DNA of 64,000 bases from an uncultured Bryobacterales bacterium (lineage in GTDB: Bacteria > Acidobacteriota > Terriglobia > Bryobacterales > UBA6623). A program made the position numbers and the translations under genes. The notes under the pieces were generated by a model. The model was not told where the DNA came from, made no database searches, and worked only from the letters and a program-made list of their open reading frames with translations. The stretch is taken from the NCBI GenBank assembly GCA_951813065.1, contig CATOTH010000005.1:372001-436000 (forward strand), in the 5' to 3' direction. Below are positions 1 through 64,000 of this stretch, one piece after another (the first letter of the stretch is position 1; each line of letters starts with the position of its first letter).

Positions 1-1543
1 GGGCTCGCGCGCGGTGCCGTACTCGCCCGCCGCCCGCAAACTCGGCCGCAAGCGCCTCCTCCGCCTCCTTGCCGGCACGATCCAGCGCCCGCCACGCCAA
101 GTACCGCACTGCGTAGCTGGGGCTCTTGAGCGCCTCGGCAGCTCCTTCCACCGTGTCGTAATCGTGCTCCGGTGGGAGATAGCGGTGCCCCGACGGGGCG
201 ATCCGGAAGATTCTGCCGTGCTCGATATCCTCCTGGCGGTTCCAGCCGATCACGGGATCGTACCAGTCGCTGACGAAAAGCGATCCGTCCGGGGCGACCG
301 CCACGTCCACAGGCCGCACCCACTTGTCGCGTTCGCCCTTTAGGATGTCCACCATCCTGGCGGCATACCCGGCCCCGGCTTTTTCGGCGAGCACCGCGCG
401 CAAGACGCCGGGACCGGCGTCTGTCGCCAGAATCTGGTCCCAGAACTCGCTGGGTAGCAGACGGCCTTCGTACGAGGTGACGCCAGTCGGGGAGCCCGCT
501 CCCGTGACCAGCAGGTTCGGAACGACTCCCGGATCGTTCTGGTGCCAGTGGCGTTGCGGCACCTCGTTGTGACGCCCGGTGCGAGCCACCTGGTTCCGGG
601 CGCCCGTCAGTTCGTCGCGGTAACCGTAGTTGCCCCCCTCGAGCACGTAGTTCAGCCGGCACGCGTAGCTCCCGTCATCGTCGTTGTCGGACTGCCACAA
701 GCCGCCGAGCGAATCCACCGCCACCTCGTAGTTGTTGCGGAAGTTGTGCCCCAGCACCTCCATGCCGGTGCCGTCCAGGTTGCAACGGAACACCATGCCG
801 CCCTGGTACGGGCTTGGCAGCTTCTCAAGACCCATCGTGAATTCCGGGCGGTCGGCTTCAGGAATCTTGCGCAAACCCTGGACGAAGTTCCTGTCCAGAA
901 CCGGATCTCCCGACTTGGCAATCACGAGCCTGCCGTCCTTGTCGTGGACATGGCGACCGGAATTGCCCATGTTCCAGTACAGCCGTCCGTCCGGGCCAAA
1001 CGACAGCGAGTGCGTCGAGTGGTCGCTCTGGGGGGCTCCGGAATTGACGAACAGGTAGTCCTTCCTGTCGGGGAGATCGTCGCCGTCCTCGTCGGTGAAC
1101 ACGATGACATTCGGAGCGGCGGTCACGATCACCTTGTTTCCGAGCACGGCGATGCCCAGGGCGGCGTCAACGTCGTGCCCCTGGTAGTAAACCTTGGAGG
1201 AATCAGCAGCACCGTCACCGTCGGTGTCTTCGAGAATCAGGATGCGGTCGCCTTCCGGCCGCTCGTTGTTGCGCCAGTGCTCCCGGTAGTTCACGACATC
1301 ACAGGCCCAGACGCGCCCTCGGTGATCGACATCGATGTTGGTAGGGTTGGAAAGAACGGGCTCCGACGCGAACAGGGTCGCCTCCAGCCCCTCGTACAGG
1401 TCGAGGTTCGCCACAGTTCGATCCGCGCTGGACTCCCCCGACCAGCAGCCGACTGCCGCGGCAGCCGCGACGGCAGCGAGACATGCGCGGAACCGGCCGC
1501 CGGGGCGATCGGACAAGGGGTTTCGCGCTCTATTCGTTGGCAT
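1..1543 (-). CDS. Sorbosone/glucose-dehydrogenase-type (PVC 'membrane-bound dehydrogenase') lipoprotein, 3' end beyond window
   Basis: The reading frame is open from the ATG at 1543 to the window edge, giving 514 visible residues without a stop. The N-terminus is basic and then hydrophobic, ending in AAVGC (Cys33), a plausible lipobox, so a lipid-anchored periplasmic protein is likely. The body begins ATLFASEPVLSNPTNIDVD and continues VWACDVVNYR and ILEDTDGDGAAD, which are signature stretches of the large 'membrane-bound dehydrogenase' family built on a sorbosone/glucose dehydrogenase-like beta-propeller. The last visible part (AEALKSPSYAVRYLAWRALD) looks like the start of HEAT-like repeats. 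Family members often end in a cytochrome c domain, which would lie outside the window. The substrate is unknown. It lies 77 bp downstream of the UGSC selenoprotein gene on the same strand and could be co-transcribed. Confidence 0.88.
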   Translation of the reverse strand, partial: MPTNRARNPLSDRPGGRFRACLAAVAAAAAVGCWSGESSADRTVANLDLYEGLEATLFASEPVLSNPTNIDVDHRGRVWACDVVNYREHWRNNERPEGDRILILEDTDGDGAADSSKVYYQGHDVDAALGIAVLGNKVIVTAAPNVIVFTDEDGDDLPDRKDYLFVNSGAPQSDHSTHSLSFGPDGRLYWNMGNSGRHVHDKDGRLVIAKSGDPVLDRNFVQGLRKIPEADRPEFTMGLEKLPSPYQGGMVFRCNLDGTGMEVLGHNFRNNYEVAVDSLGGLWQSDNDDDGSYACRLNYVLEGGNYGYRDELTGARNQVARTGRHNEVPQRHWHQNDPGVVPNLLVTGAGSPTGVTSYEGRLLPSEFWDQILATDAGPGVLRAVLAEKAGAGYAARMVDILKGERDKWVRPVDVAVAPDGSLFVSDWYDPVIGWNRQEDIEHGRIFRIAPSGHRYLPPEHDYDTVEGAAEALKSPSYAVRYLAWRALDRAGKEAEEALAAEFAGGGRVRHRARA

Positions 1544-1620
1544 GCGCTGGACTCGGCCCTGTCGGCCCGATAGCAGGGATCGATCCTGCCCGAGCGTACC
1601 AGACGGGGGACCGGCAGCCC

Positions 1621-2175
1621 TCAGCTGGCTGCCGGCTCGGGTTGATGGCTCTCGGTCAAACGTGCCGCGATTTTCTCGAGCGTGGCTTCGGCCCGACCCT
1701 GAATCTCTTCCGGCAACTGGTCCTGGATCGGGTGCGGCACGTAGATCGCGTCGAAGTCCGAGCGCCCGAGGGCTGACGCCTGGGCGCGAGCGGCTGACCG
1801 GAACACATCCGTGACGATCGGCACCGCCGGGATCCCGGAGTTTTCGATTCGGACGGAGTCGTGCAAACTGCACGTCGTGCAGGAGCCTCAATCGGCAAGC
1901 GCCTCGATCACAGCATGCGGTTGGGCCTTGCGGATGTCAGCCAGGACAGCATCGGGAGCCGGCTTGGCAAACGTTGGTTTACGGAAACGCAGGACGTCGG
2001 CGACCCCATAGCGTTCCCTGAGCAACGCGTCCAGACGGTCCAGAAAAATCGATCCGCCGCCCTTGCTGATGTCGAGCAAGGCGACGCGCTTGTCGGCAAG
2101 GGTGGACAGGCGTGGAGGGACCGAAGCTTCCGGCGGCAGTCGCTCGTCGAGAGGGCTTACAAGAATCGCGGCCAT
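1621..2175 (-). CDS. UGSC-motif selenoprotein, read through an in-frame TGA (Sec96)
   Basis: From the ATG at 2175 the frame runs 95 codons to a TGA at 1888-1890, then continues in the same frame for 88 more codons to a stop at 1621. Around the TGA the protein reads ALAD-U-GSC-TTCSLHD. This is the motif that gives the 'UGSC family (seleno)protein' its name, where U is selenocysteine or Cys. Past the TGA the sequence stays protein-like (IENSGIPAVPIVTDVF, YVPHPIQDQ), as expected for recoding and not decay. The protein is 184 residues including Sec. The redox-active U-x-x-C arrangement suggests a thiol/selenol oxidoreductase; the substrate is unknown. A strong ribosome site, AAGGAGGTGA, precedes the ATG. 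The gene follows a thioredoxin-fold protein in the same operon. No selA, selB, selC or selD gene lies in the window, so the decoding machinery must be elsewhere. Confidence 0.85.
1860..1890 (-). promoter_or_regulatory. Candidate bacterial SECIS hairpin after the UGSC TGA codon
   Basis: On the transcript, the UGA at 1890-1888 is followed by a short perfect hairpin: stem C-GUGCA, loop GUU, stem UGCAC-G (1874 to 1860). Its apical loop starts 20 nt after the UGA and begins with G, within the usual spacing and loop preference of bacterial SECIS elements. A competing 6-bp hairpin (CUGCAC-GAC-GUGCAG) sits closer to the UGA. The hairpin lies inside the coding region, as bacterial SECIS elements do. 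The pairing was judged by eye with no energy calculation. Confidence 0.5.
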
Positions 2176-2257
2176 GCGTCACCTCCTTGATCGAACCGCA
2201 AACGAAACGGCCGATCCAGATTGCATAGCGTAGCAGCGCTGATCCGCAGGCTGTCAA

Positions 2258-3826
2258 TCAATCCAGGGCCTGGCACACCATCTGGCTTCCCTTGGGGCCC
2301 GTTTGCCAGGATCCCAGTACGGCCGAGAACTTGCCCGCCGGGCCGCCTGCGACCATGACTCGAATCGCCGCTGGGCTGCGGAACTTGCGATAGCATCGAA
2401 CGCCCCGGATCACGCACTCTTCGTACCATTCCGCTTCGTGGGTGCCCTCGCCGCCGTCGCCATCATACTCGCTGACGGGAATCCCCGTGTGCTCGTACAG
2501 GAACGCGGCCACATCCTGCTTGCTGAAGCCTGACCGCTCGAGCGTGGCGGCATGTTCGGGGCCAATCACCACAAGCGCCTCGGGGCTCCTGCAGACGCGA
2601 TAGCTCCAGAGATTCGCCAGCACGGGGCAGATCGCCCGCAGCAAGACCGGAGCCGTTCTGGCCTTGTGCTCGCTGACCGGCCGAGGCGGTTCCGCGCAGT
2701 ACAGGGTCGCAGCATTGCGTCCCGCCGGGATGCCGAAATCGCTGCATAGCGGCTCCCAAGGGCTGGCCTCCTCGTTCTCGCCAATCACGAAACTGAAGCG
2801 TCCGGGGTTGCCCATCGTGGACATGTCGATCCGTCCAGGCGCGGCGCCCCCGAGATTCCGCAGGACCAGCTGCAGTGCCCGGCCAATGGTCGAATTCGCG
2901 CGGGCGGCATTGGAAAACACGTTGCTTCCGCAAGCGAAACCCAACTCCCGTCGCACGGGGCCGTTGATCACCACCAGCGGCGCCGCGAAGTGCGTCGTGC
3001 CCTGCACCCCGTGAATGTCCAGCCGCTCGTCGCACAACGCTCGAACGAGCGGCAGGAGAACCGCCATGTACTCGGGCCGGCAACCGGCCATGACGGCGTT
3101 GGCCGCGATCTTCTCCACACTCGCCGCCGCGTAATTCGGCGGCACATGGGCGACGATTTCGTCAGGAGGAAGTCGGACCGCCGCCAGCATGCGATCGACC
3201 CGCTCCACAGTCGGCGGGACGACAGGCAGAGGATCGGCAAAGTCGCGGTCGTAGCAAAACTCCTCGATGTCGCTCCCTACGGGAACTTCGACACGCGAGG
3301 CGCGCTGGCCACGCCTCGCGTACAGCTCGACTTGCGGCGCATCCCCGCCAGCGGCGTCCGGTTCCAGGTGCCGCGACACGCAGCCGGGCTGGAAGCTGGG
3401 ATGCCCGTCGTCGGACGCGAGCGGTGTCGGTTCGTCCACGCCGGCCAAGCGGGCCAGCGCCGCCGCCAAACGGTTCAGGTCAGCCCTGTCGAATCCCTGG
3501 AAGCTCTCAGCGATCGCTCCCGAGCCATCGACAAGAAAGACCGCCGGCACGGCTTCGAGCCCGTACGCCCGGCTGGCGGCGAGGCCCGTGTCGAAACGCA
3601 GCGTTAGCTTGAGATTCAGGGAACGAACCAAGTCCCCGGTGCTCCCAGCGCCATCCTGCGACACTGCGACGATGCGCGCGCCGCCGTCGAGCTCTCGAGC
3701 GAGAGAGTCCAGGGAACGCAGTGCCAGATGGCACGCGGGACAGTCGGTTTTGAAGAAGGTGACCAGGGCTGGAGCAGACAGGGCTTTCCCTGCCAATTGC
3801 GGTGCCTGCATCCCTTTGTCAAGCAT
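2258..3826 (-). CDS. Thioredoxin/redoxin-like domain fused to a UGSC-associated domain of unknown function
   Basis: The 522-residue protein starts at the ATG at 3826, preceded by GGAGGG 5 nt upstream; the longer upstream frame is low-complexity and not convincing. Residues 1-130 form a TlpA/AhpC-like thioredoxin fold with an active-site CPAC motif (Cys29, Cys32), a cis-Pro loop (EAVPAVF, about residue 91), and no signal peptide. A linker leads to a second domain starting near residue 198 with DPLPVVPPT and continuing with NAVMAGCRPEYM, THFAAPLVVINGP and a Gly/Asn-rich core. That second part resembles hypothetical proteins I associate with UGSC proteins; I cannot give it a function. The selenoprotein gene follows after 82 bp, so the CPAC domain may be its electron donor or a fused partner. 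The last point is inference. Confidence 0.75.
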   Translation of the reverse strand: MLDKGMQAPQLAGKALSAPALVTFFKTDCPACHLALRSLDSLARELDGGARIVAVSQDGAGSTGDLVRSLNLKLTLRFDTGLAASRAYGLEAVPAVFLVDGSGAIAESFQGFDRADLNRLAAALARLAGVDEPTPLASDDGHPSFQPGCVSRHLEPDAAGGDAPQVELYARRGQRASRVEVPVGSDIEEFCYDRDFADPLPVVPPTVERVDRMLAAVRLPPDEIVAHVPPNYAAASVEKIAANAVMAGCRPEYMAVLLPLVRALCDERLDIHGVQGTTHFAAPLVVINGPVRRELGFACGSNVFSNAARANSTIGRALQLVLRNLGGAAPGRIDMSTMGNPGRFSFVIGENEEASPWEPLCSDFGIPAGRNAATLYCAEPPRPVSEHKARTAPVLLRAICPVLANLWSYRVCRSPEALVVIGPEHAATLERSGFSKQDVAAFLYEHTGIPVSEYDGDGGEGTHEAEWYEECVIRGVRCYRKFRSPAAIRVMVAGGPAGKFSAVLGSWQTGPKGSQMVCQALD

Positions 3827-4557
3827 TCGAGCCCTCCGTGGCCTGCGGCAACCGCTGTCCCGACGGGGTCCGTCGAACAGCCCCGGGCAGAGCCGCCTGC
3901 TGGCGCGACTCCATCCTACCGGAAGCCGGCGCGGGCAGCTGATTCGCCGCAATTGATCGTCCCGTCGTTTCAGATAGGAAGATGGGCACGAGCTGCACTG
4001 AGCCGGAGGGTATGGGAACCCGCAGAGTGCGGCGGAGCGGGGCATCGCAGGCTCCGTTCCGACCGGCGTGCCGCGAGAGATGCCAGGGACAGGACTGCGT
4101 GTCCCGCCGGGAGGACGACGGAGAAACCCGCTCGGCTCCAACGGCTGGGACGAACTGCGCAGACGCGGACGCACTCGTGAGGTTTGCTGCCGGCCGGCCT
4201 TCGTGCCGCGTTGCGGATCCGCTCAAGCTGGCGGATGTCATCGAACCGGGCGCAATCGGGAGGAGGCAACGATGTGCAAGGGCGATCACGCCGCATCTGC
4301 AAGGGGACTTGTGCCCGGTCTGGCGGAAGAGCAGTGGCGGGCGGGAGGCACGGCGGTCCAACATGGGGGGGATAACCCTTATGACCTCGGAAGATCCACT
4401 GGGGCCTGTTCGTGGGGGCAGAATCTATGGTCGCTAGACACCTGTGCCCCTCCGCGCGAGCATCGGCAGTGGGATCGGTGTTGAGGGCTCCCATCCAGCC
4501 GAGTTCAGGCTTCCGTGGCCCGCCATGGCGCGACTCTCGGATGGCGACGCCCGTTGA
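3827..4557. other. 731 bp without a recognisable gene
   Basis: Frames on both strands are Arg/Pro-rich with no family resemblance. The stretch lies upstream of the redoxin/UGSC operon and probably holds its promoter. I see no clear promoter boxes, tRNA or repeat. Confidence 0.5.
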
Positions 4558-5037
4558 GGACAGCGGTTGCTGGTGGGCAATCTGGTGTCGCTGGTGGTGG
4601 CCGCGGAGGTTCAGGAAGGGGCGCTGCGGTTGCTGTCAACGGCGGAGCATGAGCCGCTGAGGGGGACGTTCCTGGGCTGGTTCCGGCAGCTGGTGGCGCG
4701 CACCGGGGTGGACTTGGAATTCCTGGAGGACCGAGCGAATATGGAACAGGTGGAACAGAGCGGGGTGTTACACACGACCTTGGAGGAACGCTTCCAGGCC
4801 ATTCACGATGCGTTTCGGGCGGAGAGCGATAAGCGCGGGCTGGACCAAGGGCTGGAACGAGAGCGGCGGTTGCTGGTGCGCTTGGCCAAGCGGAAGCACG
4901 GAACGGATGTCGCGGGGCCTGTTGCCACGCTCCTAGCTGGAATTGACAATCCGGACCGGTTACAGGATGTTGGCGAGTGGATCGTCGATTGCGAGATCGG
5001 CGGCGCACTGCTGGCACGGCTTCAAGGAACCGAATAG
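4558..5037 (+). pseudogene. 3' remnant of an Rpn-like PD-(D/E)XK nuclease/transposase gene
   Basis: The frame opens just after an in-frame TGA at 4555 and encodes about 159 residues. It contains LLVGNLVSLVVAAEV, THEPLR-like AEHEPLRGTF, FLED, TTLEERF and a C-terminal VGEWIVDC..LLARL tail. This is the usual C-terminal half of the Rpn/DUF4351-type family of putative transposases and recombination-promoting nucleases. The N-terminal half with the PD-(D/E)XK catalytic residues is not present upstream in any frame. I therefore read it as a 5'-truncated remnant. Expression from the TTG at 4567 is possible but would give no nuclease core. Confidence 0.6.
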
Positions 5038-5231
5038 CCGGGCCGTCCGCCGCGATCAAGTGGATGATGCATCACCGTGCCCTCTGCCAGCGGCACGCTG
5101 ACATGCTCGCCTATCGTGCGGACGCGCCACGCGGCCGCCCCAGTCCCATTGGCCCAGGCCGCGTCTCCCAGCATCCCTGATGATCCGACCAGCGCATACA
5201 TGGACGCCGCGACCCACGCTGGCCGGCCGCA

Positions 5232-5546
5232 TTACGCCGCCAGCCGCTCCCGCTCCCGTGCGATATCCCACCGCGCCTGCCGCCATAGCCAGCCCTCGGC
5301 GGTTCCCCATCCGGCCCGCTCCAGCCGCACGGCCAGCGCGGGCGAGACGCCGCAACGGCCGTTGATCACGCTGGATAGGTGCTTGCGCGAAATGCCGAGG
5401 CGGGACGCAGCCGCCGCGATTGTGCGCTCCCCGCCGAGACGGGCCGCGTCCCGCCCGATGCATCCGTCGGCGATGGCATGGCCCGGATGCGGCGGATCGA
5501 GCCGCATGGCAGCGTCGGCGGCCGCCGGAATCTCTGTCTCTGTCAT
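5232..5546 (-). CDS. higA: HigA-type antitoxin (XRE family)
   Basis: The 104-residue product has a helix-turn-helix of the XRE/HigA type in its middle (AAASRLGISRKHLSSVINGR) and the VSPALAVRLERAGWGTAEGWL continuation typical of HigA antitoxins, ending in a basic WDIARERERLAA tail. It would bind and neutralise the HigB RNase encoded 13 bp upstream and repress the shared promoter. The toxin-first gene order is characteristic of higBA. The perfect inverted repeat at 5843-5881 is the likely binding site. Both genes look intact. Confidence 0.88.
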   Translation of the reverse strand: MTETEIPAAADAAMRLDPPHPGHAIADGCIGRDAARLGGERTIAAAASRLGISRKHLSSVINGRCGVSPALAVRLERAGWGTAEGWLWRQARWDIARERERLAA

Positions 5547-5559
5547 AGTCCCTCCCTGC

Positions 5560-5844
5560 CTAATGGTGATAGTTCTCGTAGCGGACGGCCCGCACGTCCG
5601 GGCCGTCCATGCGGAATGTGACGCGCCATCCGAGCGAGATGCGGACGCTCCACTCGCCCGCTCGCTGGCCGTGCAGACGATGCAGCCGGTAGGTCGGCAT
5701 GGCCAAGTCGCCCAGCGGCTGCGGGCCGTCCAGCGCGGATAGGATATCCCGCAGACGCGCCACGTGAGCCGGATTGACGCCGCGCACGTCGTTGCGGCTG
5801 TGCAGCCGCTCGATGGCGCGCCCCGCGAAACTCCGTATCGCCAC
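5560..5844 (-). CDS. higB: HigB-type (RelE superfamily) toxin
   Basis: The 94-residue protein starts at the GTG at 5844 and begins MAIRSFAGRAIERL, matching the 'plasmid maintenance system killer' family. Later it has ARLRDILSALDGPQPLGDL, WSVRISLGWRVTFRM and the C-terminal RYENYHH, the conserved end carrying the catalytic Tyr/His region of HigB-type mRNA interferases. In this family the enzyme cleaves ribosome-bound mRNA. The start codon lies in the left arm of the operator palindrome, so bound antitoxin complex would cover the start of the toxin message. Confidence 0.88.
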   Translation of the reverse strand: MAIRSFAGRAIERLHSRNDVRGVNPAHVARLRDILSALDGPQPLGDLAMPTYRLHRLHGQRAGEWSVRISLGWRVTFRMDGPDVRAVRYENYHH

Positions 5845-5881
5845 GTCCGTATCGTAACCTATTGGGTTACGATACGGACGT
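5843..5881. promoter_or_regulatory. Perfect 17-bp inverted repeat, probable higBA operator
   Basis: The left arm ACGTCCGTATCGTAACC (5843-5859) and right arm GGTTACGATACGGACGT (5865-5881) are exact reverse complements around the spacer TATTG. The palindrome sits directly upstream of and overlaps the higB start, where HigA and HigBA complexes bind in known systems. A further partial copy of CCGTATCG lies at about 5833-5840. Confidence 0.75.
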
Positions 5882-6461
5882 CGGAATCGGGCGAAACAGT
5901 GGATTCTTTCGCGTTTTCGGCCCGGACCGCGGGCGCCGCGATGAACGCACGGCCCGAAGCCGACGCTGGTGTGGGGGGATCGTGGCTACGGGGCGTAGTC
6001 TGCAGTTATCGAGGGTTGAGTCTGTCACTCATTCAAACCCCTCCTTCCAGCGGGCTCCATTGCATATACTACGGGCGAAATACGGCCTACCGGCATTTAG
6101 GACGCTGGTTATCGGCTTATCGAGTCGGCCGCAAGAATCAGCGAAAAGTGCGAGAGTCACATCCGGGATCGCGCATCCCAGGAGGCCGCCGAGGCACTCG
6201 CTGTGAAGGCGGCCGAGGAGTCCGGACCCGGCGGAACTCTGACGTCGAAGTGGCCGCGCCAGATCGCGCGCGACGCCTTTCGGTGTCGGCTAGTCGGAAC
6301 AGAGGCCCGTGGCCAGAAAGGGAATCAGCGCCGAGACCGTCGCTGAGATCAAGGATAAGGTCCTTGGGATCCCCAAGTGACAGACTCCCGAGACAGCCAT
6401 TCCGGCGATGGTACACTACGAGGTTCAGCGAGGCGAACACCAGCAACCCTTCCCGCCCGCG
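5882..6461. other. 580 bp without a recognisable gene, upstream of purQ
   Basis: No frame gives a family match. A short frame 6309-6377 (ending VLGIPK) and an open frame at 6101-6344 rich in Ala and Glu could be decayed coding sequence, but neither resembles PurS, which often precedes purQ. The purine operon promoter must lie here; I could not define its boxes. Confidence 0.45.
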
Positions 6462-7151
6462 ATGAAGTTCGGCGTCGTCATTTTCCCCGGCTCGAACTGC
6501 GATCACGACGCCCTCTACGCGTTGTCTCGCAACTTGGGCCAGACCACGTCCGAGATTTGGCACGAGTCGGAGGATCTCGGGGACGTGGACGCGGTCTTCC
6601 TGCCAGGCGGGTTCTCCTACGGGGACTACTTGCGTTGCGGCGCGATCGCCAGGTTCTCCCCGGTGATCCGGTCGGTGCGCAGATTCGCCCATGCCGGGGG
6701 GCTGGTGCTGGGCGTCTGCAACGGTTTCCAGATTCTGGTCGAAGCCGGCTTGCTTCCCGGCGTGCTCATGCGCAACCAGGGGCTGCGCTTCGTTTGCCGC
6801 ACGGTCGAACTCGTTCCCGGAACGACCGATTCCGCGTTCACAAGCGAAAGCCTGCCTGGGAAGCCGCTCCGGATTCCGGTTGCCCACGGGGAGGGCCGCT
6901 ACTTCGCGGACCAAGCGACCCTTGACCGGCTCGAAGCGGAGGACCGGGTCGCGTTCCGCTACCACGGCCACAATCCAAATGGCTCGCAGCGGGCCATTGC
7001 CGGGGTACTGAGCGAGGGCCGCAACGTCCTGGGCATGATGCCCCACCCCGAGCGCGCGTGCGATGCCGTCGTGGGCTCGACCGATGGCATCGCCGTCTTC
7101 CGGTCTATGATTGCCGCTACCGAGGCCGTGAGCGCAGGCTATGCAGGCTGA
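6462..7151 (+). CDS. purQ: Phosphoribosylformylglycinamidine synthase, glutaminase subunit PurQ
   Basis: The 229-residue class I glutamine amidotransferase supplies ammonia to PurL for FGAR to FGAM conversion, step four of purine synthesis. It begins [16 protein letters not shown], typical of PurQ, and has the [12 protein letters not shown] oxyanion loop, the nucleophile elbow GVCNGFQIL (catalytic Cys) and PHPER with the catalytic His and Glu. The start at 6462 is chosen by homology; an in-frame ATG at 6408 would add 18 unrelated residues. Its last 11 bases overlap purL, so the two are translationally coupled. A purS gene is not visible nearby. Confidence 0.95.
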
Positions 7152-9393
7152 GGTCAACGCACAGGTCGCAGCCGATCACGGCTTGAGCCCGGAGGAGTAC
7201 GGGAGGGTGATCAAGCGGCTCGGCAGGGTGCCAACGCTGACCGAGCTGGGCATCATCGGCGTGATGTGGAGCGAGCACTGTTCGTACAAGAGTTCGCGGC
7301 TGCACCTCAAGAAACTGCCAACGAGCGGCGAGCGCATTCTGGTCGGCCCGGGCGAAAATGCCGGGATTGTTGACATCGGCGGCGGCTGGGCGGCGGCCTT
7401 CAAGATCGAGTCCCACAACCATCCCAGTTACATCGAGCCCTTCCAGGGCGCCGCGACCGGCGTCGGCGGCATCCTGAGGGACATCTTCACGATGGGCGCA
7501 CGCCCCATCGCGTGCCTGGACGCGCTCCGTTTCGGTCCCCCGGACGACCCCGAGCACGGCCCCGCCAACCGCCGGATCGCGCGCGGCGTGGTCGAGGGCA
7601 TCGCCCACTACGGAAACTGCATCGGCGTACCCACGATCGGCGGGGAATGCGCTTTCGACCCGTGCTTCACTGCGAATCCGCTGGTCAATGTCTTCGCGCT
7701 AGGCATCTTCAGGCAGGACTCGATCTTCCTGGGCTCCGCGAAGGGAGTCGGCAATCCCGTGATCTACGTGGGAGCCAAGACCGGGCGCGACGGGATCCAG
7801 GGCGCCTCGATGGCTTCCGCCGAATTCGACGAGAATTCCGAGGCCAAGCGCCCGAATGTGCAGGTAGGCGATCCGTTCCTGGAGAAGCTGCTGCTGGAAG
7901 CCTGCCTCGAAGCGATGCAGACGGGAGCGATCCTGGGAATCCAGGACATGGGAGCGGCAGGGCTCACGTGCTCGACAGCCGAGATGGGCGGCCGTGGCGG
8001 CGTCGGTATCGAGATCGAACTCAACCGCGTGCCACAACGCGAGGATGGCATGACGCCCTACGAAATCATGCTTTCCGAGTCGCAGGAGCGGATGCTGCTG
8101 GTTGCCGAGCGCGGCCGCGAATGGGAAGTGCTCAAGGTGTTCGAGAAATGGGGGCTAGACGCCGTCGAAATCGGTCGTGTCACTTCGGATGGGCTATTGC
8201 GTGTGAGGCACGGCGGAGAGGTCGTGGCGGAATTGGACAACGGCTTCCTGAGCGACGACGCCCCGCTATACGACCGTCCGCATACGACGCCCTTCCGCAC
8301 GGCTCCCATGGAGGGACCCGAACTCCGGGAGAGTTCCGGGGAGGACCTGCTCGCCGCTCTCGAGACGCTGCTGGCTTCCGCAGACCTCAGCTCCAAGCGC
8401 TGGATCTGGGAGCAGTATGACTACCAGGTGCGCACCAACACGACGGCGGGACCCGGCTCTGACGCGGCGGTGATCCGAATCAAGGAAGCGGGGGTCTCGC
8501 TGGCCATGTCGCTGGACGGCAATTCCCGCTACTGCTCGCTGGACCCGCGCCTCGGGACGCAGCTCATCGTCGCCGAATGTTGCCGCAATCTCGCCGCAGT
8601 CGGGGCCGTGCCGATCGCCGCGACCAACAACTTGAATTTTGGCAATCCCGAGAAACCTGAGATCATGGCCCAGCTGGTGCAAGCGATCGAAGGCATGGGA
8701 GATGCTTGCCGCCATTTCGGAACGCCGATCACGGGCGGCAACGTGAGCCTGTACAACGAGACACTCGGAGAGGGCATCGCTCCCTCCCCCGTGATGGGCA
8801 TCGTGGGTATCCTCGAGCACACCGAAGCCCCGGTGGGATCTTGCTTCCCGGGCGCCGGCCACCGGATCGTGCTGCTGGGTGGATTGCTCCCGGGCTGCGG
8901 GGACCGGCTGGCAACACGGTTCGGCTCGACGCATTACGCTAAGAGTGTGCTCGGTACCACCTGGGGATTGCCGCCGGCAATCGACCCGGAATACGAGTCG
9001 GCCGTGCAGGAAGCAGCGCGCCGGATCATCGGCCAGGGGCTTGCCCGATCTGGCCACGACGTGAGCAACGGCGGCTTGGCCGTCGCGCTGGCGGAGTGCT
9101 GCTTCGGTTCGCCGTCAGTCGGAGCCGAGGTCTCGCTGAACACGGACTTGCCGCCACAGTACGCCCTGTTCCACGAATCACCCTCGCGAATGCTGCTCTC
9201 GGTCGCGCCCGAAAATATCGAAAGGGTGCAACAGACCGCTGCCGAACTGGGGGTCGAGACTCTGGACCTCGGGGAAACCGGCGGAGACACCCTGTCCGTC
9301 CGACTGAATGGAGCCGAATGCTTCCAAGTCCCTCTCTCGCGTCTGCACGCGATATGGGATACCGTGTTCGAGAGCCTGCTGGAGACCCAGTGA
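7141..9393 (+). CDS. purL: Phosphoribosylformylglycinamidine synthase subunit PurL (small form)
   Basis: The 750-residue protein is the ATP-dependent synthetase subunit that makes FGAM from FGAR with ammonia from PurQ. It is the short form lacking a fused glutaminase domain, as in Gram-positives, alphaproteobacteria, archaea and several other phyla but not gammaproteobacteria. Visible features include [14 protein letters not shown], the HNHPS motif ([13 protein letters not shown]), [18 protein letters not shown], and a second half with [12 protein letters not shown] and SLYNET. Two AIRS-like N/C domain pairs fit the length. It overlaps purQ by 11 nt, and its stop overlaps the purF start. Confidence 0.96.
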
Positions 9394-10889
9394 CGGGGCA
9401 GGCACGACCGAACGGTTCGCCAGTGATTATTGACAACGAGGATCGCTTCCGAGAGGAATGCGCGGTTTTCGCCATCTTCGGGCACCCCGAAGCCGCGAAC
9501 CTGACCTACCTCGGCCTCTACGCCCTGCAGCATCGGGGACAGGAAAGCGCCGGAATCTGCTCCAGCGATGGCGAGACGGTCCACACCCGCAAGGCGATGG
9601 GCCTGGTGAACGAGGTCTTCGGAGAGGCCGAACTTCGCGAACTCAAGGGCCACATGGCCATCGGTCACACGCGCTACTCGACAGCTGGCGACGCCGGAGC
9701 ACTCAACGCGCAGCCGTTCTACGTGGAATGCAACAAGGGCGCGCTGGCGGTAGCTCACAACGGGAACCTCACGAACGGTCACGCCCTACGACAAGAGATC
9801 GAGGCGTCCGGATCGATCTTCCAGGCGACCAGCGACACCGAGGTGATCCCGCACCTGATGGCGCGCTCGAGAGAGCCTGACCTGAGGCACGCCCTGCGCG
9901 AGTCCCTGCTCCGGCTGGAGGGCGCATACTCACTTGCGCTGCTCGGCCGGGACCGCATCATCGTGGCCCGCGACCAGCGCGGCTTCCGGCCTCTCGCCTA
10001 TGGCAAGATGCAGCACGAAGGGCGCGACGTGCATGTGTTCGCGTCGGAGACCTGCGCGTTCGACTTGATCGGTGCCCGGTACGTCGGCGAAGTCAAACCC
10101 GGCGAGATGATCATCGTCAGCGACGAGGGGGTGATCCGGCAGCAGTTCGCGCCGCCGCTGGCTCGATCGCAATGCGTATTCGAGCACGTGTACTTTTCCC
10201 GGCCCGACTCGACGGTGTTCGATCGGTCCGTGCAGGAATCTCGGGAGGCGCTCGGGCGCTGCCTCGCCCGGGAGAGCCCCGTGGCTGCCGACTACGTCGT
10301 ACCCGTGCCGGACTCGGGCAACGCCGCCGCGATCGGTTTCTCGAACGAGTCTGGGATCCCCTTCAGCAACGGGCTCATCCGCAACCACTACGTCGGTCGC
10401 ACGTTTATCGAGCCGAAGCAGTCGATCCGGAACTTCGGCGTCAAGCTGAAGCTCAACCCGGTGAGGCACATCGTCGACGGCAAGCGGGTCGTGCTGGTCG
10501 ACGACTCCCTGGTGCGCGGTACGACGAGCCGCAAGATCGTCGGGATCATGCGCGATGCCGGCGCACGCGAAGTGCATCTGCGCATCTCGTGCCCACCGAC
10601 AATCGCGTCGTGCTACTACGGCGTCGACACCCCGGATAGCAACGAACTCATCGCCAATCGAATGTCGGTCGAGGATATCCGGCAACACACGGGCGCGGAC
10701 TCGCTCGCGTACCTGTCGCTCAAGGGGCTCAAGCGCGCGGTGGCCGACACCAACGGCGAGTTCTGCTACTCCTGCTACACCGGGAAGTACCCGACCAACA
10801 TTGTCCAGGTCGAACAGCTTGTCCAGGACTACCGCATGAAAAACGAGTCTGGAGACAGCTTCGCCTGGCGGTCGCGCCAAGCCGAATAG
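9390..10889 (+). CDS. purF: Amidophosphoribosyltransferase PurF (4Fe-4S type)
   Basis: PurF makes phosphoribosylamine from PRPP and glutamine, the first committed purine step. I place the start at the GTG at 9390, which overlaps the purL stop (GTGA) and has GGAG six bases upstream; the frame extends further 5' only inside purL. This leaves a 23-residue propeptide before the catalytic Cys ([11 protein letters not shown]). The N-terminal Ntn glutaminase domain ([19 protein letters not shown]) is followed by a phosphoribosyltransferase domain ([17 protein letters not shown]). Cysteines in [17 protein letters not shown] and [10 protein letters not shown] match the iron-sulfur ligands of the B. 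subtilis-type enzyme. GTG at 9423 is an alternative start. Confidence 0.95.
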
Positions 10890-10911
10890 ACGCCGCCCGA
10901 ACCGGTGCGGC

Positions 10912-11463
10912 TCAGCAGGTGAGCGCGTTGAGCCACATGCGCGCCACGACCTCCTGGGTCAGCCCCTCAATGAAGCGCCCTGGACGCGAACTGTCGTCAC
11001 CCGGAAGCCAAACCCGCAGGTCGAGCTCTTGGGGTACGCTCACGCCTTCGAGTGTGCCGGTGAACGTGCGGCCGTTTGGAATGCTCCAGGCTCCGGGCAC
11101 ACCGGCAATCCGGTACAGGTGCCACTCGTTGCCCTCCGCGGAATCCCCGAACCGCAGTGCAAAGGCAACGCGATCCGTTTCTTCCGCAGCCCGCAGATCG
11201 GCCCGCCATGGCTCGGTGTCCGGCTGCCTGGTGAGCAAGAGCATGTACTGCCCATCCGTGCAAACCGACGCGAGCGCGAGACTTTCGCCGCGAGCGACGA
11301 CAGTTTTCTCAGGAGCTGGTGGGTCGGCGGACAGGGCAATTCCGGCGGAGAGCAACGAGAGCGACAGCAGCGCGACATGCGCTGAGCGAAACTGCGCCGC
11401 AAGGGCGACCGGAACACGAATCCCGAAGACAGCAGCTCGTTTCGAGGCGATGTCCGATGGCAT
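10912..11463 (-). CDS. Exported protein of unknown function
   Basis: The 183-residue frame has a hydrophobic stretch (HVALLSLSLLSAGIALSA) about 28-45 residues in, followed by a mature part starting ADPPAPEK, so export by a signal peptide is likely, with an unusually long n-region. The mature part contains two beta-rich segments (YMLLLTRQPDTEPWRADLRA and EWHLYRIAGVPGAWS) and ends in a Cys. I do not recognise a family. It converges with purF, 22 bp away, and stands alone. Confidence 0.55.
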   Translation of the reverse strand: MPSDIASKRAAVFGIRVPVALAAQFRSAHVALLSLSLLSAGIALSADPPAPEKTVVARGESLALASVCTDGQYMLLLTRQPDTEPWRADLRAAEETDRVAFALRFGDSAEGNEWHLYRIAGVPGAWSIPNGRTFTGTLEGVSVPQELDLRVWLPGDDSSRPGRFIEGLTQEVVARMWLNALTC

Positions 11464-11809
11464 AGTCTCACCCTAGCATCGGCCTCGCGAACCCGATCCG
11501 AGCCAAGTGGCGGGTGGTTGCAACAGACGACGCAGGCCAAGCTGACAGCACTGCCAATCCAATGGGGTAGCGCATTGGCAGTCCAGCATGTCCGGGTCAG
11601 ATACCTGGCGCAGCAGGCTGTCGATGGGAACGGCCAATAACGTGCCGTGATTGGGCGGGGAGCACTCTCCGGCGGACGCCCGATGTCGCTGGTCCTGGCC
11701 GGCGTGCGGCGATTGCCGGGCCGAATCGTACAAGGTGGTCGAGCCTCTTGCCGGTGTATACTGTTGCCGTTCAAGAATGGACAGCCGTCCAGATGAACCC
11801 GGAGCCGCA

Positions 11810-12649
11810 GTGAAACACCGCATCATCCTCTCTCTTGGCGCCATCGCAGGGTTGCTCGCCGGATCGGCCTTTGGAGCCGATGAGCCGCTCTTCAACACCG
11901 TGAAGCAGAAGCTGGCCGACGGCAAGCAGGTGATCGGCGGCACGATAACCACTTCCGATCCCGAAGTCTACTGCGCCATGGCGAATGCCGGATTCGACTT
12001 CCTGTGGATCGAGATGCAGCACAGCCCATTGACGTACGACCAGGTCGCGAAGATGATCTGGGCCTGCCGCGGCGCACCGGCCATCCCGTTCATCCGCGTA
12101 CCCACTCCAACCGAGGGGGACATCCAGAAAGCCACCGACATCGGTGCCTTGGGAATCATCGTGCCGATGGTGGACACGCTGCAGGAAGCGGAGGACGGAG
12201 TGACCTACACGAAATTCCCGCCGCGCGGCAAGCGCAGCCAAGGCGGAGGGCAGTACGGCCGCCTCTGGGGCAGCGGCTATCGAGCGGCGGCGAACGACAA
12301 CATCATGGTCGTGGTGATGATCGAGCAACCGGAGGGGATCGAGATCGTCGACAAGATCGCCGCCGTCGACGGCGTCGACGTGGTGTTTGCCGCGAGCGGC
12401 GACATCGGGAGCTTCACCGGGTACGCGCGCGACGACCCGCGGTACATGGCATTGATCGAGAGAATCAAGGTCGAAACGCTGAAGGCGGGCAAGATCCTCG
12501 CCGGGCCGCTGTCCTGGCGAGACCGCGACGGCTTCATGTTCTTCCAGGGGCCATCGCAAGGCAGCCTGATCCGCGACGGCGCCAGAGCCGCACTCGAACA
12601 AGCCCCAGAGACGATGGAAGATGTCGCCACGGGCGACGAAGCGAAATAG
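11810..12649 (+). CDS. Exported HpcH/HpaI-family aldolase-like protein
   Basis: From the GTG at 11810 (GGAG five bases upstream) the product is 279 residues with a classical signal peptide (KHRIILSLGAIAGLLAGSAFGA). The mature part follows the HpcH/HpaI class II aldolase (2,4-dihydroxyhept-2-ene-1,7-dioate aldolase) pattern: FDFLWIEMQHSPLTYDQ, PFIRVPTPTEGDIQKATDIGALGIIVPMVDT, RGKRSQGGGQYG, VMIEQPEGIE and VVFAASGDIG. Metal-binding Glu/Asp positions lie in IEQPEG and SGDIGS, but the more usual 'GPNDLS' is replaced here, so catalytic activity is uncertain. Most members are cytoplasmic, and a secreted version is unusual. ATG at 11777 is an alternative start that would weaken the signal peptide. 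Confidence 0.85.
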   Translation: MKHRIILSLGAIAGLLAGSAFGADEPLFNTVKQKLADGKQVIGGTITTSDPEVYCAMANAGFDFLWIEMQHSPLTYDQVAKMIWACRGAPAIPFIRVPTPTEGDIQKATDIGALGIIVPMVDTLQEAEDGVTYTKFPPRGKRSQGGGQYGRLWGSGYRAAANDNIMVVVMIEQPEGIEIVDKIAAVDGVDVVFAASGDIGSFTGYARDDPRYMALIERIKVETLKAGKILAGPLSWRDRDGFMFFQGPSQGSLIRDGARAALEQAPETMEDVATGDEAK

Positions 12650-12700
12650 CCCGGCGCATTCGCCTGGCAGCAGAGCCCCGGCCTCTCCTGGGCCGGACGC

Positions 12701-13606
12701 CTATGACCGGGCGATCAGCAGGAACAGGTACAGCAGGGGCAAGTAGAGCACCGAGGCCCGCAGTAGTTCCTTCGCCTGTAAGGCGGATCCGCTCCTCGCG
12801 AGCTTGAGACCGAACGCCAGGTATCCCGCGCTGAGCAGGAACGCGGGAATCGCGTACCACGGCGCCACCATACCGAGCCAGGCGGGAGCCATGGACAGGG
12901 GTATGAGCGCCACCCCGGATAGGACAATCTGCCGGATCGTTGACTCTCCCGACGGCTCGATAACCGGCAGCATCCGGATCCCGGCCCGGCCGTAATCTTC
13001 CCGGTACATCCACGCGATCGCGTAGAAATGGGGGAATTGCCACAGGAACAGGATTCCGAACAGCACCCAGGCCTCCGGCCCGACCTCGTTGCGCAACGCC
13101 GCCCATCCGAGTAACGGAGGGACCGCGCCCGGAAACGCCCCGATGGCCGTGGACCACCAGGTCCGGGTCTTGAGCGGAGTGTAGATGAAGTTGTAGGCGA
13201 CGACCGTGCCAACCCCCAGGACGAAGCTCAGCAAGTTGACGCCGACCAGCAGGTAGACCAGGCCCGCAACCGTGAGGCCTGTCGCGTACGCCAGGGCAGA
13301 GCTCGAGCGGACTCGGCCCGCGGGGAGGGGCCGCACGGACGTGCGGCGCATGCGGGCGTCGGTTTCGCGCTCCCACCATTGGTTCAGCGCACCCGTGCCG
13401 GCGGCGAGAAGCGCTGTCGCGAGCAACGTGTTCAGCACGCGCTCGATCGGCAACGGCCCGGAGGCCGCCAGGTAGCAGCCCATGACCGTCGACATCAGGA
13501 TCAGCCAGACGATCGACGGCTTGGCAAGGTCGTAATAGTCGGCCAGGACCACCGGCATGCTCGCGCCGTCAGAAACCCGCGCTGTAGTCTGCGAATTGCT
13601 GCGCAT
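12701..13606 (-). CDS. ctaB: Protoheme IX farnesyltransferase (heme O synthase)
   Basis: The 301-residue integral membrane UbiA-family prenyltransferase makes heme O, precursor of heme A, for heme-copper oxidases. The Asp/Arg-rich active-site motif is NQWWERETDARMRRTSVRPLP, and the second conserved loop is YTPLKTRTWWSTAIGAFPGAVPPLLGW. About eight to nine membrane segments can be seen, and the length is normal. It is the last gene of the minus-strand respiratory cluster, 33 bp after the cupredoxin-like lipoprotein. No oxidase subunit genes are in the window, but this gene implies a heme O- or A-containing terminal oxidase elsewhere. Confidence 0.95.
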   Translation of the reverse strand: MRSNSQTTARVSDGASMPVVLADYYDLAKPSIVWLILMSTVMGCYLAASGPLPIERVLNTLLATALLAAGTGALNQWWERETDARMRRTSVRPLPAGRVRSSSALAYATGLTVAGLVYLLVGVNLLSFVLGVGTVVAYNFIYTPLKTRTWWSTAIGAFPGAVPPLLGWAALRNEVGPEAWVLFGILFLWQFPHFYAIAWMYREDYGRAGIRMLPVIEPSGESTIRQIVLSGVALIPLSMAPAWLGMVAPWYAIPAFLLSAGYLAFGLKLARSGSALQAKELLRASVLYLPLLYLFLLIARS

Positions 13607-13639
13607 GCCCCGGACCGCCTTGAGAGACAGACTGCTGAC

Positions 13640-14452
13640 CTAGTCCGTGAAGCTGAAATCGACCTGCTGGCTGTCGCTTGCGCCAACCGTGATTTCCATC
13701 TCTTGCTCGCCGAATCGCTCGTGCACGGCCTGCACGGTGTAGGTGCCAGGGGGCAGGTTACCGATTTCGAACGAGCCGTCCGCCGCGGTCACGGCGAAAT
13801 ACGGATGCTCGAGCACGTGAATGTAGGCCTGCATCCAGGGATGGATATTGCACTTGACCGCTATCTTCAGCTCCGCCCTCGGAAAGGCGTAGTCGATCGC
13901 CGGAGCGCCCGAGGTCTGCGACTTGTTCCACTCCCGGTTCTCTTTCGGCAGGGGGTGCACGTTGTGGGTGGTCGGATCGGAGTTCGTGATGTTGAGGTAC
14001 TGTCCCATCTGGACCGCGACCACGTGCGGCTTGTAGATGCAGCCGTCCTGGTCGAGACTGACCGTGTCGTTCCGGACTGGGAAGCGCTTCCCCTCCAGGC
14101 CCTTGGAAATCCATACGAGAACGTGCTGCAACTTGCCGTCATTGACAACGATGCGATCGGACGGAACGCGGCCGCCATGCAGCTGCATGCAGTCCGGCTC
14201 CGCGCTCATGTTGACCGGCGGGACGCGCGGCACGTCGCCCGAGAAGGACACGACGCCGCTAACGGTCGCGGCGGTTGCGGGGTCGACATTCGTCATGACG
14301 GCCGCCTCGCCTCCGGAGCCCGACTCGCTGGCAGCACCGCCGGACTTGGCGTCGTATTCCTCGAAATAGTCGTTTCCTCCGCCGCAGGCGAAGACGAGCG
14401 CCAGCGCCAGGACCGGGCACACCAAGATTGCAATAGTCTTACGATTGAACAC
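13640..14452 (-). CDS. Cupredoxin-like lipoprotein with carboxypeptidase-regulatory-like fold
   Basis: The 270-residue protein has a lipoprotein signal (LALALVFAC, Cys23) followed by a Gly/Ser-rich linker. The core contains NITNSDPTTHNVHPLP and VKCNIHPWMQAYIHVLEHPYF. The His...Cys-x-x-His...Met pattern matches the type 1 copper ligands of plastocyanin-like domains. The C-terminus (FAVTAADGSFEIGNLPPGTYTVQAVHE) is a carboxypeptidase-regulatory-like beta-sandwich. Its place right after the octaheme cytochrome gene suggests a soluble or tethered electron carrier for the bc complex. Copper binding is inferred, as is the partner. Confidence 0.82.
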   Translation of the reverse strand: MFNRKTIAILVCPVLALALVFACGGGNDYFEEYDAKSGGAASESGSGGEAAVMTNVDPATAATVSGVVSFSGDVPRVPPVNMSAEPDCMQLHGGRVPSDRIVVNDGKLQHVLVWISKGLEGKRFPVRNDTVSLDQDGCIYKPHVVAVQMGQYLNITNSDPTTHNVHPLPKENREWNKSQTSGAPAIDYAFPRAELKIAVKCNIHPWMQAYIHVLEHPYFAVTAADGSFEIGNLPPGTYTVQAVHERFGEQEMEITVGASDSQQVDFSFTD

Positions 14453-14484
14453 GCGATCTACCTCCGAAAAAGCGTTGTGAAACT

Positions 14485-17481
14485 TTATTGTAGGGCCTGC
14501 AGCCGGCGAAGCTCCGCGTTATCCATCTGGAACATGTAGCGCGTCAGCAAGTCGGCGTGGTCACCCGTGTACTGGCGGGCCTGGGCCGGGATCTGGCCGC
14601 TGAAGACCCACCGCGATCCATCCCGTTCGAACAGCTCCGAGGGCATGGCCGTGCCGGGAGCGATCGACGCCGGCTCAAGCAGCCATCGATAGGTCCAGTT
14701 GGGCTTGAGCCGCTCGGCCGCAATCAGGAAGTTCGGCGCGCTCGCGTCGACGTCCTGGGACGGGATCCCGGTCATGTGGCACTTCAGGCACGGTGCGGCG
14801 TCGCTCGTGAAGAGCTGCCTGCCGATCGAGCGCTCCGCCTGCGTCATGGGGGTCATCGGCTCCGGAATGTACGGCACCGGCTGGGAGTCGCGTGCCATGA
14901 AGAACTTGGTCAGTTTCGACAGTTGCCGGTCGGAGAAATAGAACGTGGGCATGCGGGCATGCAGGTACTCGCGGACGCCGTTGCGATGGATGTCAGAGTC
15001 GCTCAAGGCGGGGTTCTTTATGAATCCGGTCAGCCAGTCAGGCTGTACCCGCGCCCCTTCCGTGTACAGTTGCGGGGGCAATTGCTCGGCCCAGTCGGGA
15101 TCGTCGACGTAGCGCGGAATCGACATGAACGACGAAACGTTGCCGGGCCGGATCTGGTGGCATCCCGTGCAGTTATGGCGGGTGATGATCCACCAGCCTT
15201 CCTGCACGTCGGCACGCTCGTCCTCGGGCTCGTAGCGATACTGCTCGGGAAACGTGGTTTCCACGGCTCCCAGCAGGAACGTGGTGAGCGCGTTGATCTC
15301 TTCGCTGTTGAGACCGAAGTTCGGCATCCGCAGGCGCTCACGCGGCTCCCGCTCCTTGCCCTCGTCGAAGAACGCGGGGTTCTCCAGCTTGCGCTCGAAG
15401 AAGCCCTTGTGGTTGTACCAGCCCTCTTTCTCCGCATCATGGCCCTTGAGCGCAAAGTCGAGCCGCTCGATCGGCTTGCTGCCCTCGACGGTGAGGTCTG
15501 TGCCGATGCGACCTTCCTCCTCCAAGCCTCCGATTTCGTGGCAGCCTGCGCAACCGTAGTGCCGGATCGCGTCCAGGCCGGCGGCGGCCAGCTCGGGATC
15601 GTCCATGTAATCGGCGTTGGGGTACTCGGCGTCCGTGCGCTGCTCGCTCAGGTAGGCGGCGATGTCGCGAGATTCCTGGACCGTCAGCCGCAAGCTGGGC
15701 ATCACGGGGCGCGGACGCATCTCATCCGGCACGTTCGGGTCCGGAGTGACCTCGGACGGGTCATGGACCCACCGCACCATGTACGCGTAGTCCATCTTCT
15801 CGCCGACCCTGCTCAGGTTTGCCGCGAACGCTCCTCCCATGCGGCTGTCACCCTCGCCGATGGAGTGGCAGCCCAGGCAGCCCCTGGTCTCGAACAGCTC
15901 CTTGCCGTTGGTGGCGTTGCCTTGGGGATGCTGGACCAGTTCGCCTTGCAAGGCGTTCTGCCAGAGGTATGCGGAGATTTGCCGGACTTCCTCGTCTTCC
16001 AGGCGGAATACCGGCATCTTGGAGTCGGGCCGGAACTCGTGCGGGTTCTTGATCCACACCGGAATCCATTCCTTGACGTCCTTCATCCGGATCTCCTTGA
16101 GACTCGGGCCGAACTTCTTGACCTCGCGGGCTAGGTTCGTCTCCTCGACGGTCAGGTTGTGGATCTCCGCATCAAGACGGGTGTTCGTGAGGCGCAACTC
16201 TTCGGCCCGTGCGTAGAACCGTTGCGCCGCGCCTCCGTCCGTCGAGGTGTCGCCCAGATCCAGGCTGACCCGCATTTCCTTGGCGTTGGCACTCCTCGTC
16301 GCTACCAGGTTCCGCATTTCCTGACGGACCTGCGTCAGTTCCTCCGCCTCGGCGTCGAAACCGTCGAACCGGTGGCAGCCCCAGCAACCCTTGTTCATGT
16401 ACAGCTCGCGCCCCATGTTCAGCGTCTCGCCACCCACAGTGACGATTTCCTTGGCGTGGCACTGATGGCAGCCGGCCTCGACGTTCTCCGGATAGTACAG
16501 CGGCCAGAGCCAGAACTTGTGCCTGCCGTGCCCCTTGGTGACGTTGCGGGTTGCTCGCCCATTGCCGTTGTGGCAGGACGAGCAGCCGAACGCCTCGGGA
16601 TCGTGAATCTCCAGCAGCTCCGGGCGCGGGTGGCTCTGGAAGACCGGGTAGATCAGGTCCGTCCGTCCGATCTCGACCGGCTCGCGGATGCCCAGGTGGC
16701 AGGACTCGCAGCGGTCAACCAGATCGATGTCCATGAGGTGGATCTGCTTGATGCCGATGCTGAAGTCGCGCATCTTGGCAATCAGGCCGTCAATCTGCGT
16801 TGCGCCAAGGCCCACGAGGCGCTCGCTCATGAGCGAGTCGCGGTCGGCCCGCAGGCGGTTCGCTTCGCCGAGCGCTCCGATCCGCTCGTCCTGCAGTTCG
16901 GCCCGGCGCAATTGCAACCCCAGGAACTCCGCCTCGAGCTGGTCGTACTTCATCTCGAGCTCTTCGGTCTCCCCGGACCCGTCCGCCAGCGGCAGGTCGA
17001 CCTCGACGACACGCTCGCGGATCTCGGCAATTTCCTCGCGCAGCTCGGCTTTCTCGTCCTCGTCGTGGGAAACCTCGATCAGGTACCGCAGGGAGTCGAT
17101 CTCGCTACGCAGGACCTGGAACGCATTCCGCGAGGCGGTGATGCGCGGAATCACTCCCCTGCCGACCTCCTTGTCGATCTCTGCGACGCGCTCCCTGACG
17201 GCAGACTCCGCCAATTGCAACTCCGAATCGACTTCCTGGAACTCGGGGGAGTTCCGGATCGCATCCTCCTTGGCCGCCTGCTGCGGGCGCAGCTTCATCA
17301 GAAAGCCCGTGTAGTATCCCTGGAAACGCGCCTGGTACTCCTTGTACGGGCGCATCACCTCGACCTCGTCGTAGATTGCCCACACGAGCGACGCCGTCAG
17401 CAACAGCATCGAAATCAGCAGGTGGATGCTGTACGACTTGGTGGTGATCGGATCCGGCTTTGCGTTGTTGTCTTCGGCCAT
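14485..17481 (-). CDS. Membrane-anchored octaheme cytochrome c with coiled-coil domain
   Basis: The 998-residue protein has one N-terminal membrane anchor (about residues 19-37) and a long charged helical region to about residue 230 predicted by eye as coiled coil. Eight c-type heme sites follow: CESCH (Cys258), CSSCH, CHQCH, CWGCH, CLGCH, CAGCH, CTGCH and CLKCH. The first three lie in a NapC/NrfH- or octaheme-like block; the later ones sit in repeated class I cytochrome c modules (e.g. GKELFETRGCLGCHSIG). The gene follows the split cytochrome b genes, so this is most likely the cytochrome c component of a b6-type bc complex, replacing a simple cytochrome c1/f. Length and heme count are far above classical c1. 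Confidence 0.9.
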   Translation of the reverse strand: MAEDNNAKPDPITTKSYSIHLLISMLLLTASLVWAIYDEVEVMRPYKEYQARFQGYYTGFLMKLRPQQAAKEDAIRNSPEFQEVDSELQLAESAVRERVAEIDKEVGRGVIPRITASRNAFQVLRSEIDSLRYLIEVSHDEDEKAELREEIAEIRERVVEVDLPLADGSGETEELEMKYDQLEAEFLGLQLRRAELQDERIGALGEANRLRADRDSLMSERLVGLGATQIDGLIAKMRDFSIGIKQIHLMDIDLVDRCESCHLGIREPVEIGRTDLIYPVFQSHPRPELLEIHDPEAFGCSSCHNGNGRATRNVTKGHGRHKFWLWPLYYPENVEAGCHQCHAKEIVTVGGETLNMGRELYMNKGCWGCHRFDGFDAEAEELTQVRQEMRNLVATRSANAKEMRVSLDLGDTSTDGGAAQRFYARAEELRLTNTRLDAEIHNLTVEETNLAREVKKFGPSLKEIRMKDVKEWIPVWIKNPHEFRPDSKMPVFRLEDEEVRQISAYLWQNALQGELVQHPQGNATNGKELFETRGCLGCHSIGEGDSRMGGAFAANLSRVGEKMDYAYMVRWVHDPSEVTPDPNVPDEMRPRPVMPSLRLTVQESRDIAAYLSEQRTDAEYPNADYMDDPELAAAGLDAIRHYGCAGCHEIGGLEEEGRIGTDLTVEGSKPIERLDFALKGHDAEKEGWYNHKGFFERKLENPAFFDEGKEREPRERLRMPNFGLNSEEINALTTFLLGAVETTFPEQYRYEPEDERADVQEGWWIITRHNCTGCHQIRPGNVSSFMSIPRYVDDPDWAEQLPPQLYTEGARVQPDWLTGFIKNPALSDSDIHRNGVREYLHARMPTFYFSDRQLSKLTKFFMARDSQPVPYIPEPMTPMTQAERSIGRQLFTSDAAPCLKCHMTGIPSQDVDASAPNFLIAAERLKPNWTYRWLLEPASIAPGTAMPSELFERDGSRWVFSGQIPAQARQYTGDHADLLTRYMFQMDNAELRRLQALQ

Positions 17482-17520
17482 GAATCGTCCTAGTATCTGG
17501 AACCCTTTAGACTGCGGCGG

Positions 17521-18456
17521 CTACACGTTGAACCAAGGCGTGACCCATACGTACTTGATGCGGAACAGCAGGCGCGCCGCGATCTTGACGGGAAGGGCGA
17601 GCATGATGATCAGCAAGCCCTGCAAGATCGCGTACTGCAGCAGCGACATCCGGTCCAGGATCTTGCGCGTGAACTCCGTCGCCACGATGATCCGGTGGCA
17701 AGCATACCCGGCGACCGTCACAAAGCCGCCCACGACCACGCCCCCGAAAATGCCGATCCATGGCTGGGAGGTGATCCCCACGATCTCGTGGAGATCGCGG
17801 TTGATCTCGAAAATCAACCGGTTGTGGTCCCAAGTCATGCCTGGCCAGAACCACATCCAGCCCGGGCCGCGGATCAGCGTTCCGATCACGATCATCGAGC
17901 ACCACAGGATGATGAACCCGAATATGAATGTCCATATCGCGAAACGCCGCTGCTTGTAGGTGTAATAGCCATTCCCAAGCGGGTTCTCGTCGATGTACGG
18001 AATGACGATCAGCCCGATGATGATCAGCGTCGGCATCAGGACGCCGGCAATCCACGGGTCGAAGTAGACCAGCATCTCCTGCAGGCCGAGGAAATACCAC
18101 GGCGCCTTGGACGGATTCATGGTCAGTGACGGGTTCGCCGGCTCTTCCAGCGGGGCGTCGAGTGTAATCGACCAGACCATCAGGATGATGGTGACGATCA
18201 CCGCCGCGAGGAACTCCATGCGCAGCAGGAACGGCCAGACAGCGACCTCCCGGGCCCAGCCCTTCTGGAACGGCTGGGCCTTGCGGTGGTGGGTCTTGGC
18301 CAGGTCCTTGTCGGCCTCCAGCCGCTCGAGCAACCGGTCGTTGGCGAACGCCTGCCGCAAGCCATACCAGGTGAAGAAGGGGATGATGAACAGCATCCCC
18401 ACGATGGGGATGTTGTCCGGCAGCGAAACGATCGTCCAGAGTTGATGCCAGTCCAT
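17521..18456 (-). CDS. Cytochrome b/b6 C-terminal (subunit IV-like) protein
   Basis: The 311-residue membrane protein corresponds to the C-terminal half of cytochrome b (subunit IV of b6f complexes) with extra membrane helices at its end. The quinol-oxidation-site motif appears as KAPWYFLGLQEML, the variant of PEWY seen in split b-type complexes. It starts MDWHQLWTIVSLP and carries an additional loop (GMTWDHNRLIFEINRDLHEIVG) before the last helices. It is downstream of the heme-bearing half (11 bp apart) and upstream of the octaheme cytochrome. Together with the Rieske protein these form a quinol:electron-carrier oxidoreductase. Confidence 0.92.
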   Translation of the reverse strand: MDWHQLWTIVSLPDNIPIVGMLFIIPFFTWYGLRQAFANDRLLERLEADKDLAKTHHRKAQPFQKGWAREVAVWPFLLRMEFLAAVIVTIILMVWSITLDAPLEEPANPSLTMNPSKAPWYFLGLQEMLVYFDPWIAGVLMPTLIIIGLIVIPYIDENPLGNGYYTYKQRRFAIWTFIFGFIILWCSMIVIGTLIRGPGWMWFWPGMTWDHNRLIFEINRDLHEIVGITSQPWIGIFGGVVVGGFVTVAGYACHRIIVATEFTRKILDRMSLLQYAILQGLLIIMLALPVKIAARLLFRIKYVWVTPWFNV

Positions 18457-18467
18457 GATGCCGCTCC

Positions 18468-19400
18468 CTACCTGCGCACCGGCTTGATCTCGCGCTCGAG
18501 CATGACCGGGGCCGGCCCGGAAATGCCGCCGTCCTTCCGGACACGCCAGAAGTGAACGATCATGAACGTCGCGGCGAAACCCGGGATCGCGATGCAGTGC
18601 CAGATGTAGGCTCGCAGCAGAGCGTTGGCGTCCACGATCGAGCCTCCCAAGAGAGCGAAGCGCACATCATTGAATGGAGTCATGCCCATCTGCGGGCCGA
18701 ACGGGCCCTCGTGGCCGAGCATCGGCGTCGCGCGGGCCATGTTCGTGCCGACCGTGACCGCCCAGAAGCCGAGCTGATCGTCCGGCAGCAGGTAGCCCGT
18801 GAATGAAAGCAGCAACGTGAGCACGAGCAAGATCACGCCGACCGACCAGTTGAACTGGCGCGGTTTCTTGTAGGATCCCGTCAGGAACACCCGGAACATA
18901 TGCAACTGCACCGTCAACACCATCGCGTGGGCAGCCCAGCGGTGCATGTTGCGCAGCAGCTTGCCGAATGGCACGTCGTGCTCGAGGTACAGGATGTCGC
19001 GGAAGGCCTGGACCTTGGTCGGGTGGTAGTAGAACATCAGCAGCACGCCCGTCCAGGTCAGTACCCAAAACAGGTAGAAGCTGATCCCTCCCATTCCCCA
19101 GGTGAAGTTGTAGCGAACGGCATCGCGGTTCACTTTCGCGGGGTGCAGGTGCAGGAAGACGTTGCTCAGCACGCCGAGCGTGCGGCTGCGGGCGGTCTCA
19201 TCGTGCTTGACGCGGAAAATCGACTTGTAAACCTCAGTCTTGGTCGGTTCCTTGACCGCGTTCAGGTCAATCAGCGCTTTCTTCTTGACCTCTTGCGGGT
19301 CGATCCTGACGCCGAGGACCGTGCGAGCGCCGTTTCCGCTGCCGTTGGCACCCGTGGGGGCAGCCTTTTTCGCTTCGTCAGTGCGGTTCGTGTCAGCCAT
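18468..19400 (-). CDS. Cytochrome b6-like heme-binding subunit
   Basis: The 310-residue protein starts at the ATG at 19400; the longer frame upstream runs into the Rieske gene. After an 80-residue hydrophilic N-terminus come four membrane helices with the two heme ligand pairs: His153/His167 (MHRWAAH...QLH, 13 residues between) and His268/His283 (WHCIAIPGF...VH, 14 between). A 14-residue spacing in the second pair is the b6f pattern; mitochondrial-type cytochrome b has 13. Combined with the separate C-terminal gene downstream, this is a b6-type organisation. The N-terminal extension is longer than in chloroplast b6. Confidence 0.93.
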   Translation of the reverse strand: MADTNRTDEAKKAAPTGANGSGNGARTVLGVRIDPQEVKKKALIDLNAVKEPTKTEVYKSIFRVKHDETARSRTLGVLSNVFLHLHPAKVNRDAVRYNFTWGMGGISFYLFWVLTWTGVLLMFYYHPTKVQAFRDILYLEHDVPFGKLLRNMHRWAAHAMVLTVQLHMFRVFLTGSYKKPRQFNWSVGVILLVLTLLLSFTGYLLPDDQLGFWAVTVGTNMARATPMLGHEGPFGPQMGMTPFNDVRFALLGGSIVDANALLRAYIWHCIAIPGFAATFMIVHFWRVRKDGGISGPAPVMLEREIKPVRR

Positions 19401-19422
19401 GTTTATCGAATACCTTCCGCCC

Positions 19423-19992
19423 TTACACCTGGATGTAGCTGCTCGGATCGTCGAACTGGGTGGGCCGGCCCTTCTCCTCGCGGAAAAGAATGTTGGTGTC
19501 GACGATGACTTGTCCCTGCGGGTCGAGCTGAACCCTGGCGCGGTCCAGCGGCCGCGGCGCGGGCCCCTCGTAGTTGCGCCCCTCTGTGTCGTAGCCGCTG
19601 CCGTGGCACGGGCACTTGAACTTGGCTTCGGCCAGCTTCCAGTCGGGGGTGCATCCCAAGTGGGTGCAACTGGCAAAGATCACGAACAGCCGGTCCGTCG
19701 TCCGCACAACCCAGATCCGCTTGCTCTTCTGGAAGCGCGTATCGACGCCGATGGCGTAATCGGCGGGCAAGCCGATTCTGAACTGCGTTGGCGGCTCGAA
19801 GATTGTCCGCGGAAAGAAGAACCGCAGGAACATCAACAAGTTCGCTGTCAGGAAGCCGCCGGTCAGCAGGCCGACCATGCGGCGCCGGGACTGGATCCGT
19901 GCCTTCGGATCCGTGCCTTCCGACTGGATGCTCGACTTGATGCGATCGATAATCGACGCGCGGGCCGTTTCCCCGGCCTGGTCTTCCGCCAT
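19423..19992 (-). CDS. Rieske [2Fe-2S] protein of the bc complex
   Basis: The 189-residue protein has a hydrophilic N-terminus, one membrane anchor (about residues 40-60, GLLTGGFLTANLLMFLRFFF) preceded by RRR, and the Rieske cluster motifs CTHLGC (109-114) and CPCHGS (127-132). GPAPRPLDRARV follows, the usual C-terminal proline loop. I start at the ATG at 19992; an upstream extension to 20079 is not needed. It is the first gene of the cluster and transfers electrons from quinol to the octaheme cytochrome. Confidence 0.95.
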   Translation of the reverse strand: MAEDQAGETARASIIDRIKSSIQSEGTDPKARIQSRRRMVGLLTGGFLTANLLMFLRFFFPRTIFEPPTQFRIGLPADYAIGVDTRFQKSKRIWVVRTTDRLFVIFASCTHLGCTPDWKLAEAKFKCPCHGSGYDTEGRNYEGPAPRPLDRARVQLDPQGQVIVDTNILFREEKGRPTQFDDPSSYIQV

Positions 19993-20116
19993 ACGTACCC
20001 CCGAATCTACAGGCAGCCCGGAGAAAGCGGGACCGCCGTGCCTGTGTTCATTGTAGGAAAGCCGAGAGCCGTGCATCAAGCCGGGTCGCGAGGCGCCTGC
20101 GGCGCACCCGGACGGG

Positions 20117-20863
20117 TCAGGCCGGGACCGGTCGTTGCATCAATCTGCGGGCCCTCTCCAAGTCCTCCGGCGTGTCGACGCTCACCCCGACATGGTCTTC
20201 CGTGGCGACGACTGCGATGCGATGCCCGTGTTCGAGCGCCCGCAACTGCTCGAGTCCCTCGCGGCCTTCCAGTGGAGTGGGATCCATGCGACTGAAGGCC
20301 AGCAGGAAGTCGCGGCGGTAGGCGTAAATCCCGATGTGCTCCCATGCGATGGAGCCCTCTCCGCGCCCGGGATAAGGAATCGGGCTGCGTGAAAAGTAGA
20401 GCGCCCGGCCAGCACGATCCATGACGACCTTGACCACGTCGCGGTCGGCGACCGCGAGAGGGTCCTTGATCTGCTTGCACAGGGTGGACATCGGCGGAGC
20501 GTCGGGATCGAGCAGCGGCCGCACGACCTGTTCGAGGACACGGGAGTTCACGAACGGCTCATCTCCCTGAATATTGACCACGATTCCCGCGTTGTCAGCG
20601 GCCGCCACCTCGGCGACTCGGTCCGTGCCGGATAGGTGCTCGGGCGATGTCATGACTGCCCTGCCGCCGAACGCTTCCACCGCCGCCTGGATCCGCCGAT
20701 CGTCGGTCGCGACTACGACCCGCGCCAGAACGGGGCAGGCCGAGGAACGCTCGTAGACGTGCTGTATGAGAGGCTTACCGCCAAGCAGAGCCAGCGGCTT
20801 GCCGTCGAACCGACGCGAGGCGAACCGGGCCGGAATGACGCCGAGAACGGAGACGGGCACCAA
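20117..20863 (-). CDS. kdsB: 3-deoxy-manno-octulosonate cytidylyltransferase (CMP-Kdo synthetase)
   Basis: The 248-residue enzyme activates Kdo with CTP for lipopolysaccharide core synthesis. It begins VIPARFASRRFDGKPLALLGGKPLIQHVYER and has VVATDD, SGTDRVAEV, NIQGDEPF and FSRSPIPYPGRG, all KdsB hallmarks, with HIGIYAYRRDFL later. The start is TTG at 20863 or GTG at 20860. It shows the host is a Gram-negative with Kdo-containing LPS. It is flanked by the Rieske operon on one side and a sulfatase 12 bp upstream on the same strand, which may be co-transcribed. Confidence 0.94.
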   Translation of the reverse strand: MVPVSVLGVIPARFASRRFDGKPLALLGGKPLIQHVYERSSACPVLARVVVATDDRRIQAAVEAFGGRAVMTSPEHLSGTDRVAEVAAADNAGIVVNIQGDEPFVNSRVLEQVVRPLLDPDAPPMSTLCKQIKDPLAVADRDVVKVVMDRAGRALYFSRSPIPYPGRGEGSIAWEHIGIYAYRRDFLLAFSRMDPTPLEGREGLEQLRALEHGHRIAVVATEDHVGVSVDTPEDLERARRLMQRPVPA

Positions 20864-20875
20864 GTCTCAGTGTAA

Positions 20876-22372
20876 TCAGAGCTCGGGAATGGGATCCTGC
20901 GGGCCTACCTCCGTGCCCTCCCACTGCACCCGTCCGGCATCATAAATCAGGACGCGCGCCCGGCTCCCGGGAGCCGCCGGTGCCTCGGACTCGGGCAGGA
21001 AACGCTTGTGGTCGGCAATGACCTCCGCAAACTGCGGGTCCGAGGCGAGGTTGCGAAACTCCTGGGGATCGTTCTCCATGTCATAGAGCTCCTCGGATCC
21101 GTCCGCGTAAACGATGTAGCGCCACTTCTCGGACCGCACCCCGTGGTTCCCAGCGTTGTGGGTCGTGATCGCGGGCCACTCCCGCGGAGCCATCGAATCC
21201 TGCAGCTGGGGCACCAGACTGTGCCCTTCGAGCCCACCCTGCGTCGGCAGGCCGGCCAGCTCAACCAGCGTGGGATAGATGTCGAGCAGCTCGGCCGGGC
21301 TCGTGACCCGGCTGCCTTCGGCAACGCCGGGTCCGGCGAAGATCAGCGGAACGCGTGCCGAGCGGTCCCAAAGGGTGTTCTTGCCGGTGATGAGCTTCTC
21401 TCCCAAGTGCCACCCGTGGTCCGACCAGAGCACAATCACGGTGTCATCTGCATGGCCACTGTTCTCCAGGGCGTCGAGGATCCGGCCGACCTGGCTGTCC
21501 ACGAAGCTGATCGAGGCCAGGTACGACGACACGAGGTTGTGCCACTCGTCCGTTTCCTCGAGGAACTTGAGCCGCGGCTCGGGCAACTTCCAATGCAAGT
21601 ACCAGCTGAAACGCGGCGTGTCCTCACGGTCGTCGCGGCGGATCTCCGGCAACTGAACGGAATCCGTGGGATACATGTCGTACCACTTCTGGGTCACGAT
21701 ACAGGGAACATGAGGCAGGAAGAACCCCGCCGCGAGGAAGAAGGGATTCTCCTGCGCCCCGCTCAACGGCCCCGCGAGCTGCTCGACCGCCCAGCTCGCG
21801 ACGGCCCAGTCGCCCTTGTCCTCGTCCTCGTGAGGAAAGGTGCCCCAGTCCATCAGCGGATGCCCTCCCGGCGTCTCCGCTGCCAGCTTCTCCTCCGGAC
21901 GCGCCCCGACGCCGGGACGAGGGCCGTGCTCGTGGAACTCGGCGTCTCCGTCGCCCCCTCCGTACCTGCCGTGGTAGATCTTGCCGGTGGAGTAGGTCCG
22001 GTATCCGTGGCGCGCAAAGTACTGAGGTAGGGTCTCGATGTCCTTGAGCGTCTCGACCTCACGGAACCAAGGGGCCAGTCCGTAGATGCCCGTACTCGAA
22101 GGGCGGCGACCCGTCATCAGGCTTGTCCTGGACGGATTGCAGAGCGGAGCCTGCGTGTGCGCGTTGTAGAAGGTCGTGCCTCGCGCGGCCAGCCGGTCCA
22201 TGTGAGGCGTCTGCACCTGGGGATGGCCGTCCAGGGGCCCGACCCAGTCGTTGAGGTCGTCGATGGCGATGAAGAGAATGTTGGGCTTTGCGGGCGGTGC
22301 CTCAGCGCCGCAGGAGCCGAGCAGCCCGGTGGCAAGAGCTGCGACACAGATTGATCGTGTGAGACGTGTCAT
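20876..22372 (-). CDS. Lipoprotein sulfatase, iduronate-2-sulfatase-like
   Basis: The 498-residue protein has a lipoprotein-type signal (ATGLLGSC, Cys21). It continues PNILFIAIDDLNDWVG with the metal-binding Asp pair, then the formylglycine motif CNPSR (Cys78) in LCNPSRTSLMTGRRPSSTGIYG. Later WSDHGWHLGEKLITGKNTLWDRSARVPLIF supplies further metal and sulfate ligands. The IDDLNDWVG and HGWHLGEK signatures point to the iduronate-2-sulfatase-like S1 subgroup acting on sulfated polysaccharides in the periplasm. The Cys-type motif needs a formylglycine-generating enzyme or anSME, neither of which is in the window. Confidence 0.92.
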   Translation of the reverse strand: MTRLTRSICVAALATGLLGSCGAEAPPAKPNILFIAIDDLNDWVGPLDGHPQVQTPHMDRLAARGTTFYNAHTQAPLCNPSRTSLMTGRRPSSTGIYGLAPWFREVETLKDIETLPQYFARHGYRTYSTGKIYHGRYGGGDGDAEFHEHGPRPGVGARPEEKLAAETPGGHPLMDWGTFPHEDEDKGDWAVASWAVEQLAGPLSGAQENPFFLAAGFFLPHVPCIVTQKWYDMYPTDSVQLPEIRRDDREDTPRFSWYLHWKLPEPRLKFLEETDEWHNLVSSYLASISFVDSQVGRILDALENSGHADDTVIVLWSDHGWHLGEKLITGKNTLWDRSARVPLIFAGPGVAEGSRVTSPAELLDIYPTLVELAGLPTQGGLEGHSLVPQLQDSMAPREWPAITTHNAGNHGVRSEKWRYIVYADGSEELYDMENDPQEFRNLASDPQFAEVIADHKRFLPESEAPAAPGSRARVLIYDAGRVQWEGTEVGPQDPIPEL

Positions 22373-22722
22373 TCTAGGAGCGAGAATACGGTATCACAGC
22401 GAGACGCATCGAAGACGGATGGTCAAACTGGCGCCGTCAGGAACGGCCGGGCAGGATGCACTCAGGCGCTTGGTTGCTATCACGCGCGAATTCCTCATTG
22501 CTCCGCGACTGGCGCGGCTTGCTGACATAGTCAAGGTTTTGGATGGCTGCCTGGAGCGGGACCATCTATGGTGCCAATCCTGTTCCTTCCGCCCACCATC
22601 CAGAATGCTCCCGAGATGAAGCTCACGGCACCATCTAGATGGATGAGAAACGCCTTGGCTGACGAGCACACGGCTCTTGCTCCGCGTGTCCGTTCCGCCC
22701 CCGTCACCTCACCCGCGAAACC
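22373..22722. other. 350 bp without a recognisable gene
   Basis: No convincing reading frame; this stretch precedes two gene relics and probably contains more decayed sequence. Confidence 0.4.
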
Positions 22723-22848
22723 GCCAGGGCACGACTCAAGCCCGGAAAGACCTTCGTGGTGTACTCCGGTGACGCGCGCTGTCCGATTTCGAGAGAAACC
22801 GAGGTAGTCGGCTTGCACCGGATGGCGGAGTTGCTGCAATCGACCTGA
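22723..22848 (+). pseudogene. C-terminal relic of a DUF4143-type AAA ATPase
   Basis: A frame of about 41 codons ending at 22848 reads RLKPGKTFVVYSGDAR, then CPISRETEVVGLHRMAELLQ and a stop. This resembles the very C-terminus of DUF4143-containing ATP-binding proteins, where a 'vvhgGd..yplr..v.vigl.ell' pattern ends the protein. Nothing of the ATPase domain remains upstream. The assignment rests on a short stretch. Confidence 0.4.
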
Positions 22849-23049
22849 CCGGAAAAAGCCGACGGGCCGTCCGTTCTCGTCCTACCTGCCTGCCACCACT
22901 CCGACGGTGAGTCGTCACTACGACCGTTCGGCCGATTGCCCGCAGTTGGTCGGGTTCATCTGAAACATCGGCGCTGACAGGGCAGAACCGGCTCGGCTAC
23001 TGTTTTCTGCGGCCGCGAGACTGGCATTCTCACTTCCGGAGGCCGCTAG

Positions 23050-23274
23050 GTGGTGGGGAACCTGTCCGGATCGGTGACGCGGAATGCCGAGCTGAAGCTC
23101 CGCTCCGAACTCGACGAGGGCGTTGGTGAGACGGGCCGGAAGCTGGCTCCCGAGCAAATGAACGCCTTGCGCATTGAGCCAGACAAGTTCGAGCGCGGGC
23201 GGAAGCACACCCGTGCCATGCGGCGTGGGCTTTTCCCGCCTATCGTCCCAAGTGCCCTGCTGGCGGTACTGTAG
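23050..23274 (+). pseudogene. Probable C-terminal relic of an ISAzo13-type transposase
   Basis: The 74-codon frame contains LKLRSELDEGVGETGRKLA and then PEQMNALRIEPDKFERGRKHT. This resembles the C-terminal 'ELD...TGxKv....M..L.i....fh..wNYTI' pattern of ISAzo13/Rhodopirellula-type transposases, with the NYTI end degraded. No catalytic DDE portion precedes it. With the neighbouring ATPase relic it marks an old insertion hot spot. Confidence 0.4.
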
Positions 23275-23283
23275 GGGATTCCT

Positions 23284-24552
23284 ATGGGAGCTGTGAACAC
23301 CTTCGCTGTTGTCATCTTGGTCGCCCTCGTCGGCGAGTACATGCTAGGCGCGGTCTCGGGACTGCTCAGCTCGCGCTCGTTCAGCCCCAGAGTGCCAGCC
23401 GAGTTCACCGGCGTGTTCAACGACGAGAAGTACGCCCGGGCGCGGCGCTACACCGCGATACGCACCCGATTCGGCCTCGTCCGCGGGGCGTTTGGTCTCG
23501 CGGCGATGCTCACCTTCTGGTTCGCCGGCGGCTTCGCGTGGCTCGATACATTGGTTCGCGGACTGGGCAAGGGCCCGGTAGTCACCGGTCTGGTCTACAT
23601 CGGGGCCCTCCTGCTCGCCAGGACCCTCTTCCAGCTCCCATTCAGGGCGTGGTCGACGTTCGTGATCGAGGGCCGTTACGGGTTCAACCGCACCACAGCG
23701 AGGACGTTCGGCGCCGACCTGTTGAAGGGCGCCGCCCTGACCATCCTTCTCGGCGCTCCGCTGCTCGCTGTCATCGTCGCATTCTTCGAGGCAGCGGGAC
23801 CGCTGGCTTGGATTTGGTGCTGGATCGCGGTAACCGCGTTCATGCTCGCCGTGCAGTTCATAGGCCCGACGTGGATCATGCCCTTGTTCAACACATTCAC
23901 TCCGCTCGATGACGGCGAGCTGCACGACGCCATTCTGGGATACGCCCGCTCAGCGGGCTTCCCGCTCGAGGGCATCTTTGTGGTCGACGGCTCACGGAGG
24001 TCGTCAAAGCCGAACGCCTTCTTCGCGGGCTTCGGAAAGCACAAGCGCATCGGGCTGTTCGACACCCTTGTCGAAGAGTACACCGTCACCGAGGTGGTGG
24101 CGGTGGTGGCCCACGAGATTGGCCACTACAAGAAGCGCCATGTTTGGTTGCAAATGGCACTCTCGATTGGCCACATCGCGGCGATGCTGTGGGTCCTGTC
24201 GCTATTCCTAGGGCAGGAAGCCCTTTACGCCGCGTTCCACGTCGCCGAACCGTCGGTCTACGCCGGGCTCGTCTTCTTCGGTCTCCTATTCAGGCCTGTC
24301 GAGTTGGTCCTGTCTGTCCTCATGCACGTCTTCTCGCGGCAGCACGAGTTCGAGGCCGACCGTTTCGCAGCAGAAACTACCGGCAGCGGCGGGCCTCTGG
24401 TCAGCGCCCTGAAGAAGCTGGTGGCCGACAACCTTAGCAATCCGACGCCGCACCCGCTGGACGTCTTCCTGCACTATTCGCACCCGCCGGCACTCCGGCG
24501 CATCGGTGCCCTGCAGCGGCTGTCGGTGGGATCAGCGTCGCCGTCGGGGTAA
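23284..24552 (+). CDS. M48 family membrane metalloprotease (Ste24-like)
   Basis: The 422-residue integral membrane zinc protease has the Ste24 layout: several N-terminal helices, the YGFNRTTARTF loop, the zinc motif HEIGH in VVAHEIGHYKKRH, and the third zinc ligand in EFEADRFAAE. The PTPHPLDVFLHYSHPPALRRI C-terminus is typical. It probably acts in membrane protein quality control. The ATG is preceded by AGGGGATTCCT. It stands alone between relics and a region without genes. Confidence 0.94.
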   Translation: MGAVNTFAVVILVALVGEYMLGAVSGLLSSRSFSPRVPAEFTGVFNDEKYARARRYTAIRTRFGLVRGAFGLAAMLTFWFAGGFAWLDTLVRGLGKGPVVTGLVYIGALLLARTLFQLPFRAWSTFVIEGRYGFNRTTARTFGADLLKGAALTILLGAPLLAVIVAFFEAAGPLAWIWCWIAVTAFMLAVQFIGPTWIMPLFNTFTPLDDGELHDAILGYARSAGFPLEGIFVVDGSRRSSKPNAFFAGFGKHKRIGLFDTLVEEYTVTEVVAVVAHEIGHYKKRHVWLQMALSIGHIAAMLWVLSLFLGQEALYAAFHVAEPSVYAGLVFFGLLFRPVELVLSVLMHVFSRQHEFEADRFAAETTGSGGPLVSALKKLVADNLSNPTPHPLDVFLHYSHPPALRRIGALQRLSVGSASPSG

Positions 24553-24911
24553 CGTCGCGAAGGTTCTGAATACGGACCGCATCGCCGCGCTGCATTGGAT
24601 CCGGCGGTGCATGCAGGATGAGCTCTCCGCGGGCACGGTGACTTGGCCGTGCGGGCCGCGACTGGGAACATGCGCAATCGACGGCATTCGGCTGGTGGGC
24701 CGAGAGACCCCTCACAACCCAGAGTCGGACCCGCTCGCCGCTGCCCTTGACGGGCTCGGAAGTCTCCCCGTTTGGGATCTGCCCGCGAGTCCCAAACGCT
24801 ATTCGATCAGCGACGGATCTGCTGAAGTAGCGCAAACAGCGCCGGATCGGCTGGGTCACGGGTTCCGGTAGAATCTGCAGGAGCTGTAGACACCGCCCAG
24901 GGAGGAGAGTC
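24553..24911. other. 359 bp without a recognisable gene
   Basis: Frames here show no family resemblance. The 3' end carries the strong GGGAGGAGAG ribosome site for the following cyclase-family gene. Confidence 0.45.
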
Positions 24912-25877
24912 ATGCGATTCGCCAGCGTTGCCGTCCCCGCCGTAGCCACGTTAACCGTCCTAGTCTCGGGTGCCACCGCACCCGCCGCCGGCCAGTCGTG
25001 GACCCCGCCGTCGACCGATGAGCGCTGTCCCAGCCGCTGGGGGGCCGACGACGAGCGCGGCGCCGCCAACCACATGGGTCCCGAGACGGTGCTCAAGGCA
25101 GCGCGTCTGATACGAGAGGGGCGAGTGATCGAGCTCGGATGGGTGCTGAGAGGCTCGATGCCGCTCGGTCCCCGCCATTTCGACCTCTACATGAAGCCGA
25201 CAGGCCCGAACGTGGGTTCGAACCGGCGTGGCTCGAACGAGGAGCTGGTTGTTGCCGAGATGGGTCAGGTGGGTACGCAGTTCGACGGTTTTACCCACCA
25301 GACGATCGGCGACAGCCTTTACAACTGTGTCGATCAGGGCGAGATCATGACGCGAAACGGGTTCACTCGGCTCGGCGTGGAGAACGTCGGCACGCTCATG
25401 ACCCGGGGCGTGCTGATCGATGTGGCCGCCCTGAAGGGCATTGAGATGCTTCCCGACACGTACGAAATCACGGTCGACGACCTGCAGCAGGCGCTCGACC
25501 GGCAGGGCGTAGCGCTGGAATCGGGCGACGCGGTACTGATTCACACCGGCTGGGGTGTGCTCTGGGACACAGACGCGGAGCGCTTTATGGCGAGCAACCC
25601 GGGGATCGGCGTCGCGGCCACGCAGTGGCTTGTGGAACAGGATCCCATGCTGCTGGGGGCGGACAACCAACCGGTCGAAGTCTCACCCAACCCGGACCCG
25701 CAAGTGTCGTTGCCGGTCCACCAGATCATGCTGGTGGTCAACGGCATCCATCTGGTGGAGCGGATGAAGCTGGACGAACTGGCAGCGGCCGGTGTCCACG
25801 AGTTCGCCTTCGTCGTCCAGCCTCTCAAGATCCAGGGCGGCACGGGATCCACCGTCGCGCCGGTAGCGATCTACTGA
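24912..25877 (+). CDS. Exported cyclase-family (kynurenine-formamidase-like) metal hydrolase
   Basis: The 321-residue protein has a signal peptide ending near ATAPAAGQ. The mature part is a PF04199-type 'putative cyclase': WGADDERGAANHMGPETVLKA, then GQVGTQFDGFTHQTIGD. The canonical HxGTHxD metal site is here GTQFDGFTH, with Gln replacing the first His. LMTRGVLIDVAALKG and AVLIHTGWGVLW follow, and the C-terminus is LPVHQIMLVVNGIHLVE...FVVQPLKIQGGTGSTVAPVA. Family members hydrolyse amides or lactones in aromatic degradation; the substrate here is unknown. The ribosome site is GGAGGAGAG. Confidence 0.88.
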   Translation: MRFASVAVPAVATLTVLVSGATAPAAGQSWTPPSTDERCPSRWGADDERGAANHMGPETVLKAARLIREGRVIELGWVLRGSMPLGPRHFDLYMKPTGPNVGSNRRGSNEELVVAEMGQVGTQFDGFTHQTIGDSLYNCVDQGEIMTRNGFTRLGVENVGTLMTRGVLIDVAALKGIEMLPDTYEITVDDLQQALDRQGVALESGDAVLIHTGWGVLWDTDAERFMASNPGIGVAATQWLVEQDPMLLGADNQPVEVSPNPDPQVSLPVHQIMLVVNGIHLVERMKLDELAAAGVHEFAFVVQPLKIQGGTGSTVAPVAIY

Positions 25878-26310
25878 CCTCCAGTACCGTAGGGCTCGCG
25901 TTGTCGATGTGGTCGATGGGCGAGTAGCCTGCCAGCACGCCAAAGCCAGTTCCCCGGGCACCTAGCTGGCGGTCGTCAAGGGGCAGGCGAGCCCTAGCCC
26001 TCGTGCGCCCGGCGCGCAGGCCCGAATAGATTGGTGCCACACCAACACTTGAGGAGTTAATCACTTGACTAGCATTTGCTCTTGGAGCCACCCCAGCGCG
26101 CAAGACGCCCTTTGTGGCCGCGGCAGAGGTGAGTGCGGACGGGCCCCGCAGCGGCTGCGGCTGAGCCCGGCGGGCTCCCGCAAGCGTGCGCTGCAAGCTT
26201 GGGCCGCGCAGCATCTGCGAGCGGGTACGCTGGTGCGCTCAGACGGGCCGGCTTGTTCCGGGGCGTGCAGGCGTCTGGGGTGGCACACGAAGCGCGGGTC
26301 ACCTCGGGAG
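25878..26310. other. 433 bp without a recognisable gene, next to a transposase relic
   Basis: Frames in this GC-rich stretch are unconvincing. The part from about 26065 may be scrambled 5' sequence of the adjoining transposase. Confidence 0.4.
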
Positions 26311-26724
26311 TCATATATTGTCGCCGGCCAGCCCCTCGCTGGCCCCGGCGCCTACTTCCGGCTGCTGCTGGGCATCGACTCCGAGCGCGGCATCGCCCTG
26401 ACGGTCTCCGACTCGCTCGGCCGGCGGCGCTTCCTCGGCTACGAGCTGCAGCAGAGCCCGCCCGACCACTCGACGCTCTCGCGCACCCGGCGGCGGATCA
26501 GCCTCGAGACCCACGAGCAAGTGTTCGCCTGGGTGCTGCAGCGGCTGCGGAAGGCGGGTCTGGCGGACGGGCGGACGGTGGCGGTGGACGCCACGATGCT
26601 GTTCGCCAACGCGGCGTTGCGGACCTTGCGGCGCAAGGACAGCCAGGCGGGGTACCGGGAGTTCGTGGAGGGGCTGGCGGCGGCCGGGGTGCCGATGCCG
26701 ACCTTGGCGGAAGGGCGCCTTTGA
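26311..26724 (+). pseudogene. Truncated IS1182-type transposase relic
   Basis: The frame encodes PGAYFRLLLGIDSERGIAL, then SDSLGRRRFLGYELQQSPPD, HSTLSRTRRRISLETHEQVF and VAVDATMLFANAALRTLRRK. This matches the central part of IS1182-like DDE transposases (GIDSERGIA..DSL..R.FLGY...PDHSTISRTR). About five residues usually present between FRLLL and GIDSERG (IGYFE-like) are missing. The protein stops at 26724 right where the abiEii gene fragment begins on the other strand, so the 3' two thirds of the transposase were lost. Neither terminal repeat could be identified. Confidence 0.7.
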
Positions 26725-26878
26725 GCACGAAGCAATCAGCGAAGCGTGACCGCGACAGCCGGTACAGGAACCGCTCCATCGCGAAGTACTGCAGAAGCTC
26801 CTGGAACGGCCGATTCTCGGATCGCGAGCGATTCAGCAGCCGCTGCCTGAAGGACGCGGCGAGATCGTGGCTGCTCAC
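26713..26878 (-). pseudogene. 5' fragment of an AbiEii-type nucleotidyltransferase toxin gene
   Basis: From a GTG at 26878, overlapping the AbiEi stop (GTGA), the frame reads MSSHDLAASFRQRLLNR, PFQELLQYFAMERFLYRLS and DCFVLKGAL. This is the characteristic N-terminus of type IV AbiEii/AbiGii toxins. After LKGAL (about 26713) the sequence runs antisense into the transposase relic, and the frame ends at 26498 without the catalytic core. The module therefore has no working toxin. Confidence 0.75.
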
Positions 26879-27192
26879 GCCAGCGCCTCCAGATAGGGTC
26901 GCATCAGCCGGAAGACACGATTGGTCTGGGCGAATTCCGTGATGGCTTGAAGATCCGGCTTGGGTCTAGCTTCTACGTAGGTGCGCAGCGCCTCGATCGC
27001 CACGTCGAGGCCGATCTTGTTGCGGTACTTGAAACAGTCCGCCAGTGTCTTTTCGGCCGAGTAGATTCGAACGGGCGTCTTGTCGATCTCAACGACTTCG
27101 ACTCCCGCGTTGAACGAGGAGGGCGGAAACCAGAACACGCGGATCGGAATCCAAACCACAAGTTGCCTGCTGACAGGCGATCGTCTTGGCAA
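26875..27192 (-). CDS. AbiEi-type antitoxin, C-terminal part only
   Basis: The 105-residue frame contains VEVVEIDKTPVRIYSAEKT followed by LADCFKYRNKIGLDVAIEAL, the diagnostic core of AbiEi-family antitoxins. Full-length family members are around 200 residues with an N-terminal winged-helix domain. Here only the C-terminal half remains, and the first residues (MPRRSPVSRQLVVW) look like read-through of unrelated sequence. It precedes the truncated abiEii with a GTGA overlap. Likely a relic, though the frame itself is intact. Confidence 0.7.
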   Translation of the reverse strand: MPRRSPVSRQLVVWIPIRVFWFPPSSFNAGVEVVEIDKTPVRIYSAEKTLADCFKYRNKIGLDVAIEALRTYVEARPKPDLQAITEFAQTNRVFRLMRPYLEALA

Positions 27193-27425
27193 CCGGAAAG
27201 TTGTCGACTCGCTATGAAGGGGCAGTCACTCAGCGAGTCGACTTGCGTCCGGGAAACGGCTCGTCAAGCCTCTGTCACAACTCACCGAGAACCGCCGGAC
27301 GCCGACTCAGGCACGACCCTCGCGGCTACCAGGCCTCCAGCAGGTTCTCGAACACCACAGCCAAATCCTCTGCCTCCGCGATTCCTGGCGACAGCATGTT
27401 GCGACAAGGCGTGACGAATTTACTG

Positions 27426-28646
27426 TCACATCTCGCGAGAAACCCGCACAGTCGTCTTCGCCTTAGGGAGTGTCCGGAGCATTTCAAAGAAATCAGTCTC
27501 TGTAATCGTGGCAGGCCAATCAAGATTCACCGAGATCAGGAACTGAGATCCAAATGGCGTGTCCACTTTGACAGCGGAAACAGCGCCCAAATCTATCAGT
27601 CTGTTGAGGTCCCGCGCCAGTGCGCTAAAGCGATGCTTGCGACTCTTGTAGTGCTCCTCGACGTCGCCGATCAGCTGCGACAGGCGTATCGGTGCATCCT
27701 TCTCCAGCAGCACCTCAAGCACTTGGAGTTGTCTCTTGACGATCACCCGTTTTCTTGTGGTTTCCAGTCGCATGGAGAGTTCGGCCATGAAGTTGCGAAA
27801 GATCTCTCTCGAGACAGCCCGCTTGAGCTTCTCGGTCAGTCGTTTGGCCTGTAACTCCACTCCCTTCAGCGCGAAGTTCAAGAAGTGTGTCAGATCATGA
27901 CGGTTCGCTCGTACTTTCGCGAGAGACCCCAAGTACGAATCCTTTTCGTCGTAGTAGTAGTTCGACATGGGAACGAACAATATCTCCTTGAGCCCGCATC
28001 GTCGCAACATCAACGCCTCGAGCGCCCTGGCGGTCCGTCCATTGCCGTCCAGGAACGGATGCATGGCCGCGATGTGACAGTGCATCGCGATGGCCTGAAC
28101 GAGTGGATCGTGTTCACGGAATGTGGTATTGGCCTCGGTAACCAATCGCTCAAATGCTTCCACGCACGACTTGCCACCTTGGACGCCCCGGTGCCTGGGA
28201 AATCCGAAAGTGACGTTCTGGTCTGACCTCCTGAGCGTTCCAGGTTCGCAGCGATCGTCGTCGCAACCTGTAACGATCCGCTCATGCATGCTCTTGATCA
28301 GATCGGCCGAAATCGGATGATAATCCGGAATCTTGGCTAACCAGCGATACGTCCGCATCGCTGCGCGAGCTTGCTTCTGAGATCGTGTGAAGTGCGGCTC
28401 CGGTCCCTCTGATCGGATCGCAGCATCGAGTTCGTCACCCGCGAAGTCGGCCCCTTCGATCCGAGAAGTTCCGTCAACCTCCATCTTGAGTTGGATCTGG
28501 TGGAGTTCTTCGACCCACCGCCGCTGGAAGGGCATGGATTGAAGCGTTTGGACAGCTGCCTTCGCCTCGATTAGCCTTGTCGCGATTCCAGACTTGTCGT
28601 ATCCGATCCACGAAGTCGGTAGGTCATATTGGATTGCCGTCGGCAC
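27426..28646 (-). CDS. Fic family protein (AMP transferase-type) with C-terminal helical/wHTH region
   Basis: The 406-residue protein has the complete Fic motif HPFLDGNGRTAR (His196 to Arg207) and an N-terminal inhibitory motif TSRIEG (60-65), matching (S/T)xxxE(G/N). It is thus a class II self-inhibited Fic protein expected to transfer AMP to a target hydroxyl. A Fic_N-type region precedes the core. The last 110 residues (RQLQVLEVLLEKDAPIRLSQ...) resemble a DNA-binding winged helix. I chose the GTG at 28646; a TTG at 28700 would add 18 residues of AT-rich, hydrophobic sequence that looks like promoter region. The target is unknown. Confidence 0.88.
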   Translation of the reverse strand: MPTAIQYDLPTSWIGYDKSGIATRLIEAKAAVQTLQSMPFQRRWVEELHQIQLKMEVDGTSRIEGADFAGDELDAAIRSEGPEPHFTRSQKQARAAMRTYRWLAKIPDYHPISADLIKSMHERIVTGCDDDRCEPGTLRRSDQNVTFGFPRHRGVQGGKSCVEAFERLVTEANTTFREHDPLVQAIAMHCHIAAMHPFLDGNGRTARALEALMLRRCGLKEILFVPMSNYYYDEKDSYLGSLAKVRANRHDLTHFLNFALKGVELQAKRLTEKLKRAVSREIFRNFMAELSMRLETTRKRVIVKRQLQVLEVLLEKDAPIRLSQLIGDVEEHYKSRKHRFSALARDLNRLIDLGAVSAVKVDTPFGSQFLISVNLDWPATITETDFFEMLRTLPKAKTTVRVSREM

Positions 28647-28688
28647 TGTGCTCAGTATGACAAGTTTCTTGACAAAAAATATCAGCAA

Positions 28689-28797
28689 GAATATTTTCAA
28701 TAACTATCCTGATATCAATTAGGTACACTGTAATACGCATCGGATCGTAGGATATTTTCTTGCAGAAAATATTCGTAAGTTGGACGGGTGAAAATAT
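28689..28797. promoter_or_regulatory. AT-rich Fic promoter region with repeated ATATTTTC / GAAAATAT sites
   Basis: In an otherwise GC-rich window this stretch is strikingly AT-rich. It holds an exact inverted repeat ATATTTTCT-TGC-AGAAAATAT (28752-28772) and further single copies ATATTTTC (28691-28698) and GAAAATAT (28790-28797). Four copies of an 8-bp word in about 110 bp suggest an operator. The Fic protein's own C-terminal winged-helix-like region is a candidate binder. Confidence 0.5.
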
Positions 28798-28930
28798 CCC
28801 TACGTCTCGCCCTGCAAGGAGCAGGGTGATTCCCGCAGTGAGACGCAAGCACTGCCCACGGGGCCGACGGCCCGCTCAAGTGAAGCGTAATGGGAAACAC
28901 CTCCGGACAGCTACGATGAGAGGCCAAAGC

Positions 28931-29713
28931 ATGCAGGAAGCCGCCCGGGAATTCACGAAGCTATTGGAGATCATGAGGCAGCTGCGCGCCCCCGGCGGCT
29001 GCCCCTGGGACCGCGAGCAGACACTCGAGAGCCTGAGGCGGTACGTCATCGAGGAGTCTTACGAAGTCGTCGATGCGATTGAACGCCAGGATTGGGACGG
29101 ACTGGCGGAGGAACTGGGAGACCTCCAGTTGCAAATCGTGTTCCAGTCGGAGATCGGCCAGGCCGAAGGCCTGTTCGACATCGCTCGTGTGCTGCGGAAA
29201 ATCAACGACAAGCTCGTTCGCAGGCATCCGCATGTCTTCGCAAAGGAATCGCTTGGCACAGCAGACGCGGTGACACAGCGGTGGGAAGAGCTGAAAGCCC
29301 TGGAGAAGGCCCAATCTCCTGACGGCGGCAAGCTCGACGGCGTCGCCCGCAACCAGCCCGCCATGCTTGAGGCTTCCCAGATCGGTAAGAGGGCGGCAAA
29401 GGCGGGGTTCGACTGGGAACGGTTCGAGGATCTGGGAGAGAAGATCGACGAGGAGTTCCGCGAGGTCGGGGAAGCCCGGCAATCCGGAGATCCCGGGCGG
29501 GTCGAAGACGAGGTCGGGGACCTGCTGTTCATGGCGGTCAATGTCGCGCGCTTTGCCGGGGTCGACCCCGAACTTGCGTTGAAGCGGGCCAATGCCAAGT
29601 TCCGCGCGCGTTTCGGGAAGATGGAGAAGGCTGTCGCGGATTCGGGGCGCGAATTCGAAGATTATACGCTCGACGAACTGGAAGACCTATGGCAGAGCGC
29701 GAAAGACACCTAG
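28931..29713 (+). CDS. mazG: Nucleoside triphosphate pyrophosphohydrolase MazG
   Basis: The 260-residue protein is a full-length two-domain MazG that hydrolyses NTPs to NMP and pyrophosphate. It shows LRAPGGCPWDREQTLESLRRYVIEESYEVVDAI and EELGDLQLQIVFQ in the first domain (EExxE and ExxD metal ligands) and GFDWERFEDL...EEFREV...EDEVGDLLFMAVNVARF in the second. I start at the ATG at 28931, which has GAGAGG eight bases upstream; ATG at 28916 is an alternative. The 3' end overlaps the GNAT gene by 25 nt. Confidence 0.94.
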   Translation: MQEAAREFTKLLEIMRQLRAPGGCPWDREQTLESLRRYVIEESYEVVDAIERQDWDGLAEELGDLQLQIVFQSEIGQAEGLFDIARVLRKINDKLVRRHPHVFAKESLGTADAVTQRWEELKALEKAQSPDGGKLDGVARNQPAMLEASQIGKRAAKAGFDWERFEDLGEKIDEEFREVGEARQSGDPGRVEDEVGDLLFMAVNVARFAGVDPELALKRANAKFRARFGKMEKAVADSGREFEDYTLDELEDLWQSAKDT

Positions 29714-30429
29714 GCCACGTTGAAATCCGCCGACTCAGAACCCTTGACGAGTTCGATGCGACGCTCCCATTGCAGCGGCAGATCTGGGGCTTCGCAGAGG
29801 CCGATCTCGTCGCACCCCGGCTGTTCGCGGTCTTCGATCACATCGGCGGTTCGTGCCTCGGTGCGTACCTCGATGACGAGATCGTGGGCTACGCGCTGGC
29901 GTTCTCCGCGATCAAGCCCGACTGCACGCCATACTGGCACAGTCACATGGCCGGAGTCGCGCCGCACTCGCAAGGGCTGGGAGTCGGCCGACTCCTAAAG
30001 GTGCGGCAGCGTAGCGATGCGCTCGCTGCCGGGATCGACCGGATCGAGTGGACCTTCGACCCGCTACAGGCGCGGAACGCCTACTTCAATATCGAAAAGC
30101 TGGGAACCGAAGTCGGAGCGTACCTGCCCAACTTCTACGGCATCACTTCCAGCGAACTCCACGGCTCGCTGCCAACGGATCGGCTGGTCGTCTCCTGGAA
30201 TCTCCGCCAGCCTGCTGTCGAGAGCCGGCTCGCCGGGAACCCGCCCCCGCTGCAGGCGGGGACGGTCCGCATCGAAATCCCCGCCAGAATCTCGGCAGTG
30301 CCGCGGGACCAAGCGCTACGGGTCCAGGAACGCGTACGCAGGCAGTTCGCGGGGTCGCTCGGGGCGGGGCTCCGAGTGACTGGTTTCGAACGCACCGCCT
30401 CGGGTGGCATCTATCACTTGAACTCCTGA
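29689..30429 (+). CDS. GNAT-fold acetyltransferase-like protein (COG3375-like)
   Basis: The 246-residue protein contains the GNAT acetyl-CoA loop region as GVAPHSQGLGVGRLLKVRQR and the neighbouring segments EIVGYALAFSA and RIEWTFDPLQARNAYFNIEKLGTEVGAYLPNFYG. The last segment is diagnostic for the COG3375-like subgroup of unknown substrate. The overlap with mazG implies translational coupling, and the TIM-barrel gene 57 bp downstream may belong to the same unit. Confidence 0.82.
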   Translation: MAERERHLGHVEIRRLRTLDEFDATLPLQRQIWGFAEADLVAPRLFAVFDHIGGSCLGAYLDDEIVGYALAFSAIKPDCTPYWHSHMAGVAPHSQGLGVGRLLKVRQRSDALAAGIDRIEWTFDPLQARNAYFNIEKLGTEVGAYLPNFYGITSSELHGSLPTDRLVVSWNLRQPAVESRLAGNPPPLQAGTVRIEIPARISAVPRDQALRVQERVRRQFAGSLGAGLRVTGFERTASGGIYHLNS

Positions 30430-30486
30430 CCGGGCGTGCCGCCCGAGGGTCAACATTCGCCTCGCTTGCCGATAGGATGGAGAGTC

Positions 30487-31353
30487 ATGGCTGATTTCCC
30501 TGTCGCCGTCATTACGGACGAGTTCTCCCAGGACTTCGACCGGGTTTGCGCGACCGCTCAAGAGCTCGGCATCCCGGAATTGGAGATCCGAACGGCCTGG
30601 GATAAGAACGTCCTGGCCATGACGGATGAAGAGATCCGACGGCTCAAGGCGGCTGCCGACCGTCGCGGGCTGCGCTTCATCTGCGTCGCTTCTCCGGTCT
30701 ACAAATGCGTACTGCCGGAGGGAGGCGATATCGACGCACGGTTTCACCACGACGCTTTCCAGGCTTCGTATTCCTTCGAGGACCAGCCTCGCATCCTGGC
30801 CCGCGCGCTGGACATCGCCGCGCGCCTCGAAGCCCCGTTCGTGAGGGTGTTCAGTTTCTGGCGCACCGTTGATCCGGAACGGAACTTCGACCGCATCGTT
30901 GAAGTCCTGCAGCGAGGCGGAGAGACGGCCCGCAGTTCGGGCATCCTGCTCGGCATTGAGAACGAGCACGCATGCCATTTCGCAACCGGAGCGGAAGTGG
31001 GCCGCGCGGCGCAGAGCCTGGACCCTGATGGGTATGGAGTGGTTTGGGATCCGGCAAATGCCTGCGTCGCCGGGGAGCGAGCCTTTCCGGACGGCTTCGC
31101 GCACGTCCCGGTCGAGCGTATCTGCCACGTCCATGCCAAGGACTGCGTGATGGACACTGCAAGCAACCAGCCAGAGTGGTGCGATATCGGCGCGGGGGAA
31201 ATCGGTTGGAAGGACCAACTGGCCAGGCTCAAGACTGACGGGTATGCCGGCTCGGTGAGCCTTGAAACGCATTGGGGCGGACCCGGCGGCAACAAGTACC
31301 TGGGCAGCACGACTTGCGCCAAGAGCCTGCTGCGGCTCGTTTCCGGCGCCTAG
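30487..31353 (+). CDS. Sugar isomerase/epimerase-like TIM-barrel protein (AP endonuclease 2 family)
   Basis: The 288-residue protein starts at the ATG at 30487 behind GGAG. It has the xylose-isomerase-like TIM-barrel pattern: AVITDEFSQDFDRVCATAQELGIPELEIRTAW, LGIENEHACHFATGAE (metal Glu/His), VVWDPANAC and ICHVHAKDC (His-x-His), and VSLETHW near the end (last metal Glu). Family members isomerise or epimerise sugars, inositols or hydroxypyruvate. The exact reaction cannot be read from sequence. Confidence 0.88.
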   Translation: MADFPVAVITDEFSQDFDRVCATAQELGIPELEIRTAWDKNVLAMTDEEIRRLKAAADRRGLRFICVASPVYKCVLPEGGDIDARFHHDAFQASYSFEDQPRILARALDIAARLEAPFVRVFSFWRTVDPERNFDRIVEVLQRGGETARSSGILLGIENEHACHFATGAEVGRAAQSLDPDGYGVVWDPANACVAGERAFPDGFAHVPVERICHVHAKDCVMDTASNQPEWCDIGAGEIGWKDQLARLKTDGYAGSVSLETHWGGPGGNKYLGSTTCAKSLLRLVSGA

Positions 31354-31439
31354 CCGGCACTAGCTCGCCAAAGCGAACCAGCCGCGCATCGCGGACGGAT
31401 GTACTTGGCCACCTCGCTCAATCGGATCGCGGCGACGGC

Positions 31440-33521
31440 CTACTCGTCCTCGCCCTTTCCGGAGCGCTCGCGCTTGGCCGCATCGATGATCTTCTCGGCG
31501 ATCTGCCCGGGAACAAAATCGTAGTACCCCTGGATCATCGTGAACGAGCCACGTCCCTGCGTCATCGAAGTGAGGTCGTTGGCGTAGGTCAGCATCTCGG
31601 CCATCGGAACCTCAGCGTGGATCACCTGTGTCGACCCCTTGGTGTCCATCCCCTGGATGCGGCCTCGACGGCTGTTGAGGTCGCCCATGAGATCCCCGGC
31701 AAAGTCCATCGGGGCGACGACCTCGACCTTCATGATCGGCTCCAGGAGCGCTGGCCTGGCTTCGGACATCGCCAGCTTGAAGGCCTTGCTTCCGGCTAGC
31801 TTGAAGGCCAGTTCCGACGAATCGACATCATGGTACGAACCGTCGTACAAGGTCACCTTGAAGTCGACAACAGGGTACCCGGCCAGAAAGCCCCGGGCGG
31901 CCGCCTCCAGGATCCCCTTCTCCACCGCGGGAATATACGTCTTGGGAATCGCGCCGCCGAAGATCTCGTCAGCGAACTCGAATTCTGCCCCGCGATCCAG
32001 CGGCGCGACCCGGATCTTGCAGTCCCCGAACTGGCCGTGGCCGCCGGTCTGCTTCTTGTGGCGCCCGTGGACGTCGGCATTGCCGCGAATCGTCTCCCTG
32101 TATGGAATCTTCGGCGCCCGCAGCTCGACGTCGACGTTGTAGCGCTTGCGCAGCTTGCTGCATACGATGTCGAGGTGCTGCTGGCCGTTGCCGGCGAGCA
32201 GGAACTCCTGGGTCTGCGGATCGCGGTAGAAGTTCAGCGACCGATCCTCCTCCAGCACCTTGGAGATCGTGCTGCTGAGGCGATCCTCGTCGTGGCGCGT
32301 CTTGGGCTGGATCGCGTACGAGATCGACGGAGGGGGCAGCTCAACCAACGGGAACAGGACCTCGTTCTCCTTCGTCCCCAGGCTGTCTCCAGTCGCAGTG
32401 TCCTTCAGCTTGGCCACAGCTCCGAGGTCCCCAGCATGCAGAGCCGCGACCGGATGCAATGTCTTCCCTTGCGCCACACTGATACGCGCGAACTTCTCGC
32501 TGCTCTGGCTGCGATGGTTGTAGACCTGCGCATCGTTCGCGAGCAGGCCAGACACAACCCGGAAAAAGGTCACGCGGCCGGCGAAGGGATCAGAACTTGT
32601 CTTCCACACGTACAAGGTCAGCGGGCCGTCGTCGGTGATCGGCTGGACCCCGGACTCGGTCGGCAGCTCCCCGCGGTCGACGGCCGACGGCGTGGCTTCG
32701 CCAAGAAAACCGAGCAATCGGTCAATGGCCATGTTGTGCAAGGCCGAGCCGCAAAGCAGCGGAACGACCTCTCCCGCGGCAACCGCGTTGTTGAGCCCGG
32801 CAAGGAGCTTCCCGCTTTCCAGCGTGCCCTCCTCGAAATACTCGTTCATCAAGTCTTCGTCCGTCTCGGCAACAGCCTCGATCAAGCTGGTGCGGGCTTC
32901 TTCCACTTGATCAGTCAAATCGGCCGGCACGGAGGTCTCTGATCCCTTGCCATCACCGTCCAGTTGGTACTCGTAGGCCTTGCCCGACACCAAGTCGATG
33001 ACTCCGCGGAAGCCCTTTTCTGTTCCTAGTGGGACCTGCAAGGCGACTGCGGTGACATCGAAGATTTCCTTGACCTGATTGACAACGGCGTCCACCGATG
33101 CCCGCTCCTTGTGCATCTTGTTGACGAAGATCACCTTCGGGAGCCCCAGCTCGCTGGCATAGCCCCAAACCTTCTCCGTCTGGACCTCGACACCTTTGAC
33201 CGCGTCCACGACCACCAAGGCGGTATCGGCAGCGCTCAGAGTGGCCTTCGCGTCGTTGATGAAGATGTTGTAGCCGGGCGTGTCCAGAAGATTGATCTTG
33301 GTCCCGGCCCACTCAGCGAACGCTACGCCGGTCGAGATCGACACCTTGCGCTCGATTTCCTCCTCGTCGTGATCGGTGACAGTGTTGCCCTCGTCAACGA
33401 GCGTCAACCGATTCGTTGCTCCAGAGGTGTAGAGCATGGCCGAAGCCAGCGTCGTCTTGCCACAATCCCCGTGTCCGATAATGGCTACGTTTCTTACGTC
33501 CTTGCCCTTGTATTCCTTCAT
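31440..33521 (-). CDS. Elongation factor G-like GTPase (EF-G paralogue)
   Basis: The 693-residue protein has the five-domain EF-G layout. The P-loop is GHGDCGKT (16-23) in place of the canonical GHIDAGKT; DTPG and NKMH (in place of NKMD) form the other G-motifs. Domain IV has GGHGQFGDCKIRVAPL and RGFLAGYPVVDFKVTLYDGSYHDVDSSELAF, and domain V ends MTQGRGSFTMIQGYYDFVP. The altered P-loop, NKMH and lack of str-operon neighbours mark it as the divergent EF-G-like group (FusA2-type) rather than the housekeeping factor. The role could be ribosome recycling or stress translation. Confidence 0.88.
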   Translation of the reverse strand: MKEYKGKDVRNVAIIGHGDCGKTTLASAMLYTSGATNRLTLVDEGNTVTDHDEEEIERKVSISTGVAFAEWAGTKINLLDTPGYNIFINDAKATLSAADTALVVVDAVKGVEVQTEKVWGYASELGLPKVIFVNKMHKERASVDAVVNQVKEIFDVTAVALQVPLGTEKGFRGVIDLVSGKAYEYQLDGDGKGSETSVPADLTDQVEEARTSLIEAVAETDEDLMNEYFEEGTLESGKLLAGLNNAVAAGEVVPLLCGSALHNMAIDRLLGFLGEATPSAVDRGELPTESGVQPITDDGPLTLYVWKTSSDPFAGRVTFFRVVSGLLANDAQVYNHRSQSSEKFARISVAQGKTLHPVAALHAGDLGAVAKLKDTATGDSLGTKENEVLFPLVELPPPSISYAIQPKTRHDEDRLSSTISKVLEEDRSLNFYRDPQTQEFLLAGNGQQHLDIVCSKLRKRYNVDVELRAPKIPYRETIRGNADVHGRHKKQTGGHGQFGDCKIRVAPLDRGAEFEFADEIFGGAIPKTYIPAVEKGILEAAARGFLAGYPVVDFKVTLYDGSYHDVDSSELAFKLAGSKAFKLAMSEARPALLEPIMKVEVVAPMDFAGDLMGDLNSRRGRIQGMDTKGSTQVIHAEVPMAEMLTYANDLTSMTQGRGSFTMIQGYYDFVPGQIAEKIIDAAKRERSGKGEDE

Positions 33522-33660
33522 TGCCTCGTTTCCTGACGACTTCCAGTCACTCTCGCAAGTCCCGCGTCTTGAACCCTAAGTAGAGGAGGGGGCAAACCCC
33601 CAGCGCCACGCCGGTTGCCCTCAACCGACCCCAGCGTAACAGTATAGGACGCGCCGGGGT

Positions 33661-35139
33661 CTAGAGCTTGCTGTGCTCCAGCCAAGTGGAGTAGGCATGA
33701 CGGCGCGCGCCCGTGTACTTGTAAGTGTCGAACACCTGGCCATTGCCCAGCGCACGCGGGTCTCCGTCCTTCTCGAGCCGATCCTGCAACTCCGTGCGGA
33801 GCGCCCTCTTCACCTCGGCATGAGCCGGATCGCCGGCCAGGTTCTCGACGCAATCCTTGTCGCGGTCGACGCGATAGAGCTCTTCCGCAGGACGCTTGCC
33901 AAAGGACAGGGCGTAGTATTTGTCGAATCCTCGCAGCAATTGACTCTTCGTGGGACTGCCATCGCAATTGCGATAACCGGTCTCGGGATTCCCGGCAGGC
34001 CACCGGTCAGGCTCATAGTTCCGGACATACAGATACTCGGGAGTGCGGATCGCCCTCACCGGATAGCCCCCGTCGTTCGGGCGGCCGAGATCGTGGCGCT
34101 CCTTGCCGACCAGCATGCGGTTGCGTTGCGGATCGATCCAGCCGTCCCCGTCCGACTCAAGGATGTCAACCAGGCTCCGGCCGGTCATCGAATCGGGAGT
34201 CTCAACGCCCGCCAATTCGAGGATCGTGGGCGCGAAGTCACGGACGTTGACGAAGTCTTCGACCGTCCGTCCCTTCCGGCCGCCACCCCAGCGCACGGCG
34301 AGGGGCAGGTGGAATCCGTACTCGTAGATCTGCCCCTTGACGCGCGGGAACGGCATGCCATGGTCCGATGTCACGATGACCACGGTGTTGTCGAGCTCGC
34401 CGATCCTCTCGAGCGTGCCGAGAATCCTGCCAAGGTGCGTGTCGAACCATTCGGACTCGACGGCGTAGTCAGCAAGGTCCCGCCTGATGGTCTCGTCGTC
34501 GGGATAGAACGCGGGCACATCGACGTCCTGATGGCGCTTGCCGCTGATGGCTCCGGCGCCATCCTGGAAGGCGCGGTGCGGCTCGTGCGTGCCAAACCAG
34601 AAGCAGAAGGGCTGGCCGGGCTCGCGGTCTTCGAGAAAATACTCGAAATTCTTGGCGTAGTCCTTGTTGGACATGCTCCGAAATGGCGCCTTGAGCGTGT
34701 GCTTCACATATTCAGGCCCGGCCGGGTTCCGCGAGAAGCCTCCGGCCCTGTAGTCTCCGGGCCCCCACCCCTTGCCGGTATAGCCGACCCGGTACCCGGC
34801 TTCCTCGAGCAAGTCCGGGAACACGGCCCATTTGGCGGGGAACACGCCGAAATGGCTTACGGCCTCTTCCAGCTGCCAGGTGTTTCGCCCTGTCAGGATG
34901 CTGGCGCGACACGGGGAACACTTCGGGTTCGAAGTGAAGCAGTTCGCGAACAGGATGCCCTCGTTGGCGACGCGATCGAAGGCGGGGGTATTCACCCAGG
35001 TGCAGCCGTACGCGCCGGCGTGCGGCCAGCCCCAATCATCGGCGATAGCGAAGAGAATGTTGGGGCGCTTGGATTGGGCCCGAACGGACGGCGCCGCACC
35101 GGCGGCCAGGGTCGCGTACAGCAATTGCCTGCGGGTCAT
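33661..35139 (-). CDS. Tat-exported sulfatase with CSPCR formylglycine motif
   Basis: The 492-residue protein starts at the ATG at 35139 (35151 is also possible) with a Tat-like signal MTRRQLLYATLAAGAA. RPNILFAIADDWGWPHAGAYG provides the metal-binding Asp residues. The modification motif is CSPCR (Cys74) in NPKCSPCRASILTGRN, with an unusual Cys at position four of C-x-P-x-R. FGTHEPHRAFQ, VTSDHGMPFPRVKGQIYEYG and the C-terminal ALGNGQVFDTY fit the heparan N-sulfatase-like S1 subgroup. It is divergent from the next sulfatase, with a 299-bp shared upstream region. Confidence 0.92.
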   Translation of the reverse strand: MTRRQLLYATLAAGAAPSVRAQSKRPNILFAIADDWGWPHAGAYGCTWVNTPAFDRVANEGILFANCFTSNPKCSPCRASILTGRNTWQLEEAVSHFGVFPAKWAVFPDLLEEAGYRVGYTGKGWGPGDYRAGGFSRNPAGPEYVKHTLKAPFRSMSNKDYAKNFEYFLEDREPGQPFCFWFGTHEPHRAFQDGAGAISGKRHQDVDVPAFYPDDETIRRDLADYAVESEWFDTHLGRILGTLERIGELDNTVVIVTSDHGMPFPRVKGQIYEYGFHLPLAVRWGGGRKGRTVEDFVNVRDFAPTILELAGVETPDSMTGRSLVDILESDGDGWIDPQRNRMLVGKERHDLGRPNDGGYPVRAIRTPEYLYVRNYEPDRWPAGNPETGYRNCDGSPTKSQLLRGFDKYYALSFGKRPAEELYRVDRDKDCVENLAGDPAHAEVKRALRTELQDRLEKDGDPRALGNGQVFDTYKYTGARRHAYSTWLEHSKL

Positions 35140-35438
35140 GCCCAAGAGCATACCCGAACTGACCGTTGACGGCTGACCGACGTCTCGTTTAACCGCAACA
35201 TGGGACCGGCCACCCCGCCCTACCCTCATCCCAACGGCGCGAGCGTGTCGGCGTCGGGCCATGGGAAATGCCGGACAACGGGTCCCGAACCCGGTCTGCT
35301 CGCGGCACGGGACATCGGCGCAGCCGTCGGTGCTCTGCATGGCTCGCGCAGTGCTTCTCGTCAAGGCGGGGGCACCCCGACCAGGGCGAACTCCGCAACT
35401 AGCGCCACGGGCAATCCCTTAGCGACAATGGGCACACC

Positions 35439-36965
35439 ATGAAATCAGGAACAAGCTGCCATTCCGATCGGCGGAGCGAAGCTCAGCGCTCGCGGCGTTC
35501 TTTCCTGGGACTGTCGGCCTCCGCGCTCGGCGCCAGCGCGGCACTCCCGCTCGCGGGGCAGCGGGGAGCGACACAGGAGCGGCCGAATGTGCTGTTCTGC
35601 ATCTCGGACGACCAATCCTGGGCACACACAGGAGCAACCGGAGATCCGGTGGTCAAGACGCCAGCCTTCGATCGCGTCGCCAGCAAGGGCGTTCTGTTCA
35701 CCCACGCGTATTGCGACGCGCCGACATGCGGCCCGTCCCGCAGCGCCATCCTGACAGGCCAGTCGATCTGGCGACTCGAGGAAGCCGGAAACATCCACAG
35801 CACCCTGCCGAGCAAGTTCGCGACCTATACGGAGATGCTCGAACAAGCCGGGTACAGGGTCGGCTCTACCGGCAAGGCGTGGGCACCGGGCCGGCTGGAG
35901 CCGGGGGGCCGGACGCGCAATCCCGCCGGCGACCGATCCCAGAGTTTTGCCGAGTTCTTTCAGCAGCAGCCCGTCGACCAGCCCTTCTGCTTCTGGCTGG
36001 GCACCTCCGATCCGCACCGCCCGTACGAACTCGGATCAGGAGCGCAATCCGGGAAGAATCCGGGAGAGGTCGTTGTTCCGCCGCATCTTCCGGACCATTC
36101 CGTCATCCGGAACGACATCCTCGACTACTACGTCGAGGTCGAGCGCTGGGACAGCAAGGTCGAGCAAGCCATTGCGTTGCTCGAAAAGGCCGGGCGGCTG
36201 GACAACACGATCGTGGTCGTGACAAGCGACCACGGCATGCCTTTCCCCCGCGCGAAAGCCAGTCTCTACGACTACGGCAGCCGCGTGCCGCTGGCGATCT
36301 CCTGGCCGCAGGCCATCCCCGAAGGAAGGACTGTTGACGACTTCGTCAGCCTGAGCGACATGGCGCCGACATTTCTTGAGGCTGCCGGCTTGGCGGTCCA
36401 TGGGGACATGACCGCGCGCAGCCTGCTGCCGATCCTCGCCTCGCACCAGAGCGGGCAGGTCGATCCGTCACGTGACGCGGCCTTCATCGCGATGGAACGG
36501 CATGACGGATGCCGCCGAGGAGGAAAGGGGTACCCCTGCCGCGCCATCCGCAACCAGGACTATCTCTACATCCGCAATTTCGAGCCGACCCGCTGGCCTT
36601 CCGGTTCGCCGAACGCCGCGGACTGTGCGCGCGGCATCCCTTACGGTGAGATCGACCGGTCGCCGACGAAGAGTTTCATGATGGAGAATCGCGACGACGC
36701 GGCGGTGGACCGGCTTGCAGAACTCGCATTCGGGACCCGCGCGGAACACGAGCTCTACGATCTGCGAGCGGACCCGGGCCAGCTGCGCAACATTGCCGCC
36801 GAGCCCGCGGCAGCGGACCATTTGAAGGCGCTTCGCGATCGTCTGATGAAGCGATTGGCCGACACTGGCGACCCGCGAGCGCTGGGCACGCCAGCGCCGT
36901 GGGATTTCTATCCCTATTACGGTCGGAAGGTCAACGCGGACTGGGCAGTCGACAAGCCGGGTTGA
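35439..36965 (+). CDS. Tat-exported sulfatase with CGPSR motif
   Basis: The 508-residue protein has a twin-arginine signal SRRSFLGLSASALGASAAL. RPNVLFCISDDQSWAHTGATGDPVVKTPAFDRV gives the Asp metal ligands, and CGPSR (Cys97) in APTCGPSRSAILTGQS is the formylglycine site. VTSDHGMPFPRAKASLYDYGSRVPLAI and YLYIRNFEPTRWPSG follow. It is close in layout to the sulfatases at 33661 and 39121, so these are likely ancient paralogues. The last 31 codons are also present as a decayed copy near 38072-38170, part of the tandem duplication. Confidence 0.93.
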   Translation: MKSGTSCHSDRRSEAQRSRRSFLGLSASALGASAALPLAGQRGATQERPNVLFCISDDQSWAHTGATGDPVVKTPAFDRVASKGVLFTHAYCDAPTCGPSRSAILTGQSIWRLEEAGNIHSTLPSKFATYTEMLEQAGYRVGSTGKAWAPGRLEPGGRTRNPAGDRSQSFAEFFQQQPVDQPFCFWLGTSDPHRPYELGSGAQSGKNPGEVVVPPHLPDHSVIRNDILDYYVEVERWDSKVEQAIALLEKAGRLDNTIVVVTSDHGMPFPRAKASLYDYGSRVPLAISWPQAIPEGRTVDDFVSLSDMAPTFLEAAGLAVHGDMTARSLLPILASHQSGQVDPSRDAAFIAMERHDGCRRGGKGYPCRAIRNQDYLYIRNFEPTRWPSGSPNAADCARGIPYGEIDRSPTKSFMMENRDDAAVDRLAELAFGTRAEHELYDLRADPGQLRNIAAEPAAADHLKALRDRLMKRLADTGDPRALGTPAPWDFYPYYGRKVNADWAVDKPG

Positions 36966-38060
36966 TCAAGAGTGACGCCGCCGACGTCCTCCTGGGACGC
37001 CCTCCAGGACGGCCCGGCAGTAGGGATGCAAGCGGCGTGATCGAGTGGGCTCACTCCCTGTCGGCCAAGGAGTGGGAGAAGAGCCATTTCAGCATCTCGG
37101 GCTCGTCGTCGCAGCGATCGCTGCTGCATCGCGTGCTGCCGTTATCGCCGCCGCTGATCATCTTCGGGGCAACCCCATGCGCGTCTCCGGCCCAGGTCGT
37201 CAGCTTCATGTTCCCACCCAGTCGCTCCATCTCGGCGAATAGCTGCTGAGCGCGCTCGTACGGACACACGTTGTCCTGGTCCCCATGGAACGCCCAAATG
37301 GGAACGTCCTTGATCAAGGACGCGTCGATGAACTCCTCAGTCTGTTGGAGGCCGGTTCCGGCGGAAGGTGCTGCCGCCGCGAAGTAGCCGGGATCGATTT
37401 GCAAGAGGATGAACGTCCCGTGGCCCCCCATCGAATGCCCGAGGATGTAGATCCTGTCCATGTCGACCGAGGGTAGGGTCGCGATGATCTCCTTGATTCT
37501 CGCGAGGTGGGCGGCATCCCACAGGCTGGGTGACTGGGGGGCGAGCACGTAGCTCGGATACGCAGCACGTGTCGCCTCGTCAGCAAGAAGCCTGTTCCAG
37601 CCCCTCAGCTGCTTGCGGTTGTCCGTCCCCCTGCCGCCTCCGCCGTGCAAGGAAACAATCACCGGATAGCGCTGGCTTGCATCGAATCCATGAGGCTTCA
37701 TGAGGCGGTACGGCATCTCGTCATCGGCATGGGGCTCATAGAGCCGAATCCACTCTTCCGATCCCTCCCCCTCCGCAACTTGGGCGCTGGCGTGCCCGTG
37801 CATCGCCAGGAGCAAGGCAGCCAGGGCGACCCAGCCAGATCGGTGGATTCTCGAAGTGTTCACGCTTCCCTCCAATTCAGGTCCGAGTCCAATATACCCT
37901 GCCAGCAAGGTTGGAGGGTCATCGGCACTGCTCAAGCGTGAGCCCGCCGCGCGGATCCGATTCCCAGGTGGGCGGGTGACCCCGGGGGCCCGTGGGTCGG
38001 CGGTTGCCAGCAAGCGTTGATCGAGGCGGGAGGCCAGCGATCGCTGGATCTCGGCGGAGG
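36870..38060. repeat. Tandem segmental duplication, copy 1 (about 1.2 kb)
   Basis: This copy contains the 3' end of the plus-strand sulfatase, the esterase gene 37051-37863, and a fragment of a minus-strand sulfatase 3' end (about 37915-38060). The same order recurs 1,202 bp further on. The esterase reading frames are exactly in register. Boundaries were placed by eye within about 10 bp. Confidence 0.8.
37051..37863 (-). CDS. Exported alpha/beta-hydrolase esterase, duplicate 1
   Basis: The 270-residue protein starts at the GTG at 37863, preceded by GGAGGGAAGC. A signal peptide (GWVALAALLLAMHGHASAQ) leads to an alpha/beta-hydrolase of the phospholipase/carboxylesterase or prolyl-oligopeptidase-like type. 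It has VIVSLHGGGGRG (oxyanion hole), YILGHSMGGHGTF (nucleophile Ser), FHGDQDNVCP (Asp) and GDAHGV (His). Compared with its duplicate at 38253-39065 I count about 33 differences in 270 residues, so both copies have been kept intact while diverging. The substrate is unknown; the sulfatase neighbours suggest esters on polysaccharide or related material. Confidence 0.9.
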   Translation of the reverse strand: MNTSRIHRSGWVALAALLLAMHGHASAQVAEGEGSEEWIRLYEPHADDEMPYRLMKPHGFDASQRYPVIVSLHGGGGRGTDNRKQLRGWNRLLADEATRAAYPSYVLAPQSPSLWDAAHLARIKEIIATLPSVDMDRIYILGHSMGGHGTFILLQIDPGYFAAAAPSAGTGLQQTEEFIDASLIKDVPIWAFHGDQDNVCPYERAQQLFAEMERLGGNMKLTTWAGDAHGVAPKMISGGDNGSTRCSSDRCDDEPEMLKWLFSHSLADRE

Positions 38061-38252
38061 CGCCCCGTGCGACGGCCCGCGAGCGCTGGGCACCGCCGCA
38101 GCGTGGGGCCCCTAGCCCGATAACGGTCGGAAGGCCAATGCGGACTGGACCATCGACGAGCCCGGTTGATTCAGGGGATCGCGGCCGCCCTCCTGGCTCA
38201 CTCTCCACGGGCGGTCTGGCATCGGGGAGGCAACCGCAGGCAGCGAACGGAT
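37864..38252. other. Junction of the tandem duplication with two decayed sulfatase 3' ends
   Basis: From about 37915 to 38060 lies a minus-strand copy of the end of the sulfatase at 39121 (reads QRSLASRLDQRLLATADPRA, then frame loss). From about 38072 to 38170 lies a plus-strand copy of the end of the sulfatase at 35439 (reads NGRKANADWTIDEPG after an in-frame TAG). The two tails meet at about 38060-38072, the duplication joint. No complete gene is present. Confidence 0.75.
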
Positions 38253-39262
38253 TCACTGCCCGTCGGCGCGGGATTGCGAGAAAAGCCATTCCAGCATCTC
38301 GGGCTCTCCGTCGCAGCGATCGCTACTGCATCGGGTGGTGCCGTTGTCGCCGCCGCTGATCATCTTCGCGGAAACGCTATGCGCATCGCCGGACCACGTC
38401 GTCAGCTTCATGTTTCCTCCCAGGCGCTCCATCTCGGCGAAGAGCTTCTGGCCGCGATCGTACGGGGCAACCATGTCCTGGTCGCCGTGGAAGGCCCATA
38501 TGGGAACGTCCTTGATCAAGGACGCGTCGATGAATTCCTCCGTATCCGGCCGGCCCGTGCCAGCAGACGGGGCCGCCGCCGCGAAGTAGCCCGGATCGAT
38601 CTGCAAGAGGATGAAGGTACCGTGTCCCCCCATCGAATGCCCGAGGATGTAGATCCTGTCCATGTCGACCGAGGGCAGGGTCGCGACGATCTCCTTGATT
38701 CTCTCAAGGTGGGCGGCGTCCCACAGGCGGGGTGACTGGGGAGCGAGCACGTAGCTCGGATACGCAGCACGTGTCGCTTCGTCGGCAAGAAGCCGGTTCC
38801 AGACTCTCAGTTGCATGCGGTTATCCGTCCCCCTGCCGGCTCCGCCGTGCAATGAAACGATGACCGGGTAACGCTGGGTTGCATCGAATCCGTAAGGCCT
38901 CATGAGGCGATAGGGCATGTCGTCATCGGCATGAGGCTCATAGAGTCGAATCCACTCTTGCGCTCCCTCCCGCTCCGCAACCTGGGCGCTGGCGTGCCCA
39001 TGCATCGCCAGGAGCAAGGCGGCCAGGGCGACCCACCCAGATCGGTGGAATCTCGAAGTATTCACGCTTCCCTCCAAGTCAGGTCCGCGCCCACTGTACC
39101 CTACCAGCAAGGTTGGAAAGTCATCGGCGCTGCTCGGCCGTGAGCCTGCCGTAATGCGGGTCTGATTCCCAGGTGGGCGGGTGACCGAGGGCCCGTGGGT
39201 CGGCGGTTGCTAGCAGGCGTTGATCGAGACGGGAAGCCAGGGATCGCTGGGTCTCGGCGTGG
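38072..39262. repeat. Tandem segmental duplication, copy 2 (about 1.2 kb)
   Basis: This copy holds a decayed 3' tail of the plus-strand sulfatase, the second esterase gene (38253-39065) and the genuine 3' end of the sulfatase at 39121. Similarity to copy 1 runs through coding and non-coding parts alike, showing duplication of a DNA segment and not independent acquisition. Confidence 0.8.
38253..39065 (-). CDS. Exported alpha/beta-hydrolase esterase, duplicate 2
   Basis: Same length (270 residues), start context (GTG at 39065 behind GGAGGGAAGC) and signal peptide as the copy at 37051. All catalytic motifs are kept: LHGGAGRG, GHSMGGHGTF, FHGDQDMVAP and GDAHSV. Differences cluster at surface-like positions, including GRPDTEEF for GLQQTEEF, and in the C-terminal ten residues. 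It is 55 bp downstream of the sulfatase at 39121 and probably co-transcribed with it, which supports a joint role in removing sulfate and ester groups. Confidence 0.9.
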   Translation of the reverse strand: MNTSRFHRSGWVALAALLLAMHGHASAQVAEREGAQEWIRLYEPHADDDMPYRLMRPYGFDATQRYPVIVSLHGGAGRGTDNRMQLRVWNRLLADEATRAAYPSYVLAPQSPRLWDAAHLERIKEIVATLPSVDMDRIYILGHSMGGHGTFILLQIDPGYFAAAAPSAGTGRPDTEEFIDASLIKDVPIWAFHGDQDMVAPYDRGQKLFAEMERLGGNMKLTTWSGDAHSVSAKMISGGDNGTTRCSSDRCDGEPEMLEWLFSQSRADGQ

Positions 39263-40611
39263 GCGGCCTCTCCGGAGACATTGCTCATCTGGCTGGACCC
39301 GAGGGACATGTCGTAGAGTTCCTCGGCGGGACGCTTCGAGAACGCGGCATGGAAGTACCGTTCAGAACCGGGGGCGGCCTCTAGCGCGCGCATAGCGTCC
39401 TTGGTCGGGGACGGATCGACCTCTCCGAAGATCGGAGGGTCTCCCGCCGGCCAGCGATCCGGTTCCAGGTTGCGGATGTAGAGGAACTGGTCCGTGCGGA
39501 TGGCGCGCATCGGGTATCCCACCCGCCCAGCGCGCCACGGGGCGTGACGTTCCCGCGCCAGGATGACATGGTCGCGGCTGGAATCGATGCGGCCCTCGTC
39601 TTCCGATGTCAGCAAGTCGAGAATGCTGCGACCCGTCATTTCCGGGAGGGGCGCGAGCCCGGCCGCCTCGAGGATCGTCGGGGCTACGTCGACCAGGCTG
39701 ACAAAGTCGCTCGCTACCCGTCCTGCCGGGATCCGTTCCGGCCATCGAACTGCCAGGGGAACGCGCGAGCCGTAGTCGTAGAGATCGGCCTTGGCGCGTG
39801 GAAAGGGCATTCCGTTGTCGCTGGTGACAATCACGATCGTATTGGCCAGCTGGTCGTGCTCCTCAAGCAGGGAGAGGATTTCGCCAAGCTCGCGGTCGAA
39901 CCGCGCGATCTCGAAGTAGTAATCCAGAATGTCACTACGGACTTCCGGTACGTCGGGCAAGAATTCCGGAACACGGACGTCATCAAGGCGCAGGCCGCTC
40001 TCAAGGCCGGAACCCTTCTGGTAGGCGCGGTGAGGGTCTTGGCTGCCGAACCAGAAACAGAACGGGGTGCCGTCGGGCACAGATTCGTGAAATGCGCGGA
40101 AGTTGGCGTACCTGGGGCCAGCCGGGTTGCGAGAGCGACCGCCGGCCTCTACGCTTCCCGGCGCCCAGCCCTTGCGGGTGTATCCGACGTGATACCCGGC
40201 CGCTTCGAGCAGGTCCGGGTACGTCGCGAACTTGGCCGGCAGCGAACTCCAGAGGTTGACGCCTTCTTCGAGCCGGTAGCAGTCCTGGCCGGTCAGGATC
40301 GCGCCGCGCGACGGCGTGCACGATGGGGAGCTGCAAAACGCGTGGGCGAAGCGGACGCCCTCTGCGGCGATGCGGTCGAAGACCGGGGTGCGGACAACAG
40401 AGTCTCCGGAAGCGCCGGTGTGGGCGAACGACTGGTCGTCGGAAATCGCGAACAGGATGTTCGGACGGGATGCAGCGCCCTGGAGGCGCTGAGACAGCGC
40501 CGCGGCGGCGCTCGCGCCGAGGAAGTCGCGTCTGCTGGTCGCGGGAAGGAGTGCGCTGGAGGGCCGGTCGGCGGATGAGCCGGACGGCTGTGCTCCATGA
40601 AGAAATGGCAT
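39121..40611 (-). CDS. Tat-exported sulfatase with CTPSR motif
   Basis: The 496-residue protein starts at the ATG at 40611. A twin-arginine signal TSRRDFLGASAAAALS begins near residue 26, after an unusual 25-residue leader. RPNILFAISDDQSFAHTGASGD carries the Asp ligands, and CTPSR (Cys98) in SPSCTPSRGAILTGQD is the formylglycine site. FGSQDPHRAYQ, VTSDNGMPFPRAKADLYDYGSRVPLAV and RTDQFLYIRNLEPDRWPAG follow. It is a heparan N-sulfatase-like S1 enzyme. The 3' end also occurs as a relic in copy 1 of the tandem duplication. Confidence 0.92.
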   Translation of the reverse strand: MPFLHGAQPSGSSADRPSSALLPATSRRDFLGASAAAALSQRLQGAASRPNILFAISDDQSFAHTGASGDSVVRTPVFDRIAAEGVRFAHAFCSSPSCTPSRGAILTGQDCYRLEEGVNLWSSLPAKFATYPDLLEAAGYHVGYTRKGWAPGSVEAGGRSRNPAGPRYANFRAFHESVPDGTPFCFWFGSQDPHRAYQKGSGLESGLRLDDVRVPEFLPDVPEVRSDILDYYFEIARFDRELGEILSLLEEHDQLANTIVIVTSDNGMPFPRAKADLYDYGSRVPLAVRWPERIPAGRVASDFVSLVDVAPTILEAAGLAPLPEMTGRSILDLLTSEDEGRIDSSRDHVILARERHAPWRAGRVGYPMRAIRTDQFLYIRNLEPDRWPAGDPPIFGEVDPSPTKDAMRALEAAPGSERYFHAAFSKRPAEELYDMSLGSSQMSNVSGEAAHAETQRSLASRLDQRLLATADPRALGHPPTWESDPHYGRLTAEQRR

Positions 40612-40682
40612 TGATTGCCCCGAAAGCGATACGCGGCGATCGGTCCAGTGGCGGCCTGCGAGCCGGGTCGCCGCGCGATTCC

Positions 40683-41870
40683 CTACTGCGACACGATCTC
40701 GACCAGGCCAGCGGACTTCGCCTCTGTCATCCGCATTCCGGCGGCCACCGTGCGGCGCGCCAGTTCGTCGATCTTCCACTCCTCGGCGCCCTTGACGTCA
40801 GTGCGGAAGATGTTGGCGATGGGCTTGGTCCATTTCTCGGCGATCGCTCCCGGCCCCAGGATGACTCCCATCACCGGCCCGACATCGCCCGCATTCGTGT
40901 CCGTATCCCAGCCTGCCATGACGGCGATCGTGATCGTCTTGTCGAAGTCGCCCTCGCCATAAAGTAGCGCCAGGGCGTTGACCGCGTTGTTCGGAAAGAC
41001 CCGGCGGTTCTTGTCACCTTCCGGCGCCCACTTGGCATCGATCTGCTCATGGGTCTTTTCCCAGTCGTCGGGCCACTGCTTGTGCCATTGCATGACGTCG
41101 CGGATGCAGCGGGCGTAGTCGCAGTCCTCGGGGATCACCGCGAGTCCGGCCTCCAGCAGCTTGGTTGGGTCAGACTCGAAGAACGCCTCGGCCGTCAGAC
41201 CCGCCATGAACATCTCGCCGTACACACCGTCGGTGTGGAAGGCAACCTCGGCATCCATCCTTCCGTACTCGGCAGCCGCTTCGGGATTGCCGGGCAGCAT
41301 GAAGCCCCAGAATTCCCCTTTCATCTGGCCCCCCATGAACTCGCCCATTTCGTGCTGGCCAGACTCCGGAGGCCTGACACCCTCCCTCATCAGCCTCTCG
41401 GCCACCCTGACGGCGCGACCGCAGTTCCGGGCCTCGAAGACCGAGAAGGACGCGAGCCACTGGTCGGCGATGTCCTGGCTCGTGATCTCGGGCCCCTTCT
41501 CCTCGATCAGCAGGAGATTCGCCACCTGGTAAAGCGAGTCGTCGTCGGGGCCGAACCCCTCTGGGCCCCAGTTATCGACGGTGTAGTTTTGCCGGCGCCC
41601 GCTCTTCTGCGGCGGCAGGGTCTTGATGTAGTCCGTCAACGGCCACTGCCCCAGTTCGGTAAGAAAGGGCTTGAGAATGCGCTTGTGCATGCCCTCGACG
41701 CTCATTCCCAGAGCGCCCGCGACCGCCTGGCCGAGCCAGGCGCCATGGACCTTCTCGTAATACTCGTCGGCGGTCAGCGAGCGAGTCGACGGACCCTCCT
41801 GGCCATCTCCGCATGCGGCGAGCAGGGCGAGCATCAAGCATGCGGAGACGATTGTCTTCAACAGGTTCAT
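40683..41870 (-). CDS. ADP-ribosylglycohydrolase-fold lipoprotein
   Basis: The 395-residue protein starts at the ATG at 41870, preceded by GGAGAGAACC. A lipobox LALLAAC places lipidated Cys20 outside the cytoplasm. The mature part follows the ADP-ribosylglycohydrolase pattern: DEYYEKVHGAWLGQAVAGALG, GPDDDSLYQVANLL (metal Asp cluster), and AVMAGWDTDTNAGDVGPVMG (second metal Asp cluster). In cytoplasmic members these two clusters hold the dinuclear Mg site. An extracytoplasmic version cannot easily meet ADP-ribosylated protein, so a nucleoside- or glycoside-like substrate is more likely. It lies 71 bp upstream of the sulfatase gene on the same strand. Confidence 0.88.
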   Translation of the reverse strand: MNLLKTIVSACLMLALLAACGDGQEGPSTRSLTADEYYEKVHGAWLGQAVAGALGMSVEGMHKRILKPFLTELGQWPLTDYIKTLPPQKSGRRQNYTVDNWGPEGFGPDDDSLYQVANLLLIEEKGPEITSQDIADQWLASFSVFEARNCGRAVRVAERLMREGVRPPESGQHEMGEFMGGQMKGEFWGFMLPGNPEAAAEYGRMDAEVAFHTDGVYGEMFMAGLTAEAFFESDPTKLLEAGLAVIPEDCDYARCIRDVMQWHKQWPDDWEKTHEQIDAKWAPEGDKNRRVFPNNAVNALALLYGEGDFDKTITIAVMAGWDTDTNAGDVGPVMGVILGPGAIAEKWTKPIANIFRTDVKGAEEWKIDELARRTVAAGMRMTEAKSAGLVEIVSQ

Positions 41871-42217
41871 GGTTCTCTCCGTCAGGCGGCTTCGGCCGCT
41901 CCAAGTCCAGATATTGCACCACAAGTCGGGACGGTAGTTGGAAACCTCGGCGGCCGGCCGGAAGCGCGATTCGGGCGTTTCCCGCCGGTGGCTGCCGCTA
42001 TGGTCACCCGTCCGTCTTGCGGGGCTGCGGTTCGATTCCATCCTTCTGCAAGCCGTGGCAGGGCAAATCGTTGCAATGATACCGCAATGGCAGGTCTCTG
42101 CGATCAAGAAAATCGGTACCGCTAGAAACTTGCCGAAGCGCCCGGAAAGGCCGGTCGAGACCCTGCGGGTCGTGTCGAGCGACAGGTCCAGCAGCGGCGA
42201 GCGCGATTTGCCCGGAC
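41871..42217. other. 347 bp without a recognisable gene
   Basis: Holds the upstream region of the ADP-ribosylglycohydrolase-like gene; no coding frame, repeat or hairpin stands out. Confidence 0.45.
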
Positions 42218-43057
42218 TCAGCCCGCATCTGCCGGCAGCTCCGGAGCTCGATAGACAATGATGTTGTGGGCTGGCAATCGATGCTTGGCCTCAACGACGC
42301 ATCCGTTGCGCTCCACGTGGTTCGACAACTCCCTGATTGTCATCAGCTCCCGATAGCCGAGATTCAATTCGTCCGCGAAAGCGCGATAGAAGAGGCGAAC
42401 CGCAAGCCGGTTCCGCGGGCAGGAGCAGATCTGTACGCCCCCCGGTTTGAGGAAGGTACGAAACAGCGAGATCAGCGACTCCTTGCCCGTGTCGTCGTAG
42501 TGCTCGATCAAGCCCCAGTCGATGCCGACATCGAACTCGCCGCGCGCCCGCACCCGATAGAAATCCTCCCGGGCATACGTGATGCGCTCGGGATTGCGAT
42601 GGATGTCGATCCAGCGCCGCTTGCGTGACCGCGGCACTCTCACCCGGGAGGACCGAGGCGCCCGCAGGAACCGCTGGTAGGCCATTGGATCGCTGTCGAT
42701 CAGCAGCACTCTCCCACGGTCGCCGAAGAGCGCCTGCAGGATCGCCGCCTCCCAGCCGATTTCGGCCCCGAAATGGACGATGTCGGGGTTCGGAGGCAAC
42801 TTCAGCCTGGAGAAGACGCGCAGCTTGCCCTCCAGGTCGAGAATCGCGCTGCGGCGTTGTTGCTGGAACGCCAAGGCAAGCCGCAGCAGGCGTAGGGGAA
42901 GGCCGCAATCAACATCTCTGTTGACGTCCCGCCAACTCGTTCCGAGCAAGCGTTCGAAGTTGGCGTTGAAGCGCGACCAGTCCACCTCCCCCGTTTGCTC
43001 TGGGTGCTCGACGTTCGCTGGGTCGAAATGGCGCGAGGGCGGGAGCGCGAGGCGCAT
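42218..43057 (-). CDS. SAM-dependent methyltransferase-like protein
   Basis: The 279-residue protein carries a Rossmann-type motif I variant VHFGAEIGWEAAILQALFGDRGRVLLIDSDP with the acidic end of strand 2, then VGIDWGLIEHYDDTGKESLISLFRTFLKPGGVQICSCP. The latter matches motif IV to post-motif regions of class I methyltransferases (FDVG...GLIEHYDD, LKPGG). The usual GxGxG is changed to GAEIGWE. The N-terminal 90 residues are unassigned. It is divergent from the HAD gene with only 29 bp between them. The substrate is unknown. Confidence 0.72.
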   Translation of the reverse strand: MRLALPPSRHFDPANVEHPEQTGEVDWSRFNANFERLLGTSWRDVNRDVDCGLPLRLLRLALAFQQQRRSAILDLEGKLRVFSRLKLPPNPDIVHFGAEIGWEAAILQALFGDRGRVLLIDSDPMAYQRFLRAPRSSRVRVPRSRKRRWIDIHRNPERITYAREDFYRVRARGEFDVGIDWGLIEHYDDTGKESLISLFRTFLKPGGVQICSCPRNRLAVRLFYRAFADELNLGYRELMTIRELSNHVERNGCVVEAKHRLPAHNIIVYRAPELPADAG

Positions 43058-43086
43058 GGCGGTACAGTAGCACCGAGGTTGGGCCG

Positions 43087-43773
43087 GTGCCCCCGAAACG
43101 ATTCGATGTCGGAGCGGTGCGAGCGATCAGCTGGGACGTCGACGGCACCCTCTACTCTGTGCGGCGCGTCGCTTCACGACTCCGGTTCGCGATGCTAGCC
43201 GCCTCCTTTCGCGGACGCGCGCGAGAGGCTTGGGAGGCAGCGGCGGAGCTGCGGCGGTTCGGCAGCCAAATGGAACTCGTCCGGGCGCGAGGTGGGAACA
43301 TCACCCCCGACGACGCGCGCACCGAACGCCGAATCGAGATCGAACGCCGTTGGCTGTCTCCCGCGATCGCAGCCACGGGGCCTCGTCCCGGAGTGGCCGA
43401 CACGCTTCGCTTCGTCGGCAGCCAGTTGGAATTCCAGGTCGCTCTCTCGGATTTCGAGTGCGGACACAAACTTGCCAGCCTCGGCTTGTCGGATGCCTTC
43501 AGCGCGACTTACGCGGGCGAGCGTCTCGGACACCTCAAGCCAAGCCCTGAGCCGTTCAGGCGGGTGCTGCGGGATCTCGGCCTTCCCCCCGAATGCCTGC
43601 TTCACATCGGCGACCGTCCGGACACAGACGGGGCGGGCGCGAAAGCAGCGGGTTGCAGCGTCCTGTTGCTGGGCCGGGATTTCAGCTCCTTCACTCAGCT
43701 CCGGTCAATGTTTGCGACAGGGCAGCACCCCGGGCGAGCGTCGCCGACCGACCGGTGCGGAGATGGACCATGA
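43087..43773 (+). CDS. HAD-superfamily hydrolase
   Basis: The 228-residue protein, starting at the GTG at 43087, has HAD motif I WDVDGTLYS (nucleophile Asp), motif II in QVALSDFECG, motif III Lys in LGHLKPSPEPF and motif IV HIGDRPDTDGAGAKAAGC. A helical cap follows motif I. This layout is that of small-molecule phosphatases or haloacid dehalogenase-like enzymes. It converges with the GH3-like gene and is divergent from the methyltransferase. Confidence 0.88.
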   Translation: MPPKRFDVGAVRAISWDVDGTLYSVRRVASRLRFAMLAASFRGRAREAWEAAAELRRFGSQMELVRARGGNITPDDARTERRIEIERRWLSPAIAATGPRPGVADTLRFVGSQLEFQVALSDFECGHKLASLGLSDAFSATYAGERLGHLKPSPEPFRRVLRDLGLPPECLLHIGDRPDTDGAGAKAAGCSVLLLGRDFSSFTQLRSMFATGQHPGRASPTDRCGDGP

Positions 43774-43814
43774 ACGCCCCCCTAGATCAGATGCGTTAGG
43801 CGCTTGCCAGCGAT

Positions 43815-45392
43815 TCAACCGTTTTCGGAGGATTCCCACAAGCGAGGATAGAGCGGCAGGAATTTAAACTGCGAGTCCAGCCCCGCCGCACCACCGTCGG
43901 GAAGCCGCGCGCGGAGCGCGGGCAAGTCCAGCCGCTCGAGCCGAACACCGCCCAGCCTCCCGCTTTCCCGCTTGGCGCGATACTCGAGGTTCAATTCGCC
44001 CAGAAAGGCATCGAACCGCTCCGCGAGCGCGCGCAGGGGGCCTATGTCCCAAGGGTCCGAATGCACAATGACCAACCGATAGTGCGGCAGGCTGGCAGCG
44101 GGTTGCTGGGACGGGAAGCATGTCAGCGCGTAATCGTCGGATAGTTCGGGGAATGCCGTGCGGAGCCGCGCGTACGCCAACAACGCCTGCTCACCAGTCA
44201 GCTTTTCCCCCGTGAACGAATATGTCAGGCCACGACGGCGCTCGAATCGAAGATCCGGCAACTTTCCGACAAAACGCTCCACCTTGAACACATCCTCCGT
44301 GCAATAGCGCCGCAGGCCATGGCTGTGGCTGACAACCAGTTCGTAGGAGGCACCGAGCGCGAGCTGTTCCGGGGAGAGTAGCCGGCGAGGTTCTCGCGGG
44401 GAATCAGGGACAAGGAACTCGTAGTAGATGCCAGGGGCCATGGGCAGGAATGCCAAATCAGCGGCCCTGAAGTCCGGGACCGTCGCGATTGTCTCGGTGG
44501 ACATGGAGTACATCGGAACCAACCGAAAGCGGCCCGCCGGCAAGTGTTTCGCCAATCGATCGAGGAACGGAACGACATAGCCGCCGGTCCAGCAGATATA
44601 CACGGATGCGGCCGGGGCCCACACGGTGATCGGAACGCTGGTTCGGCTTGTGGCGATGGCCTCCAATCGCTCGGCATAGCCCCGGGACCCCAAGCGTCGC
44701 GTCACGGTGCGGGCAAGCGAACCCACTCGTTCCGGATTGAGCACGCAATCCCGAGCCAGAGCGCTACATCGTTCCCAGTCGGAATCCAACCGGTCCAGAA
44801 ACGCCGACATGGTGGAGGGATTGGTGCTGTAGAGCACCCCGGGGTTCGAGAGCGCAAGGGTCCATAGGCGCACGGCGGCAACACCGTATGCCTCCACCAA
44901 ACGACGTAGTTCGGGGCATGCATGCATCCGGTACGGCGCCTGCAGCGTGGTCAAGTAGCTGGGGAGGCGCTTTTCGCTCAGAAGCAAGCCCGTTAGCGAT
45001 TCGTCCCCTTCCAACGGACCGAACACATACAGGCTGGTTCGGCGCACACCCAGCATCCAAAACACGCGCATGAACGACTCAATGAAGACCCAGCGAACCG
45101 TGGCAAGGCGGCGGCGGCAATACACGAGGAGTTTCGGGTCGCCCCCCGTGCCGGATGTGTACACCACGCTGGCCGATCCGGCCGGAGGAGGGTTCCCCCG
45201 CAGTCCGACTTGGGGCAGCTCGGTCGTGAGCGGGGTTTCCGGCCGGATCCCCAGCCGCCGTCGAAGCCTCGCACGGGAGTACATGTGACCGCGTGCCCGT
45301 ATCCGGTGCCGGATTTCGGCGAGAGCTCCAGCCATGCGCAGACAGACTCCGATCAGTGCACGAAGGCAGTCGTTGAGCGTCGCCTGAATCAC
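43815..45392 (-). CDS. GH3-like acyl-adenylate-forming ligase
   Basis: The 525-residue protein starts at the GTG at 45392, overlapping the stop of the upstream acyltransferase-like gene (GTGA). An ATP-binding loop appears as VYTSGTGGDPKLLVY. Then come LVPMYSMSTETIA, GIYYEFLVPD, LALGASYELVVSHSHGLRRYCTEDVFKVERF, and the C-terminal YSFTGEKLTGEQALLAY ... LGELNLEYRAKRESGRLG ... DSQFKFLPLYPR. This order matches the GH3 auxin-responsive family, which adenylates a carboxylic acid and joins it to an amino acid or amine. Bacterial members are poorly studied. In this operon its acid is probably a fatty acid from the desaturase. Confidence 0.82.
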   Translation of the reverse strand: MIQATLNDCLRALIGVCLRMAGALAEIRHRIRARGHMYSRARLRRRLGIRPETPLTTELPQVGLRGNPPPAGSASVVYTSGTGGDPKLLVYCRRRLATVRWVFIESFMRVFWMLGVRRTSLYVFGPLEGDESLTGLLLSEKRLPSYLTTLQAPYRMHACPELRRLVEAYGVAAVRLWTLALSNPGVLYSTNPSTMSAFLDRLDSDWERCSALARDCVLNPERVGSLARTVTRRLGSRGYAERLEAIATSRTSVPITVWAPAASVYICWTGGYVVPFLDRLAKHLPAGRFRLVPMYSMSTETIATVPDFRAADLAFLPMAPGIYYEFLVPDSPREPRRLLSPEQLALGASYELVVSHSHGLRRYCTEDVFKVERFVGKLPDLRFERRRGLTYSFTGEKLTGEQALLAYARLRTAFPELSDDYALTCFPSQQPAASLPHYRLVIVHSDPWDIGPLRALAERFDAFLGELNLEYRAKRESGRLGGVRLERLDLPALRARLPDGGAAGLDSQFKFLPLYPRLWESSENG

Positions 45393-46618
45393 ACCTCCCT
45401 CCTTGCCGCCGCAATCATTCCCGCGTACAGATCCCGAATACGATCGATGTCGCCCCGCGAGAGCAGGGCTGGATCGTAGGTGATCGTCAACCAAGTCCGA
45501 TCGGGACGCGTAACGGCCACGATCATCAGGGCATGGCGCCTGTGCATGGCTCCCAAGACCCCGAGACCCGTCAATCCATCAAAAACGGGATCGCCGTACC
45601 CGGGCCATCGCTGCACATGACTGAATGCCGCAGTACCCATGTCAGCCCAAGGACGGTTCAAGTAGCGGCGAACGAGCGGCGCTCCGAACCGCAGCGGCAG
45701 ACGAGAGAGGACGGTACGCTGAGGCACGACCCACTCGCCACGCTCGCGGGCACGGTCGACCTGGAACCGAACGGCCCGGCACTTGTCCGCCAGGCACGAA
45801 CCCTCGGAATAGACCCTGCGCACCCGAATGCGGCTGGAGGCATTCCCGAACCCGCTGAAGGGATCACGACGGGTATTGACGGGTAACCAGATGCCGACCT
45901 TGCGCCTCCTCGCCCCGTGGACACGATTCCACTCGTGCAAGGTATCCAATGCGGCAACTGCCAGGACATCATTGAATGTGAACCCGGCGGTGGCCCTCGA
46001 AATCTCGAGCAGTGGCCCCGCCTCGACCGAGAAGGTGGTCCAGCACCTGTCGCCGGAAAGTTCGCCGGCACGCGTCCACAATGGGTCGCAGCACGCCCAT
46101 CCGGGATTCCTCTTGGCCCCGGGCGGAGGGTCTGCAATTGTCGGCACGGCGATTTCCCTCGGCTCGGTGCATTCCTCGTCCACGCCGGCGGCAACCCGCA
46201 ACTGATGGCGGATCCAGGCCAGTCCGCTGAGCAAGTCCGCGGCACAGTGGTGGATCCGTGTCATCAACGATCCTCCGCCCGTTCGGGCGTCGCTGACCCA
46301 CAACTGGCGCACGGGCGGTTCCTGGACGAGGCGGAACGGAGTCTTGATGAACCGCTCGACATCCCCCACGCACTCCTCGCGCCGCACAGCGCGGATCGCC
46401 GGCTCGCTTGCGGCCGGCTCCAAGGGCACCCAGCAGCCGTCGACGACACCGCAGCGGGTAGAAGCGTAGAGGTTGCGCGCGCTCCGCGCGCCACGCTCAA
46501 GGGCTTCCGCGCCTGGATCACCCTTGAAGTCGAGGAATACAGCGAAGTCCAGTGGACGTTCGGGGCTGTCCATCAACAGGCAGACTAGATCAAGCGTGCT
46601 GAGAGGCAGACTGGACAT
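45389..46618 (-). CDS. WS/DGAT-like or condensation-superfamily acyltransferase
   Basis: The 409-residue protein begins LPLSTLDLVCLLMDSPERPLDFAVFLDF, like the N-terminus of wax-ester synthase/DGAT proteins, and has the active-site motif HHCAAD (HHxxxD, His123-Asp128). A second-half FTFNDVLAVAALDTL stretch matches the 'NDVvLA..aGALR' region of that family. KVGIWLPVNTRRDPFSGFGNASS parallels the 'PVS.R......GN' segment. Its activity would be acyl transfer from acyl-CoA or acyl-adenylate to an alcohol or amine. It overlaps the desaturase gene by 29 nt and the GH3-like gene by 4 nt. Confidence 0.78.
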   Translation of the reverse strand: MSSLPLSTLDLVCLLMDSPERPLDFAVFLDFKGDPGAEALERGARSARNLYASTRCGVVDGCWVPLEPAASEPAIRAVRREECVGDVERFIKTPFRLVQEPPVRQLWVSDARTGGGSLMTRIHHCAADLLSGLAWIRHQLRVAAGVDEECTEPREIAVPTIADPPPGAKRNPGWACCDPLWTRAGELSGDRCWTTFSVEAGPLLEISRATAGFTFNDVLAVAALDTLHEWNRVHGARRRKVGIWLPVNTRRDPFSGFGNASSRIRVRRVYSEGSCLADKCRAVRFQVDRARERGEWVVPQRTVLSRLPLRFGAPLVRRYLNRPWADMGTAAFSHVQRWPGYGDPVFDGLTGLGVLGAMHRRHALMIVAVTRPDRTWLTITYDPALLSRGDIDRIRDLYAGMIAAARREV

Positions 46619-47477
46619 GCGGGCCTGGGCGCTCGTCGTCGATGCGAATGTCGCGCTGGGGAATCAGTAAAACGGCTCGCTTCGGGTTTCGCTCGACGAA
46701 CGGCAGTAGTTCGATCCAAGTCAGGTAGGGGCGCATATGGTGCGTCCGGTGCATCGACAAGCCGAAAGAGAGCCAGTACATGAAACGACCGTAGTAGTTA
46801 TGGGATCGGGATTCGGCGCTTCCCGTAGAGAAGCCCTCGTGCGTCTTGAACGCAAATGGGTACCAGAGCAGGAGAGAGACCAGCACCAGCAAGGGAAGCA
46901 TGCCGGAGACCAGCCTGAATGTGCCGACGGAGAGCAGGATCGGAAAGTATACGAGTGCGATGCCGAGATAGTTCAGGATCAATTCACGAAGATGGGTGCT
47001 GTTGACGCTATCGCGGTCTCGCAGCCAGAAGAACCAGTGGTGCGGCATCGCGATCGCCCGGATCGGGAGTTCCCATTCTCGATTCGCGCCCGGCTTGATG
47101 AAATGATCGGGATCCTGCTGTTCCAAATTCGTGTGCCGGTGGTGCAGGAGGTGTGTCCTCCGGAAGTTCGTGAACGGCACCATGCTCGGGACCAATGCGA
47201 GGCGCCCCCACCAGAGGTTTGCCGAGCGGGTCCGCCCCAGTAGCCCGTGAGAGCCCTCATGCGCCATCACCGTGCCGACAAAGGCCAGGTAAGAGCGAAC
47301 AAGCAGATCGATCGCGTAGGACCAGCCGTTCGCCGGCGTGAAGAACAGGCCGCCCAAGCTGCCCGCGACAACCACGCAGATCACGCACCTGCTGACTAGC
47401 TGCGCACGTCTTCTCTGAGAGAGTGTCTCGCCGGAATTCCGGATCCGGGTCCGTCCGGATTGATCAATAGCGTTCAT
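46590..47477 (-). CDS. Membrane fatty acid desaturase/hydroxylase-like protein
   Basis: The 295-residue membrane protein starts at the ATG at 47477. It has the three His boxes of the di-iron desaturase/hydroxylase superfamily: HEGSH (73-77), HLLHHRH (109-115) and HRTHH near residue 245, with hydrophobic pairs between them. DPDHFIKPG follows box two. It is the first gene of a three-gene operon with an acyltransferase-like and a GH3-like protein. Regiospecificity and whether it desaturates lipid-bound or free acyl chains cannot be read from sequence. Confidence 0.88.
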   Translation of the reverse strand: MNAIDQSGRTRIRNSGETLSQRRRAQLVSRCVICVVVAGSLGGLFFTPANGWSYAIDLLVRSYLAFVGTVMAHEGSHGLLGRTRSANLWWGRLALVPSMVPFTNFRRTHLLHHRHTNLEQQDPDHFIKPGANREWELPIRAIAMPHHWFFWLRDRDSVNSTHLRELILNYLGIALVYFPILLSVGTFRLVSGMLPLLVLVSLLLWYPFAFKTHEGFSTGSAESRSHNYYGRFMYWLSFGLSMHRTHHMRPYLTWIELLPFVERNPKRAVLLIPQRDIRIDDERPGPHVQSASQHA

Positions 47478-47699
47478 ATCATTACCAAGAAATCTGACGC
47501 GCCAACCAATTCTGGGTTTCAACCGAAAACGGACGTCCCGCAAGTTGACAAGAAACCTTGCGATCCGCCCGATCCGCCACTGCTCCACAAAGGCGTTTGA
47601 CCTCAGTATAGGGGGCGTTTGAGATTTCCTTTTCAAATCGGGACAGAGGGTGGAAAGCACCCCAGGGTTCGGCCGTCGCCAACGGCAGGCGGAGTCGGG

Positions 47700-48161
47700 A
47701 AGAGCTTGGGAACGATCCGCAGGCGTCCTTGGCCGCTGTCGCTCCTGCTGGCGCTCGAGGCCGGGATCGGCTTGGACCCGGAGCAGCTGCTGTCCGAAAT
47801 CACGTACCGGGGGCACCGCGCGAACGCGTCAGAACTCTGCTCGCTGTTTCCGGGGCTTCAGCCGGCGCAGCTACCGGACGGCATGGGCTGGGCGGTCCAG
47901 GACGTGCGAATCTCGACACACAAGGGAACCCAAATGGACGCTCCGTAGTATTACCACCCCACGATGGACGGTGGTGTCCCTGCGCTCCCGGTCGACGAGA
48001 TTCTGCTCGAGTGGTGCTACCAGCCCGGCGTCAAGCTAGACTTCCGACACTTCGACGACAGCTACGTTGTGAAATGGCGGATTGGCTCGTCGAAAGGTGA
48101 GTTGATGGTCGGGTTCTCGATGACAACTTGGCTCATACCGGCGTGCCCCCGGAGTGCGTAA
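47700..48161 (+). pseudogene. Decayed cyclase-family metal hydrolase gene with in-frame TAG
   Basis: The frame reads GMGWAVQDVRISTHKGTQMDAP, a TAG (47946-47948), then YYHPTMDGGVPALPVDEILL and WCYQPGVKLDFRHFDDSYVV. Family members have DAPWHYHPT here, so the TAG replaces a Trp (TGG) codon by one base change. After SYVV the similarity is lost (KWRIGSSKGELM), so the 3' part is gone. The 5' limit is uncertain. A broken relative of cyclase-family hydrolases. Confidence 0.68.
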
Positions 48162-48287
48162 GCTCTTGCAAGGTGTTGAGTCCATCAATCCAATGAGATT
48201 CGGGAATTGCGCAAGACGATGCCCCTGTGGATCGCGAGCATCGTTTCGATGAGTCCGCCAGACTATTCCTCCGCTCGGTCGTTCCGC

Positions 48288-48710
48288 TCATGCGCCGTCC
48301 CATGGGTTGAAGATTTCGATTCCCATATCCTCGAAGTCCCGAACGTTGCGCGTCACCACTGCCATCCCGTGCGCCCGAGCAATTGCCGCGATCTGGCAGT
48401 CCGCCGGTGCAACGGTCCGTCCTCTGGACCGGCGCTCGGCGGCGAGATTCGCATAAGCACGCGCCGCCCCGCTATCAAACGGCAATAGGCGGTTCTCGAA
48501 GGCAGCGTGCAGCATCGTCTCGATATCCGAGACGAGCGTTTCACGGCGCCGGCCCGCCGGCATGATCGCGGCTCCTTAGCGCAATTCGGAGTCGCCAACC
48601 GCCGAGAAGAACAGGTCCTTGACGGGGTGACCAGCAATCCACGCCTCGGCTGCGGGGTCCGGCGACGCGCGCATCAACTCGGATACGACATTGGTATCCA
48701 AAAGAATCAT
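48288..48710 (-). pseudogene. vapC: VapC-type PIN toxin gene with one in-frame TAA
   Basis: From the ATG at 48710 the frame reads MILLDTNVVSELMR and reaches FFSAVGDSELR, then TAA (48576-48578), then in the same frame GAAIMPAGRRRETL...VAPADCQIAAIARAHGMAVVTRNVRDF and NPWDGA. PIN-domain acidic residues are present on both sides (Asp5, Glu in SELMR, the Asp in PADCQIAA, Asp in VRDF). Homologues have a Tyr or Phe codon where TAA sits, so a single substitution has split the gene. The rest is undamaged, pointing to recent inactivation or a sequencing error. Confidence 0.8.
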
Positions 48711-48720
48711 GGCCGTCCCC

Positions 48721-48963
48721 TCAATCGAAGGACGGCGGCTCGCGGCCTGCATCGCGCGGTGGCAACTCCAGATCCACCCCCTTGGACGGCCCAAAGTGCT
48801 GGCGGATGATGTCTGCGAGGTTATGGGAACTCGGCCTGCATCCGACCGCATCGCGGAGGATCAAGCGCGCCTCCTCTTCCATGGAACGGCCGTAGCCCGC
48901 CGCACGTACGCGCAGCATGGACTTCACGTCGCCGTCGAGATTGCGGATGGTGATGCTTGCCAT
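48721..48963 (-). CDS. vapB: FitA/VapB-type ribbon-helix-helix antitoxin
   Basis: The 80-residue protein begins MASITIRNLDGDVKSMLRVRAAGYGRSMEEEARLILRDAV, the ribbon-helix-helix domain of FitA-type antitoxins. A C-terminal tail (LELPPRDAGREPPSFD) would wrap the PIN toxin. It lies 10 bp upstream of vapC. The antitoxin remains intact while the toxin gene carries a stop codon, the expected order of decay for a toxin-antitoxin pair. Confidence 0.88.
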   Translation of the reverse strand: MASITIRNLDGDVKSMLRVRAAGYGRSMEEEARLILRDAVGCRPSSHNLADIIRQHFGPSKGVDLELPPRDAGREPPSFD

Positions 48964-49602
48964 CGTTATATCTCCGTTGCTACAAGCCTATGGGATGATT
49001 GCGCTGCAATCGAGGTCGATTCCTCTGCATCCATCCGAAATGCGTTAATCGCCGGTATTTTCATCGGGATAGGCATAGTCGCTGGCCAGAGATCGCAGCC
49101 ACCGGGGTGGTCCGGTGCGGCCAGTGACCACATCGGGGCCGAAACCATCTAGCAAACAGCAACAGGGGAGCAAGCCACTATCGTGTCGAGAGGCGATTCT
49201 GGCTGCACCCGGACCCTTTTGCCTGATGTGCGCTCCCCGATCGGGACGAAGGTTCCTCCCTCCACGATAGAGATGCCCCCAATGCCGGTCTACCCGACGC
49301 TCGGGCTCTCTTCTACACATCCCCTGGTGGTGCTGGTGCATGCCAGCTCCCGCCTCGGCGCCACGCTTGACTGGAGTGAAGGCCGGACATTGGCCAGCGA
49401 CGGGCAGCGATTCGCCATGCCCCGTGAAGTCCTGCAACAAACCTGCAGCACACAATTCAGTGACTCTGCCTTGAAGTCTTACTCTTTCATTGTCAGCACG
49501 GCGCGAAGGTGGGGTCTTGAAACGATTTGTATTGCTACGCCGCCAGGAGGTCTACGACCGCGCCAGCCAGTTCGACCGGACTGCCGTGATACCTTGCAAC
49601 AC
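48964..49602. other. 639 bp without a recognisable gene
   Basis: An open frame on the plus strand joins the sulfatase gene downstream, but its translation (e.g. LGLSSTHPLVVLVHASSRLG) does not resemble a sulfatase and I cannot assign it. It may hold remains of an insertion. The vapBC promoter must lie at the left edge. Confidence 0.4.
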
Positions 49603-51048
49603 ATGAAGTCACTATGGATCCTCCTTGCGTGCCTGCTGCCGGCGACCGCTGCCGCCAAACCGCCAAACATCGTTTTCGTCATGGCTGACGACCTAGGCTA
49701 CGGGCACCTGGGTTCGTACGGCCAAACCAAGATCAAGACGCCAAACATCGATCGCCTCGCCGCAGAAGGCATGCGATTCACGCAGGCTTATGCGGGATCG
49801 ACGGTCTGTGCTCCCTCGCGGAGCGTCCTGCTGACCGGGCTACACGGAGGGCACACCCCGGTACGGGGCAATCTCGGCGACGCGCATCTGCAGGATTCGG
49901 ATGTGACGCTGGCGGAGACCTTGAAGTCGGCGGGCTACGCGACGGGGGCCTATGGCAAGTGGGGCCTGGGACTCTCGGACAGTCCGGGACATCCCTTGCG
50001 GCAGGGCTTCGACGACTTCCTGGGATATCTACATCAGGTACACGCACACTTCTTCTATCCGTTCTGGCTGACTCTCAACCACGGTCGGATGAACTTGCCC
50101 CTCAACGAGAACGGCGGCAGGGGACAGTACTCGCATGACGTGCTGTTCGAGCGAGCCCTCGAATTTGTCCGCAAGCATCGCGACGGGCCGTTCTTCTGCT
50201 ACCTGCCGGTGACGATCCCTCACGTCGAGCTGGCAGTTCCGGCCGATTCGCTGGCGGAATATCTCGGCCAGTTCCCCGAAGTGGGCGGAGGGCAGGAACG
50301 TCGGATCGGCTACATCGTCTCGCCGAACCCGAGAGCAACATACGCGGCAATGGTGTCGCGTCTAGACCGCGACGTCGGCCGGATGCTGGATCTGCTCGAG
50401 AGCCTTGGCATCGACGAAGAGACCGTCGTGATCTTCAACTCGGACAACGGCGCGCAATCCCGTTTCGACGTGAGCGAGAACTTCTTCGGAGCCTCGGGGG
50501 GCTTGCGCGGATACAAGGGATCGATGTATGAAGGCGGGCTGAGGGTACCTCAAATCGTGAGATGGCCGGGCAGGGCGAAAGCCGGGACGGTCAGTAATCA
50601 CGTGACCTACTTCCCGGACATGATGCCGACATTCGCAGAACTTGCCGGGGTCGACCCGCCTCCCACGGATGGGATCTCCATCGTCCCCACGCTGACCGGG
50701 GACGCAACGCAGCGCGAGCATGACTGGCTCTACTGGGAAGTCGTGTCCGGAGGCAACGAGTTGCGGGCACAGGCCGCGCGCAACGGGCAATGGAAGTTCG
50801 TTCGCAGTCCGGTGGATGGCCCCGTGGAACTGTACGACCTTGACGCGGACGAGACCGAGACAACCGACTTGGCTTCCTCGCGCCCGGACCTTGTCAAGAC
50901 CTTCGAGCGCTGGGTCCGCGAGAATCGAACCGAACCGCCGGATCAGCCAGCGCGCTCGGCCGTCAACTATAGGGACTACGTCCAACTGGCACCGGGTGAG
51001 CCAGCAGACCGGGCCGAGCTAGGCATGCGGAACGGCCCGAGAGAGTGA
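49603..51048 (+). CDS. Exported arylsulfatase (CAPSR motif)
   Basis: The 481-residue protein starts at the ATG at 49603 with a Sec signal KSLWILLACLLPATAAA. PPNIVFVMADDLGYGHLGSYGQ carries the Asp pair, and CAPSR (Cys69) in STVCAPSRSVLLTGLHGGHTPVRGN is the formylglycine site. YATGAYGKWGLG, IFNSDNGAQ and GGLRGYKGSMYEGGLRVPQIVRWPG are the standard arylsulfatase A/S1 signatures. It is the most canonical of the six sulfatases here. An upstream extension in the same frame to 49183 is not protein-like. Confidence 0.94.
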   Translation: MKSLWILLACLLPATAAAKPPNIVFVMADDLGYGHLGSYGQTKIKTPNIDRLAAEGMRFTQAYAGSTVCAPSRSVLLTGLHGGHTPVRGNLGDAHLQDSDVTLAETLKSAGYATGAYGKWGLGLSDSPGHPLRQGFDDFLGYLHQVHAHFFYPFWLTLNHGRMNLPLNENGGRGQYSHDVLFERALEFVRKHRDGPFFCYLPVTIPHVELAVPADSLAEYLGQFPEVGGGQERRIGYIVSPNPRATYAAMVSRLDRDVGRMLDLLESLGIDEETVVIFNSDNGAQSRFDVSENFFGASGGLRGYKGSMYEGGLRVPQIVRWPGRAKAGTVSNHVTYFPDMMPTFAELAGVDPPPTDGISIVPTLTGDATQREHDWLYWEVVSGGNELRAQAARNGQWKFVRSPVDGPVELYDLDADETETTDLASSRPDLVKTFERWVRENRTEPPDQPARSAVNYRDYVQLAPGEPADRAELGMRNGPRE

Positions 51049-51609
51049 GGTTGGGCCAGGGAGGCAGAGGCGCTTGACGGAGTTTGCGGTGCGGTTGCAT
51101 GCCTTGGACCCTTTACCGGACAACAGCGAGCGCGAGGAGCTACTGCGCGTCGTAGCGGTTCGTCCGCCAGCCCTTCCAGATTCTCCGAGGTCTCCGATCG
51201 CGCGCATCGGCTGGGTTGGGCGCGAACGAGGAGATGGGTGTTGATCTTGGACATTGCACGTCCCGCACCATGCACCCGGCGGTGGTGTCGTCCACGAGAC
51301 CATCCGTAACCGCGGGCAGGCGCTGGAGCAGTGTTGCGCCTATCCGTGACTGCCGCAGATTGGCACCACACCGGAGTGTCCCCAATCAGACCGCATGACG
51401 CGATGTGGCCGAACTCGTGGGACATCCGGGCTGAAGAGAGCCGCCCGTGATCAGACCGCCACACAGACGGACAATGAGCCCTGGAACCGCGAGGCGAGGG
51501 TGGATGGATGGCTTCGGACTCGACAAGGAGACGCGTGTAAGATTGCCCAATAAACGACACGTCCACTGGCGTCGGAACGAGCCCTTGCAACGTGCCAAAT
51601 CCTGGGACG
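51049..51609. other. 561 bp without a recognisable gene
   Basis: One plus-strand frame reads LTEFAVRLHALDPLPDNSER but stops soon and I cannot place it. No other signal seen. Confidence 0.4.
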
Positions 51610-51878
51610 AAGTTCGAGTGGCATGACGACAAGAACCTAACCATGGTCAGAAAGCACGGAATCCGTTTCGAGGATGCAACGCGCATCTTTGAGCCGGATG
51701 GACTGGTCCTAAGGGGGGAACCGGAGAAGAGGATCGCTGAACAACGATCGGTCTGCTGGAAGGCAGAGTGATCACAGTCGTCTTCACCGAGCGTGCAGGG
51801 CGAAGACGCCTCATTTCGGCCCGACCGGCCCGCCGAAGCGAACGACGCACCTACAATCGGAGCAGGTCAACGATCCAG
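51610..51878 (+). pseudogene. BrnT-type toxin gene with a one-base frameshift
   Basis: One frame reads FEWHDDKNLTMVRKHGIRF and EDATRIFEPDGLVLRG and stops at 51771. The next frame takes over at about 51745 with IGLLEGRVITVVFTERAGRR and RLISARPARRSERRTYNR. Joined, they give the BrnT fold (FEWD..KN..N..KHGI.FE.A..IF ... RLISARRA). The switch is near 51744-51747 and needs one missing base. No ATG precedes FEWHDD; an ATG at codon 12 is internal. The toxin is therefore inactive unless frameshifting occurs. Confidence 0.75.
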
Positions 51879-52104
51879 ATGGGCATGCGAGCACCCAAGC
51901 CTACATGGGACGAGTCCAAGCAGGTCCCCGATGAGGAGATCGATTTCAGTGATATTCCCGACACAGAGCCGTGGGAATGGAAATACGCGCGCCCGATGAG
52001 TCACCCTGAAGCGTTCTCGAAGGAACTGAGCGAGGCCTACGATGCGGAATGGCGCGCGCGCAAGCGACGGGGACGGGGACGAGAAGACAAAGCCAACAAA
52101 CTCA
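51879..52104 (+). pseudogene. BrnA-like antitoxin gene interrupted by an IS66-type element at its last codons
   Basis: From the ATG at 51879 the frame reads MGMRAPKPTWDESKQVPDE, EIDFSDIPDTEPWEWK and RARKRRGRGREDKANKL. The EIDFSDIP segment is typical of short BrnA-type antitoxins. At 52105 the mobile element begins. Removing the element and one target copy restores AAACTCAATGACTAA, so the original protein ended KANKLND and a stop two codons after the insertion. With the element in place the frame runs on into it for about 45 foreign residues to 52238. The antitoxin may still work with this altered tail. Confidence 0.7.
52097..52104. repeat. 8-bp target-site duplication, left copy (CAAACTCA)
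   Basis: Identical to 54668-54675 on the other side of the element. Eight base pairs is the usual IS66-family target duplication length. Confidence 0.93.
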
Positions 52105-52124
52105 GTAACTGCTCAGGCCCCTTC
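52105..52124 (+). repeat. Left terminal inverted repeat of the IS66-type element
   Basis: Sequence GTAACTGCTCAGGCCCCTTC; exact inverse of 54648-54667. Looser similarity continues to about 52250, including a shared TTCGTGTCGGGAACC segment. Confidence 0.92.
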
Positions 52125-52298
52125 GACTACTTATCTTCTCGCCTAGCATCCCGCGGATCAAGGCTTGCGCTGGTTTCCGGCCAGCTTTCGAATGGTTGTT
52201 CGTGTCGGGAACCTGTCGCGGGCCGGAAACGGTCCTGACCGGCAATCGGCTGCCTTGCGGACCCAGCCGGGTGTCGACTTGCCACTCAGAGCAACTTC

Positions 52299-53780
52299 TC
52301 AGGCGTCTTCAGTGGGGGTCGGGCCATAGTGTTGAGTGAGCGTGTCGACAGCGTGCCCGGCGAGCGCGATTTGAATGGCGACGAGAGGATTGTAGCCGAG
52401 CGCGGCCATCGACTGCAGGTAGCTGGAGATGCGGGCATAGGCCTCGCCGTAGGCTTGCGTTCGAAAGCAGCCCGAGACTTTGATCTTCACCTTAGCCATG
52501 CGCAGTCCGCGCTCTCCGGCATTGTTGGTGAAACTCACCTTCGGATCGTGTAGGAAGCGCAGCACGGAGGCCTCGTGCTTGGCGAGCCGCTCGTGCAGGT
52601 TGTGGGCATCGGATTTGGCAAGCCGCCCGCGTTGGCCCTTGGTGCGCGGCGGGATCGCGGGCAATTCCTTGGCACCTTGGGTCAGGATGGTGCGGTAGCG
52701 CTTGCGCAAGGCCTTGCAGGCGGCTGCGCTCAAGACCTTGGCCTGGCTGCGATTGACTTTGTGGCAGGCCTCTTGCAGCAGGGCTTTCAGCAGGCGCGCC
52801 CAGCGGTACTTGTTGGACTCGACAACGAAGGTCAGTTCGCGGACCAAATGCGCATTGCATAGAGCGTGCGTGCATTGCTCGTAGCTGAGGTACGAGGCCC
52901 AGCAGTCGTGCACCAAGGTGCCGCGAAAGCGGGGGATCAGGCCGATCGCCTCGATCGCTGCCTTGCCGCGCCGGCGATGCAGGAACTTGACCGTCAGCGA
53001 CCCATCGGTGAGGATATGCAGCCAATGGTTCTTGCCGTCCACGCGCAGGCCGGTTTCGTCGGCATGCAAGGCCGGCGAGGCCAGCAGGTGGGCGCTGGCG
53101 GCGGCTTCCCAAGCTTGCAGGGACTCATGTAGGCGGCGGATGTAGCCCAGGCAGGTGGCCTCGGACAAGCGCAGGCCGGAGACCGCCTTGACCAGCTCGA
53201 CGGTGCGCCGCAGGGAGAGCATATGGGCCACCAACAGGTTGATGATGAAAGCCTGCAAGCCGCTGCCATACTGCACCGGCCCGGGCATGTTGGCGGGGAA
53301 GGCTGCCTTGCTGCGGGCCTGGCAGTCGGGGCATTGCTTGACCTCGGCCTCGACACGCTGCTCGATGACCTGAAACACGATGTCGTACAGGATGCGGCGT
53401 TCCCGGTGCAGCGCAGCGACAGCCGACAGATCGCCGCCACAGCTGTCGCAGGCCTCGACGGTGAGCGTTTCCTCAAGGGTGACTTTCTGCAGATTGGGGC
53501 TGGTCAGCTCGTTGGGCTTGGCTGGCTTGCGGCCCGGCTTGGCGCGCTGCGCGGTGGCGTCCTCCGCGTCCATCTGCGAGGGCGGAAGGCTGGAGTTGCG
53601 GCTGGTCTTGCGGGTGGTCTTTTCGAGCAAGACCGCCAGCAGCAGGGTCAGCAAGGGCATCAGGACGCGGAACACGGCGTCGGCTTCGGGCGACACTTTG
53701 CCGCTCTTGCGCAGATCCTCGATCTGCTCCTTGGCGGCCTGCAGTTCCTCGCGCAGGTACTGGTCGTTGACGGTCGGCAT
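52299..53780 (-). CDS. tnpC: IS66-family transposase
   Basis: The 493-residue protein starts at the ATG at 53780, whose A is shared with the stop of the methylase gene (TGATG). It has an N-terminal leucine-zipper-like helix, a proline/Lys-rich stretch (TSRNSSLPPSQMD), a zinc-finger with CDSCGG and CPDCQ pairs, and the DDE core. The core shows ASPALHADETGLRVDGKNHWLH (first Asp), LVHDCWASYLSYEQCTHALCNAHLVREL (second Asp) and SFTNNAGERGLRMAKVKIKVSGCFR (Glu). It ends near the SYLQSMAALGYNPLVAIQIAL tail region common in IS66. All domains look intact, so the element could be active. Confidence 0.95.
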   Translation of the reverse strand: MPTVNDQYLREELQAAKEQIEDLRKSGKVSPEADAVFRVLMPLLTLLLAVLLEKTTRKTSRNSSLPPSQMDAEDATAQRAKPGRKPAKPNELTSPNLQKVTLEETLTVEACDSCGGDLSAVAALHRERRILYDIVFQVIEQRVEAEVKQCPDCQARSKAAFPANMPGPVQYGSGLQAFIINLLVAHMLSLRRTVELVKAVSGLRLSEATCLGYIRRLHESLQAWEAAASAHLLASPALHADETGLRVDGKNHWLHILTDGSLTVKFLHRRRGKAAIEAIGLIPRFRGTLVHDCWASYLSYEQCTHALCNAHLVRELTFVVESNKYRWARLLKALLQEACHKVNRSQAKVLSAAACKALRKRYRTILTQGAKELPAIPPRTKGQRGRLAKSDAHNLHERLAKHEASVLRFLHDPKVSFTNNAGERGLRMAKVKIKVSGCFRTQAYGEAYARISSYLQSMAALGYNPLVAIQIALAGHAVDTLTQHYGPTPTEDA

Positions 53781-54457
53781 CACTCGGCCTCGACCGCCAG
53801 CAGGGCGGCCAGCACCGCCAGCCGCTCGCCCGGCGGCATGGCCGCATAGCGCTTGCCCCAGCTGGCGGCCTTGCGCTGGATGCACTGGCGCTGCGTGAAG
53901 TTCTGGCCGGCATAGCGGTGCCAGTGCACGTGGCGCCCCGGCGCGAAGTTGCACCAGACCTTCTCGGTCACCACCCCGGCCTGGTTCATCACCTGCAGCG
54001 ACAGGCTGTGCCAGTCCGGCAGGGCCCGCTCGTAGAGCTCGCAGGGGTAGCCGGAGAGCATCACCGCGCAGGGCAGGCTCTTGAGCAACGCCAGCAGTGC
54101 TTCGTGATCGGCCTGCGTGTAGTCGTAGCGGTAGCGACGCTGCGACTTGCGCGTGCGCTGCAGATAGGGCGGGTCGGAGTAGACCAGCTCGTCGCCGGCA
54201 AACGGGAACTCGGACAGGAAGCGGTGGCAGCAGCCGTGCACCAGTTCCACCTCGTAGGGGCCGCGAAACGCCCGGATCGAGCGGGCGTTGCGATCGATGC
54301 CAATGTTGCGCAGGGCGGGCGGCTTGCGCTGCATGATCGCGCCGCCGCCGAGATGCGTCTCAATATAGGTGGCATGCGGCGGCATGGCCGCGATCAGCGC
54401 TTGGCACAGACCCGAGGTCGCCTTCGATCCGTACCATGCACCCATCGCCGCGGCCAC
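53780..54457 (-). CDS. D12-class DNA adenine methylase carried by the IS66-type element
   Basis: The 225-residue protein has the N6-adenine methylase motif DPPY in YSDPPYLQRTRKSQ (95-98) and a SAM-binding motif I variant YIETHLGGGAIM near residue 31, close to the EPFAGGGA of Dam-like enzymes. GSKATSGLCQALIAAMP near the start is like the GxK...L...I...P opening of D12 methylases. The order motif I then DPPY fits the alpha class. It lies within the terminal repeats and is the promoter-proximal gene, directly coupled to the transposase. It may modify the host or element DNA to control transposition. Confidence 0.88.
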   Translation of the reverse strand: MAAAMGAWYGSKATSGLCQALIAAMPPHATYIETHLGGGAIMQRKPPALRNIGIDRNARSIRAFRGPYEVELVHGCCHRFLSEFPFAGDELVYSDPPYLQRTRKSQRRYRYDYTQADHEALLALLKSLPCAVMLSGYPCELYERALPDWHSLSLQVMNQAGVVTEKVWCNFAPGRHVHWHRYAGQNFTQRQCIQRKAASWGKRYAAMPPGERLAVLAALLAVEAE

Positions 54458-54647
54458 TCCAGAAGGAGTCCTTACTCAGCAGCATAGGCGCTCCCAGCGC
54501 GGTTGTCAAGCGGACCATCCGCTGGGTCTGAAATACCGCTGATCGCCGGTCAGGACGGTTCCCGACACGAACCACAGTTCGCAACCTGGCCGGACCCAAG
54601 CGCAAGCATTGATCCGCGTGCCGTCAGGCGAAAAGACAAGTAATCAA

Positions 54648-54667
54648 GAAGGGGCCTGAGCAGTTAC
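54648..54667 (-). repeat. Right terminal inverted repeat of the IS66-type element
   Basis: Reverse complement of the left repeat over 20 bp, beginning with GTAA at the outer end. Confidence 0.92.
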
Positions 54668-54675
54668 CAAACTCA
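54668..54675. repeat. 8-bp target-site duplication, right copy (CAAACTCA)
   Basis: Matches 52097-52104 exactly. The following ATGACTAA restores the original end of the brnA-like gene. Confidence 0.93.
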
Positions 54676-55005
54676 ATGACTAAATTGGTGCCGGCCTATT
54701 GAACGGGCATTCGGACATGAGCGCTATCGCGCACGGTTAGGACTGGTGCGTCGATTGATCGGGGCTACTGGCAGCCTGACGATTCGATGGCGAAGGAAAC
54801 GCGGCACGCGGATGACGTGCCAATGTGACTATTCGTGCGCCGCCCTACTGGAGCAGTCTTCCGCAGCTCTTTGAGCATCCCCTCCAAGCCAACCTCTTCT
54901 TTCACTCAAGCAAAGCGAATCATCCGAGCCGCCTTGGTTGACCTGTCCCAACCGGTCCTTCGGCGGCTGCGCTAGGCTGAACGGACCGGCATCCAGAGGC
55001 TCGAG
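54676..55005. other. 330 bp without a recognisable gene
   Basis: After the restored brnA stop codon, no frame or repeat stands out before the membrane-protein gene. Confidence 0.45.
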
Positions 55006-55716
55006 TTGAATCGAACTGATAGTGAAGACCTTGAAAGCGTCGGGGGCGCTGCCTCAAATCGGGAATTCAACCGTGACCCAGCCAATGAACCCGACGCAAC
55101 TGATTGCGCCGGTCAGGCGGGCGCAACGACTGGCACTACACCGCCGAAGGCAAGTCGACCTGGTCCCCGGAACCGCTCCGCCTGGGGCCGGCTCCTCGGG
55201 ACATTCCAGTGCGAACCGGGAGTGTTCGAGGAGATTGCGGAGGATCCAGGCGCAACCCGCCAGGCCCTGTCGGTGGTCGTGATCGCGCTCCTTGCGGCAA
55301 CGGCAGGACGGGCCGCCGACATCGATTGGGATTCCTGGCAGGCGCTGCCAATGCTCCTGCTCTTCACCATATCCGGGTTCGCCGCGTGGCCGATCGGTGC
55401 CGCCATCTGCAGCGTTATGTCGCGATGGTTCTCGGTGGATTCCCCAAGATTCTCGTTCTGGCTCCGGGCCGTGGGCTTTGTCCAGGCTCCGCTTGCCTTC
55501 GGCGTGATTCCGGTCGCTGGATCCTTAGTGGGTTGGGTCTACTGCCTGGTGCTGCAGGTCGTCGCAGTGAAGAGACTGGCACGAGTCTCAACTGGGATTG
55601 CGATCCTTGTGGGTCTGGTCGCCTTTCTCGGGCCCGGACTCTTCGCTGCCTTGGTGTCTGCGTTCGCCATCTCGTTCATTGCGCTGGTTACGAGTGTGTT
55701 AAACCTGCCGCACTGA
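55006..55716 (+). CDS. YIP1-family-like membrane protein
   Basis: The 236-residue protein starts at a TTG at 55006 and has a 60-residue polar N-terminus followed by about five membrane helices. WGRLLGTFQCEPGVFEEIAEDPGATRQALSVV is like the 'p..f...i..dp......l.vv' entry of YIP1-domain proteins, and SMSRWF-type SVMSRWFSVDSPRFSFWLRAVGFVQAP matches the middle of that domain. The molecular role of bacterial YIP1 proteins is not known. An internal start later in the polar region is possible. Confidence 0.72.
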   Translation: MNRTDSEDLESVGGAASNREFNRDPANEPDATDCAGQAGATTGTTPPKASRPGPRNRSAWGRLLGTFQCEPGVFEEIAEDPGATRQALSVVVIALLAATAGRAADIDWDSWQALPMLLLFTISGFAAWPIGAAICSVMSRWFSVDSPRFSFWLRAVGFVQAPLAFGVIPVAGSLVGWVYCLVLQVVAVKRLARVSTGIAILVGLVAFLGPGLFAALVSAFAISFIALVTSVLNLPH

Positions 55717-56017
55717 CCTTGCGAGCTGACGAATCGAATAGGGCAGCAATTGGCTTCTGCCGGAGCGGCGCCGGATTCCGAGCGCCACGCTCGGTTGGCC
55801 GGCTACCTTCCCGAAGGTGCTCGAAACGATACGATCACCTCGCAAGGAGAGTCAATGGTTCGGCGCAAGCAAGAGTGGCCGCCCGCCTTGTGAGTGTAGA
55901 CCTCCGAGCCGTGGCCGAAGCGGCGGGACGAATAGAACATCGATTCGAGTCATCGTAAGCTCCGGCGGGCAGGAGCCGACGGACTGCGAGGAGAGGTGAG
56001 CCGGGGACAAGCAACAG
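55717..56017. other. 301 bp without a recognisable gene
   Basis: Convergent intergenic region between the YIP1-like gene and a lipoprotein gene. I see no strong terminator hairpin. Confidence 0.45.
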
Positions 56018-56494
56018 CTACTCAGGCCGTTTGATGTGCCCAAACAGATTCCCGCCGTACTTGCCTCCCGACCACATCCCGGCATAGGAATCGCGATAGA
56101 AAAGCACTCGGGCGGTATACGACCCGAGTCCGGGAAGGCCAAGGTCGGTCAAGCTCACCATCGGCGTGTCGCCAGCCCAAAGCAGCTTGACCGGGACCGG
56201 AAGCGTGACGTCGCGCTCCCCGTACTGGATGCGGGCGTGGAATGTCCAGATATCGCCAGCCCGCTTGACGACCTTTTCGATCTCATAGCGCTCGCTCCGC
56301 AACCTCAGACCTTCCTCGCCGTCAGCTGGCGCGCTCGGCTCCCCACCCTGCCGAACCAGCGTGAAGTGACCGTCCAAGACGGCACCGCGCATCGAATCCT
56401 CGAATGCCTTCTCACGTGCTTGCTGCTCATCAGGGGTGGCCGTGTCCGCCGAACAGCCCAGCAACACGAGGGGGAGAAGAATCGCGAATCGCAC
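56018..56494 (-). CDS. Small lipoprotein of unknown function
   Basis: Starting at the GTG at 56494, the 158-residue protein has a compact lipoprotein signal MRFAILLPLVLLGC with lipidated Cys14. The mature part contains EKAFEDSMRGAVLDGHFTLV, RYEIEKVVKRAGDIWTFHARI and VSLTDLGLPGLGSYTARVLFY. These resemble proteins annotated only as hypothetical in Acidobacteriota and related bacteria. A longer frame to 56566 would bury the signal peptide. Standing alone; function unknown. Confidence 0.72.
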   Translation of the reverse strand: MRFAILLPLVLLGCSADTATPDEQQAREKAFEDSMRGAVLDGHFTLVRQGGEPSAPADGEEGLRLRSERYEIEKVVKRAGDIWTFHARIQYGERDVTLPVPVKLLWAGDTPMVSLTDLGLPGLGSYTARVLFYRDSYAGMWSGGKYGGNLFGHIKRPE

Positions 56495-56771
56495 GACACC
56501 TACTGTAGTGGAATCAACCCGGGCGAATCCAGCGAGGCTGGGGCTAACGGCCTCGTGGAATGCCACTGCGGAGCGCGCTCCGGGGCAGGTTGCAAGTTTC
56601 CGCCCAACGCATGCCCAAGGCCAATTCCTTGATACCTGACTCTAGGAGCATCCACTCGCGTGCCGAGTTCTAGGCACGAGCGTCCGGAATCCTCCCGCTC
56701 AATCGCATCCAGACCTCGAATTCCTGAATGCCAATGCGTTACTATTCAATTGGCGTCACTCGGAGACAGGA

Positions 56772-58052
56772 ATGACTGGAATCCCTTACCACGACCGTCG
56801 GCAGTTCCTTAAGGGCACGAGCTATGCCTTGGCGCTTCCGCTGCTGCCATCGTTGCCGGGCGCCCTTCGCGCCGCGCCGACAAGTCCGGCTGCCAAAGCG
56901 AAGCGCCTAGTCTGCGTGGGCACGCAACTCGGTTTCTACAAGCCGGAATTCTTCGCGAGTAATGAGAAGGCGAGATTGATAAGGCCGGTGGAGGATGCAG
57001 GCCTGGCCGGCGCTTTCACCACGATTTCGGGCCTGGATCACAAGGGACCGACCGGAAACGGCCACCAGCTGGTCTACACGCTGTACACCGGACATGTCGT
57101 TCCCAGCGTTTCACTCGACCAATTCGTCGCGCCAACCCTCGGAGGCGACACACGATACGAGTCGCTGCAGCTGTGCTGCGGAGAGGCTCAGGCAAAGGCT
57201 TCGCTGTCGTTCACGCCATCAGGTGTCCCAATTCCCGTGACGTTGCGCCCCAGCGCATTGTTCGCCCGAGTGTTCGGTGCCGGCTCCCTGGAACTGCAGC
57301 GACAGACCTACCTGATCGAGTCTGGAAGGAGCTTGCTGGACGACCTGACCGGGGAGGCGGGAATCGTCAGCGGGCGCGCTAACGCCGAGGACCGGCGGAA
57401 GCTCGACGAGTACTTCACATCCATTCGGGCCGTGGAAGGCAGGCTGGTGCGCCGCCGAGACTGGCTGGACAAGCCATACCCGACGCCACCAGAGGCCCTG
57501 GAACTTCCCGAAGAGGAAAACGTCGATGGATCGTTCCTGCTCGACAACGAAGACTTGATGTGGGACCTGATGGCCCTGGCCATCAAGAACGACTCCACGC
57601 GGGTCATCTCGTTGACGATTCCGATTACCGATCGGGCGCTGTTCATTGACGGTCGGTTCATGAGCGAGGGATATCACCGCCTCTCCCACCATGGGAAGAA
57701 GGAGGAAAAGATCGACGGGCTGCTGACAATCGAGGAACGCCACATGATGGGAGCGGCCCGATTCCTGAAGGCCCTGCACGACACGCCGGATGTTGATGGC
57801 GGAACACTGCTGGACTCGACCATCACCCTGATCGGCAGCGCCATGGGAGATGCGGCCGCCCACCGGCGCACGAACTACCCGTTGTTCGTCGCCGGCGGAG
57901 GCTTCAAGCACAAGCGGCACCTGTCATGCGGAGATGGGCCGGTCACGAACACGATGGCCTGCGATCTCTATGTCACTGTGCTGCAGCAACTTGGCTTCGA
58001 CGTGGGCAAGTTCAGCACGAGCGAATCCGACCTCAACAGCGTCCTCACATGA
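56772..58052 (+). CDS. DUF1552 protein (Tat-exported)
   Basis: The 426-residue protein has a twin-arginine signal DRRQFLKGTSYALALPLLPSL. The mature part follows DUF1552: KRLVCVGTQLGFYKPEFF, TTISGLDH, GNGHQLVYTLYTG and SLDQFVAPTLG, with DSTITLIGSAMGDAAAHRRTNYPLFVAGGG at the end. The family always travels with DUF1592-type cytochrome proteins, here the next gene, which starts within this gene's stop (ATGA). The function is unknown; a role in the breakdown of organic matter in the periplasm is often supposed. Confidence 0.93.
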   Translation: MTGIPYHDRRQFLKGTSYALALPLLPSLPGALRAAPTSPAAKAKRLVCVGTQLGFYKPEFFASNEKARLIRPVEDAGLAGAFTTISGLDHKGPTGNGHQLVYTLYTGHVVPSVSLDQFVAPTLGGDTRYESLQLCCGEAQAKASLSFTPSGVPIPVTLRPSALFARVFGAGSLELQRQTYLIESGRSLLDDLTGEAGIVSGRANAEDRRKLDEYFTSIRAVEGRLVRRRDWLDKPYPTPPEALELPEEENVDGSFLLDNEDLMWDLMALAIKNDSTRVISLTIPITDRALFIDGRFMSEGYHRLSHHGKKEEKIDGLLTIEERHMMGAARFLKALHDTPDVDGGTLLDSTITLIGSAMGDAAAHRRTNYPLFVAGGGFKHKRHLSCGDGPVTNTMACDLYVTVLQQLGFDVGKFSTSESDLNSVLT

Positions 58053-60514
58053 GGGTGGCGGGCAGGATCCGGCTCACAGCTGGCGTGGCTGTCCTTGCAG
58101 CGGGGCTCCCTGCGAACGCCGTGGACCCCTTCCGCACGGAGTTCACGGCCAAGTTCTGCGCCACGTGTCACGGCGGAGAGGACCCGCAGGGCGGGTTCAG
58201 GGCCGACATCGGTCCGCACCAAGCCACCGATGCGAAATCGCGCCGCCAATGGAAGATCGCGGGCGAGTACGTCTCGAAAGGGGTCATGCCTCCGGTGGGC
58301 GCCGCGCAGCCGTCGCAGGCCAGGCGGGAGCGGTTCTATGACAGTGTTTTCGACGGACTGGCTGAGGCGGAGAGCACCCACTCGGGCAATGCCGTCGTAC
58401 GCCGCCTGAACCGGATCGAATATCTCAACACATTGCGGGACCTGTTCCAGATCCGGGAAATCCGGCTACCGGTGACGTTCCCCGACGACAGCCCCGGCCA
58501 GCGATTCGACACGATGGCGGAGGACACGTACCTGACGCCGGGCCATCTGGATGCGTTTCACGAGGTCGCTATCGACATCGCAGACCGCATGGTGCCCCTC
58601 CCAAGCGTGCAGCCACGGCACGTCGAGGCGGAGCGACAGTCGATCGGCTCGGATCCGTCAAGGACGCCAAGGCACTGGGTCAGGGAGGGAGACGACTCGG
58701 GACTCTACTTCACCGGAATCAACATCGCCGGATGGTCCGGCGGCCTGTGGGTCAAGGCGTTCGTGGCCCATGCCTCTGGCATCTACCGTGTTCGCCTCAA
58801 GGTCAGTGCCGAAGCCGAGACGGGAGCGGACGGCAAGCCCCTGCGCCTTGGCTTCTACGCATTCAATCCCGCTGACTACGACTTGCCGAAACGCGCGCTA
58901 CGGATTGACTTGCCTCGGGTGGGATTCGTTGAGGTCACCAATCGTGAGCCCGGGATCGTGGAGACGGACATCCTTCTCGAGAAAGGCGAGACGGTCCACT
59001 TCTACTGCGAGAACCGCTTGCGGCGGGAGTACCCGACCGCCCTTGTTCGCGAGCCGGGCTATGTAGACGGCCTGCGGAGGCTGCTGGCCGCCTATCTGGA
59101 CGAGGCCCGAGCCTCGCCCGAACCGACTATCCGATTCGAGCGGGTGGAGATCACGGGCCCGGTCGGCCCGTTGCCCAGGCAGGTGCAATTCCTCGGAGAC
59201 GGCAAGCCCACGCGGGACCGGGCCTACATCGAGTCGATTCTCCTGCCCGTGGCAGAGCGCGCCTTCCGCCGGCCCCTGACGGACGGAGAGAGCGACAATC
59301 TGATCTCGAGCGTCCTGGACCATCTGGAGAGTTCCGGATCCGCAGCCTACGGCATTCACTACGGCATCCGCAGAATCCTGCTGTCACCGCAATTTCTCTA
59401 CCGCGAAACCGGCAACGGCGATCTAGGCGACTACGGACTCGCGAGCCGCCTCTCGTACTTCCTGTGGAGCAGCATGCCGGACTCCGACTTGCTGCAGGCC
59501 GCCGGCAGGGGGCAGCTGTCGGAAGACGGTCATGTCTCCGCCCAGGTCCGGCGCATGGTGCGGGACCCGAAAGCGCAGCAGTTCGTTCGGCACTTCTCCG
59601 GCCAGTGGCTGGGGGGACGCAAAGCGGCTTCGGTCATGGTGTGCGACGTTCGCCATGTCTGGAGCGAGCTGATCCGCCACGGAATCGTGCGATCGACGGA
59701 GATGTTCTTCAACGAGATTCTCCAGGACAATCGCTCGATTCGAGATTTCATCGACTCGGACTTCACGTATGCGAACGAGCCGATGCGGATCGCCTGGGGG
59801 ATTCCCGGCAGCGAGGTCGGCTTGCGCCTGCTGGAAGCCGACCAAAGACAAAGCCTTCTTTGGCCGGAGCCCCAGCGACTGGACCTGACGGCGCTCGGAC
59901 CGGAAGTGCCAACTCACGTGGGCACGAGAGGTGGAGTGCTTGGACTGTCCGCAGTCTTTGCCGCCACCGGCGATGGCGTGGAGTCCTCGCCGATCCTGCG
60001 TGGGGTCTGGGTGCTGGAGAACCTCTTCGGAACACCTCCGCCACCTCCGCCGAGCGATGTCCCCGCCTTGGTCTCGGACGTCTCGCAAGCAAAGACGGTG
60101 CGCGAGCTTCTAGCGGCCCACCAGAGTGTCGAGTCCTGCGCGGTATGCCATGCGGAGATCGACCCGATCGGCTTGGCCCTGGAGAATTATGACGCGGTCG
60201 GAGGATGGCGGACCGAGTACTACCAGGAAGATGACTCAAGTGCACCCGCGAGGCCGGTTGAGACGGCCGGCGAGATGCCGGACGGAACGCGGCTCGGGAG
60301 CGCGCAAGACATCAAGGACTATCTCATGGAGCGGCCTGACCAATTCACCCGAACGCTCGCGACGCTCCTGCTCGAATACGGAACCGGTCGGGAACTGACC
60401 TCGACGGACGAGCTGGCCATAGACGAAATTGTGGCCGCCGAGCCGACAGGCGGGTACGGCTTCCAAGATCTGATTGCGCGGTTGGTCGCCAGCGAAGCGT
60501 TCTCGCAGAAGTAG
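58049..60514 (+). CDS. DUF1592/DUF1588/DUF1587/DUF1585 cytochrome-like protein
   Basis: The 821-residue protein starts at the ATG at 58049. A signal peptide (LTAGVAVLAAGLPANA) is followed by a heme site CATCH in FCATCHGGEDPQGG. RRLNRIEYLNTLRDLF marks DUF1587. A carbohydrate-binding-like insertion follows, then AFRRPLTDGE...IRRILLSPQFLYR (DUF1592), RGGVLGLSAVFAATGDGVESSPILRGVWVLENLFGTPPPPPPSDVP (DUF1588) with CAVCHAEIDPIGLALENYD, and the DUF1585 end LATLLLEYGTGREL. The second CxxCH may bind another heme. It is translationally coupled to the DUF1552 gene. Confidence 0.93.
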   Translation: MRVAGRIRLTAGVAVLAAGLPANAVDPFRTEFTAKFCATCHGGEDPQGGFRADIGPHQATDAKSRRQWKIAGEYVSKGVMPPVGAAQPSQARRERFYDSVFDGLAEAESTHSGNAVVRRLNRIEYLNTLRDLFQIREIRLPVTFPDDSPGQRFDTMAEDTYLTPGHLDAFHEVAIDIADRMVPLPSVQPRHVEAERQSIGSDPSRTPRHWVREGDDSGLYFTGINIAGWSGGLWVKAFVAHASGIYRVRLKVSAEAETGADGKPLRLGFYAFNPADYDLPKRALRIDLPRVGFVEVTNREPGIVETDILLEKGETVHFYCENRLRREYPTALVREPGYVDGLRRLLAAYLDEARASPEPTIRFERVEITGPVGPLPRQVQFLGDGKPTRDRAYIESILLPVAERAFRRPLTDGESDNLISSVLDHLESSGSAAYGIHYGIRRILLSPQFLYRETGNGDLGDYGLASRLSYFLWSSMPDSDLLQAAGRGQLSEDGHVSAQVRRMVRDPKAQQFVRHFSGQWLGGRKAASVMVCDVRHVWSELIRHGIVRSTEMFFNEILQDNRSIRDFIDSDFTYANEPMRIAWGIPGSEVGLRLLEADQRQSLLWPEPQRLDLTALGPEVPTHVGTRGGVLGLSAVFAATGDGVESSPILRGVWVLENLFGTPPPPPPSDVPALVSDVSQAKTVRELLAAHQSVESCAVCHAEIDPIGLALENYDAVGGWRTEYYQEDDSSAPARPVETAGEMPDGTRLGSAQDIKDYLMERPDQFTRTLATLLLEYGTGRELTSTDELAIDEIVAAEPTGGYGFQDLIARLVASEAFSQK

Positions 60515-60692
60515 CATGCCGTCCTGCGACGAAACTACCGGTTTCGAGTGGCGCAGTTTCAGACCGCACCATGCACGTTGTGCCGGGTCCATCGAGCCAC
60601 CTAGGACGGGATTGCGCGATGTTACACTGAGCCCGGCCTGGCGCCCTCCTTCGGATTGAATTAGCTCTGAGTGAGCCGAAGGACTGGTTCAC

Positions 60693-61292
60693 GTGTCGTT
60701 TCCCGAGCAACACCCCACTCGGACATCGCTGGACGCCTCAGTCGAGCGAATTGTCGATTGGACCGATAGGCTGCTCGTTGACCAAGCTGTTCTCGCCTGC
60801 GTGATTGGCACCTTGTTCGCGAGCAATCTAATCTCCCTGCTCGCTTGGGCCTCCCTCGATGTCGTGTCTCGGTTCACGGGTGTGTTTTGTAACGTCATCA
60901 TCGGAGTGGGCTTGATCGTGTTCTTGCCACTGCGCTTGGGACTTCAGCGCAAAGCCACAGACATAAGGCGGCTGGATCATCGATCCTGGACCGAGGGTGA
61001 GTTGATAGATCTCAATACGCTTTTGGCTCGCATTGAAACAGTCTCCCGGGTGCTGGGTGCAATCCTCCCGGCCGGAATCATTGGATCTCCCTGGCTACGG
61101 CTCTGGCTGCTATCTCTGTTTGACGAATTCAGCACGTTGAGACTTCTTGTCATTGTTACTGTGATGATTCTCATGTTCGCTGTCTTGGTCTATTCGAGCT
61201 ACGGGCATCCGACTCCGAAGGACCTTCGAGTGGAGGTTCAGGATTTGCTTCGGAACCATCGTGGAGTCCCCGCCATCTTGGTGGATCGTTGA
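60693..61292 (+). CDS. Membrane protein of unknown function
   Basis: The 199-residue protein has four predicted membrane helices: two close to the N-terminus (LACVIGTLFASNLISLLAWA and FCNVIIGVGLIVFLPL), then a soluble charged segment, then two more (LGAILPAGIIGSPWLRLWLL and LLVIVTVMILMFAVLVY). It ends in a soluble tail VEVQDLLRNHRGVPAILVDR. No known family seen. It starts at the GTG at 60693 and stands alone. Confidence 0.6.
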   Translation: MSFPEQHPTRTSLDASVERIVDWTDRLLVDQAVLACVIGTLFASNLISLLAWASLDVVSRFTGVFCNVIIGVGLIVFLPLRLGLQRKATDIRRLDHRSWTEGELIDLNTLLARIETVSRVLGAILPAGIIGSPWLRLWLLSLFDEFSTLRLLVIVTVMILMFAVLVYSSYGHPTPKDLRVEVQDLLRNHRGVPAILVDR

Positions 61293-61581
61293 TCTTCGCA
61301 GCGGATCAACCCAGGACTTGCCGTTGCTGCGCGCCAAGAAGTAGCGGGTCCTCCCGCACCGCGAGTATTCGACGATCGTGGACTGCAATGACTCGCCCGC
61401 GTCGTCTTCCAATCTCCGCCCACAAGAAGCGCACGGACCGGAGTAGGGCATAGCTGGTTGTAGGGTTGACGCCGAGACCAAGGAGAGCTTGGACGGTAGC
61501 GACTGGGATTCTACTGGCGGTCAAGAAGTCGCGATGCCACCTTCGAGCCCTTCCACTGGAACGACTCAGTCAACTTGTCCC

Positions 61582-63015
61582 CTACATTCCCCGAACGTAC
61601 GGGCCTCCGACACTGTCTCGTAGTTCGTCGCACCGCGCCCTGAGTGCCGCCAGAGTTCCTGAGTGCGAGGGGTCACCCGCCAGATTGGTCACCTCGTTGG
61701 GATCCGTTTCCAGGTCGAAGAGCTGCTCGTAGACAGGATTGCGCTCGAAATACCGAACGTACTTCTGCGTCTCGGTGCGCACGCCCTCACTCTTCGGGAT
61801 CGTCTCCCGCTCGTAGAGGTGTTCATAGAAGAAGTCGGTGCGCCAGTCAACGGTCTCCCCCCGAAGCAGGGGCACGAGGCTCGTTCCTCGCATCTGCCGG
61901 GGCACATCAACACCTGCGAGATCGAGCATCGTGACCGGGCAATCGAAGCTGAGCGCCATCTCGTCCACGGTGACGCCGTGCCGGCTAGCCGGGAGCCGTG
62001 GGTCGGCAATGATCAGCGGCTTGCGGATTGAGCCCTCGTACATCAGCCAGATCCCGGTCAAGCCATGCTCCCCGGTCATGATTCCGTTGTCCCCGGTGAA
62101 GATCACCACCGTGTTGCCGGCGAGGCCTCGGCTGGCCGTTTCGTCGACGATGCGTCCCACCTGCTCGTCCACTCCCGTGATGAGCCGGTACATGCCTTTC
62201 ATCATCCGCTGGTACTTTTCCGGCGTGTCGAACCGGCGGAACCACCTCTGCCGACTCATCGAGACCTGGATGAATCCCGGGAGTTGATGGAAGTACTCGT
62301 CGCCGGGAATCGGCGGCTGGGGAATGACATCGTCCTGGTAGAGGTCTTCGTAGCGCTTGTCGAACACGTACTGGTCGATGTTGTCGTCCTCCGGATGCGG
62401 CGCGCTGAAGCTCACCGACAGGCAAAACGGCTGGTCCGACGGATTCGTCCGAATGAACTCGACGGCGTCGTCTCCGTTGATCGTCGTGATGTGCTTGACC
62501 TTGCCGTCGGCGGCCGGGCGGTAGTACGGATTGCGCGTGGAACTGGCGATGCGTCGACGGTAGAAGTCGAACATGCGATCTGGAGCGCGTGGGTCCACCT
62601 CCACGCCGAGCTTTCCGACGAACCCGGTGCGGTAGCCGGCACGCCTGAGGAGGGCCGGGTAGCTCCGGTCCATCCGCTGGACGGTCATCGGCGGCATCGT
62701 GAACGTGTAGCCGTGCTCCCGCCGGAACTCACCGGTCAGGATGCTGGCCCGCGTCGCGGCGCAGATGGATGTGGTGCAGAAGGAGTTGGTGAACCTCGCG
62801 CCGCGCGCGGCGAGCGCGTCGATATGGGGAGTCCGGATGATTTCGTTGCCGGCGCAGCCGAGCATGTCCCAGCGATGGTTGTCGGTCATCAGGAAGACAA
62901 TGTTCGGAGTCCCCCCATCGGCCTGTTCCGACGAGAGGGATGTTGCGGCCAGGCCCCCGCCCGAGGCGCTGAGAAACTGCCGTCGGTCGATCGGGCGGTT
63001 CGTCACGGGGCACAT
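61582..63015 (-). CDS. Tat-exported sulfatase with atypical CAATR motif
   Basis: The 477-residue protein has a Tat signal DRRQFLSASGGGLAATSL. TPNIVFLMTDNHRWDMLGCAGNEII supplies the metal-binding Asp (TDNHRWD in place of DD), and the modification motif is CAATR (Cys85) in SICAATRASILTGEF, where Ala replaces the Pro of C-x-P-x-R. C-x-A-x-R is accepted by anaerobic-type maturases (anSME) more readily than by oxygen-dependent FGE. SFSAPHPEDDN, FTGDNGIMTGEHGLTG and YEGSIRKPLIIADPR complete an iduronate sulfatase/choline sulfatase-like S1 enzyme. Confidence 0.92.
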   Translation of the reverse strand: MCPVTNRPIDRRQFLSASGGGLAATSLSSEQADGGTPNIVFLMTDNHRWDMLGCAGNEIIRTPHIDALAARGARFTNSFCTTSICAATRASILTGEFRREHGYTFTMPPMTVQRMDRSYPALLRRAGYRTGFVGKLGVEVDPRAPDRMFDFYRRRIASSTRNPYYRPAADGKVKHITTINGDDAVEFIRTNPSDQPFCLSVSFSAPHPEDDNIDQYVFDKRYEDLYQDDVIPQPPIPGDEYFHQLPGFIQVSMSRQRWFRRFDTPEKYQRMMKGMYRLITGVDEQVGRIVDETASRGLAGNTVVIFTGDNGIMTGEHGLTGIWLMYEGSIRKPLIIADPRLPASRHGVTVDEMALSFDCPVTMLDLAGVDVPRQMRGTSLVPLLRGETVDWRTDFFYEHLYERETIPKSEGVRTETQKYVRYFERNPVYEQLFDLETDPNEVTNLAGDPSHSGTLAALRARCDELRDSVGGPYVRGM

Positions 63016-63172
63016 TCCTCACGGGCAACGATAACGCAATCCCGACGAGGGTGCGGGTCGCCAACCGTTCTCTCGAGTGTGCAGGGCCTGCCGTCTATGC
63101 CATTGGCAAGGATTCTCGATGTAGCCACGCGCCTGTCAAGCCAACCCGCATGCGAGCGAGGGAAGCGGCAGG

Positions 63173-64000
63173 CTATTCCAGGCTGAAGGCGACGAATTCG
63201 TCACCCGACTTCTTGCCACCCGTGCCGATCTCGCGGCCTCCGCCGCCGGCCGCGATCACAACGTATTGCTTCCCGTCGACCGCATAGGTGCACGGGGTCG
63301 CGTAACCGCCGGCCGAGAGCTGGTGCTCGAAGAGAATCTTTCCCGAATCGGTGTCGAAGGCTCGGAATTTCTCGTCCTGCGTGGCCCCGAGGAAGAGCAA
63401 CCCACCCTTGGTGACAATTGAACCTCCCACGTTGAATGTGCCGGTCCCTTCGATACCCCTGGCCTTGAGCTCGGCATATTCCCCAATCGGCCGTCTCCAG
63501 CGGTAGTCGCCCGTGGACAGGTCCAGGCACAGCAATTCGCCCCACGGCGGGCGGGCGGCCGAGTAACCCTCCTTGTCCATGAAGAACGGATAGCCGGTGT
63601 GCAGAAACGGGTAACCGACTCCTTCGGGCGCATCGATCAGAGTGAAGTATTTCGGCCAGTTGTTGGCGTTGATGAACATCAGTCCGGCCTCCGGATCGTG
63701 GCTGGCACCGCCCCAGATCGTGCCGCCTACCGTCCCCGGGTTATACACCGTCCCTCCCCTGCTAGGCGGAGTGTAGAGCATGCCACTACGCAGGTCCTTG
63801 AGACGGCTCTTGATGTATGCCCGCGACTCTTCGGAAATGTTCGTGATGGTTGCGTCGTCCCCGAACCCCTGCCGCGCGAATGGTGACGGCTTGGTCGGAA
63901 ACGGCTGTGTCGGGTAGACATGCTCGCCCTCAACATCGGATTCCGGCACGGGGCGCTCCTCGATCTCCCAGACTGGCTCGCCTGTTTCGCGATGAAAGAT
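63173..64000 (-). CDS. PQQ-dependent dehydrogenase (quinoprotein), C-terminal part, 5' end beyond window
   Basis: The frame is open to the window edge; 275 residues are visible. It shows beta-propeller W-motif repeats of quinoproteins: IFHRETGEPVWEIEER, GTIWGGASHDPEAGLMFINANN, GELLCLDLSTGDYRWRRPIGEY, NVGGSIVTKGGLLFLGATQDEKFRAFDTDSGKILFEHQL and CTYAVDGKQYVVIAAGGG. This is the C-terminal half of PQQ glucose/alcohol dehydrogenases working in the periplasm with quinone or cytochrome c as acceptor. The substrate cannot be told from this part. It lies 157 bp upstream of the sulfatase on the same strand. Confidence 0.92.
   Translation of the reverse strand: MFHRETGEPVWEIEERPVPESDVEGEHVYPTQPFPTKPSPFARQGFGDDATITNISEESRAYIKSRLKDLRSGMLYTPPSRGGTVYNPGTVGGTIWGGASHDPEAGLMFINANNWPKYFTLIDAPEGVGYPFLHTGYPFFMDKEGYSAARPPWGELLCLDLSTGDYRWRRPIGEYAELKARGIEGTGTFNVGGSIVTKGGLLFLGATQDEKFRAFDTDSGKILFEHQLSAGGYATPCTYAVDGKQYVVIAAGGGGREIGTGGKKSGDEFVAFSLE

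Follow-up and report, generated by a model that had tools for sequence, protein, structure and literature searches.

Why would an insertion sequence place a DNA adenine methylase ahead of its own transposase? This question is raised by positions 52105-54667 of the window, that is, the whole 64,000-nucleotide stretch of DNA from an uncultured Bryobacterales bacterium that was analysed here. An earlier note, made from the letters of this DNA, had proposed that the methylase could time transposition by methylating the ends of the element, or could protect it from restriction on entering a new host.

Results

An exactly bordered element with two genes

Positions 52105-54667 constitute an IS66-family insertion sequence with two genes inside, the methylase gene followed by tnpC, both on the minus strand. 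Its terminal inverted repeats, GTAACTGCTCAGGCCCCTTC at the tnpC-distal end (52105-52124, plus strand) and its counterpart at the methylase-proximal end (54648-54667, minus strand), match at 20/20 positions, and GTAACTGCTCAGG is present at both tips, which thus begin with GTAA as IS66 ends do. On either side lies an exact repeat of the 8-bp target duplication CAAACTCA (52097-52104 and 54668-54675), so that the borders given in the earlier note are correct to the base. Beyond the 20-bp ends, imperfect inverted repeats, which the note had not mentioned, extend over ~180 bp. Their left arms (52125-52284, comprising 52125-52213 and 52219-52284) face right arms at 54504-54645 (54504-54569 and 54557-54645), with 81% complementarity over 89 nt between 52125-52213 and 54557-54645 and 73% over 66 nt between 52219-52284 and 54504-54569. 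The distance from tip to methylase is ~200-240 bp in the window's sub-lineage versus ~100-140 bp in most other group-a (window-type) elements.

The tnpC gene (52299-53780, minus strand) encodes an IS66-family DDE transposase of 493 residues, counted from the ATG at 53780, which matches PF03050 (E 2e-42) and in a profile search lies above the cut-off of NF033517 (254.5 bits, cut-off 180); it has no match in viral contigs. Neither TnpA nor TnpB is encoded between the ends, and the element is thus not of the canonical three-gene form; TnpC-only members (the ISBst12 group) count as IS66 family. Among the open reading frames of the element there is no third gene, hence no cognate restriction enzyme beside the methylase. 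As the note had described, the methylase is promoter-proximal and coupled to tnpC through TGATG, where its stop codon and the tnpC start have one base in common.

The insertion falls within the final codons of a gene (window 51592-52104 and 54676-54684) that lies downstream of a BrnT-like toxin gene. The interrupted gene is probably the antitoxin of this toxin, and the BrnT-like gene is split by a frameshift, PF04365 matching in two pieces. When the flanks are rejoined, the frame is open through to the stop, as in an uninterrupted relative (L121). The host genome holds three copies of the element, 100% identical, the other two on contigs 2 and 11, with three different exact 8-bp duplications (CAAACTCA, GTGACTCG and CTTTGCTG) as is typical of IS66, and TnpC relatives above threshold are absent from six genomes of the same genus. 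Because the copies are identical and bear their own duplications, the six congeners have none and the flanks rejoin to an open frame, we regard the insertion as recent, and the two further copies strengthen the note's suggestion of recent movement. No exact duplication was seen at those group-a IS66 ends that are readable in MAG contigs. The host genome (G000) also contains two decayed remnants of this lineage, on contig 5, 2914-3248 (L013), and on contig 9, 89585-90230 (L014), which reveal that the lineage was already there at an earlier time. The contig 9 remnant was considered as a working variant without methylase and rejected, being a decayed deletion from which most of both genes is gone.

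A compact methylase without the Dam recognition domain

The gene ahead of tnpC (53780-54457, minus strand; start at GTG 54457 or ATG 54445) is predicted from PF02086, a structure model and an alignment with E. coli Dam (EcoDam) to encode a compact D12-class N6-adenine DNA methylase. The protein of 225 residues has the motifs GGG and DPPY, the latter at 95-98, and narrowly passes PF02086 (22.1 bits, cut-off 22), which together place it in the D12 class, and it stays well below the cut-off of the curated Dam family TIGR00571 of NCBIfam (27.8 bits, cut-off 114.85). The structure model, of moderate quality (mean pLDDT 75), is nearest to E. coli Dam and T4 Dam (VIA-align Z ~15, 141 residues), its residues 11-172 spanning EcoDam 14-270 with 141 aligned; the PDB contains no direct sequence match. 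From motif I to DPPY the protein measures 58 residues, as against ~143 in EcoDam, with ~85 residues missing in the alignment. The Dam-type target recognition domain is absent, and the C-terminus bears an additional, conserved helical tail; phage and plasmid relatives have the same compact layout. The label "Dam-like" in the earlier note is thus apt for the fold and the catalytic motif, and does not extend to the Dam family cut-off or the recognition domain.

Since the domain carrying Dam's GATC contacts is absent, GATC may not be assumed as the target motif, and with no conserved GATC at the ends of relatives we rejected it. A Hia5-like non-specific methylase was a further candidate, and in the portions of the literature consulted there is no link between it and this methylase family. 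The host genome encodes no D12 methylase other than the element's own; it carries a PF01555 methylase.

Recurrent pairing of methylase and transposase

The search for such gene pairs that the note had proposed reveals that the pairing recurs across several phyla: 23 loci in genome contigs encode a relative, in Acidobacteriota, Alpha-, Beta- and Gammaproteobacteria, Thermodesulfobacteriota and Myxococcota. Wherever a TnpC copy in the genomes searched reaches at least 40% identity and its upstream region is readable, the methylase immediately precedes it in the same orientation, in a set reached largely through methylase searches. A sample of 396 genomes was not chosen in that way; there, TnpC at this identity occurs in two genomes only (the host's own and G113), and 2/2 have the methylase. 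More distant IS66 TnpCs of 31-34% identity (L046, L047 and, from a class sample, L099) have no methylase nearby. Related elements lacking the methylase would have spoken against the note's proposal, and no intact close one was found among genomes mostly sampled through the methylase.

Protein distances of methylase and TnpC correlate over nine complete element pairs (Mantel r 0.88, p 0.0006), i.e. the two co-diverge. For the methylase, dN/dS lies at 0.09-0.25 in most pairs (exceptions 0.38 and 0.75), and for tnpC at 0.18-0.21 in three close pairs; by these ratios, purifying selection constrains the methylase to about the same degree as the transposase. Together with its recurrence, this argues that the pairing is not chance cargo.

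A dyad in the methylase promoter

Upstream of the methylase, most transposon copies read have TTGACA, 17 bp and TATGCT or TACGCT; in the window, the -35 element TTGACA lies at 54504-54509 and the -10 element TATGCT at 54481-54486, 17 bp apart and both on the minus strand. A dyad RTAG-N10-CTAY begins 2 bases past the -35 element and its right half overlaps the -10 element. TAG-N10-CTA was found upstream of the methylase in 13/19 transposon copies versus 0.3 in shuffles and in 8/22 plasmid or phage copies versus 0.4, figures whose significance the shuffle statistics overstate, since related copies do not have independent upstream sequences. The -10 element itself fixes part of the right half-site. 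When spacings of 4 to 16 were tried in the transposons, none but N10 came near that count. Six complete dyad-bearing elements have exactly one site each, in the promoter and never at the ends. In the window copy, the dyad is degraded to CGCG-N10-CTAT, and the left half-site is likewise absent from its nearest kin (L015, L016, L024, L017, L020 and L023). No clear dyad of this kind is present in L093, L105, L108, L109, L111, L113 and L119.

The identical or a nearly identical position is occupied by ATCG-N10-CGAT in IncP-1 plasmids, a Pseudomonas plasmid and L032, and by ACCG-N10-CGGT in a Klebsiella phage. In 23 aligned promoters, which were selected for showing the dyad, 91% of cells pair as compared with at most 60% in slid controls, and nine cells are altered on both sides, a number reached by 0/500 shuffles. 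In the transposons, plasmids and phages with the dyad, the methylase alone stands beside all these promoters, and for this reason we infer that it may be the protein that reads the dyad; a regulator of the host or one independent of the element could also bind it.

Some plasmid promoters are more elaborate. The IncP-1 upf31.0 promoters (L114, L115, L116 and L117) have the dyad CAGCATCG-N10-CGATGCTG and, farther upstream, its core once more, and Shewanella, Acinetobacter and Photobacterium plasmids have tandem dyads 34-36 bp apart. In a Rhodoferax MAG (L032, 5001-6487), a methylase of 49% identity overlaps an OGG-type DNA glycosylase gene at TGATG behind the ATCG-N10-CGAT promoter, and no transposase match is found there.

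Cassette exchange between transposon families

Methylases 65-72% identical to that of the window precede three other kinds of IS66 transposase (L018, partly read, L025 and L069) and, in L026, an ISKra4 transposase (NF033572, 345 bits versus 205). L026 is an intact insertion in a PEP-CTERM-type gene, with ends of ~16 bp and a 9-bp duplication. The cassettes of L025 (IS66) and L026 (ISKra4) are 87% identical in DNA between the -35 element and the stop codon of the methylase, and their flanks are unrelated; the ends of the carriers differ too, being GTAACT... in IS66 and GGGTGCGG... in ISKra4. Methylase gene and promoter thus seem to travel as one cassette between unrelated transposons. The C-terminus of the L025 methylase, VASLNTPSL, is left over from the start of a group-a tnpC; this scar shows that promoter and methylase moved jointly, and it suggests which way that transfer went. 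The transposon methylases, including the ISKra4 copy and those of the other IS66 groups, form one clade with support 99/99. Outside this clade falls the methylase of L040 (504-2582), 44% identical and followed by an IS66-like transposase fragment, a pairing that is possibly independent. The part of the literature that was searched yielded no IS66 with a methylase, no ISKra4 with a passenger methylase and no description of methylase cassette exchange between the two families.

Discussion

We favour a reading in which the window element is an autonomous TnpC-only IS66-family insertion sequence, the front half of whose transposase operon is now a self-repressing promoter-methylase cassette with a burst on entry, over timing at the ends or pure anti-restriction; judged from sequence comparison, we give this reading as a whole slightly less than an even chance. 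The methylase would recognise the promoter dyad, either in dimeric form or through methylation of the half-sites, and repress its own promoter. Upon entry into a cell free of the enzyme, the promoter would be open and a burst of methylase and transposase would follow; as the enzyme accumulates, the promoter would shut and transposition would drop to a low level. The cell's DNA would be marked by the enzyme as well. Such a self-regulating module fits better than end methylation because the cassette is independent of the ends, its position is fixed and its promoter is conserved. In the window's own element the switch may not operate, the left half-site being lost, and in this sub-lineage the copy may be free of repression or rely on a different site. 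More tentatively, and as a possibility that we consider rather less than probable, the cassette might spread between unrelated transposon families and impose on them an entry-sensing switch, and the same module would run on conjugative plasmids and phages, with co-changed half-sites and a fixed 10-bp spacing.

The strongest rival is that the methylase is anti-restriction cargo, marking donor DNA such that carrier plasmids and phages survive restriction in the next host, with the coupling to tnpC being a convenient promoter. This is compatible with self-regulation and the two are not exclusive, yet as the explanation of the locus we hold it to be somewhat unlikely. Consistent with it, 130/172 plasmids with a methylase relative are conjugative according to PLSDB typing, P2-like phages carry relatives, the annotation of the IncP-1 relative upf31.0 reads putative adenine methylase, the cassette is not tied to particular element ends and the host is devoid of another D12 methylase. 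However, cargo of this kind explains neither the fixed place in the operon upstream of the transposase nor the long co-divergence with tnpC, and the methylase lacks a known restriction partner or target motif. A passenger without any role in transposition, hitch-hiking as in other gene-carrying insertion sequences, appears very improbable. Insertion sequences with passenger genes do exist and the exchange between families demonstrates that the gene is separable, but the methylase is under purifying selection about equal to that on the transposase, co-diverges with TnpC and keeps a constant promoter-proximal position, and no intact close relative of the element lacking it turned up in genomes sampled mostly through the methylase.

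The remaining alternative is a methylation clock of the kind the note had proposed, in which the element, its host having no Dam, would supply a methylase itself and would fire upon hemimethylation of its ends or promoter. The lack of any D12 methylase in the host besides the element's own would fit, as would a GATC located 51-53 bp from both tips of the window element, inside the inverted repeats, and the precedent of IS10, IS50 and IS903, which act with host Dam (PMC9296519). Yet this near-end GATC is not conserved among relatives, the Dam recognition domain is missing and the host has the PF01555 methylase. The proposal is further weakened by a cassette that serves elements with unrelated ends and by a conserved dyad located in the promoter instead of the ends; altogether, we deem such a clock improbable.

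If the self-repressing cassette is real, at least two transposon families have acquired the same methylase-driven switch, and how transposition is controlled when a new host is entered becomes testable with one promoter and one enzyme. As a working hypothesis, the switch would also extend to the upf31.0-type methylases of IncP-1 plasmids, which are widespread but unexplained.

Several known systems resemble parts of this element. With the TnpC-only (ISBst12-like) IS66 elements it has in common a PF03050 TnpC, GTAA ends, an 8-bp duplication and the lack of TnpA and TnpB, whereas here the first gene of the operon is a D12 methylase. Transporter IS, i.e. insertion sequences with passenger genes such as IS1595 and others, likewise hold a non-transposase gene between their ends; here, in contrast, this gene is upstream of the transposase, has its own conserved promoter and is common to at least two IS families. 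As in IS10, IS50 and IS903, for which the Dam methylation precedent is restated in PMC9296519, adenine methylation is linked to the transposase promoter, but those elements use host Dam, while this one brings its enzyme and no conserved GATC was found. The enzyme shares the catalytic fold and the DPPY motif with E. coli Dam, T4 Dam and DpnM, and differs from E. coli Dam in having DPPY at 95 instead of 181, no GATC-contacting domain and an extra C-terminal helical tail. Finally, the upf31.0 family and its plasmid and P2-like phage kin represent the same compact enzyme, 41-49% identical and without the Dam recognition domain. Their promoters have a similar layout, with a dyad of 10-bp spacing as in the relatives of the element, whereas their half-sites differ (ATCG/CGAT in IncP-1) and, in the records read, they form no operon with a transposase.
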